The position numbers and the translations under genes were made by a program. This document shows, one piece after another, positions 1 to 64,000 of a stretch of 64,000 nt of DNA. The notes under the pieces are model-generated. The model was not told the origin of the DNA, searched no databases, and was given only the letters and a program-made list of their open reading frames with translations. Position 1 is the first letter of the stretch, and each line of letters opens with the position of its first letter. Origin of the DNA: an uncultured Chlorobiaceae bacterium (GTDB lineage: Bacteria > Bacteroidota > Chlorobiia > Chlorobiales > Chlorobiaceae); assembly GCA_903843305.1 (NCBI GenBank), contig CAIMPI010000034.1:28186-92185 (forward strand). Reading direction: 5' to 3'.

Positions 1-562
1 TAAAAAGCTTGACAGTACCAGCAGCAATCTGGCGACTTAATGCGCTGTATGCTCCCAGGAGCAATTGCTGACCGGTCTGACCTCTCGCATAAAAGGTTCT
101 GGATACCTGTGCACCACCGAACGAACGGTTGGTCAGGAGTCCACTGTACTCGCGAGCGAACGGAACTCCCTGTGCAACGCAAAGGTCAATAATCTGATTG
201 CTGACCTGAGCCAGCCGATAGACGTTGGCTTCACGCGCCCGATAATCTCCACCTTTAATGGTATCGTAAAAAAGCCGGTAGGCACTGTCACCGTCGTTTG
301 GATAATTTTTGGCTGCGTTGATTCCCCCCTGTGCAGCAATACTGTGCGCACGGCGCGGTGTATCCTGATAGCAGAACACCTTGACGTTGTAACCGAGCTG
401 CCCGAGCGATGCCGCAGCAGAGGCACCAGCCAAGCCGGTACCAATTACAATAATGTCAAGTTTGCGTTTGTTGTTGGGGTTTACCAGCTTGCTGCCTGAT
501 TTATAGGCAGTCCATTTTTCAGCCACCGGCCCTTCAGGGATTCTGGCGTTTAGGCGTGTCAT
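1..562 (-). CDS. sdhA: Succinate dehydrogenase/fumarate reductase flavoprotein subunit (N-terminal part, truncated by window edge)
   Basis: Reverse strand reads [87 protein letters not shown]...; FAD-binding [10 protein letters not shown] motif and the [12 protein letters not shown] motif. Adjacent to sdhC. Not in the ORF track because it is open at the edge. Confidence 0.93.
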
Positions 563-615
563 TGAAAAGTGTTGTGAGTGTTGTTTTCGGCGAAAAACAC
601 AGTCGTGACCGATTA

Positions 616-1287
616 TTAAACTTTATTAAGAAAGAACAAGACATAGATCGGTACAATGCTGAACCCTATGGCAATAACAACAGAGTAGACCGAACCGATT
701 ACCTTTACCGCATCAGTATACTTGCTGTGATTCCAGCCAAGAGTCTGAAATGCCGACTGAATGGCATGGTTTAGATGAATACCAAGAAAAATAAAGCTGA
801 CAATGTAAAAAAGTGAGTACCAAGGGGTTGAAAAGAGAAGGAGTGTCCGATTGTAAAAATCATGAATTGCAATTCCTGCAGGGGGCGCTACAAGACCGAT
901 TTTAATAAAGTAGAAATCGCAAAAATGAAGGGCGAGGAAGATGGAAACAATAATTCCGGTATGAAACATGTACTTGGAAAAGAACGACGTATCAGAACTG
1001 TTACTGCGAGCATAGCCAGTAGGCCGTGCTGCGCGGTTCTGACCTGAGACCACCAAGCCAAAAAGGATATGGAGCAAAAATCCTGCAAAAAGCACAATCT
1101 CAGCCACTTTGATGAGAGGATTAGTGCCCATGAAGGTTGCGGCTGTAGAAAAAGCACGACCTCCGTCATTTTTAAGCAACATAAGGTTAATACCAAGATG
1201 TACGCATAAAAAGGTAACCAGAAAAAGTCCGGCTAGCGCCATAAGTACTTTTTTGGTAATGGATGAATACAAAAACATAGTGTTCAT
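616..1287 (-). CDS. sdhC: Succinate dehydrogenase/fumarate reductase cytochrome b subunit
   Basis: 223 aa, five hydrophobic segments with His residues ([33 protein letters not shown]), directly upstream of sdhA on the same strand. Confidence 0.88.
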
Positions 1288-1375
1288 TCTATGGTTATTT
1301 CAATGGGAAAGAACAGAGGATTACATCCTGTGGCCGTAAATGTAGTACTTCGTTTTCTATAATCCAAGAGAAGAA

Positions 1376-2029
1376 TCAGCAACAATTGAGAATATCAACA
1401 AGTGCAACTGCTCTGAGGGGGGAAGCTTCAGCATTGGCAAGTTTCAGCGGAAATCCGCAAAAGATGAAGTGGCACTGCAGAAGCGACTGGAGTTCGGCAA
1501 GATTTTCAATGATAAGCATACCGTTATGAAGCAGGATTGTATGGACAGGTAGATCAAGAACACATGGCGCATCAACCGACATCGTATCCACACCCAACCC
1601 TTTCAACGGAAACCCTGCCAACCACAGGGCTGCATCCAGAGAAAGCACTGGGTAGCCCTCTTCATACCTGGAGGTACCCCAGTATCCGCTCCATCCCGTG
1701 CAGAGCAGCAAAAACTCACACTCCATGATGAGTGCAAAAGCAGGACGAAGCATTTCAGTGGTAATTATTCCGCCGAGGGCGTCCCGAACATCAATGACAA
1801 GCCCTTTCCCGGCAAACTGACCTATACCAAAAGCATCAAGCGATGCTCCATCTTTGAAAATATGTGACGGGAAATCAACATGCGTTCCCGTATGGGAAGA
1901 AAATGTAAGAAGCTGCTCAGCAAAACCATCTTCTGCAACGGAATAGAGATGCTGAAAAACCGGTCCCGGAGTCCCAGGATAGCAGGGCATACCAGGAATA
2001 ATCGTATGACTTAGATCAACAATTTTCAT
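1376..2029 (-). CDS. Cyclase family protein (kynurenine formamidase-like)
   Basis: MKIVDLSHTIIPGMPCYPGTPGP...SSHTGTHVDFPSHI: cyclase-family HxGTHxDxPxH metal motif. Confidence 0.85.
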   Translation of the reverse strand: MKIVDLSHTIIPGMPCYPGTPGPVFQHLYSVAEDGFAEQLLTFSSHTGTHVDFPSHIFKDGASLDAFGIGQFAGKGLVIDVRDALGGIITTEMLRPAFALIMECEFLLLCTGWSGYWGTSRYEEGYPVLSLDAALWLAGFPLKGLGVDTMSVDAPCVLDLPVHTILLHNGMLIIENLAELQSLLQCHFIFCGFPLKLANAEASPLRAVALVDILNCC

Positions 2030-2808
2030 TCTAATAATTTCTTGCTATCGGCCGAGATTCTGCTCGAAACGTAGTCAATAATCGTCTGAATCGCTTTTTC
2101 CCTCTCGCAATCACAAAAAATCTGGTGCCCTGAATACTCCAGCCATACAATGGACTTGGCAGAGGGTTCTGTGGCAATACTATTGTATACTATAGTTGCG
2201 CTTTCAGGAAGAACGGTGCTTTCCCTGCGGCAATGCAGAATTAAAACTGGAACGGCAACTCGACCGAGCAATGACCGACTATATTTTATCAGCTTAAAAA
2301 AAGAGATGGCTGTATCTGTCGGCACCCATGTATAGTGAGGAAGAGCATTTAGACTATTTGCTCCAGAAAAAAGCGTCTTTAACTCCCAATTCCTGATAAT
2401 CTTACTGACAAGGGGAGCAACAACATGCATGGGACGACCTGGAGCCAACACGGATACCAGCTTGATAGCGGGTGCGGCAAGAATCAGGGAATCAATCTTA
2501 TCCTGGTATCTGACTGCAAGATTCAGTGAGAGAAGAGCGCCCATACTATGCCCAATCACAATAATCCGCTCAGCCTCAATACTAAGCTTTTGCAGCGCCT
2601 GATCGGCATCCGACATCCAAGCATCCCATCTCACCCCCCTGAGCGCCTCCGGCGATGATGCTCCATGACCAGCAAGCAAAGGCATTCTTACAGGAATACC
2701 AAGCTCAGTGAGAGGCGCAAACAACGCTTTTACACTATCAAGGGTCGCCGTAAAACCGTGAAGAATAAGAACACCAAAAGAATTGCGGACATTGTTTTGT
2801 TCAGGCAT
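2026..2808 (-). CDS. Alpha/beta hydrolase (carboxylesterase/lysophospholipase-like)
   Basis: GVLILHGFTATLDSVKAL, nucleophile elbow GHSMGALLSL, late GHQIF. Start taken at MPEQNNVRNSFG; the ORF-track start at 2895 adds an unlikely leader. Overlaps the cyclase start by 4 nt. Confidence 0.82.
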   Translation of the reverse strand: MPEQNNVRNSFGVLILHGFTATLDSVKALFAPLTELGIPVRMPLLAGHGASSPEALRGVRWDAWMSDADQALQKLSIEAERIIVIGHSMGALLSLNLAVRYQDKIDSLILAAPAIKLVSVLAPGRPMHVVAPLVSKIIRNWELKTLFSGANSLNALPHYTWVPTDTAISFFKLIKYSRSLLGRVAVPVLILHCRRESTVLPESATIVYNSIATEPSAKSIVWLEYSGHQIFCDCEREKAIQTIIDYVSSRISADSKKLLE

Positions 2809-2901
2809 TATAACATCCCAGAAAAATCTACTGCATCTCAGTATGAAAGCATCCCTATGAATGCCCCATAGAACACCGAATAACCAAAAATACAACGTTA
2901 T

Positions 2902-3456
2902 ATGGGAATTTCCCGTTTAATTGCTATTTTTCAGAGGCGTTTAATGAACATTAAGAATGAGACGATGCGCAAGGTTTTAATGTTTGGCTCACTGCTACTA
3001 TCCTTGGCTCTCAGCTCCTGTTCTTCTTCAAGGCTCGAATTCACCGGCATTTCACCCGAAGAGGCATATAGGCTGGGAAAAATCAAAAATACCCCTTATT
3101 GCATCGACGGCAAGGTGTATTCACCCATAAGCTATGAGGAGGCTGTCGCCTATGAGGAGACTGGCATCGCATCGTGGTACGGTCAGGAAACCCTCGATCA
3201 GCATAGCGGGCAGTTAACGGCTTATGGAGAAATATTCGACCCGTCAAGACCCAGCGCAGCACATAAATACCTCCCTCTCCCTTCTCTTGTGAAGGTAACA
3301 AACCTTGACACCCATTCTTCGATTGTGGTCCGAGTCAATGACAGAGGCCCATTCATTGGTGACCGCGTGATTGATCTGAGTGCAGAAGCGGCAAAAAGGT
3401 TAGGATTCTTTGAAAAAGGAACTGCTAAGGTCAAGATTGAAGTGCTTTCCCGATAA
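2902..3456 (+). CDS. rlpA: RlpA-like septal ring lytic transglycosylase/lipoprotein
   Basis: Lipoprotein signal (LLLSLALSSCSSS), then GIASWYGQ...TAYGEIFDPS..AAHKYLPLPSLVKVTNLDTHSSIVVRVNDRGPF..RVIDLSAEAAKRLGF, the RlpA double-psi beta-barrel signature. Confidence 0.93.
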   Translation: MGISRLIAIFQRRLMNIKNETMRKVLMFGSLLLSLALSSCSSSRLEFTGISPEEAYRLGKIKNTPYCIDGKVYSPISYEEAVAYEETGIASWYGQETLDQHSGQLTAYGEIFDPSRPSAAHKYLPLPSLVKVTNLDTHSSIVVRVNDRGPFIGDRVIDLSAEAAKRLGFFEKGTAKVKIEVLSR

Positions 3457-3514
3457 TTCTATGTTGCACTCCGTTAAGCGCCAGTGAATCTAACCCTGAA
3501 TAGGTAAACAATCA

Positions 3515-4183
3515 TTATTTTTTTATAATAGCCGCATCTTCTGAAAACTTTTTCAGACCGAGATCGGTCAGTGGGTGGTTTACAAGCTGCTTAATCACAC
3601 TATAAGGGATAGTGGCAACGTGAGCCCCCAGCATAGCAGCATCAACAACATGCTGCGGGTGACGCACGCTGGCAACAATCACCTCTGTCATATAAGTGAA
3701 ATTATCGAAAATGGTGAGAATCTGCTTGACAAGCTCCATCCCATCGGTACTGATGTCGTCAAGCCTGCCAACAAACGGACTAACATAGCTGGCACCCGCT
3801 TTGGCTGCAAGCAGCGCCTGATTGGGTGAAAAAACCAGTGTGGCATTGGTCAGAATTCCCTTATCCGCAAAGTATCTGATTGCTTTAAGACCATCAAGGG
3901 TTATCGGACATTTGATAACTACATTATCATCAATCTCGGCCAGCTCTTCACCTTCGGCAATCATCCCTTCGGCATCAAGCGAGGTTACTTCAGCGCTTAC
4001 AGGGCCGTCCACAATATTACAAATTTTGGTAATATGATCCTTGAAGGCCTGCCAGGTAAAAGCTGAAGAATCCCCTGCGATTTTGGCAATAAGCGAAGGA
4101 TTTGTAGTCACACCATCAAGAACACCAAGTTCCTGTGCCGCCTGAATTTCATCAAGATTGGCAGTATCAATAAAAAATTGCAT
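3515..4183 (-). CDS. tal: Transaldolase (short TalC/FsaA-type)
   Basis: [34 protein letters not shown] ... VVIKCPIT ... [14 protein letters not shown]. Confidence 0.95.
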
Positions 4184-4192
4184 TGGTTCTCC

Positions 4193-5242
4193 CTATATAT
4201 TTACTTGTTCAGCGTTGAGCATCGTATTGAAATTTTTCGCCTGGCGCCCCTCCCAGTTGCGTTTGTGATAGGCATAACCAGCAATAAGCGGAAATGCAAT
4301 AGTGGCTTCCGCAAAAACCATCTGCTCATGAACGGTATCAACCTTCCCCCATGAACTGGCCTCCTTGAGGGTCGAACCGGAAAGAGCACCATCACGCTCA
4401 TCGGCCACCGTGATTTGTACTGCATAAGTGTGCATGGTCACCTTTTCGTAACCGAGCACTTCTGCGGCAACAACGATATCCTGGGTAAAGTTTTTCGGTA
4501 CCCCGCCGCCAATCATCAGAATTCCAGTCTTGTCGTTTTCAATCTTGATCCTGGTAAGCTCACGAAAATCCTTCACTGAATCGATGGCTACATGCTGCTC
4601 GGGGTTATTCCACTGATGGTGAACCAGCCCGAACCCGGCGGAGCAGTCAGAAAACGCTGGACAGAAAATCGGCACACCCTTTTCATAAGCCTTGTAGACA
4701 ATGGAGTTCCTGTCAAAGTTATTTTGCTCAATGTATTTACCCATTTCGACAATGAATTCGCGAGAAGAGTATGACCCCGGCTTCATGGAATTGGCAATAA
4801 TCGCAGTTGTATCATCGCAAACGCGAAGATCATCCTCATCAATAAAGGTATCGTAAATGCGGTCGATATGCAGTTCCCTGAGAACTGCATCATCAATGAA
4901 CTGGGTTCCCTTGTAGTGCCGAAACCCAAGCGCTTCAAAAAAATCCTGGTCAACAATGTTTGCTCCGGTGGATACAATCGCATCAACCATATTACTGTCA
5001 ATCATGTCAATAATAACCTGCTTCAACCCCGCACTGATCAGCGAACCCGCGAGAGTAAGAATAACGGCGCATTCCTTGTCCTGCTGCATGAGATCAACAA
5101 TAAATGCCGCTCTTGCCAGATTTCTTGCCTGAAATGCGGTATGGCTCATCTGGTCGATGAGAGGCACAATATTCAACTGCTTGATATCAATATGGCGTAC
5201 CGGTGCGCTCAGTAACTCCTCTTTGCTGAATCCTGACTGCAT
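4193..5242 (-). CDS. Deoxyhypusine synthase-like protein
   Basis: DHS-family sequence: AVILTLAGSLISAGLKQVIIDMI, VDAIVSTGANIVDQDF, GILMIGGGVPKNFTQD, and the Lys-containing KEASSWGKV motif. Start placed at MQSGFSKEE (5242), because the track start (5308) runs into the SRP RNA gene. Confidence 0.88.
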   Translation of the reverse strand: MQSGFSKEELLSAPVRHIDIKQLNIVPLIDQMSHTAFQARNLARAAFIVDLMQQDKECAVILTLAGSLISAGLKQVIIDMIDSNMVDAIVSTGANIVDQDFFEALGFRHYKGTQFIDDAVLRELHIDRIYDTFIDEDDLRVCDDTTAIIANSMKPGSYSSREFIVEMGKYIEQNNFDRNSIVYKAYEKGVPIFCPAFSDCSAGFGLVHHQWNNPEQHVAIDSVKDFRELTRIKIENDKTGILMIGGGVPKNFTQDIVVAAEVLGYEKVTMHTYAVQITVADERDGALSGSTLKEASSWGKVDTVHEQMVFAEATIAFPLIAGYAYHKRNWEGRQAKNFNTMLNAEQVNI

Positions 5243-5282
5243 AAGTGCTCCAGATGCGATTAAAAGTGGAGAAATACAAAAA

Positions 5283-5383
5283 GAGAGTAAGCTTACTATA
5301 TCACACACTCAAATTACCGGATGCTGCTTCCTTCCGGATCTGACATGGTTGGGCAACTGAGCGTTGTATAGGACTTACTCTCC
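5283..5383 (-). ncRNA. ffs: Signal recognition particle 4.5S RNA (small bacterial type)
   Basis: Minus strand: GAGAGTAAGTCC...CAACCATGTCAGATCCGGAAGGAAGCAGCATCCGG...TATAGTAAGCTTACTCTC. It contains the SRP core GTCAGRYCCGGAAGGAAGCAGC, and the 5' GAGAGTAAG pairs perfectly with the 3' CTTACTCTC. Confidence 0.95.
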
Positions 5384-5613
5384 AAAGAGACAGGTTTTCG
5401 AATTGCTATTGATGTGCTGATCGAAAACAAGTTTGCAAATATACTACATAGTGAACTGAAAACAAAAAAAACAAACAAATACCTTTTATCTTTCTGTCAA
5501 CTGTTATAACTTCCAAAGCATTAAACAAGCTTTAATAGAAAAACGAAAACTCTCTACGATCCTGCCTGAAACAGCCGCCCTCGCTGCCGGTTGATGCGGC
5601 AATAATTATTTTT

Positions 5614-6675
5614 ATGGAAACACAGCGGATTTTAAGCGGAATGCGCCCAACCGGCAAACTTCATCTTGGACATTATACCGGAGCCCTTGAAAGCTGGGTT
5701 GAGCAACAGAATCTGCTGGACGAAAACGGTTCAAGAGCTTATGATACATGCTTTCTCATTGCAGATTATCATAACCTGACGACATCGCTGGAAACCGGAG
5801 AGATCTACAATCACACACTCGATATGCTGATCGACTGGCTGGCGGCAGGCATTGATCCTGAAAAAAGCCCTGTTTTCCGTCAATCGCAAGTCAAGGAACA
5901 TGCTGAGCTGTTTCTAATTTTCGCTATGCTGATTACTTCGTCACGTCTTGAAAGAAACCCGACACTGAAGGAGCAGGTACGCGATCTTAATATGGAGTCG
6001 ATGAGCTACGGTCATCTGGGTTACCCTGTTCTCCAGGCGGCAGATATTCTTCTCTACAAAGGCAATGTCGTTCCGGTTGGTGAGGATCAAATCCCTCATG
6101 TTGAAATTACCAGGGAGATTGCACGTAAATTCAACAAGAACTATCCTCACCCTGTACTCGGCGAGGTCTTTGCTGAACCGGCTCCAAAAATAACAAAATT
6201 TTCTCGTCTTGTCGGGCTCGACGGAAAAGCTAAAATGTCAAAGTCTCTTGGCAATACTATTCTGCTTGCAGACGGGCCTGAGGAGATTCTAAAAAAAATG
6301 CGCACGGCGGTAACTGATACACTAAAAATCCGGAAAAATGATCCCGGCCACCCCGAGATCTGCACGGTGTTCAGTTATCACGCGAAATTTGCTCCTCCTG
6401 ATCAACTCTGCACTATAGAGGAGGATTGCCGTTCCGGTAAGCTTGGCTGTGTAGACTGCAAGAAACTCTGCGCCTCGAATATTTCGAAGGAGCTAGCCCC
6501 GCTTATTGAAAAGCGCCATTTTTATACGATGCATATCGATCTTGTAAAAGATATTCTTTTTGACGGTGAGGTAAAGGCACGAATGATTGCCAACCATACC
6601 ATGCAGGAAGTGAGAACTGCCATGAAGCTTGGCGAAATAACCTCCGTCAACCATCATGGACAAGCAAAATGCTGA
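5614..6675 (+). CDS. trpS: Tryptophanyl-tRNA synthetase
   Basis: SGMRPTGKLHLGHYTGALESW (HIGH-type) and KAKMSKSLGNTI (KMSKS). Confidence 0.97.
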   Translation: METQRILSGMRPTGKLHLGHYTGALESWVEQQNLLDENGSRAYDTCFLIADYHNLTTSLETGEIYNHTLDMLIDWLAAGIDPEKSPVFRQSQVKEHAELFLIFAMLITSSRLERNPTLKEQVRDLNMESMSYGHLGYPVLQAADILLYKGNVVPVGEDQIPHVEITREIARKFNKNYPHPVLGEVFAEPAPKITKFSRLVGLDGKAKMSKSLGNTILLADGPEEILKKMRTAVTDTLKIRKNDPGHPEICTVFSYHAKFAPPDQLCTIEEDCRSGKLGCVDCKKLCASNISKELAPLIEKRHFYTMHIDLVKDILFDGEVKARMIANHTMQEVRTAMKLGEITSVNHHGQAKC

Positions 6676-7370
6676 ACGACAGAAGATACGCCTTTATCTT
6701 TGACATGGATGGAGTGCTGACCGATAATATGCGTTTTCATGCAGACTCATGGGTGCAACTTTTCAGGGATTTTGGCCTTGAAGGGCTTGATGCCGAAAGG
6801 TACCTGGTAGAAACAGCGGGCATGAAAGGCCACGATGTCCTCCGCTACTTTCTCAACCCGAACATCAGTGAAGCGGAGGCCAGCCAGCTTACTGAGCTCA
6901 AGGATTTTCTTTACCGTGTCACATCGCGCGACCTCATCAAACCAATACCTGGTCTTGTGGGGTTTCTTAATGCGGCTGAGACACGAAAAATCGCACTTGG
7001 AATCGGAACCGGCGCTGGCCCAAAAAACATTGATTATGTGCTTGGGCTCCTTAAACTTGAAGATAAGTTCCGAGCTATTGTGGAGCCATCTCAGGTTTGT
7101 CACGGCAAACCTCATCCTGATATTTTTTTGCGTGTAGCGGAACTTCTTGATGTACACCCTTCGGCTTGCATAGTTTTTGAGGACGCCTTGCCTGGTGTTG
7201 ACGCCGCGCGCAAGGCTGGAATGCAATGCGTTGCCATAACAACAACTAACAGAACCGAAGCATTCAGCAGTTTCGAAAATATTGTACAGGTTATCGACGA
7301 TTTTACACAGCTTTGTCCTGATGATCTCCTTGAAAAACTCTCCAGGATAGAACACGCGGCACTTATATAA
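6669..7370 (+). CDS. HAD-superfamily hydrolase (beta-phosphoglucomutase/phosphatase-like)
   Basis: [13 protein letters not shown] (DxDG), [37 protein letters not shown] motifs. Confidence 0.9.
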
Positions 7371-7380
7371 AGACAGTCTT

Positions 7381-9042
7381 ATGCTCGAATTTTTTCTTCC
7401 AGTCATTCAGAAAGCCCTTTACTCGGCAGGCGTAACTACCGACAAACCTATCCGTCTTGAACAGCCTTCGGACAAGAAGTTTGGAGACTTTTCGACAAAT
7501 ATAGCTTTGCTTGCCGCAAAAGAGTGCAGGAGAAACCCCCGAGAACTTGCACAGGAGATTATCCCGCACTTGGCGTTTCCTCCGGATACTGTTGCAAGAA
7601 TTGACGTGGCTGGAGCAGGGTTCATAAACTTTTATCTTACCCCGCTGTTTATAATGCACTCTGTCGAACAAGTACTGCAAGATGGCGACAAATATGGAAA
7701 GGACAGTATCGGCAAAGGGCAAAAAGCTATCGTCGAATATGTGAGTGCCAATCCAACCGGGCCGCTTACTATCGGACGTGGCCGGGGCGGAGTGCTGGGA
7801 GACTGTATTGCAAATCTTTTTGAAACACAAGGATATGAGGTCACCCGGGAGTATTATTTCAACGATGCCGGACGTCAGATGCAGATTCTCGGGGAATCGG
7901 TACAGCTCCGTTATCTGGAATGCTGTGGGAAAGAGACAGAGTTTCCCACTACTCATTACCAAGGTGAATATATCCGGGAAATCGCTGAAAAGATCTACTC
8001 CCTCCACGGAACAACAGTGGAAAAGAGCAATGACCTCAATCTTTTTAAAAAGATTGCTGAAGAGATCATTTTTACATCGATACGCAAAACACTCGAGCGT
8101 CTGAGCATCCACCATGACTCATTTTTCAATGAACATACCCTTTACACGCCTGATACCCAAGGCGTAGCTGCTAACCAGAGAGTCATAGACAAACTCAGAA
8201 AAAAAGAGTTCATCACAGAATATGACGGAGCCGTCTGGTTTCTGACAACGAAGCTCGGCCAGGAAAAGGACAAGGTGCTCATCAAATCTTCGGGCGAACC
8301 GAGCTATCGATTACCTGATATTGCCTACCACATCACAAAGTTCGAGCGGGGCTACGACATCATCGTCAATGTTTTCGGTGCTGATCATATCGATGAATAC
8401 CCTGACGTCCTTGAGGCTCTCAAGATTCTCGGTTATGATACCGACCGTATCAAAATTGCCATCAACCAGTTTGTAACAACAACGGTGGATGGACAAACCC
8501 TTAAAATGTCGACAAGAAAAGGGAATGCTGATCTGCTTGACGACTTGATTGATGATGTCGGCGCAGATGCCACAAGACTTTTTTTCATTATGCGCGGCAA
8601 GGATTCTCACCTGAACTTCGATATCGAACTGGCAAAAAAACAGTCCAAAGAAAATCCGGTTTTCTACCTGCAATATGCTCATGCGCGAATTTGCAGTCTT
8701 TTGCGCATGGCTCAGCAGGAAACAGGGTTTAACCCTTCAGACAGTGCCGCCGATTACCAGTTACTGCGCCTGCTTAATTCTCCTGAAGAGGTCCAGCTTG
8801 GCTTTGCGCTGCTTGACTATCCCGATATGATAAAAACAAGCCTGCGCATGCTTGAACCACAAAAGATGGTTGAGTATCTGCACTCTCTGGCGGAACTGTT
8901 TCACCGTTTTTATCAGGAGTGCCCCATACTCAAGGCTGAACCCGATATCTGTAAAGCAAGACTTTTTCTTTCATTGGCGACACGCCAGGTGCTGCGCAAC
9001 GGCTTCAGGATTCTTGGCGTTTCTGCACCTGAGTCGATGTAG
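7381..9042 (+). CDS. argS: Arginyl-tRNA synthetase
   Basis: [24 protein letters not shown] (HIGH-like region), [18 protein letters not shown]-terminal [17 protein letters not shown]. Confidence 0.97.
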
Positions 9043-9052
9043 AGGAGTGGAT

Positions 9053-9652
9053 TCAGCGGTAAAGAGCGTGCCTGTTAATGTAACGGTGCACAGAGGCTGG
9101 AACAAGCCTGGAAATAGATTTACCGGCGCCCGCAAGTTCCCTGACCTCAGTTGAGGAAACCAGATATGCAAAATCGATAAACCTTATAGCTTCCCTCCAA
9201 TTCTGAATATTCGAAGGGGGACGAGGAAGGCCGTCCATCTCCTTTGAGGATCTTCTAAACACCACAATTCCACACAATAAAAAAAGCTGCTCATACTCCT
9301 TCCACGACGAAAACTCCCTGAAGCTGTCTTCTCCGACAAGGAGGGTCAACCTGTCGGATGGATAACGAGCATTGAGATACCGCAATAGATCAACGGTGTA
9401 TGATGGTTGCTGTTTTTCAAGCTCCCATCCGCTGACCTCGCAGCAAGAGCCAACTCGATTGATTTCCGAAGAAAGGAGCTCGGCCATGTGCTTTCTGTGA
9501 AAGTCACCAGCCTCCCTGTTCTGCTTAAAGGGATTATTTGATACCGAAATAATCATTCGGTCAATTTCAAGCAGCTCTCTGGCAAACAGGCAGAGAGCAA
9601 GATGCCCATTGTGCGGCGGGTCGAAAGTACCGCCAAAAACTGCCAGATGCAC
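9053..9652 (-). CDS. nadD: Nicotinate-nucleotide adenylyltransferase
   Basis: MHLAVFGGTFDPPHNGHLALCLFA nucleotidyltransferase motif, C-terminal YLVSSTEVRELAGAGKSI. Confidence 0.93.
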   Translation of the reverse strand: MHLAVFGGTFDPPHNGHLALCLFARELLEIDRMIISVSNNPFKQNREAGDFHRKHMAELLSSEINRVGSCCEVSGWELEKQQPSYTVDLLRYLNARYPSDRLTLLVGEDSFREFSSWKEYEQLFLLCGIVVFRRSSKEMDGLPRPPSNIQNWREAIRFIDFAYLVSSTEVRELAGAGKSISRLVPASVHRYINRHALYR

Positions 9653-9664
9653 GATTAGCGTCGT

Positions 9665-10555
9665 TCAGTTCTTGGAATTCAGTATGATTTTATCCCTGAT
9701 CCCCTGCATTTCTTTCAGCTTTTCCGGAAAAAGCTGCAAATATTGATCTAGCGCCAGCCCGGCATCAAACCACTTTTTTCTCTTGATCAGTATATCAATC
9801 TTTCCTTCCAGTGCAGGCTTATCATAGATGGTATCTGGATAATGCGCGATAACCTCGTCATAATAAATACCGGCTGCCCTATATTTTCCTAACTGAACAT
9901 ACTGGCGTGCTATAAAAAATGAGTTTTTAGCAAGTTTCTCTCTCATTGTCGCGATCGCCTTTCCTGAATATTTCAGACTGTCACTCCTGGTATATTCAGC
10001 TTTTGCCTTGGCATAGCTCTGCTTATAAGACAAGTTCTCGGGATTGATTTTGAGAAGTTCCCTCCAGGTCTCAACTTCGCTGGCGATCTTTGTTGAATCA
10101 ACTATAGGGTAAAGTTCCTGATAGAGCGAAAAATGCTCTATAGCTTTACGGGTATACTGCTGATCCAACTCAAAATGTGGTGAAAGCTGCTCATAGGATT
10201 TTGCAGCCATAAACTGTGCTGTCCTTGCATAAGGTGAGGCCGAAAGCCGCTGCACCCGGGTAAACATATCGGCGGCAAGCAGATACTGACCAGAATGATA
10301 ATAGGATTGACCTAAAAGAAAAAGGACATCATCCTCAAGAGCCGTTGCACGGGAAGTAAAAAGCAATGATTCCAAACCGAGAGAGGCCCCCTGATAATCT
10401 CCTTTACTGTACATTGTCAACGCTTTGGCATAACCCTCATTAACTAGCGCAGTCGCTGATACGGGAGGCTTGGAGGATGAACAGCCTGAGCCTATCAGTG
10501 ATCCTATCGTAAAGAGTATCCATACTGAACGTGAAAAAAAGCTGGAACACGACAT
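9665..10555 (-). CDS. bamD: BamD-like outer membrane assembly lipoprotein (TPR)
   Basis: Lipoprotein signal ...GSLIGSGCSSSKP and TPR-like repeats (FLLGQSYYHSGQYLLAADMFTRV; ARQYVQLGKYRAAGIYYDEVIAHYPDT). Confidence 0.75.
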   Translation of the reverse strand: MSCSSFFSRSVWILFTIGSLIGSGCSSSKPPVSATALVNEGYAKALTMYSKGDYQGASLGLESLLFTSRATALEDDVLFLLGQSYYHSGQYLLAADMFTRVQRLSASPYARTAQFMAAKSYEQLSPHFELDQQYTRKAIEHFSLYQELYPIVDSTKIASEVETWRELLKINPENLSYKQSYAKAKAEYTRSDSLKYSGKAIATMREKLAKNSFFIARQYVQLGKYRAAGIYYDEVIAHYPDTIYDKPALEGKIDILIKRKKWFDAGLALDQYLQLFPEKLKEMQGIRDKIILNSKN

Positions 10556-10646
10556 AAAATAACTCCATTATCCTTTTTATAAAAAAAGAACATCTATTGC
10601 CACAAAACGGCAGAAAAAGAAAAATACTGTCAACGGAAAATACTTG

Positions 10647-10719
10647 TGGAGCTTAGGGGATTCGAACCCCTGACCTTCTCATTGCGAACGAGACGCTCTA
10701 CCAACTGAGCTAAAGCCCC
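10647..10719 (-). tRNA. tRNA-Ala (anticodon CGC)
   Basis: GGGGCTTTAGCTCAGTTGGTAGAGCGTCTCGTTCGCAATGAGAAGGTCAGGGGTTCGAATCCCCTAAGCTCCA: cloverleaf folds, G3:U70 alanine identity pair present, anticodon loop TTCGCAA. CCA is not encoded. Confidence 0.97.
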
Positions 10720-10774
10720 TAATGACCAATGCTACAAATTTTTAACACCGCCTGCAAATCAAGATCATCAAAAA

Positions 10775-10807
10775 ACGCAAAAAAATAGCCTGCTTATGCA
10801 GGCTATT
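10775..10807 (-). terminator. Rho-independent terminator downstream of atpH
   Basis: AATAGCCTGC-loop-GCAGGCTATT hairpin followed on the minus strand by a T-run (TTTTTTGCG). Confidence 0.8.
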
Positions 10808-10840
10808 AACTTTTAAACAGTTAGACAATGTTGACTTCTC

Positions 10841-11386
10841 TCAAGCATTTTGAGATACAAGTGCCTGCCTGAGCTTATGAAGCTGGTGGCTCACCGTGCC
10901 ATCAAAAATGGTGTCTCCAATTTTAACGGAAATTCCAGCAATAAACGCCTCATTGATAAACAACTTCAACCGAACTTTTTTTCCAGTAAAAGCAACAAGC
11001 CTGCTAACCAGATCATTGGTCTGTTCGTCAGAAAGTTCAACCGCACTGGTAACATCAACATTGATAACCCCTCTTTTTTCATCGATAAGGATTTGAAACT
11101 CATCAATGATTTCAGGAAGGAGCCCTGCACGTTTTTTTTGGGCAACCAACCTCAAAAAAAGAAACATTTTATCCCCGACATGACCTTTAAAAATCTCTTC
11201 AAGGATATGAATTTTTTTGTCTCCCTTGACCACCGGGCTGCGCAATATATGAACAAGATCGCGAGAATTGTGGAGAACATCACTGATCAACTTCAACTCT
11301 TCAACAATCTGATCAAGAAAATTACCCTCTTCAGCAGCCGAAAGAAGAGCGGTTGCATAACGACGGCTTGCAATTACAATTGACAT
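10841..11386 (-). CDS. atpH: ATP synthase F1 delta subunit
   Basis: SRRYATALLSAAEEGNFLDQIVEELKLI..., ..DIFDGTVSHQLHKLRQAL: delta/OSCP signatures. Downstream of atpF. Confidence 0.93.
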   Translation of the reverse strand: MSIVIASRRYATALLSAAEEGNFLDQIVEELKLISDVLHNSRDLVHILRSPVVKGDKKIHILEEIFKGHVGDKMFLFLRLVAQKKRAGLLPEIIDEFQILIDEKRGVINVDVTSAVELSDEQTNDLVSRLVAFTGKKVRLKLFINEAFIAGISVKIGDTIFDGTVSHQLHKLRQALVSQNA

Positions 11387-11399
11387 GTCGTGACCGTTT

Positions 11400-11933
11400 T
11401 CAGTTACGTTTTGTTGAAAGATCCTGAATCATGCTGTTAACGATCTGTTTCTGCATATCAGCATCAAGAGCTGTCTTGATAATTTTCTCAGCTCCCTTGA
11501 CAGCAAGATCAGCAACCTCATTTCTCAGCACATCAAGCGCACGGCGTTTTTCCTGCTCAATCTCATCCTTTGCCATGGCAATCATTTTTTTTGCCTCAGA
11601 CTGAGCCTTCTCAGTAATATCGGCGCGAAGCTTGTCTGCATAGTCTTTTCCCTCACGAATAATCCTGTCGGCATCAGCATCGGCTTTTGAAAGCAGCTCC
11701 CTATTTTTACGCAGAATAGCTTCAGACTCATCCTTGGCCTGATGCGCTCGGTCAATAGATGACTGAATTCCTTTTTCCCGATCCTGAAGGGCCGTGAGAA
11801 TAGGTCCCCATGCAATCTTCTTCAGAATAAGCAAGACAAGAACAAATGTTATCGCAGTCCAGAAAATAAGGCCGGGTTCCGGGCTCAAAAGACTACCGGC
11901 AAGAAGTATAACTCCTGACGTAAGCATGAACAA
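11400..11933 (-). CDS. atpF: ATP synthase F0 subunit b
   Basis: N-terminal TM, then charged coiled coil ([34 protein letters not shown]). Between atpE and atpH. Confidence 0.94.
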
Positions 11934-12030
11934 TGTTTCCGTTAACGATTAATAAAACCCGAAAGCGGCTTAGTAAAATTAGCCGCAATCGGGATATCTT
12001 CTGTATCGAATCTGCAGAGTACTCGCATTC

Positions 12031-12258
12031 TTACTTAAGAGCAAGAAGAACACAGATAACTTCACCGAACAGAGCAACACCTTCGATAAGAGCTGCAGCA
12101 ATAATCATGGTAGTACGGATATCCGCAGTCGCTTCAGGCTGACGAGCAACGCCTTCGGCAGCAGAAGCGGCTACGTTACCAATACCAAGACCAGCACCGA
12201 TAACAGCAAGACCAGCACCAATACCGGCGCCTAAATAACCCAAACCTAAACCTTCCAT
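12031..12258 (-). CDS. atpE: ATP synthase F0 subunit c
   Basis: 75 aa; GLGYLGAGIGAGLAVIGAGLGIGNVAASAAEGVARQPEA..., second helix with the conserved carboxylate (AALIEGVALFGEV). Confidence 0.96.
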   Translation of the reverse strand: MEGLGLGYLGAGIGAGLAVIGAGLGIGNVAASAAEGVARQPEATADIRTTMIIAAALIEGVALFGEVICVLLALK

Positions 12259-12359
12259 CTTGTAATTACCCCCGTTTATTTTTTTTGTAAGTATTCATTA
12301 AAACCAGTCAATAAAACGCCCCAAAATAAAAGTTATTCCCTGATATTCCTTACACCATT

Positions 12360-13376
12360 TTAATGTGAGGCAACTCCTGCCTCATGCTCGTCATGCCCTT
12401 CGTGAGCCGAAGCAAGGCCAATAAAAAGTGCTGAGAGCATCGTGAAGATAAATGCCTGAAGAAAAGCAACAAAGAGCTCAAGCAGATAGATAAATATTGA
12501 GAATGGAACCGACATGACAACTGCAACGATATAGCTTTTAAGAATAAAGCTGATAAAGATCAGACTGAGTATCACAATGTGGCCCGCTGTCATATTGGCA
12601 AACAACCGTATGGTAAGAGCGACTGGCTTGGTAAACAAGCCGATAAATTCAATCGGAATCATAATGATCCAGAGTGCAGGATGAGTTCCACCCGTAAGAT
12701 GCGCAAGATAGCCCTTGATACCATGAGCTTTCAAGGCCGCCATTTGTGTAAGGAAAAAGGTAAATGTGGCAAGCGTCAGTGTTACGTTGATATTGCCTGT
12801 AGCTGTTGCGCCGTAGGGAACAAGCCCCATAAGGTTGCAAAGCAGAATAAAAAAGAAGACCGTCAGAAGATAAGTGAGATACTTTTCATATCCCTTTCCG
12901 ATATTGGCTTTGGCTACATCCGTACGGATAAACTCAACCAGTGCCTCCATTGCATTGACCAGTCCTCTTGGAGCCTGACTGGGAGTCATCTTCTTGTACT
13001 TGCCACCGACTATGGAAAAGATTACCAGAAGAATTGCTGATACAACCCAGAGCATCACCACGTGTTTGGTAATAGAAATATCAAACCCGCCAACCTTTAT
13101 TTCGGGAAGCTCTACGCGGCCAAAAGGGGGAAAAGCAAATTCCCTGTTATTAAGGATATGATGCATAATAACATCACCGGCCTTTTCCTCTTCAGGAGCC
13201 GCCTGAGCGCCATGTGCAGCCTCAACAGCGGGAACTGCGGCCACATCATTTCGGGAAACACTCGGCAACTGCTCAGTAGAAGCGGCAGCAATACCGTAAC
13301 CATTGAGAAGAAGAGGTACAAGAACAGCAAAAACCTTGAGAAGAGCCTTCGGCTGTAGAACGTTTATCCGTTTCAT
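12360..13376 (-). CDS. atpB: ATP synthase F0 subunit a (with long N-terminal extension/signal-like leader)
   Basis: C-terminal half: [23 protein letters not shown]...[22 protein letters not shown]. About 100 aa N-terminal extension with an Ala-rich leader. Confidence 0.95.
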
Positions 13377-13759
13377 GCAGTATTCTTTTTCTGTTTGTTT
13401 TTCTTTTGATACCCGAGAATCTCAACAATCACATAGATACAGTAAAAAGCAAAAAATGAGAACACAAAATCATTGACAACCGCCAGATGCCTGACAAGAA
13501 CTACCGCAATAAGCACCATCATCAAAAGCAGTCGAACCATCAGTCCGCCGAACACAACCTTTGTGAAGACGGCTGACTCCTTATCAAGGGCATACTCAAA
13601 AAGCAGGTACCCGACAACAGTATTGGTTACAACCATTATCCATGCAAGAAACACTGAATAACGGTCGGTAGCACCCGGATCAAGAGCAAAAAAAATTATC
13701 GCCCATAAAATGACGGATAAGATACATAACTTAATAAAAAATTCAAACAAAGGCTTCAT
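13373..13759 (-). CDS. AtpI-like ATP synthase accessory membrane protein
   Basis: Start taken at [26 protein letters not shown]; four hydrophobic segments, immediately upstream of atpB. Confidence 0.6.
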
Positions 13760-13803
13760 AAGAACAGTTTCTTTCTTGATGAACAAAGGAAATCCCCATG
13801 AAT

Positions 13804-14055
13804 TTATGCTCCAGTTTTTTTGTTTGCCTCCCGAACCACCTTCATGAGTACCAGTGCCATACCTCCCATTCCGAGCACAACTCCAACAAGAAGCAGCAAT
13901 GGTGAGGTACCAAACTTGCCATCTGCCCAATACCCCGTCAACACAAAAAACGCAAAGCTTACAGCTATCTGTAAACCAAGTCCAATGTAATCAGAAATCG
14001 CCCGAACGGAACGCCCGAAATGATCTGGAAACCTCTCTTCATCAGGTTTTGTCAT
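13804..14055 (-). CDS. AtpZ/AtpI-family small membrane protein
   Basis: 83 aa, two TM helices (GLGLQIAVSFAFFVLTGYWADGKFGTSPLLLLVGVVLGMGGMALVLMKV), first gene of the F0 operon. Confidence 0.75.
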   Translation of the reverse strand: MTKPDEERFPDHFGRSVRAISDYIGLGLQIAVSFAFFVLTGYWADGKFGTSPLLLLVGVVLGMGGMALVLMKVVREANKKTGA

Positions 14056-14150
14056 TGTTGAGCATCCTGTGATTTGCTAAATTGTGAACCTGAAGATAAT
14101 ACTACTTTCCCAAATAATGAACCCTTTACTGGAAATTCTTCCTCTGCTGA

Positions 14151-15020
14151 ATGACAACATTGAGAAAAAATCATATTTTTTCTTCCAGATCGCATCTTGA
14201 AATACGACCGCCAAGCATAGTAGTTGCTATAATCAAAAATTTCAGTATAACCCCAATGATGCCAAACTATATTGTGCCGAACTCTTTCATCGGATACCAT
14301 GAGCTCATCGCATTGCAGAGTACCAGAAATGGAGGCGTAAGCAAGGGGAGGTATTCTTCCCTGAACCTCGGTCGCAACAGTGGGGATTATATAGAAATGG
14401 TTTATGAAAACACTAAACTACTTTGTTCGACTGTAGGTATTGATCCTGGAAAACTGGTCTGCTCCGATCAGGTGCACGGCACAGAAATACTCTTTGCGGA
14501 ACAGTCGGGACAGTACCATGGTTATGATGCCCTCCTTACCAACAAAAAAAATCTTTTCCTGTGTATCTTTACTGCAGACTGCTATCCAGTAATGGTGTAT
14601 GACCCCCGACATAATGCTTCAGGAGCAATCCATGCTGGATGGAAAGGAAGCGCAAGACAGATTGTGGTGAAGACCATTGAGGCCATGACCAAACACTTTA
14701 GCTCTATACCTGGAGAGTGTCTCGCTTATATCGGCACAGGCATTTCATACAATGCCTATGAGGTTGACTTGGAAGTTGCAAGACAATTTCCGCCGGATAC
14801 CACCACGCATTCTCCTTTATCTCCAGACAAAGAAAAATATCTGCTTGACCTTGGGATGGTAAACTACCGGCAACTGCTTACCTCAGGAATCCCCGCATCG
14901 AATATCGAAAGATCGCCATTCTGTTCATACGCTGACAGCAATCTTTTCTTTTCCTACCGGCGCGATCAGGGAAAAACTGGCCGTATGGTCTCCCTGATTG
15001 GCACCTGTTCTGAGACTTAA
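14151..15020 (+). CDS. pgeF: Peptidoglycan editing factor PgeF/polyphenol oxidase (YfiH) family; true start probably internal (MMPNYIVPNSF)
   Basis: QVHGTEILFAE, TADCYPVMVYDP, AIHAGWKGSARQIVVKTIEAM: Cys/His zinc residues of the DUF152/YfiH family. Confidence 0.9.
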   Translation: MTTLRKNHIFSSRSHLEIRPPSIVVAIIKNFSITPMMPNYIVPNSFIGYHELIALQSTRNGGVSKGRYSSLNLGRNSGDYIEMVYENTKLLCSTVGIDPGKLVCSDQVHGTEILFAEQSGQYHGYDALLTNKKNLFLCIFTADCYPVMVYDPRHNASGAIHAGWKGSARQIVVKTIEAMTKHFSSIPGECLAYIGTGISYNAYEVDLEVARQFPPDTTTHSPLSPDKEKYLLDLGMVNYRQLLTSGIPASNIERSPFCSYADSNLFFSYRRDQGKTGRMVSLIGTCSET

Positions 15021-15023
15021 CTG

Positions 15024-16316
15024 TTACGTAAAACTCTTGCCGTAAGAACCGTAAAGTGCATGGGCCTGACGGCATATCTCCTCCCTGAAATCGGGATGAG
15101 CAATGCTTGCAAGCGCCTCAGCTCTCTGCCTGAGATTTTTGCCATACAGATTAACAATACCAAACTCGGTAACCACGTACTGCACATGAGCCCTGGTGGT
15201 GACGACACCAGCCCCAGGCTTAAGCTGTGGGACAATCCTCGACAAACCGCCTTTGGTGGTTGAAGGAAGCGCAATAATCGGCTTCCCCCCTTTAGAGAGA
15301 GCAGCTCCCCGGATAAAATCCATCTGCCCACCCACACCGGAATAATATTTCTGCCCTATCGAATCTGCACATACCTGACCGGACATGTCAATTTCAAGTG
15401 CACTGTTAATAGCCGTCACACGAGGATTTTTCCTGATCTCCCGTGTATCGTTGACATAATCAGAAGGAAGCATCTCAACGAGTGGATTGTCGTCAACAAA
15501 ATCATAGAGGCGTCGGGTTCCAACAAGAAAACTTGCCACGATAATCTCCCTGTGACTCCGCTTTTTACTCCCGTTGATAACCCCTTTTTCCACAAGTTCA
15601 ACCACTCCATCGGAAAACATTTCAGAATGAATGCCCAGATCCCTGTGACTGGAAAGTGCCGCAAGGGTTGCATCAGGAATTGCACCTATCCCTAACTGCA
15701 GCGTGGCGCCATCCTCGACAATGGAAGCAATATGGCGACCGATCCGAAGTTCAATATCACTCAAAACGTGGCGAGGAGTTTCAGGCAGGGGATCGTTCAC
15801 ATCTACCATTGCATGAATCTTGCTTGTATGAAGCAGTCCTTCACCATGTGTACGGGGCATGTTCGGGTTCACTTGGGCAATCACCACCTTCGCTGCATGT
15901 ACTGCGGCCAAAGTAGCATCTACCGATACTCCAAGTGAGCAGTATCCATGACGGTCAGGAAGAGAAACATGAACAAGGGCTACGTCAAGCGGGAGAATCC
16001 TGTTATAAAAAAGCGAAGGAACATCGCTCAGAAAAACAGGAATAGCATCTCCATCCCCATCCTGAACAGACTTGCGAACATTTTTACCAACAAACAACGC
16101 ATTCAACCTGAAGCTTTCGCGGTATTCAGGTCTGGCATAAGCAGCATCCCCCTCCGTATGAAGACTGACAATTTCAACATTTTTCAACTCACAAGCCCGT
16201 TCAACCATCGCTTCAATCAACCGTTGCGGCGTTGCGGCCGCAGTATGCAAAAATACCCTGTCTCCAGACTTTATCTTTGCTACCGCATCTTTTGCGGAAA
16301 GCGTACTATAGCGCAT
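15024..16316 (-). CDS. Acetyl-CoA hydrolase/4-hydroxybutyrate CoA-transferase family protein
   Basis: SAKDAVAKIKSGDRVFLHTAAATPQRLIEAM ... LQLGIGAIPDATLAAL ... GLSRIVPQLKPGAGVVTTRAHVQYVVTEFGIVNLYGKNLRQRAEALASIAHPDFREEI. Confidence 0.92.
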   Translation of the reverse strand: MRYSTLSAKDAVAKIKSGDRVFLHTAAATPQRLIEAMVERACELKNVEIVSLHTEGDAAYARPEYRESFRLNALFVGKNVRKSVQDGDGDAIPVFLSDVPSLFYNRILPLDVALVHVSLPDRHGYCSLGVSVDATLAAVHAAKVVIAQVNPNMPRTHGEGLLHTSKIHAMVDVNDPLPETPRHVLSDIELRIGRHIASIVEDGATLQLGIGAIPDATLAALSSHRDLGIHSEMFSDGVVELVEKGVINGSKKRSHREIIVASFLVGTRRLYDFVDDNPLVEMLPSDYVNDTREIRKNPRVTAINSALEIDMSGQVCADSIGQKYYSGVGGQMDFIRGAALSKGGKPIIALPSTTKGGLSRIVPQLKPGAGVVTTRAHVQYVVTEFGIVNLYGKNLRQRAEALASIAHPDFREEICRQAHALYGSYGKSFT

Positions 16317-16325
16317 AAACCCCTT

Positions 16326-17615
16326 TTAGATTCCATTATTTTTCCGGCGAAGATATGCCGGCGTATCTGACAAGCCTTTCTGAATTTTATCTTCATGTTC
16401 GCCTTTTCCAACAGCAAGCGCAGGATTGTGGTCAAGATTCGTGCCGTGATTTTTCCTCAGACCCACCTCGTCAGGATCCTGGATGGATAGCTGTCTCCTG
16501 ATATAGGCCGGAATACGCAAATCCTCCTCCTGCCGTTCAGGAGAAAGAGAGATGGACTGGCGAGAAACGGGAATCTGTCCGGGCCTCATTCCCGGGACAT
16601 GGGCAGCAGGAGCATTCACCAAAGGTGGCTTTCCGTCTTCATGATCCTTTCTCTTGAAACCTGTTACAATAACAGTAACCCTGATCTCTCCTGAAACCTG
16701 TGGTTCGTCGACATAACCGTTTATAATCTTGGCATCACTGCCGACCTGCTCCTCTATATAGTTCATGGCATCCGACATGTCCCTCATGGTAACCTCGCCG
16801 GTAATGTTGACCAGTACCCCTTTGGCACCCTTTATAGACACACCCTCAAGAAGAGGACTATTGATCGCATCAGAAGAGGCCTTCAACGCCCGGCGTTCAC
16901 CCGCAGCAGCCGCTGAACCCATAACCGCATCCCCCGCTCCAGACATAATGCTCCGCACATCGGCAAAGTCTACATTAACATGCCCATGACGGGTAATAAT
17001 ATCAGCAATACCTTTTGCTGCTCTGTAAAGAACATCGTTCGCCATGTTGAATGCGTCTGTGGCGCTGACACCCTCTTCCGCAATACTTAAAATCTTTTCA
17101 TTTTCGACAAGAATAAGAGTATCAATATATTTTCGCAGTTCAGCTATGCCGCCATCGGCAATTTTTGACTTTACCTGGCCTTCAAAGTTGAACGGCCTGG
17201 TCACGACACCGATAGTGAGGATACCCATATTTCTGGCAATCGAAGCAATAACCGGCGCGGCTCCCGTACCAGTGCCCTTGCCCATCCCTGCTGCTATAAA
17301 AACAAGATCGGCACCCCGAAGCTGAGCCGCAATAATTTCCTTGTCGTCTTCAGCCGCCTGACGACCTTTGGCGGGATCAGCTCCGGCACCAAGACCGCTC
17401 GTTGCCTTCTTGCCGATCTGCACCCTGAGAGGGGCTTTCGAATTCAGAAGCGCCTGACGATCAGTATTAAACACGATATATTCAACACCGCTTATTTTGC
17501 GGTCAATCATGTTGTTTACCGCATTGCCACCGCAACCACCGACACCAACAATCCTAATAGTAACACCCTTGCCCTGGTCACTGTCAAACAGGCCTGGGTC
17601 CAGCTCAAATGCCAT
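16326..17615 (-). CDS. ftsZ: Cell division protein FtsZ
   Basis: [33 protein letters not shown] tubulin signature. Confidence 0.99.
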
Positions 17616-17657
17616 TGCTCATTTCTCCACTTTATAACGCTCTTGTTTGCTCGTCCG

Positions 17658-18962
17658 TCACAGATTATCCCAAAATTTCTTCATGCGATCAACAATTTTT
17701 TTCCCCGCAGGACTCTGTTCCTGTGCCACAGGCTCTTCCTGAATACCTTGGGAAGCCTCACTTGGCAGCACCTCTGCTGTAGAAGCAAAGCTGTGATTCA
17801 CTGAGAGATTATTCTGAAATGCATGGGCAACTAGACCCATCACAGTTGCATACATGGGGTTGTTGACAGAACCCTTTATGCCACCTGAAACACCTTCCGG
17901 ATAACCGATACGAACATCAAGACCTAAAACATCATGAGTAAGTTCTTCGGTGCCAGGAAGAAGTGAACCTCCTCCCGTTATAATAGCGCCCGCATTGAGA
18001 TATTCATAATAGCCTGAACGCTTGACCGAGTCACGCACAAGTTCCAGAATCTCCATCATCCTGGCTTCAATAATCATCGTCAGCGAGCTCTTCGGAACAG
18101 ACTTTTGCGGCCGGCCTTCAATACCTTCAATAAAGAGTTCCTCATCCTCACCACTAAGCTTGCTGTATGCACAACCATGCTTGATTTTCAGATCCTCAGC
18201 TACCTCATAAAGTGCCCTCAACCCGTGAGCAATATCATGAGTAACATCGTTGGCCGCAACTTTTATAACCTCTGAGTAACGGATCGCTCCATCGATATAA
18301 ATTGCGACCTCGGTGGTTCCTCCACCGATATCAATGACAACCACGCCGCTTTTCTTCTCTCGCTCTTTCATGACAGCCATACCTGAAGCTACTGGCTCAA
18401 AGGTAACTGCGCTGATCTCCAGGCCTGCCTTTTCGACACACTGTCTGATATTACGAATCTTAGTTCTCAGACCAACAACAATATAGGCACTGCCTCTCAT
18501 GGTCGTTCCTGCCATACCTATCGGGTCAAGAAGACCCTCCTGATCATCAACAATAAATTCCTGGGGAATTACATGAATAATTTCATGGTCGATATCAAGA
18601 TATCGAATATTCGTCTTGGCCTTTTCCAGAAACCGCTTCACATCAGACTCATTGACAATACCTGTCTGATTTATACTGATTTCCGAATTACTGTGAATAC
18701 AATGGACATGCGAACCGGAAATTCCGACATTAACTCCATGGATACGGATGGAAGACTCCCTTTCCGCATCAGCAACGGCCGCCCTGATAGACGCTACCGT
18801 TTTGTTAATATTCACAACTGTTGCCCGTTGAAGGCCATCGGAATTAGAACGCCCTTTCCCAAGCACGTTGAGTTTTCCTATTTCATCTTTTTCGGCAACG
18901 ACAACACAGACTTTGGTTGTGCCAATATCAAGACCTACCGCAATATTGCTCTTCAGCATCAT
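17658..18962 (-). CDS. ftsA: Cell division protein FtsA
   Basis: NIAVGLDIGTTKVCVVVAEKDE..., VVVIDIGGGTTEVAIY, NAGAIITGGGSLLPG. Upstream of ftsZ. Confidence 0.98.
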   Translation of the reverse strand: MMLKSNIAVGLDIGTTKVCVVVAEKDEIGKLNVLGKGRSNSDGLQRATVVNINKTVASIRAAVADAERESSIRIHGVNVGISGSHVHCIHSNSEISINQTGIVNESDVKRFLEKAKTNIRYLDIDHEIIHVIPQEFIVDDQEGLLDPIGMAGTTMRGSAYIVVGLRTKIRNIRQCVEKAGLEISAVTFEPVASGMAVMKEREKKSGVVVIDIGGGTTEVAIYIDGAIRYSEVIKVAANDVTHDIAHGLRALYEVAEDLKIKHGCAYSKLSGEDEELFIEGIEGRPQKSVPKSSLTMIIEARMMEILELVRDSVKRSGYYEYLNAGAIITGGGSLLPGTEELTHDVLGLDVRIGYPEGVSGGIKGSVNNPMYATVMGLVAHAFQNNLSVNHSFASTAEVLPSEASQGIQEEPVAQEQSPAGKKIVDRMKKFWDNL

Positions 18963-18981
18963 TCAAATACTTGCATAGTTA

Positions 18982-19845
18982 TCACAGGGACACATCCTGC
19001 GGGACCTCCGGTACTACAAGATCCCTTGTAAAAACCCTGTCCCTGAACCTGAGATCCACAGTGTCATAAAACCCAAAACCTTTTTTTGAAACGACCTTTT
19101 GCCAGAATATCTCAAATTTTTTCAACTTTTCCTTAAAGTTACCATCATTACCAACAATAAAACGGGTAGGAGCCTCGACAGCAATGCACCATGTCATATT
19201 GTTGCCTTCAAGGTGGAGTTCGTGGATAAGTATGCTTGCATAATAAGTCTCTGAAAGAGTCTGATTAAACTGCAGAATCAAGGCAAGATCTCGTCTGTCC
19301 AGTTGCTGCAGTCCATTGATTCCTTGCTTGAGACGTGTTATTCCGCTGATTTTGAGCAATTTCGGGAAGCGCTCTGTAACCACTTTTCTCCACGGAAGAA
19401 GAAATCCTTCACTATCAAGAATCGACATCCGACCATCAATAACCGTTACTGCAACAGGCTCACGTTCAACAACCCTGATGCGGACAATCCCGTTCAACTC
19501 CCTGCTAATGACAGCCTCACTGATATACGGAAGAACCATTATCCGCTTTTTCAGCTCGTCAGTATCAAGTTCCTGCAAATTTCTTCCTTTAAAATCGATG
19601 ATACGCAATAAAAGCTCACTGTCATCAATAATCGAGGTGCCATCAACCACAAAACCCCTGACAACAAGCTCTTTTTTCCAGTGTGATGCAACAGAGACCA
19701 GGCCTGCAAGAGCGGCAAGCACCATCAGCAAAATAAATAAAAGCGCGAGCCAGTTACCACTCGCAGAAACAGGGGAAACATCGCTCCGGATTTCCTCACC
19801 ATCCGGCAGATCAGGGGAATATTCATGGTATTCGGAATCAGGCAT
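18982..19845 (-). CDS. ftsQ: Cell division protein FtsQ/DivIB
   Basis: Single N-terminal TM, POTRA-like segment (LVVRGFVVDGTSIIDDSELLLRIIDFKGRNLQELDTDELKKRIMVLPYISEAVISRELNGIVRIRVVEREPVAV), position between murC and ftsA. Confidence 0.88.
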   Translation of the reverse strand: MPDSEYHEYSPDLPDGEEIRSDVSPVSASGNWLALLFILLMVLAALAGLVSVASHWKKELVVRGFVVDGTSIIDDSELLLRIIDFKGRNLQELDTDELKKRIMVLPYISEAVISRELNGIVRIRVVEREPVAVTVIDGRMSILDSEGFLLPWRKVVTERFPKLLKISGITRLKQGINGLQQLDRRDLALILQFNQTLSETYYASILIHELHLEGNNMTWCIAVEAPTRFIVGNDGNFKEKLKKFEIFWQKVVSKKGFGFYDTVDLRFRDRVFTRDLVVPEVPQDVSL

Positions 19846-19869
19846 AACAGAACGGCTTTTTCGAATCTT

Positions 19870-21282
19870 TTATGACAAAGCTATCCTTGATCCAGACTCC
19901 CTGCAGAGGTCAGCAACTCTTGATGCAAGATGAGTAATGTCTCCGGCTCCCATGAAAAGCAGCATATTCCCGTTAACTGCATGCAACTGAAGCGCTGAAA
20001 AAAGCGCCTCCATATCACCAATAAACTCAACATGCCTGCCCCCGGCCTTCCGGACAGCAGCAGCCACCAACTCCCCGTCAATACCCGGATAATCCACCGC
20101 CTTTTCACGCGCAGGATAAACATCCGCAACATAAACAACATCGGCCCTTGAAAGCGCCCAGCCGTACTCATCGGCAAATTCCTTTGTACGGGAAAAAAGA
20201 TGCGGCTGAAAAACTGCAACAACCCGGGAATCAAGCCATCCGTTTTTAGCTGCTTTGACTGTAGCCTTGACTTCTGAAGGGTGATGGGCGTAGTCGTCCA
20301 CAACCATAAGCCCGGCACCATTATCGTATTTCACCTGAAACCTCCTCCTCATGCCGCTGTATCGACCAAGTCCGGCAATCAGCTTTTCAGGCATGATGCC
20401 CAGCTCAAGACCAGTCGAAAAAGCCGCGAGAGCATTAAGCACATTGTGACGCCCCGGCACGTTGATACAGACATCGGAATAGTACCGGCCAAAAGCATTA
20501 ATAGCAAACGTTGTATGACTTTTTTCAAAAACAATGTCTGAAGCCATAACATCCGCTGGCTCTTCAATACCGAACGTGCTATAGAGACGATTAAGCGACG
20601 GAATAATCTTTCTGACCTCAGGCCAGTCAACACAACAGATCACCCGACCGTAAAAAGGTACCTTGTTGGCAAAGGCAATAAAGGCCTGTTTCAGTTCATC
20701 AAGAGTGCCGTAGGTATCCATATGCTCAGACTCAAGGCTGTTGAGAATCGCAATGGTAGGAGTCAGCTTCAAAAAAGCGCGATCATACTCGTCGGCCTCA
20801 ATAACCATGAACTTCCCTTCGCCGACAACCGTGCTTCCTTTAAGATAGTCCGATATCCCGCCAATCATTACCGTCGGCAACTCACCTGACTCTATAAGCA
20901 TGGTTGCAATCATGGCCGTTGTAGTTGTTTTCCCATGCGTGCCTGCAATACATATCCCATACTTATAACGCATGAGTTCGCCAAGCATCTCGTCCCGCTT
21001 GATGACAGGAATGCCTGCCTTCTCGGCTGCAATAATCTCAATATTTTCTTTCGGCCTGATTGCTGACGAATAAACAACAACATCACACAAAGTAATCTGC
21101 TCAGCCCGATGACCTCGGTAAATTACTGCGCCATGCTCCGCAAGCTTTTCAGTCACCTCACTGGCAGAAAGATCAGAACCAGTAACCCCGAATCCAGACT
21201 TCAGGAGCAGTTCCGCTATAGCACTCATACCTGCACCACCTATGCCAACAATATGAACACTTTTTGTTTTTCCCAATTCCAT
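19870..21282 (-). CDS. murC: UDP-N-acetylmuramate--L-alanine ligase
   Basis: [49 protein letters not shown]. Confidence 0.98.
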
Positions 21283-21297
21283 TATGCATGCTCTCCG

Positions 21298-22395
21298 TTA
21301 ATATTTTTCTGCAAGAATTATGATTTGCCGGGCAAGCTGACGGGATGCATCAGGATGAGCCAGCTTCCTGGATGCTGCGCCCATTTTTTCAAGCCTCACA
21401 GTATCATGGAGCAACTCCAGAATAGTGGTTGACGATGCGTCTTCTCCGAGACGGTCATCTTCAACCACCATGGCCGCCTCGTGCATCACAAGCGCCCGGG
21501 CATTATGGCGCTGATGATCTCCGGTAGCGTAAGGATAAGGGACAAGAACCGAAGGCTTGCCAAGATTGCTCAGTTCGGCAATCGAGGAAGCCCCTGCCCG
21601 ACAAAGGACAAGATCGGCCGCACTGTATGCGGCTTCCATATCTTCAATATATGGCGCAAGCCAGAGATATGGCGAGGGGGAAACCCGACACTTTATACTT
21701 TCAAAATCAAGCGCACCGGTCTGCCAGACAAGGTTGGATGAAGCAGTAATCTCCTCGAGTCGCTGAAGCACAGCGTTATTGATGGAGCGCGCACCCCGAC
21801 TCCCACCAAAAACAAGAAGAGTGGGCCGTTTTTCACGAAAACCAAAACGAGCCCTTGCAACAGACGAATCCAGCAGCTCAAAAGAGCGTGCTGGATTTCC
21901 GGAAACAAAGACATTTTGTTTTTTCATAATAAACCTACGCGCCTCATCAAAGGCAAGATGCACCTCAGTAGCAAGCGTAGCAAGCAACTTGGTCGTTATT
22001 CCAGGAAAAGCATTTTGCTCCTGAATGAGCGTCTTTTTCCCCAGTAGCTGAGCAGCAAAAAGCAGTGGCGCACTGACAAAGCCGCCTGTACCAACAACAA
22101 CATCAGGAGCCTCGCGACGAACAAGATTAACCGCACGAACCAGCGCTGCCGCAAAATCCGCAAGAACACCGACATTATCCATGAGATCAGCTAACGAATG
22201 CCCTCTTTTCAAACCCCTGACGGGAATAAGGTGGAGACGGAAACCAAGTCGTGGCACTTCAATTGCTTCGATGCCTCCGGTCGTACCCGCAAATGAAATT
22301 CCTACGTCGGGCACCAACTTTCTAAGCTCTTCGGCCATAGCTATGGCTGGATATAAATGTCCCCCTGTCCCCCCACCTGCAAAAAGCACTTTCAT
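21298..22395 (-). CDS. murG: UDP-GlcNAc--MurNAc-(pentapeptide) pyrophosphoryl-undecaprenol GlcNAc transferase
   Basis: [76 protein letters not shown]. Confidence 0.98.
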
Positions 22396-23597
22396 GCTCT
22401 CGTCCCGTCAATAATATCGGGAAAAGCGCCCTTTTCGAGGGTCTTTGTCTTATGCCGAGATATACTCATGAGAATACCAACCCCAAGAGAGTTGAAAAGA
22501 AGAGCGGTTCCGCCGTAACTGATAAAAGGGAGAGCAACACCAGTAGTCGGAAGCAGATGGCATGCAACAGCAATATTAACAAAAGCAAAAAGAGTAATCG
22601 CCATGGTGATACCGCTTGCTACATATTTACCAAAATTATCAGGAGCATGCTTGGCAATGGTAATGCCACAGACAAAAAATCCCGCAAACAGCACGATTAC
22701 AGCAACAGCACCGACAAACCCATACTCCTCGCCGATAATGACAAAGACAAAATCATTATAAGAAAGTGGCAGATAGAGCTCCCGTTGCTTGCTGGCACCA
22801 ATACCAAGGCCAAAAAGCCCTCCATTTCCAAGACCGATCAATGCCTGCACTACCTGATAACTCAACCCCTTTTCATTTCCACTCGTAAATGAGAGCAGAC
22901 GGGCAACACGGTATGGCGCTGCTATAGCAAAAACCGCCGCAATCGGTATCAACAGTGATGCAGTCGCCATGAGATGGCGAATACTGACACCTCCGATAAA
23001 CATAAGAGCAAAACCTATAATGGCAATAAGAGATGCCGTACTGAAGTTAGGCTCAAGCGCCACAAGAGCCACAACTGTCAGCAACAAGATGAGAAGAGGA
23101 TAATAAGAGTTATGGAGATCCCTGATATAGGCCTGTTTTTCACTGATAAGCTTCGAAAAATGGAAGATAATAGCATATTTCGCAAAGTCAGATACCTGGA
23201 ATTTAACTGGACCAAACCCGATCCAGCGCGCCGCCCCCGAAATAAGGCCAACCGTTTTCAAGGCAAGAAGAATGACAAGAAGCACAATGCTGGCAAAAAG
23301 AATAATTTTACTGCTCTTCCAGAACACATGGTAATCAATCAAGGCAACAAGCAATACGGTACTGATTCCAAGCACAGCAAAGGTAAGCTGACGCCACAAA
23401 AAATACTCGGAGCTCGCATACTTCCTTTCCGCCCACCCTGCTCCGCTACTGTAGACAATAACAATACCGATGCAGATAAGGAGAGCAACAATAAGCATCA
23501 GCAGTTTACCTGCAATAATCTCCCGGCGTGAAGAAAGTGAATCCCGCTCCTGGGTTGGGAGCGCAGATGAACCGGTACTATTGTCTGTGTTCACCAT
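22392..23597 (-). CDS. ftsW: Cell division protein FtsW (SEDS family)
   Basis: Multi-[58 protein letters not shown]. Start taken at MVNTDNSTG (23597). Confidence 0.96.
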
Positions 23598-24988
23598 GAG
23601 CGTAAGTGATGCACGCATTGTTTAAACTGCAGTCCACGCTCCTCAAAATTCTCGAACATGTCAAAACTTGCACACCCGGGCGAAAAGAGCACGGCCTGTC
23701 CTGGAGTGGCCGACTGACAGGCAAAAAAAACGGCATCTTCGAGTGATGCGGCAACTTTCAGAGGAACAATCCCCTCAAAAAAAGAGGCAATTTTTGCCTG
23801 CGACTCTCCTATGGCGATGAGTAGAGTTACCTTGTTCCGTACCAACTCCATGATCGAAGCATAATCATTACCTTTATCCCTTCCGCCAGCAATAAGCACT
23901 GCGGTATCGGGTACGGCTTCAATCGCCTGGCGCATAGCATTGATATTCGTTGCTTTTGAATCATTAACCCAGTCCACTCCGTTAATGGTCAAGACAAATT
24001 CCTGCCGATGCTCAACGCCCCTGAAACCCATCAACGCTGAACGCACTGCCTCGTTGCCAATGCCCAACGCCTTAGCAGCAGCAACCGCAGCAAGCACATT
24101 GGAGATATTATGCCGACCACGAAAACTGCTTTTCAGAAAATCTGATGTTACCAATACCGGCTCTTCCCCAAAGGCCTGACTCACAACTATCGTCTCACCA
24201 TCCAACAAAACCATGCGAGGATCAACGCTGCCGTCAGGGACAGGTTCCATGCCAAAAGGAACAATCCTGAATGGAAATCGATCCGCAGCACCTCTGAAAT
24301 GGTCGCTGAGCATGGAGTCATCCGCATTGTAGATAAGCGTATCATTACCGCTCTGGTTCATAAAGATCCTGAACTTTGCTTCAGCATATCGCTGCATATC
24401 ATGCTCATAGCGATCGAGATGATCCGGCGTAATATTGGTAATAACGGCAACCTCAGGCCTGAAAGCAAAGCAACGCTCCAGTTGATAACTGCTCAGCTCA
24501 ACAACCGCAACATCCCCGACATTCATCTCACCCACCATCGAAGCAAACGGCACACCAATATTGCCAACACTGTATGAGCGATACCCTTGCTGACGGCCAT
24601 CCTCTTCACAGATGCAGTGAATAAGCGTTGCCGTAGTTGTTTTACCATCAGTACCGGTAATACCGACAATACGTGCCTTGCAGAAACGGCTCGCTATCTC
24701 AATTTCGCTGTAAAGCGGAATCCCTCGCGCCAGCATGGTTTTCACGACCGGTGCAGAGGGCGGAATACCGGGACTGATGACACAAAAATCAACATCGTAG
24801 ACGTTCTCAGAATGCCCCCTCTCTTCGAATAGTATCTGCATCTCCTTAAGGCACAAAACCTCTTTTTCGCCAATCCTGCCGAGCTCACTGAGCAGTACCT
24901 CCGCACCCTCACGTTTAAGCAGCTTTGCAACGGCAACACCGCTCTTGCCAGCGCCAATAACCGAGACCTTTTTACCCCTTATATCCAT
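23591..24988 (-). CDS. murD: UDP-N-acetylmuramoylalanine--D-glutamate ligase
   Basis: [70 protein letters not shown]-type C-terminus ([20 protein letters not shown]). Confidence 0.97.
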
Positions 24989-24993
24989 AGCTG

Positions 24994-26100
24994 TTATCTG
25001 AGTTTTAAGGTCATGAGACTGGTTAGAAAAAAGAGAATGGTCAAAATCCAGAACCTTATCACGATCTTTTGTTCAGCCCATCCCTTTAACTGAAAATGAT
25101 GATGAAGGGGAGCCATCAAAAATATTCTCCGTCCCTGACCGTACCTCATCTTCGTGAACTTGAAATAGAGTACCTGAAGAGAAACAGAAAGTGCCTCAAG
25201 CACAAATATCCCTGCAATAAGCGGCAAAAGCAGCTCCTGCTTGATCAAGAGAGCAATAACCGCAATAGCGCTGCCAAGAGCAAGAGATCCTGTATCACCC
25301 ATGATAATGTCTGCCGGATTGGAATTGAACCACAAAAAGCCAACACAAGACATGACAATAGCCATACTGACTACAGCAACCTCGCCCCCTCCCGGGATAA
25401 AGGGAATATTAAGGTAAACAGCATAGACTGCGTTTCCGGCAAGATAGGAAAATCCTCCGAGCCCCATAACCACAATGGCCGAACTTCCGGCAGCAAGACC
25501 GTCAAGCCCATCGGTCAGGTTTACCGCATTCGATACAGCCGTAATTATAAAAATGACAATTGGTATATATAAAATGCCATAATCAATGGTAAGATGCTTG
25601 AAAAACGGCACCGTAGTCGTAGAGAGAAGCACCGAAAAAGCTGGATCAAGCCATGTATATATCCCTATTACCAACCCAAGAGAGATCTGCCCGACAAGCT
25701 TATAGCGAGCCGAGAGCCCTCCCTTGATTTTCAGCGCAACCTTTCGGTAGTCATCAATAAAGCCAATAATGCCCATCCAGAAAATAGCAAGCATGATAAG
25801 CCATACATGTGGATCATTGAATTTTGACCAGAGCAACACCGAAAGTTCTATGGAAAAAATAATGAGCAAACCACCCATCGTGGGCAGCGCCTTTTTCTTT
25901 TTGTGTTCAGGTGGAGCCTCCTCCTTTATTGGCTCAATAAACCGAACTTTCAGATATCTGATCAACCCGGGACCGGCAAAAAGAGTAATCAGCAATGCTG
26001 TAATCGCAGCCGCACTTGCACGGAAAGTGAGATACTCAATAACACGGAGCACCGGAAAGTGGAAAATATCATTGACGTACTTTAACAAATAATACAGCAT
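24994..26100 (-). CDS. mraY: Phospho-N-acetylmuramoyl-pentapeptide-transferase
   Basis: [61 protein letters not shown]. Confidence 0.98.
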
Positions 26101-26109
26101 GCCGTATTT

Positions 26110-27531
26110 TTATCTGATTATGGTTCTTGCAGTAATGAGCGCATCTACAACCTGCTCAAGTTTCATACCCCGGGATCCCTTGAAAAGCACGACATCATCG
26201 TCATGCAGCACGGCAAGCAATTCCGCCAAAAGTTGTTCGTGACTTTCGAAATGACCCCGACAAGAGTTTGGAGACTCCCGACAAATCATCCGAGCCTTAT
26301 CACCAAAAGTAAGCAATATATCAACAGGGTTTTGATGAATATAGCGGCCAATAGTTTTATGTTCAACATCCCCCGCAGCTCCGAGTTCAAGCATATCGCC
26401 AAGAACGGCAACTCTTTTACCTGCACACGGCATATCACAAAGCGCATCGATTGCCAGTCGCATTGAGTCCGAATTAGCATTATAGGTATCATTAAGGATT
26501 CTTAGGCCGTTTGAATCAAGTACCTCAAGCCTTTTCCAGCCAGGCGCAGGAATGAGGCGCTCAAGCCCCTCACGGATCTGCTTAAGTGAAAGACCAAAAT
26601 AAATGCCAATTGCGGCTGCGCCAACAGCATTGATGATATTGTGCTTTCCGATAAAATTCAGGGTGACCTTTTCATTTCCGATAACGGAACATAAAAGAAA
26701 AGAGAGACGGCCATCCGGCTCCACAGAAATTTCCCTGGCCCAGCAAAGATGAGCAGGACTTTCAGACGTTCCGTAACAAAAACTTCCCGCAAGCCCGGTG
26801 CCCGCATCCCTGAGTCGTGGATCATCGGCATTGATGAATACCGTGCCACCGTGCCACCGCAGATAATCGTAAAGCTTGGTTTCTGCTGCGGCAACACCGT
26901 CAAGGTCAAAAAGAAACTCCAGATGCTCATGACCAATATTTGTCAGAAGAGCGTGGGTTGGTCTGGTCATGTCGGCAAGCAATGCCATCTCTTCCGGATG
27001 ATTGATACCCATCTCGACAACAGCAATACCGGTATCGTGCCGGAGTTGCAGCAGAGTAAGAGGAACCCCGAGATGATTGTTCCGATTACCCTGGCTCACC
27101 GTAACCTTGAAACTGATACCAAGAACCGATGCAACCATCTCCTTGGTCGTGGTTTTCCCGTTACTGCCACCGATAGCCACAACAGGAAGAGAAAATGTGC
27201 TCCGATACATCGTTGAGAGTCGCTGCAAACCAGCAACGGGATCATTGGTAACGATAAACCCCTTGCCGGGGGGGGGCTCAGGGAAGCCCGCAGTTTCATA
27301 CCACTCACGACTCACCATGGCCCAAGAGGCCCCGTTGTCAAAAACCGTACTGATATAGACGTGGCCGTCCGTTCTCTCACCCTTCAGAGCAATAAAAATT
27401 CCCCCTTCGGTAACCTCTCTTGAATCAATGACCACTTTTGGCTCGACTATCTCCAGCAGAGGAGAGCCAACCTTGGCAACTAAAACCTCCCCCACCTCAC
27501 GGAAATCATTGATACTTAGCACACCGTTCAC
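26110..27531 (-). CDS. murF: UDP-N-acetylmuramoyl-tripeptide--D-alanyl-D-alanine ligase
   Basis: VVAIGGSNGKTTTKEMVASVL, NRNNHLGVPLTLLQL, LNDTYNANSDSMRLAIDAL, VVLFKGSRGMKLEQVV. Confidence 0.97.
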   Translation of the reverse strand: MNGVLSINDFREVGEVLVAKVGSPLLEIVEPKVVIDSREVTEGGIFIALKGERTDGHVYISTVFDNGASWAMVSREWYETAGFPEPPPGKGFIVTNDPVAGLQRLSTMYRSTFSLPVVAIGGSNGKTTTKEMVASVLGISFKVTVSQGNRNNHLGVPLTLLQLRHDTGIAVVEMGINHPEEMALLADMTRPTHALLTNIGHEHLEFLFDLDGVAAAETKLYDYLRWHGGTVFINADDPRLRDAGTGLAGSFCYGTSESPAHLCWAREISVEPDGRLSFLLCSVIGNEKVTLNFIGKHNIINAVGAAAIGIYFGLSLKQIREGLERLIPAPGWKRLEVLDSNGLRILNDTYNANSDSMRLAIDALCDMPCAGKRVAVLGDMLELGAAGDVEHKTIGRYIHQNPVDILLTFGDKARMICRESPNSCRGHFESHEQLLAELLAVLHDDDVVLFKGSRGMKLEQVVDALITARTIIR

Positions 27532-29102
27532 TTGGTTTCTCTCCCCTTCTCAAGATATCCAGTGCTTTTTTCCTGGATACATTGCCGTAAAAGCTCCTGA
27601 TCTGAAAAAAAATGTTTCTGCCCTGCAATCTCCTGGTACTTTTCGTGACCTTTCCCTGCTACAAGAAGCACATCTCCTTCTTTGAGCATTGAGACCGCCA
27701 CTCTGACGGCTTCTGCTCGATCGTTGATCCTCCTGTAACGGGGCGCAGTTATACCTTGTTCAATTTCATCAAGAATACGTTCGGGGTCCTCATCCCGGGG
27801 ATTATCCGAAGTAATAATAACTTCGTCGGCTTGTTCTGAAGCAATACGCCCCATTTCAGGACGCTTAGAACGATCCCTGTTACCCCCGCAACCGAAAACC
27901 ACAATGAGACGGGAACCCTCAGGCTTCAGGCTGCGCAAGGCATGAAGCGCCTTGAACAGTGCATCCGGCGTATGAGCATAATCAACAAAAACTGAGCATC
28001 CATCACTTCTGTTACCAATCCTTTCCATGCGCCCCTCAACTGCGGAGACCGCCGAAAGAGAACAACAGATTTCTTCGGGAGCAAGAGCCATCCCTGCACC
28101 GATAGCCGCAGCCTCAAGCATATTCATGACATTAAAGAGTCCCGGTAGCCCAACCTGCATGGTCATGACTGTATCAGGAAAATGGAGGGCAACCGTACTA
28201 CACGAAAGAGTAGTCTTAAGAATTTCTGCCTCAAAAGAGCTGCTGCACGGAAAAGCTGAATAGGCCCCTGGACGCAACGTACAACAGTATATTTTTTGGT
28301 GCGCTACCCGGGCCGCCATCTGTGCTGCATAGGGATCATCAATATTGAAGACCGCAAACCCTTCCGGTGCAAGCTGATCGAACAACTGCTGCTTGGCTGA
28401 GGCATACTCCTGCATCGATAGGTGAAAGTCAAGATGTTCCATAGTCAGATTAGTAAAGAGCGCTGCATGAAACCTGATTCCGTAAACTCGCTGCAGCACA
28501 AGGGCATGTGATGAAACCTCCATGACCACCGCTCTGCAGCCAGCCGTAACCATCTGGCTAAAAAGAGCATGCAGACCGTGAGCCTCAGGAGTAGTACGGT
28601 CAAGCGGAATATCAAGTTCTCCAATCCGGCAGAGATTCGTGCCGATATAACCTGCCGGAATACCGCAGGCATTGAGCATTGCTGTGATCAGCTTTGAAGT
28701 AGTGGTTTTGCCGTTAGTACCGGTCACCCCGATAATCAGCAAGCGGTCAGCCGCATAACCATAAAAAATCCGAGCCGCCTCTGCAAGAGCCTTTCTGGCA
28801 TCAGCTACCTTGATATAAAGACAAGAGGAATCTCTATCAGAACCAGAAGGAAATTCTTCAACGATAACCACGACTGCCCCGCGCTCAACCGCACTTTGAA
28901 TAAAACGATGACCGTCAGTACAATAGCCTCTTACCGCAACAAAAAGCGCACCAGGGCGAACCTCCCGTGAATCAATAGTGATCATGCTGACGGCCTCGAC
29001 CGCATCTATGTTTCCGGCACACTCAACCCAGGCAATACCCTTGAGCAACTCTTCCAGCTTGACCTCTTCTTGCCGGGCGGAACACCCTTTCATAGTAGTC
29101 AT
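27528..29102 (-). CDS. murE: UDP-N-acetylmuramoyl-L-alanyl-D-glutamate--diaminopimelate ligase
   Basis: IGVTGTNGKTTTSKLI, MEVSSHALVLQRVYGIRF, VDYAHTPDALFKAL, TSDNPRDEDPERILDEI (DNPR motif of meso-DAP ligases). Confidence 0.97.
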   Translation of the reverse strand: MTTMKGCSARQEEVKLEELLKGIAWVECAGNIDAVEAVSMITIDSREVRPGALFVAVRGYCTDGHRFIQSAVERGAVVVIVEEFPSGSDRDSSCLYIKVADARKALAEAARIFYGYAADRLLIIGVTGTNGKTTTSKLITAMLNACGIPAGYIGTNLCRIGELDIPLDRTTPEAHGLHALFSQMVTAGCRAVVMEVSSHALVLQRVYGIRFHAALFTNLTMEHLDFHLSMQEYASAKQQLFDQLAPEGFAVFNIDDPYAAQMAARVAHQKIYCCTLRPGAYSAFPCSSSFEAEILKTTLSCSTVALHFPDTVMTMQVGLPGLFNVMNMLEAAAIGAGMALAPEEICCSLSAVSAVEGRMERIGNRSDGCSVFVDYAHTPDALFKALHALRSLKPEGSRLIVVFGCGGNRDRSKRPEMGRIASEQADEVIITSDNPRDEDPERILDEIEQGITAPRYRRINDRAEAVRVAVSMLKEGDVLLVAGKGHEKYQEIAGQKHFFSDQELLRQCIQEKSTGYLEKGRETK

Positions 29103-31108
29103 AAGTGGGTTCGGTTCATCTGCTTTAATGAAAGCCGCACCACAATAACTCTCTTTTTTTCAACCTTGCTGCCGGGCAAGATGTTTTGACGGACGACAAC
29201 GCCCTCAAAATCTCCGGAATAATCCATCTCCAGATTAAGCCATTTCAACAAGCGCTGAGCATCACGCCCTTTTAAGCCAGTGAGATCCGGAACAGTCACC
29301 GTTGAGACAGAATCAATGATACCCTGCTCTGGAGAACGGATAGAAAGGTTCTTCTGCATCTCCTCCGAGCAAGCGACCATTCTTGATGCAATACCTGCAA
29401 AAACCGGAACGGCAACCGCTGCAGCATAGTAGGCTGTTTTAGGATTTTCAACAAGCACGATAATGGCATAACGGGGAGCCGCAAGTGGAAAATAGCCGAC
29501 AAATGAAGAGACATAAGCACGCCTGGAATAGGAACCACCAGCCGCACGACGCGCTGTTCCAGTCTTTCCTGCAACATTCATACTGATCAACACATCATTT
29601 TTAGCCGTGCCGCTGTCAACTACCGCTTTAAAATACTCTTTGCCAAGATATCGAGCCGTTGCTACCGAAACCACCCTCTGAACTTTTTCAGGAGCCCCCT
29701 CCCGGACAACCAGACCTTTGGCATCAGTAATCTTCTTTATAATATACGGCCTCATCAGCTCACCATCATTAGCAATTGACGCATAAGCCTGCAAGATCTG
29801 CAGCGGGGTTGTCATTACCTGATAACCATATCCCATCCAGGGAAGCGTGGTCATATCCCACTCATCCAGCGGACGAACTATTCCCCGGGCCTCACCAACC
29901 AGTCCGATACCGGTCTTCTTTCCAAACCCGAAATTTCTCGTATAAGTATAGAACTTTTCGCGCCCGACCCGCATGGCTGTCTGGGCTGCCACAATATTGC
30001 TTGAATACATAATGGCCTGACGGAACGTAATGTTTCCATAAGGCTCATGATCCGTGATCTTCAGTTTATAAAACGGCATAGAGCCGTTATAAGCAAATAC
30101 CATATCATCTGCTTTTCTGTTCAGTACTTCCGTGGCCGCAGCCGCCATGACCAGCTTGAACGTTGACCCTGGTTCAAACATTTCAGTCACTGCACGGTTC
30201 CGAGAATTTTCCTTGGTCCATGTCGACCTGTTGTTCAGGTCAAACGCCGGATTGTTCGCCATGGCGATAATTTCCCCAGTTCGGACATCCATAACAATAC
30301 TTGTCGCCGCATCAGCCTGGAACTTGGCAACTGCCTTTGACAGCTCATCTTCAACAATACTTTGAATATCGCCATCAATAGTCAGTTGTACCGCATTGCC
30401 CTTGACTGGATCCTGTTGTGGAACATCCGGCGCAGGATAACGGACTCCTGTTGCATAGCGCTGATAATTTCTTGTACCGTCAATTCCTTTCAACTCCTGG
30501 TTCAACTGCAGTTCAAGTCCGCTGCTCCCATCAATTTTACTCGTTGAATTGCCGGTAAAACCGATCAACTGTGCCGCAACATTCAGGTAAGAGCGCTGCT
30601 GCTCCTTTTCAAACCATACACCACTAATCTTATCGTGCATAAGCGGCAGCGCCTTTGCTACAGGTATTTTCCGGCCAAGCACAGCTATACCTTTGTGACG
30701 TTTCAATAATTTAAGGCATACTTGCCTGTTAAGCCCCAGATAGCGAGCAAACAGCGTCGCAACAGCCCCGGAATTATCACACGTTTTCTGTTTCCCTGTT
30801 TTCTTGTCATTAATCGGCTTGCCGTGTTCATCGAACACAGGGGTATTCCTAATGATAAGAGGATCGGCATAGAAGGTAATAGATTCGATACTTTCCGCAA
30901 GCATGCGTGAACGACGATCAAGGATAGCCCCCCGCTGTGCAATTTCTGTTACCACCCGTTCATACTGCTGTGCCGCTTTCTGCTTGTACTTCTTGACATT
31001 GATCACCTGAATACTGAGCAACATACCAATGATTGCAACAACAAACATTGAAAATGCAAAAGCCACAACACCGAGCCTCTTGCCAAACTCCTGATCATTC
31101 ATGAGCAA
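29099..31108 (-). CDS. ftsI: Penicillin-binding protein / FtsI with C-terminal PASTA domain
   Basis: FEPGSTFKLVMAAA (SxxK), MYSSNIVAAQ (SxN), NVAGKTGTARRA (KTG), C-terminal VPDLTGLKGRDAQRLLKWLNLEMDYSG PASTA repeat. Confidence 0.95.
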   Translation of the reverse strand: MLMNDQEFGKRLGVVAFAFSMFVVAIIGMLLSIQVINVKKYKQKAAQQYERVVTEIAQRGAILDRRSRMLAESIESITFYADPLIIRNTPVFDEHGKPINDKKTGKQKTCDNSGAVATLFARYLGLNRQVCLKLLKRHKGIAVLGRKIPVAKALPLMHDKISGVWFEKEQQRSYLNVAAQLIGFTGNSTSKIDGSSGLELQLNQELKGIDGTRNYQRYATGVRYPAPDVPQQDPVKGNAVQLTIDGDIQSIVEDELSKAVAKFQADAATSIVMDVRTGEIIAMANNPAFDLNNRSTWTKENSRNRAVTEMFEPGSTFKLVMAAAATEVLNRKADDMVFAYNGSMPFYKLKITDHEPYGNITFRQAIMYSSNIVAAQTAMRVGREKFYTYTRNFGFGKKTGIGLVGEARGIVRPLDEWDMTTLPWMGYGYQVMTTPLQILQAYASIANDGELMRPYIIKKITDAKGLVVREGAPEKVQRVVSVATARYLGKEYFKAVVDSGTAKNDVLISMNVAGKTGTARRAAGGSYSRRAYVSSFVGYFPLAAPRYAIIVLVENPKTAYYAAAVAVPVFAGIASRMVACSEEMQKNLSIRSPEQGIIDSVSTVTVPDLTGLKGRDAQRLLKWLNLEMDYSGDFEGVVVRQNILPGSKVEKKRVIVVRLSLKQMNRTHL

Positions 31109-31133
31109 TCCAGTTCATTGAACATCACATCAT

Positions 31134-31415
31134 TCACGGTTCAAGTTCAACCGGTGGAACACTCGACGGAGTAAGTCCCAGCGCGGCTGCTTCCTGCGTA
31201 ATATTATGGATACTATGCAATTCATCCGCTTTAAGTTTCTGTGAAGTTATCATACTGGAACTCATCTGAATCTGCTCTCGAAGCTTTTCATTCTGCTTCG
31301 CAAGCTCAATTATTGCAAGAGTATTATTTGTCTGAAGTAAAAAAAGCCCTGTTCCAATAAGAAGGTATATAAAAGTCTTTGGTTGCAACAAGGCAGCAAT
31401 ATCAAACTTCATCAT
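31134..31415 (-). CDS. ftsL: FtsL-like small septal membrane protein
   Basis: 93 aa, one TM (TFIYLLIGTGLFLLQTNNTLAIIELAKQNEKLREQI) then coiled coil; located between rsmH and ftsI. Assignment mainly positional. Confidence 0.6.
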   Translation of the reverse strand: MMKFDIAALLQPKTFIYLLIGTGLFLLQTNNTLAIIELAKQNEKLREQIQMSSSMITSQKLKADELHSIHNITQEAAALGLTPSSVPPVELEP

Positions 31416-32394
31416 GGGGAACTCTCAGGGGAATTTGTTCAATAATTCTCAACTTAGCACTTCTTGCTCTTGGATTTGCCTCTGTCTCCTCAGGGGTTGC
31501 AATTATAGGCTTCCTGGTAATGAGACTTACTGCTCCATAGGAAAGAGGCTCTCTTAACCCTACTCCTTTTGGACCCCAGTCATTCCTTGCTTGTTCTGCA
31601 AACACTGTTTTCACAATCCTGTCTTCAAGAGAATGATAGCTGATGACCGCCATCCTGCCATAATCATCAAGGCATTCGATACCCTTATACAGTGCCCGGC
31701 GAAGTACATCAAGCTCACCATTCACCTCAATTCTCAACGCCTGAAAAACCCTTGATAGTGTCTTGACAACTCTGTCCCCGCCATAGGCATTGCCGCGAAT
31801 AATGTCAGCAAGTTCCCGTGTCCCCTTTACGGATCCATGTTGTTGACGCCATGCCACAATTGCCCTCGCAATCCGCCTGCTTCCAGGTTCTTCACCATAT
31901 CGATAAATAAGCCGTGCAAGATCTTTTTCCTCATAGCTGTTCACAATGTCGGCAGCGCTCAGGGGAGCATTACTGTCCATCCTCATATCAAGCGGCCCAT
32001 CCCTGAGATAGCTGAAACCCCGCACAGCAGTGTCAATCTGAAACGAAGAAACCCCAAGATCAAGCAAAATCCCTGCAACCTTAGGCGCCAGACACCTGCT
32101 ACGACATGCGTTTTGGACAATAGAACCAATATCCTGAAAATTCCCCTTAACCAGCACAGAATGGGCTTTGTACTCCTTGAGCTTTTCTGCCGCCTCTTTT
32201 AATGCGGCATCATCCTGATCAATGCCGATCAACAGGGATTGGTCGCTGTAACCAGCCTCACGCAGAGACTGAAACAGTGCAAGCGAATGGCCACCACCAC
32301 CAAGCGTCCCATCAACATAAATACCCGGCTTTCTGGCCAGAAAGGCAACAACTTCAGTAACAAGAACCGGATCATGAAATCTGTCGTGCACCAT
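31402..32394 (-). CDS. rsmH: 16S rRNA (cytosine1402-N4)-methyltransferase
   Basis: HDPVLVTEVVAFL-type start, YVDGTLGGGGHSLALF, LLDLGVSSFQID, GPLDMRMD, YHSLEDRIVK. Confidence 0.97.
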   Translation of the reverse strand: MVHDRFHDPVLVTEVVAFLARKPGIYVDGTLGGGGHSLALFQSLREAGYSDQSLLIGIDQDDAALKEAAEKLKEYKAHSVLVKGNFQDIGSIVQNACRSRCLAPKVAGILLDLGVSSFQIDTAVRGFSYLRDGPLDMRMDSNAPLSAADIVNSYEEKDLARLIYRYGEEPGSRRIARAIVAWRQQHGSVKGTRELADIIRGNAYGGDRVVKTLSRVFQALRIEVNGELDVLRRALYKGIECLDDYGRMAVISYHSLEDRIVKTVFAEQARNDWGPKGVGLREPLSYGAVSLITRKPIIATPEETEANPRARSAKLRIIEQIPLRVPHDEV

Positions 32395-32399
32395 GGGCC

Positions 32400-32870
32400 T
32401 TAAAAATAACGTCCGGCAAGCAATGCAAAACGCCCTGCGCTCTCCTGCAATAAAGCAGAAAGGCGATCCGGTTCCCAGATAATCATTTTTGTATCAGCAC
32501 CAATAATCACGACATCCTTTGTAATGCCTGCATGTTCAAGAAATTCCCTTGAGATCGCAACTCTTCCCTGACGGTCAAGTTCAACCATTTCAAGACTTTC
32601 ATACATCAATGTCTTCAGCAGGCGCTCTTCAGTGTTAAAATCCGAAAGAGCAGAAATGGTTTTTCGCATGTCATTCCAGATAAACGGCTCATACAGCTCA
32701 AGAGAACGATCGGGCGTTTTCATGATATATAATACGTCGATATGTACCGACACAGCATCCTCAACACCCGATGAAGCCGACTGCCCAAACTTTCGGCGAA
32801 ACCTTACCGGAATCATCAATCGCCCTTTCTCATCGACAGCATGCCTCTCTTTTCCTATAAAACCTGCCAT
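32400..32870 (-). CDS. mraZ: Transcriptional regulator/cell division protein MraZ
   Basis: GKERHAVDEKGRLMIPVRFRRKF and VELDRQGRVAISREFLEHAGITKDVVIIGADTKMIIWEP: two AbrB-like MraZ repeats. Confidence 0.96.
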   Translation of the reverse strand: MAGFIGKERHAVDEKGRLMIPVRFRRKFGQSASSGVEDAVSVHIDVLYIMKTPDRSLELYEPFIWNDMRKTISALSDFNTEERLLKTLMYESLEMVELDRQGRVAISREFLEHAGITKDVVIIGADTKMIIWEPDRLSALLQESAGRFALLAGRYF

Positions 32871-32980
32871 TATGGCAATCCCATAAGTTTCCGTTCTTGA
32901 GATCTCTCAACCTGTTCATACACCTTTGCCTGCATGTCATCCAAAAAAAAAGACATAAAGAAGAAAAAAGCCAGCTATTC

Positions 32981-33005
32981 CCCCATTTTTCACCCTTTTT
33001 TACCA
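32981..33005 (-). promoter_or_regulatory. Putative MraZ-binding repeats upstream of mraZ
   Basis: Minus strand TGGTA-AAAAA-GGGTG-AAAAA-TGGGG: three TGGGN-like boxes with an exact 10-nt period, about 111 nt upstream of the mraZ start. Confidence 0.65.
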
Positions 33006-33402
33006 CTTGAAAAGGTATAAAAAAAGAAAGACTTAAAAAAATAGGACTATTTATTAACCATGGAATGTATGAATGAAACTGGATATAATACCCCATCAGA
33101 TCCAGCCCTGAGTTCCCGGGTAATCTACTCCCAATGCCGATCGATTTTGATGTTCTCCACCTCATGGAGCGAAGAATCATGCCGCAGAAAACCATTACAT
33201 TATTCTGATATGATTTCGTGCTAAAGTATAGGCATCTGTTCGCTGTACCCCAAAGAAGTGAAATAGTAATCGACGCACAAAAGCAAATCCTTTCTTTGCC
33301 CCGAAGCATAGCCTAATGTGGATTCGAAAAAAACGCAAAAATAGCTATTATAAATCTTATTATTACAGTTCCTGTGACCGTAACACCTTAAACGCCCTTA
33401 TC

Positions 33403-33732
33403 ATGATGTCCGAAAGCACAATAGGCAAATCAGCACACTGGCAGGAGCTTGATGAATGGAGAAAAAAAATTGACGCCCTTGACCAACAGTTATCTTTACT
33501 CCTTTGTGAAAGATTGAACTGCGCCCAAAATATTATCTCCTTAAAATCAAGAATCGGAGAGCAGGTACTCCAGCCTGAAAGGGAAAAAGAGGTATTGAAC
33601 AATGTGCTTAGCCAAGCCGATTCACCTTTGAAATCGCGTGCACTGGATAAAATCTATCGTTGCATCATTGAGGAGACACGAATCTTACAGCATGAGTGGC
33701 AAAGCAGTCAATCCGATATCCAGAGCCGCTAA
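33403..33732 (+). CDS. Chorismate mutase (AroQ-type)
   Basis: LDEWRKKIDALDQQLSLLLCERLNCAQNIISLKSRIGEQVLQPEREKEVLNNV...KIYRCIIEETRILQ: AroQ helical fold residues. Start at MMSES. Confidence 0.85.
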   Translation: MMSESTIGKSAHWQELDEWRKKIDALDQQLSLLLCERLNCAQNIISLKSRIGEQVLQPEREKEVLNNVLSQADSPLKSRALDKIYRCIIEETRILQHEWQSSQSDIQSR

Positions 33733-34774
33733 AAAGACCTCCTTTGCTATGGCATCAAAAACATCTTCTTCTCCTAAAGTGCTTGTGGCTGGAACAACGA
33801 TTCTGCTGACAGTACTCTCGTGCTTTCTGTTTTTTCCGTGTCTCAATACCTCATCCAGAACAACAAGACTGATAGTTCACCGCGGAATGGGCTTTAGAAC
33901 AATCCTGTATCAGTTGCACAGTAACGGCTCAATTACCCGCACATGGCCCACACTTTTGACTGCAAGCATTATTCCAAAGCTCCGCAATATCAAGCCTGGC
34001 AGGTATGTCATACCTCCGGGAATGTCGAATTTTGGCCTTTTGTATTACCTCCACACCCAGCGGCAAGATGAGGTGCGTGTCACGCTTCCTGAAGGGGTAG
34101 ATCTCAGAAAAGTGGCCCGTATTCTTTCACGAAATCTTGATATAGATTCTACCGCGTTCATGGCAACGGTATCCAACAGGAAAATGCTTGCCAAGCACGG
34201 TATTATCATGGCTGAAAATGCCGAAGGCTACCTTCTTCCCGGAACTTATAACTTTGCCTGGGCAAGCACCCCTGATGAAGCTGCGGAATTTCTTATCGGC
34301 AGATTCAGGCATTTCTATACAAACCGCCTCCAGAATTTGGCTGCTCAACAAGGAATGAACGAAACCGCGTTGCTCACCCTTGCATCAATTGTAGAGGCCG
34401 AAACGCCAATTGACGCGGAAAAATCGCTTATCGCAAGTATTTATCTGAACCGACTTAAGAAAAACATACGCCTCCAGGCCGATCCAACGGTGCAATATGC
34501 CCTTGGTGGAGCCGCCCGAAGGCTCTATTACAAAGACCTTGCAGCAGATTCTCCCTATAATACCTATCGTCATAACGGTCTACCTCCCGGTCCTATATGC
34601 AACCCAGGCACCGCATCGATTCTTGCAGTGCTTTACCCTGCGCAAACACGTTTTCTCTATTTTGTTGCCACAGGAAATGGAGGCCATTACTTTGCAGAAT
34701 CACTGACCGAGCATAATGCTAACATTAAAAAGTACAAAATCGCAAAGCGCGATATGCTGCACGAATCGGAGTGA
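33692..34774 (+). CDS. mltG: Endolytic murein transglycosylase MltG (YceG-like)
   Basis: TLASIVEAETPIDAEKSLIASIYLNRLKKNIRLQADPTVQYALGG, YNTYRHNGLPPGPICNPGTASILAVLYPA. Confidence 0.95.
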   Translation: MSGKAVNPISRAAKKTSFAMASKTSSSPKVLVAGTTILLTVLSCFLFFPCLNTSSRTTRLIVHRGMGFRTILYQLHSNGSITRTWPTLLTASIIPKLRNIKPGRYVIPPGMSNFGLLYYLHTQRQDEVRVTLPEGVDLRKVARILSRNLDIDSTAFMATVSNRKMLAKHGIIMAENAEGYLLPGTYNFAWASTPDEAAEFLIGRFRHFYTNRLQNLAAQQGMNETALLTLASIVEAETPIDAEKSLIASIYLNRLKKNIRLQADPTVQYALGGAARRLYYKDLAADSPYNTYRHNGLPPGPICNPGTASILAVLYPAQTRFLYFVATGNGGHYFAESLTEHNANIKKYKIAKRDMLHESE

Positions 34775-34849
34775 GTTGCATTGATTATATTGTTGATTGT
34801 ATACATTAATACAAAGAGAATTTTTTTAATCAACCAATCTATCCAAGCA

Positions 34850-36043
34850 ATGCAGAAAAAGACCTTGTCTGAAATATCAACCCAGGGCAAGCGCGTGTTA
34901 ATGCGTGTTGATTTCAATGTACCCCTCGACGACGCTAAAAGGATTACTGATGACAAAAGAATCGTTGAGTCACTTCCTTCAATCAGAAAAGTTCTGGAAG
35001 AAGGTGGTCGTCTTATTTTAATGTCACACCTCGGCCGCCCAAAAGGAAAAGTCAATCCTGAATACTCGCTCGCGCCAGTGGCCTCAAAACTGGCTGAACT
35101 TCTTGACTGCCCGGTTACCATGGCAAAGGATTGTATCGGCACTGAGGTCATGCAACAAGTACTTGCTTTACAGGATGGAGAAGTTATCCTGCTTGAAAAT
35201 CTGAGATTTCACCCTGAAGAAGAGGCTAACGACCCAGATTTTTCAAAAGAACTTGCATCTCTCGGCGAGGTGTATGTAAATGACGCATTCGGCACAGCCC
35301 ACAGGGCTCATGCTTCTACGGAAGGGATTACGCACTATGTACAAACCGCCGTTGCTGGCTATCTGATAGAGCGAGAACTTTTGTATCTAGGAAAAGCTCT
35401 GCAGGAACCGGAACGACCGTTTGTCGCTATTCTTGGTGGCTCAAAAATATCAGGAAAAATTGATGTTCTTGAAAACCTTTTCAAAAAGGTCGATACGGTA
35501 TTGATCGGTGGTGCGATGGTCTTCACCTTCTTCAAAGCACAGGGTTACGAGGTAGGCAACTCTCTTGTCGAAGAGAGCAAGATAGAACTTGCCCTTACCA
35601 TTCTTGAGCAAGCAAAAAGCAAAGGAATCAAGCTCCTGTTACCAACAGATGTCATTCTTGCACCAGAGATTTCTGTTGATGCCGCTTTTTACGCAGAAAA
35701 GATCTCCAACATACCAGAAAAGATGATTGGTGTTGATATCGGGCCAGAAACGGCCGAGAGATACCGTAACGAAATTTTATCGGCACGAACCATTCTGTGG
35801 AACGGCCCTATGGGTGTCTTTGAAATCGACAATTTTGCCGCTGGCACTATGGCTATCGCACAGGCTCTCGCTGAGGCAACTGCAAATGGAGCTACGACTA
35901 TAGTCGGCGGTGGCGACTCGGCATCAGCAATTTCAAAAGCGGGTCTGGCTAATGAAATTACTCATATTTCAACAGGAGGTGGCGCAAGTCTCGAATTCCT
36001 TGAAGGGAAGGAACTCCCCGGAATAGCCGCCTTGAACGATTAA
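34850..36043 (+). CDS. pgk: Phosphoglycerate kinase
   Basis: [33 protein letters not shown], ...[40 protein letters not shown]. Confidence 0.98.
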
Positions 36044-36060
36044 AGGAACTATACCAAGTA

Positions 36061-36876
36061 ATGAACTATTCCAAGCCATACAGTCCCGGGGGCTTTCAGT
36101 TTATGCCTTCGGCTATTAAAGCCATTATCCTTATCAATGTCGCGGTCTTTTTGCTGCAGTTAACACCGTTCGGGGATTCAATTTCTGCACTCGGTGCACT
36201 GTGGCCTATCGGCTCCGGTAACTTCAGAATATGGCAGCCAGTAACGTACATGTTTCTTCATGGAGGAGGTACCCATCTCTTCTTCAATATGTTCGCCCTC
36301 TGGATGTTTGGCGCTGAAATAGAAAATTATTGGGGAACCCGGCAATTCAACATCTATTATTTTGTGTGTGGTATCGGAGCTGCGATCATCAACCTGATAG
36401 CTACAGTCGGCGATCGCTATCCAACCGTCGGAGCTTCCGGCGCTATCTACGGTGTCTTGCTGGCTTTCGGCATGATGTTCCCTGATCGTTACATTTTTCT
36501 TTATTTTTTCTTCCCTTTAAAGGCAAAGTATTTTATTGCAGGGTATGCTCTTATTGAATTTGTCTCTGGTTTCGGTAGTCGGGCAATGGGCAGCGGAAGC
36601 AACATTGCCCACTTCGCGCACCTTGGGGGAATGCTGATCGGCTTTATCTATATTACCATCAAAAGGGCTGAGTGGTCATTTTCGGGATTATTCAGCAAGA
36701 TCCGCTCCTCAGGCAAAAAGGAAAGTGGGCCGCGCCTCCATACCCGGAACCGGGTAGCTCCACCGGTTTCCGAAGCAGAAATCAATGCCATTCTCGACAA
36801 GATTTCAGAACGTGGCTATGGATCGTTAACAGAGGAAGAACGCCGAAAACTACTCAGGGCAGGAGGGAAAAAATAA
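36061..36876 (+). CDS. Rhomboid family intramembrane serine protease
   Basis: QPVTYMFLHGGGTHLFFNMFALWMFG, GASGAIYGVLLAFG (GxSG), NIAHFAHLGGMLIGF. Confidence 0.94.
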   Translation: MNYSKPYSPGGFQFMPSAIKAIILINVAVFLLQLTPFGDSISALGALWPIGSGNFRIWQPVTYMFLHGGGTHLFFNMFALWMFGAEIENYWGTRQFNIYYFVCGIGAAIINLIATVGDRYPTVGASGAIYGVLLAFGMMFPDRYIFLYFFFPLKAKYFIAGYALIEFVSGFGSRAMGSGSNIAHFAHLGGMLIGFIYITIKRAEWSFSGLFSKIRSSGKKESGPRLHTRNRVAPPVSEAEINAILDKISERGYGSLTEEERRKLLRAGGKK

Positions 36877-36887
36877 CCACGTCCTTT

Positions 36888-38336
36888 TCAACAGAGAGCC
36901 GTCCGCTCAAAACAGGCCACACTCTCGATATGACTGGTATGCGGAAACATGTCGACTGGTTGCACGGATAAAAGCTGGTAGCCGTGCTGGGTAATCTCCT
37001 TTCCGTCGCGAGCAAGACTTGCAGGGTTACAACTGACATAAACAATTCTCTCAGGTCTGAGCCGTAGCATGGTTGAGAGTGCCTTTGCATGCATACCCGC
37101 TCTTGGAGGGTCGGTAATGATCACTCTGGGAGCATCGTAATTTTCGAGAGTATTGAGCATAGCATGAAAATCCTTGAGATCAACCTTGAAGAATGCCGCA
37201 TTGCCAATGCCATTTAATTCCGCATTTTTTCGTGCATCATTAATAGAACTGTCCACAACTTCAAGGCCAATAACCTGTCGGCAGTAGCTCGCCAGATAGA
37301 GAGTTATGGTTCCTGTCCCGCAATAGAGATCATAGATGGTATCGGCAGGCCTCAAACCAGCAACCTTGAAAATGCTGTGGTAGAGAATCTCTGCCTGAGA
37401 GGAATTGGTCTGAAAAAAAGAGTTCGCCGATATCCTGAAATCAAGACCACCCAGTCGCTCGGTAAGATACCCCTCTCCGCTAATTATGAACTCACTGTCA
37501 CCTGTGGCGACAGTGTTGTGTCGATCGGTTACATTGTTGACTACTGTCATCTTGTGGCCTGCCATACCTGATTCGATATGTATATTGTAGCGCTGCATAA
37601 GTGCCTCATCATGCCACGAGGTAACAAGATTGACCATAATCTCTTCCCGATTTTCACTGAAACGGACAACCAGATTCCGCAGAAAACCAGTATGCGCTTT
37701 AACAGCATAAGGTGCAAGAGCGTTGGCAATCGCAAATTCTCGGGTCAAGGCAAGCACCCTGTTCATTGCCTCCTTGGCAAGATAGCAGTAGTCTATGTCG
37801 ATCACCTTCTCAAAGTTACCGGGGGTATGAAAGCCGAGCGCAAACTCCTTAGGCCGAGAAAGCTGCTCAAGCGAAAGCTCTTCAGGCAAAAGATAGCGCA
37901 TGCTCGAAAACGAGAATTCGATCTTGTTACGATAATGAAACGGAGCCATTGCCGCAAGGACAGGTGTGACGGGAGGAGCTATAAAATCCCCGATATGCTC
38001 AAGGGCATCCTTGACCTTTTTGTGCTTGTACAAAAGCTGCCCCTCATAGCGGATATGCATCAGCTTGCATCCTCCGCAAACACCAAACCAGGAGCATAGA
38101 GGGACAGTCCTGTCCAGCGACGGCTCAAGAATCTCTACTGTTATGGCCTCGATATACCGTGGGCGGACCTTTTTGATTCTGGCTAAAATCCGGTCACCGA
38201 CGGCAAGCATACCACCAACCATGACCGCCATCCCATTATCAAGCCTACCGAAACATTGATCTTTCTCAGCCAGATCCGTGACCGTCAGTGCTATGATGTC
38301 CCCTTTCCGGAAAGTCTCTTCTGCCATATAACTCAT
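36888..38336 (-). CDS. rlmD: 23S rRNA (uracil-5-)-methyltransferase, RlmD/RumA family
   Basis: TRAM domain, CSWFGVCGGCKLMHIRYEGQL Fe-S cysteines, YDLYCGTGTITLYLA, ITDPPRAGMHAKAL, IVYVSCNPASLARD. Confidence 0.94.
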   Translation of the reverse strand: MSYMAEETFRKGDIIALTVTDLAEKDQCFGRLDNGMAVMVGGMLAVGDRILARIKKVRPRYIEAITVEILEPSLDRTVPLCSWFGVCGGCKLMHIRYEGQLLYKHKKVKDALEHIGDFIAPPVTPVLAAMAPFHYRNKIEFSFSSMRYLLPEELSLEQLSRPKEFALGFHTPGNFEKVIDIDYCYLAKEAMNRVLALTREFAIANALAPYAVKAHTGFLRNLVVRFSENREEIMVNLVTSWHDEALMQRYNIHIESGMAGHKMTVVNNVTDRHNTVATGDSEFIISGEGYLTERLGGLDFRISANSFFQTNSSQAEILYHSIFKVAGLRPADTIYDLYCGTGTITLYLASYCRQVIGLEVVDSSINDARKNAELNGIGNAAFFKVDLKDFHAMLNTLENYDAPRVIITDPPRAGMHAKALSTMLRLRPERIVYVSCNPASLARDGKEITQHGYQLLSVQPVDMFPHTSHIESVACFERTALC

Positions 38337-38381
38337 TTTAAAACCTATTCATGAAAAAGATTATCCTCTCCGTTTGACTCT

Positions 38382-38978
38382 TCAGTCCAGAGCTTCTTTA
38401 CATGTCAGACGTGGCTGAATCATATTTTTCAAGACCCATGAAAACAAAAGATAGACCAGCATGGCGCTACAGACACCGATCATCATGCCTGCAATGACGT
38501 CACCGGGATAGTGAACACCAACATAGACCCTCGACCAGGAGATAGCCAGCGCATACAGTACCATGATAATGGTAAAGAGTTTTTCCACAAATTCTCCCCT
38601 GTGAAAAAAAATCCACACAACTGTCGCAACAGCCGCAGAATTTGCGGCATGGGATGAGGCAAACGAATAGCTGCGTGGCTGGCTGATAAGCAGACGAACA
38701 TGATCGAGGGCAAAACATGGCCTGATACGCTGCACAAGAGGTTTAAGTATTCCTGAGGCAACAACATCGGCCAAGCCTACCGCGCAAAAGGCAAGTACTA
38801 TGACCAAAAAAACTGATTTTCCTCGTCGGAAAACCATAAAAAGAACGGCTAGTAAAAGAATATGGCCGGACAGCCTGATTTCAGTCAGAAAAATCAGGAG
38901 ATCATCGACTGCCGGATGAACCAGGTGAAGGTTCAGCAACTGGAAAAGCCATAAGTCTGCCTGCTCGATGAGCGCCAT
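38382..38978 (-). CDS. PAP2-family phosphatase
   Basis: KPLVQRIRPCF, SYSFASSHAANSAAVATV, SRVYVGVHYPGDVIAGMMIG: three PAP2 motifs. Confidence 0.92.
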   Translation of the reverse strand: MALIEQADLWLFQLLNLHLVHPAVDDLLIFLTEIRLSGHILLLAVLFMVFRRGKSVFLVIVLAFCAVGLADVVASGILKPLVQRIRPCFALDHVRLLISQPRSYSFASSHAANSAAVATVVWIFFHRGEFVEKLFTIIMVLYALAISWSRVYVGVHYPGDVIAGMMIGVCSAMLVYLLFSWVLKNMIQPRLTCKEALD

Positions 38979-38983
38979 CCTGT

Positions 38984-40738
38984 TTACTTTTTAGCGCCCC
39001 CTTTTTTCTGTTTCCGGGATGAGCCGGATGCAGAGAATCCAAGATTTACTTTCGGCATATCGGCAGCAGTCGTGGTTTTGTTGATATAAAACTGCTGCGC
39101 CACACTGAAGATGTTAAACATAAGATAATAGAGACCAAGTCCAGCAGGCATGTTATTGAAAAAGAGCAGCATCATTGCAGGAAACATGTACATCATGACT
39201 TTCATCTGCTCATTGGACTGTGTCGTAGGAGTAATTTTCTGCTGAAGAAAAACAGTCACTGCCATAAGAATCGGAAACACTGCAATATGACTTCCATACA
39301 TAGGAATGGTGAAACTAAAATCCAGAATCGAATCCGGAACCGACAAGTCCTTCGCCCAGAGAAAACTATGCTGACGAAGCTGGATTGAAGAACGGAAAAC
39401 GTAAAACATGGCAAAAAGCAGCGGCATCTGCAGCACCACCGGCAGGCAGCCTCCGATCGGATTAACTCCTGCTTCCTTGTAAATCCGTCCCAACTCACTC
39501 TGCAGTTTTGCGGGATTGTCCTTGTACTTATCCTGAAGCTCCTTGAGTACGGGTTGAAGGGCTGACATTTTTTTCATTGACTTGGTTGAAGCCATTGAGA
39601 GAGGATAGGTAACCAGCTTTATCAGGAATGCAAAAATTATAATGATAAGTCCATAATTACCGATATATATGTTCAGCCAGTTAAAAACCGGCAAAATGAT
39701 ATACTCGGCAAAAGGCCTTGTAAGCCAATCCCATCCGAAATCCATGATCTTTTCAAGATCGACCTTCTGTGCTTTGACAATATTGTAATCAAGGGGCCCA
39801 AGGTAGAGGCTAAACTTGTCATCAACAACCGCACTGGATGAAGGAATACCAATTTTGAGAGAAGCAAGATAATTTTCGAAATCATTGCCCGTCTCTTTTT
39901 TGCCATCAAGGTGAATTCCGGCAGTGTGACCCTGAGGTATGAGTGCTGCAACAAAATACTTGTTACGCACCGCAACCCACTTTGCGTCACCTGACTGTTC
40001 TTCGATAAAAGATTTATTTTCCTTGTTCGCATCAAGCTTGACCAAACTTCCGCCAAGGTATGCACTGGCCAGTGCACTCTGTGCCTCGTCCTGACGATTT
40101 TTTTCTGAATAAGTCAATCCTCCGTCCCATTGCAACTGGTATTCATTCCCTGCTAGCTCACTCGAAAAACCTGTCAGCTTCACGTCATACCCTGCTTTGT
40201 AGCTCTCTCCCCCAAAAAGCCAGGTTATATCTATAGATTGCAGAGGAGCAACATCAAGGTGATAGTGCACTGCGTAACTCTCTTTTCCGGTGATAGTACG
40301 AAGAGTGTCAACACTCATGCAGCGAAAATAGAGGTCGCGAGTATCGATTTTCTTGCCTTCACGGGTAAGAAACAGCAGTGAAAGTGCCCCATTTTTTTTA
40401 TTGCTGACAAGATCATAAGGCTGATGATTCCCGTCAAAATGCTTCTTAAGTACAAGAGACTTTAAAGTTGCACCTTTTGAGGAAAGCGTTACACGAAAAA
40501 CATCGTTTTCTACCTTCAAAAACTGTTCTTTACCTTCTGCAGATGGAGCAAAAACACCAAAATTTTCAGAAGACGAAACTGATGGCAGTGGAAGAGTTGG
40601 CTGCACTTGGCGCTCTATCTGCTCCGTTTTCACCGTTGACGACGAAGGCAACGTTTTACTCACCGGCGACATAAATTGAAGCCAGACCATCATGATAACG
40701 GCAATAAGTGCAAGTCCGGTTATCGAATTTCTATCCAT
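38984..40738 (-). CDS. yidC: Membrane protein insertase YidC
   Basis: [25 protein letters not shown], periplasmic domain, C-terminal [87 protein letters not shown]. Confidence 0.98.
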
Positions 40739-41015
40739 TACCTCTCTCGTTATTTTTATCAGAAAACTCTTTTGTATTCAAGGAAACACCAGGTACCGGA
40801 TCAAAGCCGCCCTTTGAAAAAGGATTACATCGAAGAATGCGCCACACGGTCAGCCAAGATGCATAAAAAAAATTGTGCTGCTGAAACGCTTCAAGTGCAT
40901 AACTTGAACAAGAGGGAACATATTTGCAGGATGGACCGAACAATGGCGACAAAAAAGCCCGGTAACATGTTATCAATACTATCGGAACCTGGTTGAAAAA
41001 CTTCCGGCTAATCAT
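40731..41015 (-). CDS. yidD: Membrane protein insertion efficiency factor YidD
   Basis: [32 protein letters not shown]...[18 protein letters not shown]. Confidence 0.96.
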
Positions 41016-41080
41016 CTTGTATCATATATCGTTACCCGGTAAACAAACTTTACAGTCATGACTGTACCAACCATGAGAGT

Positions 41081-41587
41081 TCAGGATACGGTTATTTGAT
41101 CCAATAATATCCTGATTTCCTCCCTAAATTCTCCAAGGCGCGGAAGAATTTTTCCTCTGCGCATATAAAGAAAAGCTATACAGAGCATTTCACCTGTATT
41201 GCTATCGCCTGGGGTTTTTCTGTTACTTTGTCCCGGTGATTTTTCAAGCCTATAAGCTTCTCTCATCATTCTTTTTACCCTGTTGCGCCTGACAGCAGAA
41301 GGAAGTGTTTTTTTACTCACCGCAAGCAAGAGAGCCGGAACTCCCTGAAAAATATTATTTTCGGGTTTGAGTGATGCGTACACTACTCTTAAAAAACTGC
41401 CTTTCACACTTTTTCCGCTCGTAAACAGCCCAGAAATCAGTTCCTTTTTCCTCAATATCTCATGCTTGCGCAGAGAATGAACATGTCTGTTATTCAAAAC
41501 CTGAAAAAGCAATTTTTTATTGATCCATACAAAGAAACACTGACTGATAAGCAAAGAACTTATTGGCCTGCTGTACCCATATCGCAA
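41081..41587 (-). CDS. rnpA: Ribonuclease P protein component (true start uncertain)
   Basis: [33 protein letters not shown]...[28 protein letters not shown] (RNR motif). The longest ORF overlaps rpmH by 28 nt. Confidence 0.9.
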
Positions 41588-41721
41588 CTTACAGTAAGCG
41601 AGTGACGACCCTTGGCTCTTCTTGCAGAGAGCACTTTCCGACCATTTTTCGTCGACATTCTCTGCCTGAATCCATGCTTGTTTCTCCTTTTTCTATTCCG
41701 AGGCTGATAGGTTCTTTTCAT
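41560..41721 (-). CDS. rpmH: 50S ribosomal protein L34
   Basis: Minus-strand translation [53 protein letters not shown] (53 aa), a canonical L34. Below the ORF-track length cutoff. Confidence 0.97.
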
Positions 41722-41896
41722 CTCTTATAGCTCCACACTTGTTTTAAATAAGTTCTATAATTACAGGGCGAGCAATTTAGCATAATGAACGATCATTAAC
41801 AAATGCTTCCATCGCCTGATCGCATCTTCGTCAATACTAGCGCCGTCGCCTTGTTTTCTCTGAAAAATCACGGCAAAGACATTCAAGCCAAACAAG

Positions 41897-42111
41897 TTAT
41901 AAACAATGTGGACAACTTGTGGATAAAAATAATTGACCTTTCGATTTCTCATATAGCACGGCCTTTCGGGACAGTCAACACATGTTGACTACTTTTACAA
42001 AAATTTATACTAAAAATATATAAATAAATAAGTTGGCATGTTGAAAACAGGGCTGTCTGCCATTCTTATGTCTGAACAAATTTTCATAAAGGAAATTGTT
42101 TTTTATCCACT
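41897..42111. promoter_or_regulatory. oriC: Candidate oriC segment 1 (rpmH-dnaA intergenic)
   Basis: Perfect DnaA box TGTGGATAA at 41918-41926, one-mismatch TGTGGACAA at 41907-41915 and TTATCCACT at 42103-42111, AT-rich ATATATAAATAAATAAG in between. Lies at the divergence of rpmH(-) and dnaA(+). Confidence 0.7.
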
Positions 42112-42254
42112 TAAAAAACTAACTTGTAAACAGTGAATGTTGATGGCGTTAATAATATTGGCTCTTACCTCTTAAATTTTCTTTTTTTATGCTCGAAGTT
42201 ACGTCAAAAACGTTTTCAGAATATTCACAACCGAGAAACCAAAAAAGCAGCTCA

Positions 42255-43664
42255 ATGGAACAGCAGGTTTGGGATTCATGCCTAAATACCATAAGAGAAA
42301 AAATCAATCCTTTAGCTTTCAAGACCTGGTTTTTTCCAATCAAGCCATTAAGTTTTTCGGGCAGCGAGCTGACAATAGAAGTACCAAGCCAGTTTTTCTA
42401 TGAATGGATAGAGGAAAATTATTCCTCTTTTTTAAAGCAGGCGCTTAAAGAGGTTATTGGGCCTGAAGCACGATTAATGTACTCTATCGTTATGGATAAA
42501 TCGCAAGGCCAACCGGTCACCATAGAACTACCTCAGCAGAACGCGATGAACCGTGATTTTATTGCCGCAAGTCGAGGCTTGGAAACACGTGCAAAAAATA
42601 CGGAGGAGTTTGAACGGAACCTTGCTCGGTTTGAAACTCACTTGAACTCTAAATACACGTTTGACACGCTTATAAGAGGCGATTGCAATTCGCTTGCCTT
42701 CGCTGCTGCAAAAGCTGTTGCGCAAAGCCCTGGTCAAAATGCCTTTAACCCTCTCGTTATCTATGGTGGCGTAGGTCTTGGTAAAACTCATATCATGCAA
42801 GCTGTTGGAAACAGTGTTCGTGAGAACAGACTTTCAGAAAGAGTTCTTTATGTTTCAAGTGAGAAATTTGCCATTGACTTTGTGAATGCTATCCAGAATG
42901 GAAAAATCCAGGAATTTTCTTCCTTTTACCGTTCTATTGATGTTCTGATTATTGATGATATTCAATTTTTTTCCGGCAAGGAAAAAACACAAGAAGAAAT
43001 TTTTCATATTTTTAACACGCTGCATCAGTCAAACAAACAGATTATTCTTTCTGCAGATCGACCAATAAAGGATATCAAGGGAATTGAAGATCGACTAATA
43101 TCCCGTTTTAACTGGGGGCTCTCGGCCGATATACAACCTCCTGACTATGAAACAAGAAAGGCTATTATTCTCAGCAAACTGCATCAAAGCGGAGTCAATC
43201 TTAATGACACGGTTATCGAATTCATTGCGACCAATGTCACAGAGAATGTCAGGGAGCTTGAGGGGTGCATTGTTAAATTGCTTGCCGCACAGTCTCTGGA
43301 TAACAGAGAAATTGATCTCCAGTTTACCAAATCAACGCTCAAGGATATTATCAGGCATACAACAAAACGGCTTACCCTGGAAACTATAGAGAAAGCAGTT
43401 TGTTCTTACTTTTCAATTACACCAAATGATTTAAAAGGTAAATCTAAAAAGAAAGAGATCGCCTTCGGACGTCAAATTGCAATGTATCTATCAAAAAGTC
43501 TCACCGACTCATCACTCAAAACGATAGGGCTTCATTTTGGAGGACGGGACCATTCAACAGTTATACATGCCGTTACCACGATCACTAAAAAGGTCGATTC
43601 AATGGCTGAGGAGAGAAAAAAAATTGAAGAAATCAGAAAGCGGATTGAAATTCTGTCAATGTGA
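42255..43664 (+). CDS. dnaA: Chromosomal replication initiator protein DnaA
   Basis: [22 protein letters not shown] (Walker A), [20 protein letters not shown]-terminal [12 protein letters not shown]. Start at MEQQVWDSC or at the track start 42189. Confidence 0.98.
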
Positions 43665-43835
43665 ATGTTATGATGTGTACAGTGTGTTGAAAAGATGTGT
43701 AAGAAACCTTGATAACCTCTTTTTTATTAACAAGGAAATTACAACACAAAAATCGTCAACAAACCCTACACAAACAGCGTAGGCTCAACACACAAGTTAC
43801 CAACACTTTCCTATAGAGAAAGATTATCTATAAGT

Positions 43836-43890
43836 TCTTTTTAAATAAATAATTATAAAAATATAACCAAAGGTTTTCCAGATATCCACA
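43836..43890. promoter_or_regulatory. Candidate oriC segment 2 (dnaA-dnaN intergenic): AT-rich stretch plus near-consensus DnaA box
   Basis: TTTTTAAATAAATAATTATAAAAATATA followed by ATATCCACA (43882-43890, one mismatch to TTATCCACA). Confidence 0.45.
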
Positions 43891-43943
43891 TATCTAACAA
43901 CAACAACAATTTTATAAAAAATTTAATAGTTAAAGTTGAAGCA

Positions 43944-45068
43944 ATGAACTTAATTTCCTCAATACGTCAACTGCAGGATCCTGTTAATAAAGTTGTTCAA
44001 GCCATACCTTCTAAAACCATGGATGTGCGTTATGAAAATGTTCATTTATCCATTGAACCTGGCTGTCTCACACTATTTGCCACAGATGGTGAACTTTCAA
44101 TAACAGCAAAAAGTGAGGTGGAGACCTCTGATACCGCCAATATTGGTATAAATGCAAGAACACTCCAGGATTTTCTCAAAAGTATGTACGATACTTCCGT
44201 CTCTTTGCTTATTGAGCGCCAAGAGATCAGTGATCATGGTATGGTAGAAATCACGACAGATAAAGGTCAGTATAAAATTGCATGTCTTTTTGAAAGCAAG
44301 ACTGAAAAGTATGAAAAAAGCTACGACATTTCCCTTGAACTTGAAACGGCTGAGTTTCTTGATCTGATTCAAAAAACGACTTTTGCGTGCAGCGTTGATG
44401 GAATGAGGCCGGCAATGATGGGTGTGCTTTTTGAGTTAGAAGGCAGCACCATTACTGGGGTCTCAACGGATGGGCACCGACTGGTCAGGTGTAGAAAGAA
44501 TTCTTCAATAGATATTGTTGAAAAGCAAAAAATTGTTGTTCCTGCAAGAGTTCTGTCTATACTCCAAAAACTTGCACAACATGAATCACTAACATTGTGC
44601 ATTGATGCAGATCGACGATTTGTACGCTTTATCATTGGTAATATTCTGCTTGATGCAGCCCTGATTGTTGAACCATATCCTAATTATGACGCAGTTATTC
44701 CACTTGAGCATGACAAACATGTTATTATCAACCGTGCGATGCTCTATGATTCAGTAAAGCGTGTCGGACGATTTTCAAGTATTGGTGATATTAAAGTGTT
44801 AATTGAAGATCAACGCCTCAAGGTGTTTGCAGAAAATACTAATGATGGAGAAGCTGCCCAGGAAGACTTATCCTGCATTTATGTCGGTGAGGCTATCACC
44901 ATTGGTTTTAACTCAAAGTTTATTGAAGCAGCTCTGGCACATCTTGATGATAATGATATCCGTATCGAGCTCAAAAGTCCAACAACGGCAGTTATTTTTA
45001 AACCGAATAAGGAAATAGATGATGATAAGCTCATTATTCTTGTCATGCCTGTTCGTATTAATAATTGA
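43944..45068 (+). CDS. dnaN: DNA polymerase III beta clamp
   Basis: SIRQLQDPVNKVVQAIPSKTMDV..., GVLFELEGSTITGVSTDGHRLVRCR, C-terminal LVMPVRI; downstream of dnaA. Confidence 0.97.
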   Translation: MNLISSIRQLQDPVNKVVQAIPSKTMDVRYENVHLSIEPGCLTLFATDGELSITAKSEVETSDTANIGINARTLQDFLKSMYDTSVSLLIERQEISDHGMVEITTDKGQYKIACLFESKTEKYEKSYDISLELETAEFLDLIQKTTFACSVDGMRPAMMGVLFELEGSTITGVSTDGHRLVRCRKNSSIDIVEKQKIVVPARVLSILQKLAQHESLTLCIDADRRFVRFIIGNILLDAALIVEPYPNYDAVIPLEHDKHVIINRAMLYDSVKRVGRFSSIGDIKVLIEDQRLKVFAENTNDGEAAQEDLSCIYVGEAITIGFNSKFIEAALAHLDDNDIRIELKSPTTAVIFKPNKEIDDDKLIILVMPVRINN

Positions 45069-45083
45069 TGGTTCAGGAAATTA

Positions 45084-46181
45084 TTGAGACTTGAGCGTCT
45101 ACATTATCAGAATTTCCGTAATCATCGATTGTTAACATTTGAGCCAAATGATGGTGTTACTGTTATTTATGGTATAAATGGTTCAGGAAAAACATCTCTT
45201 CTTGAGGGAATTCATTACTGTGCGCTGACGAAAGGATTCGTCGGTGCAACGGATAATGAGTGTTTATTATTTTCGTCAGATTTTTTTTCTCTTGATGGTA
45301 ATTTTCTTAGTGACAAAGAAGTTTCTACTGCGGTAAAAATCATTTACACAAAGGAAAAAGAGAAACAGATTATTGTTAACAACAGTGATGTTAAACCCTT
45401 TTCGCGTCATATTGGACGTATACCTTGCATTACTTTTTCACCTCTCGAAATGGTGATTGTTAACGGAGCTCCAGTTGAGCGCAGGCGTTTCATTGATAAT
45501 GCAATCAGTCAGACTGACAAAAAATATCTGGCTGATTTGCTTTCTTATAAAAGAGTCCTCCAACAACGAAATGCTTTACTGACACAGTTGTCTGCAAAAA
45601 AGAGTCTCCATACCGATATGCTTTCTCTCTGGACTGAACAACTCTCAAGACTTGCAGCATCTATTGTTCATGCCAGAGTGCAGTTTATAGCAGCTTTTAT
45701 CAACCAATTTCGCCAACTCTACGGGCAGTTTTCTGTTGATAAGAATCCTCGTATAATTTATCGGACTTCCTTGGGCAATGTCACCGAAGATACTCCTCTT
45801 GATATTCTTTATACTTTTTTTCTCATCAAGTACCAGGAAACAGAGAGACATGAAATTTATCGTGCACAGACACTGACTGGTCCTCATCGTGACGATCTTC
45901 TTTTTTTTCTCGATGAGAAGGAGATCAAAAAATATGCATCACAAGGTCAACTGCGAACATTTCTTATCGTTCTTAAGCTTACTCTTTATCGTTTTTATGT
46001 AGAAACCCTTGAAGAAAAACCAATCTGTCTTCTTGATGACATTTTCAGTGAATTGGATTCATCAAGAGTAGCTGATATTTTTACTATTCTGGAAGCATGT
46101 GGGCAAACGATTATCACTTCTGCTGAAAAAAAGGCTCCAGGTAACATCACAGTGTTGTCAGTAGAATCGCTAACGAAATAA
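45084..46181 (+). CDS. recF: DNA replication/repair protein RecF (TTG start)
   Basis: LERLHYQNFRNHRLLTFEPNDGVTVIYGINGSGKTSLLEGIHYCA, GPHRDDLLFFLDEKEIKKYASQGQLRTFLIVLKL, LLDDIFSELDSSR. Confidence 0.97.
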   Translation: MRLERLHYQNFRNHRLLTFEPNDGVTVIYGINGSGKTSLLEGIHYCALTKGFVGATDNECLLFSSDFFSLDGNFLSDKEVSTAVKIIYTKEKEKQIIVNNSDVKPFSRHIGRIPCITFSPLEMVIVNGAPVERRRFIDNAISQTDKKYLADLLSYKRVLQQRNALLTQLSAKKSLHTDMLSLWTEQLSRLAASIVHARVQFIAAFINQFRQLYGQFSVDKNPRIIYRTSLGNVTEDTPLDILYTFFLIKYQETERHEIYRAQTLTGPHRDDLLFFLDEKEIKKYASQGQLRTFLIVLKLTLYRFYVETLEEKPICLLDDIFSELDSSRVADIFTILEACGQTIITSAEKKAPGNITVLSVESLTK

Positions 46182-46192
46182 GGGAGTAATCT

Positions 46193-46486
46193 TTGTCAAG
46201 AATTAAAAATCCAAAAAAATTTTCTTCACTTGTTGGTGATTTGTACCAAATTCTTGGTCTTGAAGAAGCATACCAGCAGTATAAGACTCTTCAGATATGG
46301 AACACTGTTGTTGGAGATGCAATTGCAGAGGCTACTCTTCTTGAGCGATTTTCTCATGGGCAGTTATTTATAAGGGTAAAAAATCCAGCATGGAGAATGG
46401 AGCTTAATTTTCGTAAACAGGATATTCTTGCCCGACTTAATGATGCTTTAGGCACACTGTTAGTCAAGGATATTATTTTTAGGTAA
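46193..46486 (+). CDS. DUF721/DciA-like protein (TTG start)
   Basis: 97 aa: QIWNTVVGDAIAEATLLERFSHGQLFIRVKNPAWRMELNFRKQDILARLND: W..VVG..IA...........G.L.V....WA.EL pattern of DciA. Confidence 0.75.
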   Translation: MSRIKNPKKFSSLVGDLYQILGLEEAYQQYKTLQIWNTVVGDAIAEATLLERFSHGQLFIRVKNPAWRMELNFRKQDILARLNDALGTLLVKDIIFR

Positions 46487-46536
46487 AAGAACCGTAATAA
46501 GAGGTTTTAATACGGTTCTCTAAAAGAACAAGTGGC

Positions 46537-47760
46537 TTAAATGTTGCAACTGAGTTGGTACATCTCAATCATTTTTTCTGCGTAGGCCTTTCCAAAAGCA
46601 ATGCACTTCTCGAATTCCGGTTCATGTGGCTTAAATTTAACCATGATATTTTGCTCAAATACTTTGAGTTTAAGTAGTGTGAAATTGGATTCTATCATTC
46701 GAACAGCTTCTCCACTCCATCCGTATGAGCCGAATGCTGCTGCAAGTTTTCCTTTATCGCGTATAGGATTAATAGTGGCAAAAATCTGGTAAATCTGTGG
46801 TAAGATATTCTGATTTATTGTCGGAGATCCTACGATAATTCCGGTACAGTGGGCAATTTTTTCTTCAAGGTTTGATGTACTGATGCTTTCTATATCACAT
46901 ACATCAACCAGGAAATCACAGGATTGCTTCAGACCCACGGCAATTTTTTCTGCCAGCATGGTTGTATTCTCATAAGCGGAAACATAAGCAATGAGGATAT
47001 TCTTGTCATTAGGAAGAGCAATGGCTGTCTTTGCATACTTCCATGAAAGATCGACATATTTTTTCCACTGTGACCTGAGTATAGGACCGTGACCAGGGCA
47101 TATTACCTTTATATCAAGTGTTCTGATTTTTTCAATCGCCTGTAGCATGTATTTACTGAAAGGCTTGAGTATAGTGTCAAAATAGTAGGTAAATGAGTCG
47201 TCAAAATTACCGACAACGTCATCATACATTGCCTCATTACAGAAATGGGAACCAAAAGAGTCGCAAGTGAAAAGAAGATGATCTTCTTCAAGCCAAGTGT
47301 AGATGGTGTCAGGCCAGTGAAGATTTGGCGCACTGATGAAATGAAGTGTTTTATTCCCAAGACTGAGTGTATCACCCGTTTTGACAATCAGTGACTTGAA
47401 GTCATGGCCTGTCTGATCACGAAGAAACTTGATAGCATTGCCACTGCCGACAACAGTGGCGTTTGGTGCTACAGCAAGCAGATTTTTCACATTGCCTGAA
47501 TGGTCAGGTTCTGTATGGTCAACCACAATATACTCTATCTCATTAGGGTCAGTAACTTGTTTTATTTTTGATAAATATATTGGCCAGAACTTTTCTTTTG
47601 TTGTTTCTATAATCGTTTTTTTATCGGCGTTGATGAAATAGGAGTTATAGGTGGTTCCGTATTTCGTTTCCATGACAATATCAAAAGTGATGAGTCCTGG
47701 ATCAAGAGCGCCAATCCAACTTACATCCTCGGTAATGGGCAGTACTTTATTATCTGTCAT
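46537..47760 (-). CDS. Flavodiiron protein (A-type flavoprotein, FprA/ROO family)
   Basis: Metallo-beta-lactamase diiron motif [20 protein letters not shown]-terminal flavodoxin domain [20 protein letters not shown]. Confidence 0.94.
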
Positions 47761-47831
47761 TATTTTTGTTGTGAATTAATTATAAGTAAATGGATTACCC
47801 CATTTACTACCCTTAAATATCCTTCAGAGTT

Positions 47832-47894
47832 CCATGAAGAACCTTTTTATGAAATATAGGTATTACAGCTTGATGTCAAGAAGGTTCTTCATGG
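47832..47894. repeat. 14-bp perfect inverted repeat spanning the polB 3' end
   Basis: CCATGAAGAACCTT (47832-47845) and AAGGTTCTTCATGG (47881-47894), 35-nt spacer. Confidence 0.85.
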
Positions 47895-50260
47895 TTATGA
47901 GTGGTTTCGGTGTGACGTATTTCTTTCTGAAGTTCTATGCCTTCTGCTGAAAATAAGAAAAGAGAATCAGTTGAAAATATCATTCTGTAATCCTGTGGTT
48001 TGAAAAACGGAAGAAACTTCTGGCAATGTTCATCCAGACGCTTCAGATAGAAATAAGTGTTCTCATCAGGTTTTTCTTTGTTCCATTCCGAAGCAAGCTT
48101 TCCTTTATCCCAAGAAGCGTTTCCCATCCCAGTGCCAGAAATATAATACGTTATCCGTTCCCCTTTTGTTATGGTTATACCAGCCTTTATAACAATTTCA
48201 TAGGTAATTGATTTTGATCTTTTTCCGGATTTTACATCAGCAAGATATTGTTCAATCGAATTCTTGATCGTTTCTGTTTTTGAGAAGTCAGATATATCCA
48301 TCTCATGGTTAAGAATCTTTTCCCTGTATTCAGTAAAAAGATTGTGCAGGCCATTGATATCTTCTGTCAACAGCATCTCGAATCCCCTGCGGACAAAGTC
48401 TCTTCCGAATTTTTCGCCGCTTCTGCTGGTTAATGAAGAGCCTTTCAGGGTCATGATATTGTTATACCCTAAAAGAGCATAGTTTTTTTTCATGTATGAG
48501 ATCATTTTTCTGAATCGGCCATCATAGCCTATGTTAATACCCTCCGGCATGAGTTTGGAAACTTCATTGACAAGTTCTCTTTCAGCCAATTCAGTTGTGA
48601 TATTCTCCGGTGGTACAAAAAGAATCCCGTCGGTGTCAACCTCAATGACTTTGCATCCCCTTGTCTCAAATTCCACAATCATTTTTTTTGCAAGGCTTTG
48701 CCCTGTTGATGTCACTTTGTCGGCTTCCATAAAATCATTGAAAATACCATTGTTGAATCCAAGGTAACCATACATGGCATTGATAAGAATCTTGAATGAG
48801 CCTTGCATTGCGTCGAAATTTTCGGCGAGAGAGGTATGGCCCAGATTCTTTTCCTCCCGGGATTTCTCTTTTGCCTTGAAACGAAGTTCTTTCAGATCGT
48901 TTAATACTACCGGAAATACTCGTAATTCATCACTTTCTGGACATATATTGTAAGAAAGCATTATTGAGGGATAGAGTGATTCAACATCTGCATAGACAAT
49001 AGGCCCAAGAATTCCTTTAAGAAATACTTCTGTGTAACCGCCCGAATGCTGCTGACCTGAAGAAGGTTTTGGAATGGAGTGCTTGCAACGAAGGTATTCT
49101 CTCACGAGCAGAATTTCAATTTTTGCTGCCTGTCCAATTCTTGCTGTCATAGCGTAGGTATAGGGAAGCATTTGTACTAAGTAGAAATTGCTGCCTGAAA
49201 GCAGTGATGAAAGTGCCCTGGTTTCGCGGACATCATCCAACGCATAAGCAAGAAGCTTTTCGTGGTTATTTTTCCAGAGCGTAGCAATATCTTTGTAATC
49301 AACATAGGTTCGTTCTGGAGATGCAAAGCCGAAGTGTCTGGCTACAGCTTTCAGTCCGTAACTTTGCATTGAGCGTTTTGAGACATCATAACTCTGCACC
49401 AGAAAAAGTGTATCAATGACATGTCTGCCCGGTATATCAAAAAAGGTGTAATCAATACTTCTTTCTGCAAATCTGATGCTTGCGGGGTATGTTTTCGGAA
49501 GCATTCCGTTGCGTCCAATCGCAAAGGGAATCCCGTGTCGTTCACACCTTCGCTGGAGATACGGGAGGTCAAAATTGAAAATGTTATGGCCTTCAATAAC
49601 ATCGGGATCCATTTTAGCAATAAGGGCGACAAGCGTTCCAAGCAGTGCTTTTTCAGTGCTGTTTTTGGAATGCAGAACAGATTCCCATCCTCTGTTATCG
49701 CTCAGTGAAACAATAATAATCTCATCTTCCTCACTAACATACCCTCTTGATCGTTGTATTGACGGATCATAATTTGTTTCTATATCTATTTGCATACGGT
49801 AGATCTCGTCGAACATCATCCCCTTGAAAAGAGTCTTCCCACTTTGCAGGAGATATTGTGTTACCGCATCTCCTTTGTTATATACATGAGAGTTACTCTC
49901 GTATGTAATGTTTTTGTTTTCAGCTTTGTCGCTATATTGCCTCTTGTTTATAAAATCAAGAGCGCTCCTGTGATTTTTCAAATTCTGAAAAATTGCAAGA
50001 AATTGATAATAATTTGCACCGCCAAGTTTTATAAGCCAGAATTTCTCTTTCTCTTCAGGCACAAAACCATCAAGTAAAGAGCTGTCTGAAAGGAAAAAAA
50101 ACGGAAAGAATAATTCATCATGAAATCGAACCTCATCATTTTCCCGATTAAAAACTCTTATAGACGTATCAGATAGTTGGTATACACCAACAATACCTTT
50201 TTCTTTATCCTTACCGAATAAAAGGTCGTTGTTGATGATATCACTGATTATGTTGTCCAT
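47876..50260 (-). CDS. DNA polymerase, family B (Pol II-like) with 3'-5' exonuclease domain
   Basis: Exo motifs [25 protein letters not shown]; polymerase motifs [12 protein letters not shown] (A), [13 protein letters not shown] (B), VDTDGILF (C). Start taken at MDNIISD. Confidence 0.93.
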
Positions 50261-50293
50261 AGTTGCATATTGAATTATTCGCAAATGTAAATT

Positions 50294-50327
50294 GACCATA
50301 TATGTTTCACGTGAAACATATATGGTC
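50294..50327. promoter_or_regulatory. parS: parS-like centromere site within a 34-bp perfect palindrome
   Basis: GACCATATATGTTTCACGTGAAACATATATGGTC. The core TGTTTCACGTGAAACA (50303-50318) is identical to the bacterial parS consensus. Confidence 0.93.
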
Positions 50328-52196
50328 TCAACGGCCGAGATGTATCATAAGAATGGAGATATCTGATGGAGATACGCCAAGAATTCTTGATGCCTGGCCT
50401 ATTGTCTCTGGCAGATGTTTTTTTAATTTTTCCCTTCCTTCATTTGAAAGACCCGAAACCGTATCGTATTTAAACAATGGTGGTATTTGATGGGATTCAA
50501 GTCGCTGAATTCTATCGTTCATGAACAGATCGCGTTTGAGATAACCTTCATACTTTAGATCTATCTCAACTTGTTCATATAGTAATGGCTCAGTGCTTAT
50601 CGTGTAAATAGCGGCCTTCAGAGATGGTGAAGCGTTTACAAGCATTGACAGAGTAACACCGGGTCTTTTCAAAAGGGTTAACGCGCTTTGTGAGCTATTC
50701 ACTATCGGATACCCAAGAGAAGGAAGTATGGAGTTAATTTCTGAGGCATCTATTCTTGTGCACAACAACATTCGTTTCAGAGTTTCTATATCTGCAATTT
50801 TCTTGTTGCAAATAGAAAATAATTCTTCACTGACAAGCCCTGCGATAAAACCGAAGCGCTGCAGGCGGATATCTGCATTATCATGGCGAAGTATCAGTCT
50901 GTGCTCTGCTGATGAAGTAAACATACGATAGGGTTCATTGGTAACTTTTGTGATGAGATCGTCTATGAGTACTCCTATATAGGCATCAGAGCGCTTCAGG
51001 TAAAGTGGCGGATGGTTTTTCACCCTGAGTGAAGCATTAATGCCAGCCATTAGTCCCTGAGCAGCAGCTTCTTCATACCCTGATGTTCCATTGATCTGAC
51101 CAGCAAAGTAAAGGTTTGGACATATTTTTGTTTCAAGTGTTCTCTTTATTTGATGCGGAAAGAAATAGTCGTATTCAATAGCATAGCCCGGACGTATCAT
51201 TTTAACCCCAGCAAGGCCAGAAATGGAGCGTAAGCCCTCTAATTGAATTTCTTCGGGCAGTGACGTTGAAAACCCGTTGACATACATTTCGTTGGTATCA
51301 AATCCTTCCGGTTCAAGAAATATTTGGTGTCCTGATTTGTCGGGGAAACGGCAGATTTTATCTTCTATCGAAGGGCAGTATCTCGGCCCGACACCCTTTA
51401 CTTTGCCTGTGAATAGTGGCGATCTGTCAAATCCTTTTTTTAGTATTTCATGGGTTGCCGTAGTTGTTTTTGTAACGAAACACTTAATCTGTTTGCGCTT
51501 TGGTTGATTAAGAGTTTTGAATGAGAATCTTACAGGTTCGTCGTCTCCTCTTTGTTCCTCAACCATCGAGTAGTCAACACTTCGCGCGTCAATCCGTGGG
51601 GGAGTTCCTGTTTTTAGTCTACCTGATATAAAACCAAGACTGACAAGGTTTTCAGTAAGACCGTGAACCGGAGGTTCTGCAATAGTCCGCCCGCCTTCAT
51701 AATGGGTCATTCCGATATGTATGAGTCCATTCAAAAACGTTCCGCAGGTCAGAATTGCGACTTCACCCTTGACCTTTCTCCCTGATGAGAGAACTACAGC
51801 AGCAAATGTTCCAGACGAAGAGCATTCAATGGCCGTTACTGTATCCTGGAGTAAATCTATATTTGGTTCTCGTTCAATTGTTTTACGCATGTAAAGTGAG
51901 TACAGCGTGCGATCTGCTTGGGCTCTCGGAGAGTGCATGGCCGGTCCTTTGCTTCTGTTAAGCATTCTAAACTGGATCCCTGATGCATCTATTGCTTTTG
52001 CCATTTCGCCACCTAGGGCATCAATTTCTCTGGTGATTTGCCCTTTTGCGACACCTCCAATGGCCGGATTACAGGACATACGTGCTATCGCTGTAAGGTC
52101 AGATGAAATAAGTAGGCATGTGCAACCCATTCTTGCTGCGGCAAGTGCAGCCTCACAGCCAGCATGGCCAGCACCGGCAACTATGATATCATACAT
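50328..52196 (-). CDS. mnmG: tRNA uridine-5-carboxymethylaminomethyl modification enzyme MnmG/GidA
   Basis: [65 protein letters not shown]. Start at MYDII, not the track start 52286. Confidence 0.98.
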
Positions 52197-52208
52197 GAGG
52201 AAAAAAAT

Positions 52209-52224
52209 TGTTTCACGTGAAACA
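52209..52224. promoter_or_regulatory. parS: Second perfect parS site, in the mnmG leader
   Basis: TGTTTCACGTGAAACA, exact parS consensus, ending 13 nt upstream of the mnmG start codon. Confidence 0.93.
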
Positions 52225-52433
52225 TTCATTGACTGATTAATGTTTTTGATGCGGAAGATACAAATAATAGAGCTTTTCTGTCTCATAATTCAGATGTCAG
52301 ACTCTGCACTGAGATATATAATATGTAAAATATTTGTATTATTGATGATTCTTGCAAAGATGGGGAAAATTTTTTAAACTATCCAGTAATCTTGGTGTTT
52401 AGCGTACAGTTGCTTTTAATCCGTATTGAACCC

Positions 52434-52871
52434 ATGAAAAGAAGACAATTTCTTGCGGTAAGCACCATTTTTTCGACTTTTTTATTGATAAAGCCGGTAA
52501 AGCTGCTGGCAGAATGGAGTGCAAAAAATTTTCAGCAGTGTTCAATAGACCAGGCATTCATGAATGCATTGGGAACCCGAGAAATTGTCACATCAGATAC
52601 TATTACCATCCGTGTCCCTTCCGTAGCAACCGATAGCTCCACGGTGCCTGTTGAAGTATATTCGTCATTGAAGGGTGACCAGCTCTATCTTTTTGTTGAA
52701 AAGAATTTTGTACCGCTCGTCTTCAAATGCTCTCTGCAGGGTAATGCGATTCCTTGGTTTTCCCTTAATATTAAAATGAAAGAAAGTTCAGCGCTTTATG
52801 CTGTTGTCAGAGAAGGGGGGAAATTTTTTATGGCATCAGTACATGTTGAAATATCGTCGCAAGCCTGTTGA
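52434..52871 (+). CDS. SoxY-like thiosulfate oxidation carrier protein (non-canonical C-terminus)
   Basis: TAT-type leader MKRRQFLAVS; ...LFVEKNFVPLVFKC...ALYAVVREGGKFFMASVHVEISSQAC*. C-terminal Cys but no GGCGG. Followed by soxZ-like gene. Confidence 0.75.
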   Translation: MKRRQFLAVSTIFSTFLLIKPVKLLAEWSAKNFQQCSIDQAFMNALGTREIVTSDTITIRVPSVATDSSTVPVEVYSSLKGDQLYLFVEKNFVPLVFKCSLQGNAIPWFSLNIKMKESSALYAVVREGGKFFMASVHVEISSQAC

Positions 52872-52895
52872 ATAAGGAATTTTATATTTTTTACA

Positions 52896-53216
52896 ATGAG
52901 CAGCAGTATAAGAATTCTTGCAAGTGAAGAGAATGGTATTGTTTCCGTCAAGGTTATTATTCCCCATCCAAATGAATCCGGCACAAGAAAAAATGAGCAA
53001 GGTTTTGTTGTACCAGCCTATTTCGTAAGGGAGGGTTCTGTTACCATTAATGGAGATTCTCTTTTTGTCATAGAGCTTGGTCCTTCGGTCTCAAAAGATC
53101 CGTTTCTGCAGTTCCGTTTTACAGGGAAAAAAGGTGATGTACTTAAGGTTGTCTTTCTTGACAATCATGGGGGCTTGTTTGAGGCAGAAACGATTGTGCA
53201 GCAGAGTCAACGTTAA
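52896..53216 (+). CDS. soxZ: SoxZ-like sulfur oxidation protein
   Basis: VSVKVIIPHPNESGTRKNEQGFVVPAYFVREGSVTINGDSLFVIELGPSVSKDPFLQFRFTGKKGDVLKVVFLDNHGGLFEAETIV; HPxESGxRK motif; no signal peptide, as for SoxZ. Confidence 0.87.
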   Translation: MSSSIRILASEENGIVSVKVIIPHPNESGTRKNEQGFVVPAYFVREGSVTINGDSLFVIELGPSVSKDPFLQFRFTGKKGDVLKVVFLDNHGGLFEAETIVQQSQR

Positions 53217-53284
53217 TTTCCGAAGTTTCAGCCAAGTAATTCTGTGTGTCTTAATTATTATAACTAACTATGGGGGAATACTTT

Positions 53285-53668
53285 ATGGTTTTAAAACTAG
53301 GGATACGGCTAGCTGTATGCGCTCTCTCGTTGATGGTGATTGCTACGGGGAGCGGCATCTTGTCTGCAGCAGGCAGGGTCAGTTCAAAACCCGAGGGCCA
53401 AGTGCACTCACAAAAGGCCGAGTTTAATCCCCGGGGCCAAGTGCTTGCACTTTCCTGCACCTCTTGCCATGGAACGGATGGAAAAAGTGCTGGTATTATT
53501 CCTTCGATTTATGGCAGATCGGCAGTATATCTCGAAACTGCATTGAAGGCATTCAAGTCAGGAGCCCGTTACTCTACGGTTATGAGTCGTCACGCCAAAG
53601 GGTACAGTGATGAAGAGCTCCGATTGATCTCCGAGTATTTTGCAATGATCTCGCACAACCATAAATAA
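53285..53668 (+). CDS. fccA: Flavocytochrome c sulfide dehydrogenase, cytochrome subunit (monoheme)
   Basis: Signal peptide then [24 protein letters not shown] (CxxCH), directly upstream of fccB. Start at second ATG, preceded by GGGGG. Confidence 0.9.
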
Positions 53669-53676
53669 GCCGGAGA

Positions 53677-54975
53677 ATGATTATGCTTCAAAAACTTACA
53701 CGCAGGGATTTTAATAAACTCCTCTTGTCGGGTGTTGCAGGTTCTGCGCTAGGGCTGTTCGGGAAATCGAATACAGCTTTTGCCTCAACAAAACGAGTTG
53801 TGGTTATCGGAGGTGGTTTCGGGGGAGCCGCCGCTGCAAAATATTTAAGAAAACTTGATCCTTCAATTGCTGTAACTCTTGTTGAACCGAAAGCGATTTT
53901 CTACACCTGTCCATTTAGTAACTGGGTACTTGGCGGTCTGAAAACAATGGAGGATATTGCCCATACCTATACCGTACTGAAAAACAAATACCAGATAAAC
54001 ATTGTGTCGGATGTCGTTACCAGCATTGATGTAACGAAAGGTACGGTTAAACTGAAAAGCGGCAATGTACTGAGTTACGATCGGCTTGTTGTTTCTCCAG
54101 GTATTGATTTTAAATGGGATTCTATCGGAGGATATAGCGAAAGCGTCGCTAACAGCAAAATGCCTCATTCCTGGCATGCAGGACCCCAAACTATTTTGCT
54201 GCATAAACAACTCCTTGGCATGAGGGATGGAGGCAATGTGTTCATTTGTCCCCCAGCCAACCCATTCAGATGTCCTCCAGGCCCCTATGAACGAGCGAGT
54301 CTTATTGCGTATTATCTGAAAGAGCACAAGCCGAAGTCAAAAATTATCATTTTTGATGCCAAGGAGAATTTCTCGAAACAGGAATTGTTCAAAAAAGGGT
54401 GGGAGCGCCTTTATCCTGGCATGATTGAATGGCGATCGAGTGCAATGGGCGGAAAGGTGAGCAGGGTTGATGCCGGCGCAATGACCGTTACCACTGAATT
54501 TGGCGTTGAGAAAGGTGATGTTATCAATGTCATTCCAGCACAGAAAGCTGGTAAAATAGCTTTTGATGCTGGTCTTACCGATGCCACAGGATGGTGCCCG
54601 ATCAATCCCGTGTCGTTTGAGTCAACTATTCATCCCGGAATCCATGTGATTGGTGATGCCTCTTTTGCAGGAGCCATGCCGAAGTCAGGATTTGCAGCCA
54701 GCAGCCAGGGAAAGGTTGCCGCTGCCGCCATCGTCCGGTTGTTCCAGGGCAAGGTTCCTGCGGCTCCTTCGTTGGTCAATACTTGCTACAGCCTGCTTGC
54801 TCCAAAATACGGTATCTCAGTTGCTGGTGTCTACAAGCTTACCGTTGAGGGTATTGTTGAAATCAAGGAGGCCGGTGGATTGACGCCGATCAATGCCGAT
54901 GATGATCAGCTCAGAGAGGAAGCCCTCTTTGCTGAAGGCTGGTACAAGAATATCTCTCTGGATACCTGGGGATAA
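53677..54975 (+). CDS. fccB: Flavocytochrome c sulfide dehydrogenase, flavoprotein subunit
   Basis: TAT signal [100 protein letters not shown]. Confidence 0.95.
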
Positions 54976-54990
54976 AAATTAAAGCAATCC

Positions 54991-55029
54991 AACGTAAAAA
55001 GCCCGGCATTTTACCGGGCTTTTTACGTT
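54991..55029. terminator. Strong, potentially bidirectional terminator downstream of fccB
   Basis: AACGTAAAAAGCCCGG-CATTTTA-CCGGGCTTTTTACGTT: 16-bp perfect stem with A/T flanks. Confidence 0.92.
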
Positions 55030-55130
55030 GGAGCCATATCTGGCCAGCATTGATTGGTGTATGCAGATTGTTAGTTAATCACTACCCCATTTTATATATT
55101 GGCTGAACTATTTCTTCCGAGCGAAACGCG

Positions 55131-56993
55131 ATGTCATCAATGAAAAATAAACGTTTTAACCTTCTTCTTATTGCTGTAGTCACTCTTGTGGCCGCCTGGT
55201 CATTATGGCCGACCTGGCGAGACTACTCACTTTCGAAGCAACTCAAGAGTTTTGGATCAGCCCAGGACAGTCTTAAATATGCGTTGAATCATCGTGAAGA
55301 GATTGAGGATGCACGCAAAAAAAGTCTGAAGCTCGGTCTGGATTTAAAGGGTGGTATGCATCTGGTTATGGAAGTAGATCAAGTGGATCTGTTTGAACAG
55401 AAAGCATGGAATAAAGATGCCAAGTTTGCTGCCATCATGCAGGTTGTAAGGACAAAGGCCTCCAAAAGCGATATCAGGGTTATCGATCTTCTGGTTGCTG
55501 AATTCAGGAATGAAAATATTCGACTGAGCCGTTATTTTTATGATATCCGCAACAGCGATCAGGAAATTGTAGGAAAACTGGAAAAGGAATCTGAAGACGC
55601 CCTCAATCGAGCCAAAGAGATAATCCGCAATCGAATTGACCAATATGGTGTTGCTGAACCGGTTATTACTACACAGGGAAGCAGAAAAATTATTATAGAG
55701 CTTCCCGGAGTTTCGGATGAAAACAGGGTGAGAAATTTGCTGAAAGGTACCGCAAAGCTTGAATTCAGGGTTTTGCGCGAACCGGAAGTTATGATCAGAA
55801 CGCTTGACAGGATCAACTCATATCTTGTAGAAAACCGAGTTGTTGCACATGCCGCTCCTGTTGCCGATTCATCATCATCAGTACTTGCTCCTGTTCCGCA
55901 AACTGGCGGATCGCCAGCCCAGCCAGGCAGCAACTCCTCTTCTGCCAAACCTCTGTATGATGTTATTGGCGTTTTTCAGAATGGGACAGCCTATACTGCC
56001 GAACATACTAAAGAGTTTGTTGTATCGTTGTTGCATCGCAGTGACATACAGGCGCTTCTGCCTCCAGATACGGAACTATTGCTTGCCGCCAAGCCGGAGG
56101 TAGGTAAAACGGGTGAAAAACTCTATCCGATCTATCTTGTCAGAAAAAGCCCTGAACTTACGGGTGGGGTTATTACGGAAGCAAAGGCCACATTTGGTTC
56201 GCAGGGTGTTCAGCCTGAGGTATTGATGTCGATGAACTCGGAAGGAACCTCGAAATGGGCACGTATTACCGGTGCAAATATCGGCAAGCGTATTGCGATA
56301 GTGCTGGACGGGGCGGTTTACAGCGCTCCGGTTGTCCAGTCGAAGATTCCGAATGGTAATTCAGTGATCAATGGGATTGAAAGCCTTGAGGAGGCAAAAG
56401 ATCTTGAAATTGTACTGAAAGCTGGAGCGCTTCCTGCGCCAGTCAGGATTACTGAAGAACGAAGCGTTGGGCCATCACTCGGCGCCGATTACATCCGGGC
56501 AGGAATGCAGTCTCTTGCATGGGCATTCTGTGCGGTGTCCGTTTTTATGCTTGTCTACTATAAAAAAGCCGGTATCGCGGCAGATATAGCCCTGGTGCTG
56601 AATATCCTCATTGTACTGTCAGTACTTGCAGGGTTTAATGCCTCTCTTTCATTGCCGGGCATTGCTGGTATTGTACTGACCATTGGTATGGCGGTTGATG
56701 CTAACGTGCTGATCTATGAGAGGATACGAGAAGAGCTTGCTGAAGGAAAATCTGTGGTTTCTGCTGTAACGCAGGGTTATGATCGGGCGTTTTCCTCTAT
56801 TCTTGATTCGCATGTGACGACTCTGTCTGCGGCCTTTCTTCTCTACACTTATGGTATAGGCCCAATTCAGGGTTTTGCTGTAACGCTGATGATTGGTACT
56901 TCTGCAAGCTTGTTTACAGCTATCGTGGTTAGCAGGGAGATTTTCCATCTGCTGCTTGCCAAAAATCTTATGTCAGACAAAAGTTTCGGTTAA
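55131..56993 (+). CDS. secD: Protein translocase subunit SecD
   Basis: [18 protein letters not shown], ...[41 protein letters not shown]. Confidence 0.97.
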
Positions 56994-57014
56994 TATTTCA
57001 AGACGTTTCAACCC

Positions 57015-57950
57015 ATGAGGATATTTCAGAAGACCAACTTTAACTTTATCAAGTATCGTAAAATAGCGTACGGTTTTTCAGTCATCGTGCTTCTTGCGGG
57101 TGTGGTCTCGCTCGTGGTTAAGGGGCTGAACTATGGAATTGATTTCAGGGGAGGTTCCGAGGTAGTGATACGGTTTGATAAAAACATTGATGTAGGACAG
57201 ATTCGTTCGGTTCTTGATGCCGCAGGCGTTTCAGGAACCTTGAAGCAGTATGGTATGGATCGTTCTTTTCTATTCAGCACCGTTTTTCAGGGAGATATGG
57301 GGCAATTGAAATCGTTGCTTTCCAACGCCCTTAACGACCGGATCAAGGGTAATCATCACGAAATTGTGCGTATTGATGTCGTTGGTCCGAGTATTGCTTC
57401 TGATTTGAAATGGTCGGCACTCAAGGCGCTTTTTGCATCACTTTTGGCGATTCTTCTGTATGTAGGCTTTCGGTTTGAAATAAAATTTGCAACAGCCGGG
57501 GTGGTTGCAATTTTTCATGATATCCTGACCGTACTTGGTCTCTTCAGTATTCTTGGAGGTTTGTTCGCCTTCATGCCACTTGAAATGGACCAGAGCATTA
57601 TTGCCGCTTTTCTGACGATAGCCGGTTATTCCATTACCGATACGGTTGTGGTCTACGATCGTATTCGGGAGAGAATACGGGGCCAGAAACCTTCTGAGTA
57701 TGAAAGAATATTCAATGAAAGCATGAACCAGACTCTTAGCAGGACGATTATTACGTCAGGAACTGTGCTTCTCTCGGTTTTTGTTCTCTTTATCTTTGCT
57801 GGACCAGCCATCAGGGGTTTTGCTTTTGCCGTTTTTACCGGAATTATGATAGGAACTTATTCCTCAATTTTTGTTGCTGCACCCCTCGTTTATGACTGGC
57901 TCAGGATTACAAAAAGTTCGGTTCGTTTGAGAGGAAGCAAGCTTTCCTGA
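57015..57950 (+). CDS. secF: Protein translocase subunit SecF
   Basis: LNYGIDFRGGSEVVIRF, YSITDTVVVYDRIRERIRG, MNQTLSRTIITSGTVLLSV. Confidence 0.97.
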   Translation: MRIFQKTNFNFIKYRKIAYGFSVIVLLAGVVSLVVKGLNYGIDFRGGSEVVIRFDKNIDVGQIRSVLDAAGVSGTLKQYGMDRSFLFSTVFQGDMGQLKSLLSNALNDRIKGNHHEIVRIDVVGPSIASDLKWSALKALFASLLAILLYVGFRFEIKFATAGVVAIFHDILTVLGLFSILGGLFAFMPLEMDQSIIAAFLTIAGYSITDTVVVYDRIRERIRGQKPSEYERIFNESMNQTLSRTIITSGTVLLSVFVLFIFAGPAIRGFAFAVFTGIMIGTYSSIFVAAPLVYDWLRITKSSVRLRGSKLS

Positions 57951-58047
57951 GGGCCTTTGTTCATGATTTTTGGAGTTATGAGTCTGTAATTTTGTGCCCT
58001 TTGTGGCCAGAAAACGTAAACGATATTCACCTTTCAGGAGTCGGTGC

Positions 58048-61365
<3,318 letters not shown>

Positions 61366-61388
61366 TTATTATGCTTGTCTTATGTCAT

Positions 61389-61781
61389 TCAGGAGTTTGC
61401 CCAGAAGGCATCCTGAAAATGTTCGACAGTGAAGGAGTCTATTCTGTTTTCCACCATTCCTTGTACCAGAATAGCAACTACATCGAAACGGCAGTCACTA
61501 TCCATGTCACCGGATAACGCCAGGTAAGCACGAGCAGCTTTGATGATTTCCCGCTGTTTCTGCGGTGTCACCGATTCAGCCGGATGCCCTTTTGCAGAAG
61601 AGAATCGTGTTTTCACCTCAACAAAACAAAGTGTTTGCTGGTGCCGGGCGATAATGTCTATCTCATTGCGATGGAAACGGTAATTGCGCTCAATGATATG
61701 AAACCCCTGATTAGCCAGATAGTCAGCGGCAATCTGTTCACCTGCGGGTCCAAGCAGATGAGGATCGTAAGTTGCCTTCAT
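61389..61781 (-). CDS. yraN: YraN/UPF0102 family endonuclease-like protein
   Basis: [77 protein letters not shown]. Confidence 0.94.
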
Positions 61782-62398
61782 GGCTTTTCGCCCAGTTGGC
61801 GAAGCTTGAAGCTCAAGCGGTGAATCGGGCATCGTCCATGCAGCTTGATTGCTTCAACGTGCGCTTTTGTAGGATAGCCGGCATGGCGTTCAAAACCGTA
61901 CTCCGGATATTGCATGCCATAAGCAAACATAAGCTTATCCCTGTGGGTTTTCGCCAGCACTGATGCCGCTGCAATCGAAAAGACTTTGGAGTCACCCTTC
62001 ACAATTGTATGAAAAGGAATGTAGAGCTCTGTTTTGAACCTGTTTCCGTCCACCAGAAGCAGGTCTGGAAGCTTTGCCAACGCCATGACCGCGTGGTTCA
62101 TGGCGAGCATTGTGGCCTGCAAAATGTTGATCCTGTCAATGATGTCGTGCTCAATTACCGCCACAGACCAGTAGGCGGCAGTTTTTTTGATGACAGGCTC
62201 AAACATTTCCCTCTCGTCTGCGGAAAGCTTTTTAGAATCATCCAGCCTTTCCAGTACACTCTCTTCAGGCCGGAACCAGCGCGGAAAAACAACTGCAGCA
62301 GCGACGACCGGCCCTGCCAGTGGCCCCCTGCCAGCTTCGTCAATGCCGCAGATCAGCTTTGCCTCCCGCCACAGAGGCCATTCGTAGTCGGTAATCAT
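61778..62398 (-). CDS. rnhB: Ribonuclease HII
   Basis: [68 protein letters not shown]. Confidence 0.97.
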
Positions 62399-62845
62399 AG
62401 GTGGAGCATAGAGCTATTGTTAGCAATTCAGGTTCGAAATTTTAAAATACTCAGCAGAAATTGCTCGCTATTTTTACGACATAATTGCGGCGTATCATCG
62501 TATCTCAAAGTGATATACCGTATTTGCGGGATGCAATATGCCGTTAATGAGGGATTTACAATGTGCATTCTTTTAATGATTTTGTAATCAGTTATAACAG
62601 ACGTCATGTGTCTCCTTCATCTTAAGCGCTCTTGTCACTTATGGTAACCTCAATTTCAGCGTGGTTCTCGGCCACCTTCCAGTGGGTTCATTTCCTGAAA
62701 GAGTCGGCCAGTTTCAACTATCCAAGATTGGAAAAACTGAACACGAAATTCTCCTGCATCGATTTTCATAAAAGCAGTTCTCGCGTTTTATCGCCTGAAG
62801 AGGAGATCATCATACAAATGGCAAAACAGTATCCCACTCTTTTCA

Positions 62846-63529
62846 TTACATAAGCAATAAGGCCCGATTCAGAAAATGAACAAGAGGGTTAACCGCCCGG
62901 AAAACTTCAGCCACCTCGGTTACAAATCCAGGATCAGTGACTTCATGATCCGCGAAAAATCGCTGGGTGTAGTACCCTTTGAACTTGAGATACTCCACTG
63001 CTGGATTGGTGCTCTCATACCCTTTCGGCGGCCTGACCAATTTTCCTGAAGGCAAGATGCCCTCCGGAAAATGAAGAGCAAACGCTTTCTCCGCAATAAT
63101 CGATTGCCACTCATCGAAATGAGCATCAATTTCCCGCCTTGTCTGCTCCAGAACGGCAGGTTCGGGCATGTAGATTCCCCCACCGGCAAACGATCCCCCC
63201 GGCTCCAGATGGAGATAATAGCCGCCCCAGGGGCTCTTTCTGCCCCCTTTGGTGATAAAGGCAAAGAAATTTGTCTTGTAGGGCGACTTCTCCTTTGAAA
63301 AACGGATATCGCGGTTTATCCGCATGATGCAGCTCTTCGGATCAAGATGTGATCCGGCAATATCTCCGTCGAAAGCAGAAATTTCTACAAGAAGCTGAAC
63401 CACAGTCTCAAGCATATCGCTGTAAGCCTGCTGGTATTCTGCTTTATGCTCCCCGAACCAGAGCCGATCATTATTGGCTTTCAGGTCATGGAGAAAGGTG
63501 AGAGTTGCTTCGGTAATCATGGGGCGCAT
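62846..63529 (-). CDS. DUF2461 domain-containing protein
   Basis: FLHDLKANNDRLWFGEHKAEYQQAYSDMLETVVQLL, CIMRINRDIRFSKEKSPYKTNFFAFITKGGRKSPWGGYYLHLEPG. Confidence 0.9.
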   Translation of the reverse strand: MRPMITEATLTFLHDLKANNDRLWFGEHKAEYQQAYSDMLETVVQLLVEISAFDGDIAGSHLDPKSCIMRINRDIRFSKEKSPYKTNFFAFITKGGRKSPWGGYYLHLEPGGSFAGGGIYMPEPAVLEQTRREIDAHFDEWQSIIAEKAFALHFPEGILPSGKLVRPPKGYESTNPAVEYLKFKGYYTQRFFADHEVTDPGFVTEVAEVFRAVNPLVHFLNRALLLM

Positions 63530-63796
63530 GGTCTGCGTTATGAAAAATATATCGACCAGAGAAGTTACGCTGTATTATGTATTCTCAAAAGAGGATTGTC
63601 GGGAACATGCGAGATAGTTTTGTATGTGTATGCGTTTTGGAACTTGGCGATTATTATGCCCAAAAAAGCGCTTGAGTGATGTCCCGAGTTCTGCCACTTT
63701 TTGCAAATCGCGAAAGCCGAAAAACTAACTCATTGTTTATCATATAGTTAAATTTTTCTGATTCGGCAGTTTACGCACTAATGTTATCTTTTCCCC

Positions 63797-64000
63797 ATGC
63801 GTGGGGACTTGACAATCAGAAAGGTCAGAACGGCCTCTGGAGCAACCGCCGTTCAGGTTGTTCGAAATGAAGGGAAAAAACGTTCCTTCATCAAGCATAT
63901 TGGCAGTGCTCATACCGAGCAGAATTGCGAACTGTTGATGGCTGAAGCCAAAAACTACGCTGAAGCTCACTGCCGACAGCCAAGCCTGTTTGCCCACACA
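63797..64000 (+). mobile_element. Transposase, IS1634-like (N-terminal fragment, cut by window edge)
   Basis: Forward translation MRGDLTIRKVRTASGATAVQVVRNEGKKRSFIKHIGSAHTEQNCELLMAEAKNYAEAHCRQPSLFAHT: typical N-terminus of IS1634/IS4-superfamily transposases. Confidence 0.72.

Follow-up and report, generated by a model that had tools for sequence, protein, structure and literature searches.

We describe a 34-bp perfect palindrome next to mnmG in an uncultured green sulfur bacterium of the Chlorobiaceae, and we consider it highly probable that this palindrome is a parS site (site B) of a chromosomal ParABS system and that its extra symmetry is not needed for this role. The palindrome has the appearance of a functional, ordinary parS that lies near the origin and belongs to a compact centromere of two sites. 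A second site (site A) lies beyond mnmG, and the two together probably form the whole chromosomal centromere of this bacterium; the extended symmetry is probably incidental to partition. From the two sites, the conservation of the pair and the presence of parA and parB, we infer ParB binding and a function in segregation. ParB, whose loading in other bacteria is a CTP-dependent clamp loading, is predicted to load at site B together with site A across mnmG; ParA, and probably SMC, would then act on the origin region just after its replication, moving and organising it.

Within the window, by which we mean the whole 64-kb stretch of DNA analysed, the palindrome GACCATATATGTTTCACGTGAAACATATATGGTC occupies positions 50294-50327, without strand, and is the only perfect palindrome there that has no spacer and whose arms reach 14 bp or more. 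Its arms (50294-50310 and 50311-50327) are 100% complementary with zero spacer. At its centre, site B (50303-50318, without strand) is a perfect copy of the parS consensus TGTTTCACGTGAAACA, with 0 mismatches, to which a lineage-specific 9 bp of extra symmetry is added on each side. The palindrome directly adjoins the stop codon (TGA, 50328-50330, minus strand) of mnmG (gidA; 50328-52196, minus strand; TIGR00136, E 2.1e-237). An initial annotation of this DNA had described a perfect 17+17 palindrome whose central 16 bp equal the parS consensus and which abuts the mnmG stop about 8 kb from dnaA; all of these features were borne out, the distance to the dnaA start at 42189 being 8.1 kb. Absent from that annotation was the partner across mnmG, site A (52209-52224, without strand), likewise a perfect consensus with 0 mismatches, which lies 12 bp upstream of the mnmG start codon and has arms of 8 bp only, without extension.

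The position of the pair is origin-proximal, as for chromosomal parS, with dnaA (42189-43664, plus strand) on the origin side and coinciding with the GC-skew minimum of the window at 42-44 kb. Downstream of site B, and in the same direction as mnmG, lies a conserved neighbour, the family-B DNA polymerase gene polB (47876-50257, minus strand). The listed polB open reading frame starts at 50299, inside the palindrome; this start is probably not real, because homology to relatives begins further in. Elsewhere in the window, a perfect 19-bp inverted repeat with a 7-base loop at 54988-55032 (TCCAACGTAAAAAGCCCGG) is probably a terminator between open reading frames ending at 54975 and starting at 55131.

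The genome assembly (2.59 Mb in 55 contigs, 99.9% complete) contains exactly two perfect parS sequences, sites A and B. Allowing two mismatches adds two sites, the number also given by a reversed control pattern; besides A and B, the genome holds no credible parS. The initial annotation had proposed searching the rest of the genome for parAB and for further parS sites; the latter search yields one more perfect site, the partner at 52209-52224, and the genes are present on another contig in the order parA, parB, dapB. A single protein with a ParB_N domain is encoded (E 3.6e-28), which exceeds the cut-off of TIGR00180 (NCBIfam ParB/RepB/Spo0J) by far, falls below the NCBIfam Noc cut-off, and has Spo0J of 1vz0 as its best relative of solved structure. 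It contains the GERRLRA and ENIQREDL motifs and, numbered by ungapped count from the GKxR motif, residues Q162, G170, K171, N172, R173, N178, F179, K184, G201 and R204. R173 and G201 are absolutely conserved in ParB, with Q and R in their place in Noc (PMC7383237); by its sequence, then, the protein carries parS-type recognition residues. In a single-contig relative (G071), mnmG lies at about 7-9 kb and parB at 334 kb, and parAB therefore does not stand beside parS in this group.

The arrangement around mnmG is conserved. Among 93 distinct mnmG loci gathered from Chlorobiaceae and other Chlorobiales, and with presence scored at no more than two mismatches, 87 of 92 loci keep site A and 89 of 92 keep site B. 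The pair, A at the 5' side and B at the 3' side, about 1.9 kb apart (1892-1912 bp in Chlorobiaceae), is conserved in Chlorobiaceae and most Chlorobiales, and in relatives with a single exact site the partner is mostly present with one mismatch. The parS identity of the palindrome, as first annotated, is well supported because parAB is found elsewhere in the genome and site B is so widely kept. Site A is unrecognisable in three related genomes (G071, G060 and G087). In two of these, at the mnmG 3' end of loci L076 (G060) and L077 (G087) (about 3000-3055), two parS-like sites in inverted orientation abut and make a 36- to 40-bp palindrome; they read TGTTTCACGTGGAACA then TGTTCCACGTGAAACA in L077, and the outermost bases in L076 are C and G. 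Of 21 records from other Bacteroidota families, all selected for holding a perfect parS, 20 have parS at mnmG, on one side of the gene or on both. Eight outgroup loci, most of them bearing the label Deltaproteobacteria, have parA and parB downstream of mnmG, so that the association of parS with mnmG plausibly descends from an ancestral neighbourhood that joined mnmG to parAB; the Deltaproteobacteria loci examined have no parS with one mismatch or fewer near mnmG.

The long arms have a different distribution. The flanks of site B are not conserved in sequence and, in the comparison with relatives that had been proposed at the outset, are not generally palindromic, which argues against an extended role. 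The initial suggestion that the extra symmetry adds a second function is thus not supported as a general property, most relatives lacking the arms; it keeps some ground, since long arms have recurred at this one 3' site far more often than chance would give. At least five consecutive extra pairs are found at 7 of 89 B sites (the window, L046, L052, L055, L197, L100 and L065) and at none of 86 A sites. A tree of mnmG proteins requires six changes to account for the extended set, at least five of them forced by supported branches, and is the better guide to independence, because shuffle tests ignore relatedness. In L124, the sister of L046, 13 of 14 flank positions are paired. Outside Chlorobiales, the distant Bacteroidota genome G084 has a perfect 46-bp palindrome centred on the mnmG 3' parS (L224, about 2486-2531), and G041 and G057 have palindromes of 28 and 32 bp at the mnmG 5' side. 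In a survey of 732 kb from 63 loci, 11 perfect palindromes have no spacer and arms of 11 bp or longer, and 10 of them are parS sites; the sole long palindrome of another kind is a perfect 36-bp sequence, GATCTGCTTGTTTCTGAATTCAGAAACAAGCAGATC, in L120 (about 1659-1694).

We consider an even chance to be a reasonable estimate for the proposal that replication template switching on a palindromic nucleus made these arms. The 16-bp palindrome would seed template switching during replication, a process known to create and mend hairpin arms (PMC8794818), and the switch would overwrite one flank with the reverse complement of the other. In individual lineages the palindrome would then occasionally grow at the 3' site of mnmG, since the flanks there are without coding or ribosome-binding constraint. 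Within the L052 clade it is the left arm that resembles non-extended relatives, and the right arm does not, suggesting that one of the two arms was changed to fit its partner. The right arm of the window palindrome, read in the mnmG sense, agrees with its sisters at 5-7 of 9 positions, compared with 2-5 of 9 for the left arm; this has the right direction and is suggestive only, too weak to prove copying of the left arm in a single event, because the intergenic flanks have diverged. Against template switching, arm growth would also be predicted at site A, where it is not seen among the 86 sites; the right flank of site A bears the ribosome-binding region of mnmG. Close relatives also show paired changes, such as C-G to T-A at flank position 5 between L052 and L055, and these also fit selection for pairing.

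Such selection could act on RNA. The main rival to template switching, which we nonetheless think unlikely, holds that site B is parS in the DNA and a terminator stem or 3'-end hairpin in the mnmG RNA, with arms selected for a stronger stem. The long arms directly follow the mnmG stop and are lacking at site A, and the window stem, if transcribed, folds at -20.3 kcal/mol and is flagged as terminator-like. Furthermore, at least five T in the nine bases after the core, in the mnmG sense, are present at 45 of 82 non-extended B sites, compared with 13 on the other strand, and the palindrome of G084 is followed in the same sense by the T-rich stretch TTTTATTTATTTATAG. The extended stems themselves, however, lack a T-run in the window, L046, L055 and L065 (2-4 T in nine bases); as an intrinsic terminator, the window sequence combines a strong hairpin with a weak tail, AATTTACATT, of 4 T in nine. 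G-U pairs in the mnmG sense are not significantly enriched (169, against 161 in shuffles, sd 8.4), the next gene, polB, is close by in the same direction, and the extended arms of G041 and G057 are on the 5' side. A combined reading, of a two-site centromere whose 3' site was recurrently selected for long arms as both a ParB loading site and a hairpin, in RNA or DNA, that influences mnmG expression, seems to us rather doubtful.

Selection of the extended symmetry in the DNA, where it would tune ParB nucleation or create, nested with parS, a site at which a second dimeric protein binds, is improbable. Symmetry is a hallmark of DNA binding, across Bacteroidota the arms can be extended at the 5' as well as the 3' side of mnmG, and the abutting inverted sites occur in two relatives whose site A is unrecognisable; yet arms are missing at most sites, and each extended lineage has its own arm sequence, with none shared, which argues against a common second recognition sequence. 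We find it harder still to credit a chance match in AT-rich DNA. The arms are indeed AT-rich with TATA steps, and the near relatives L081, L082 and L094 have partly symmetric AT-rich flanks. Nine further paired flank positions around a given parS have a chance probability of about 1e-5 (per-pair probability 0.28), or about 1e-3 over the 89 homologous sites together, so that an event of 1e-5 is needed for the window site alone. Chance is disfavoured for the set as a whole: against the seven extended B sites observed, 0.15 are expected by base composition and 0.47 by shuffled partners, none of 2000 shuffles reached seven, and nearly all long palindromes of the survey are parS.

The likely centromere of green sulfur bacteria is in this way assigned to a pair of sites bracketing a single housekeeping gene, which makes it very compact. 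The recurrent lengthening of parS offers a natural set for testing whether template switching acted on a conserved protein-binding palindrome or whether a second role was selected. A title and abstract search found no specific study of parS with Chlorobi, mnmG or Bacteroidetes; the main survey of parS sites is reportedly that of Livny et al. 2007.

Among known systems, the Noc-binding site is related in its palindrome and protein family. It was rejected as an identity, the site being parS and the protein having R, F, K and G where the Noc type has Q173, K179, K184 and R201; in contrast to the Q and R of Noc, R173 and G201 are of the ParB type, in keeping with the score below the Noc cut-off. 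An intrinsic terminator hairpin would resemble the palindrome, if transcribed, in its strong stem directly after a stop codon, whereas here the stem is AT-rich, its core is fixed by parS, and the T-tail is weak. The quasipalindromes produced by template switching (PMC8794818) share arms that are exact reverse complements and that differ in sequence from lineage to lineage; unlike them, the nucleus here would be a conserved protein-binding palindrome, and the process is one that we infer. The closest likeness is to chromosomal parS, from the exact 16 bp and the nearness to dnaA to the parA and parB genes and the parS-type ParB residues, although here two sites surround mnmG far from parAB, and site B extends its symmetry by 9 bp on each side.
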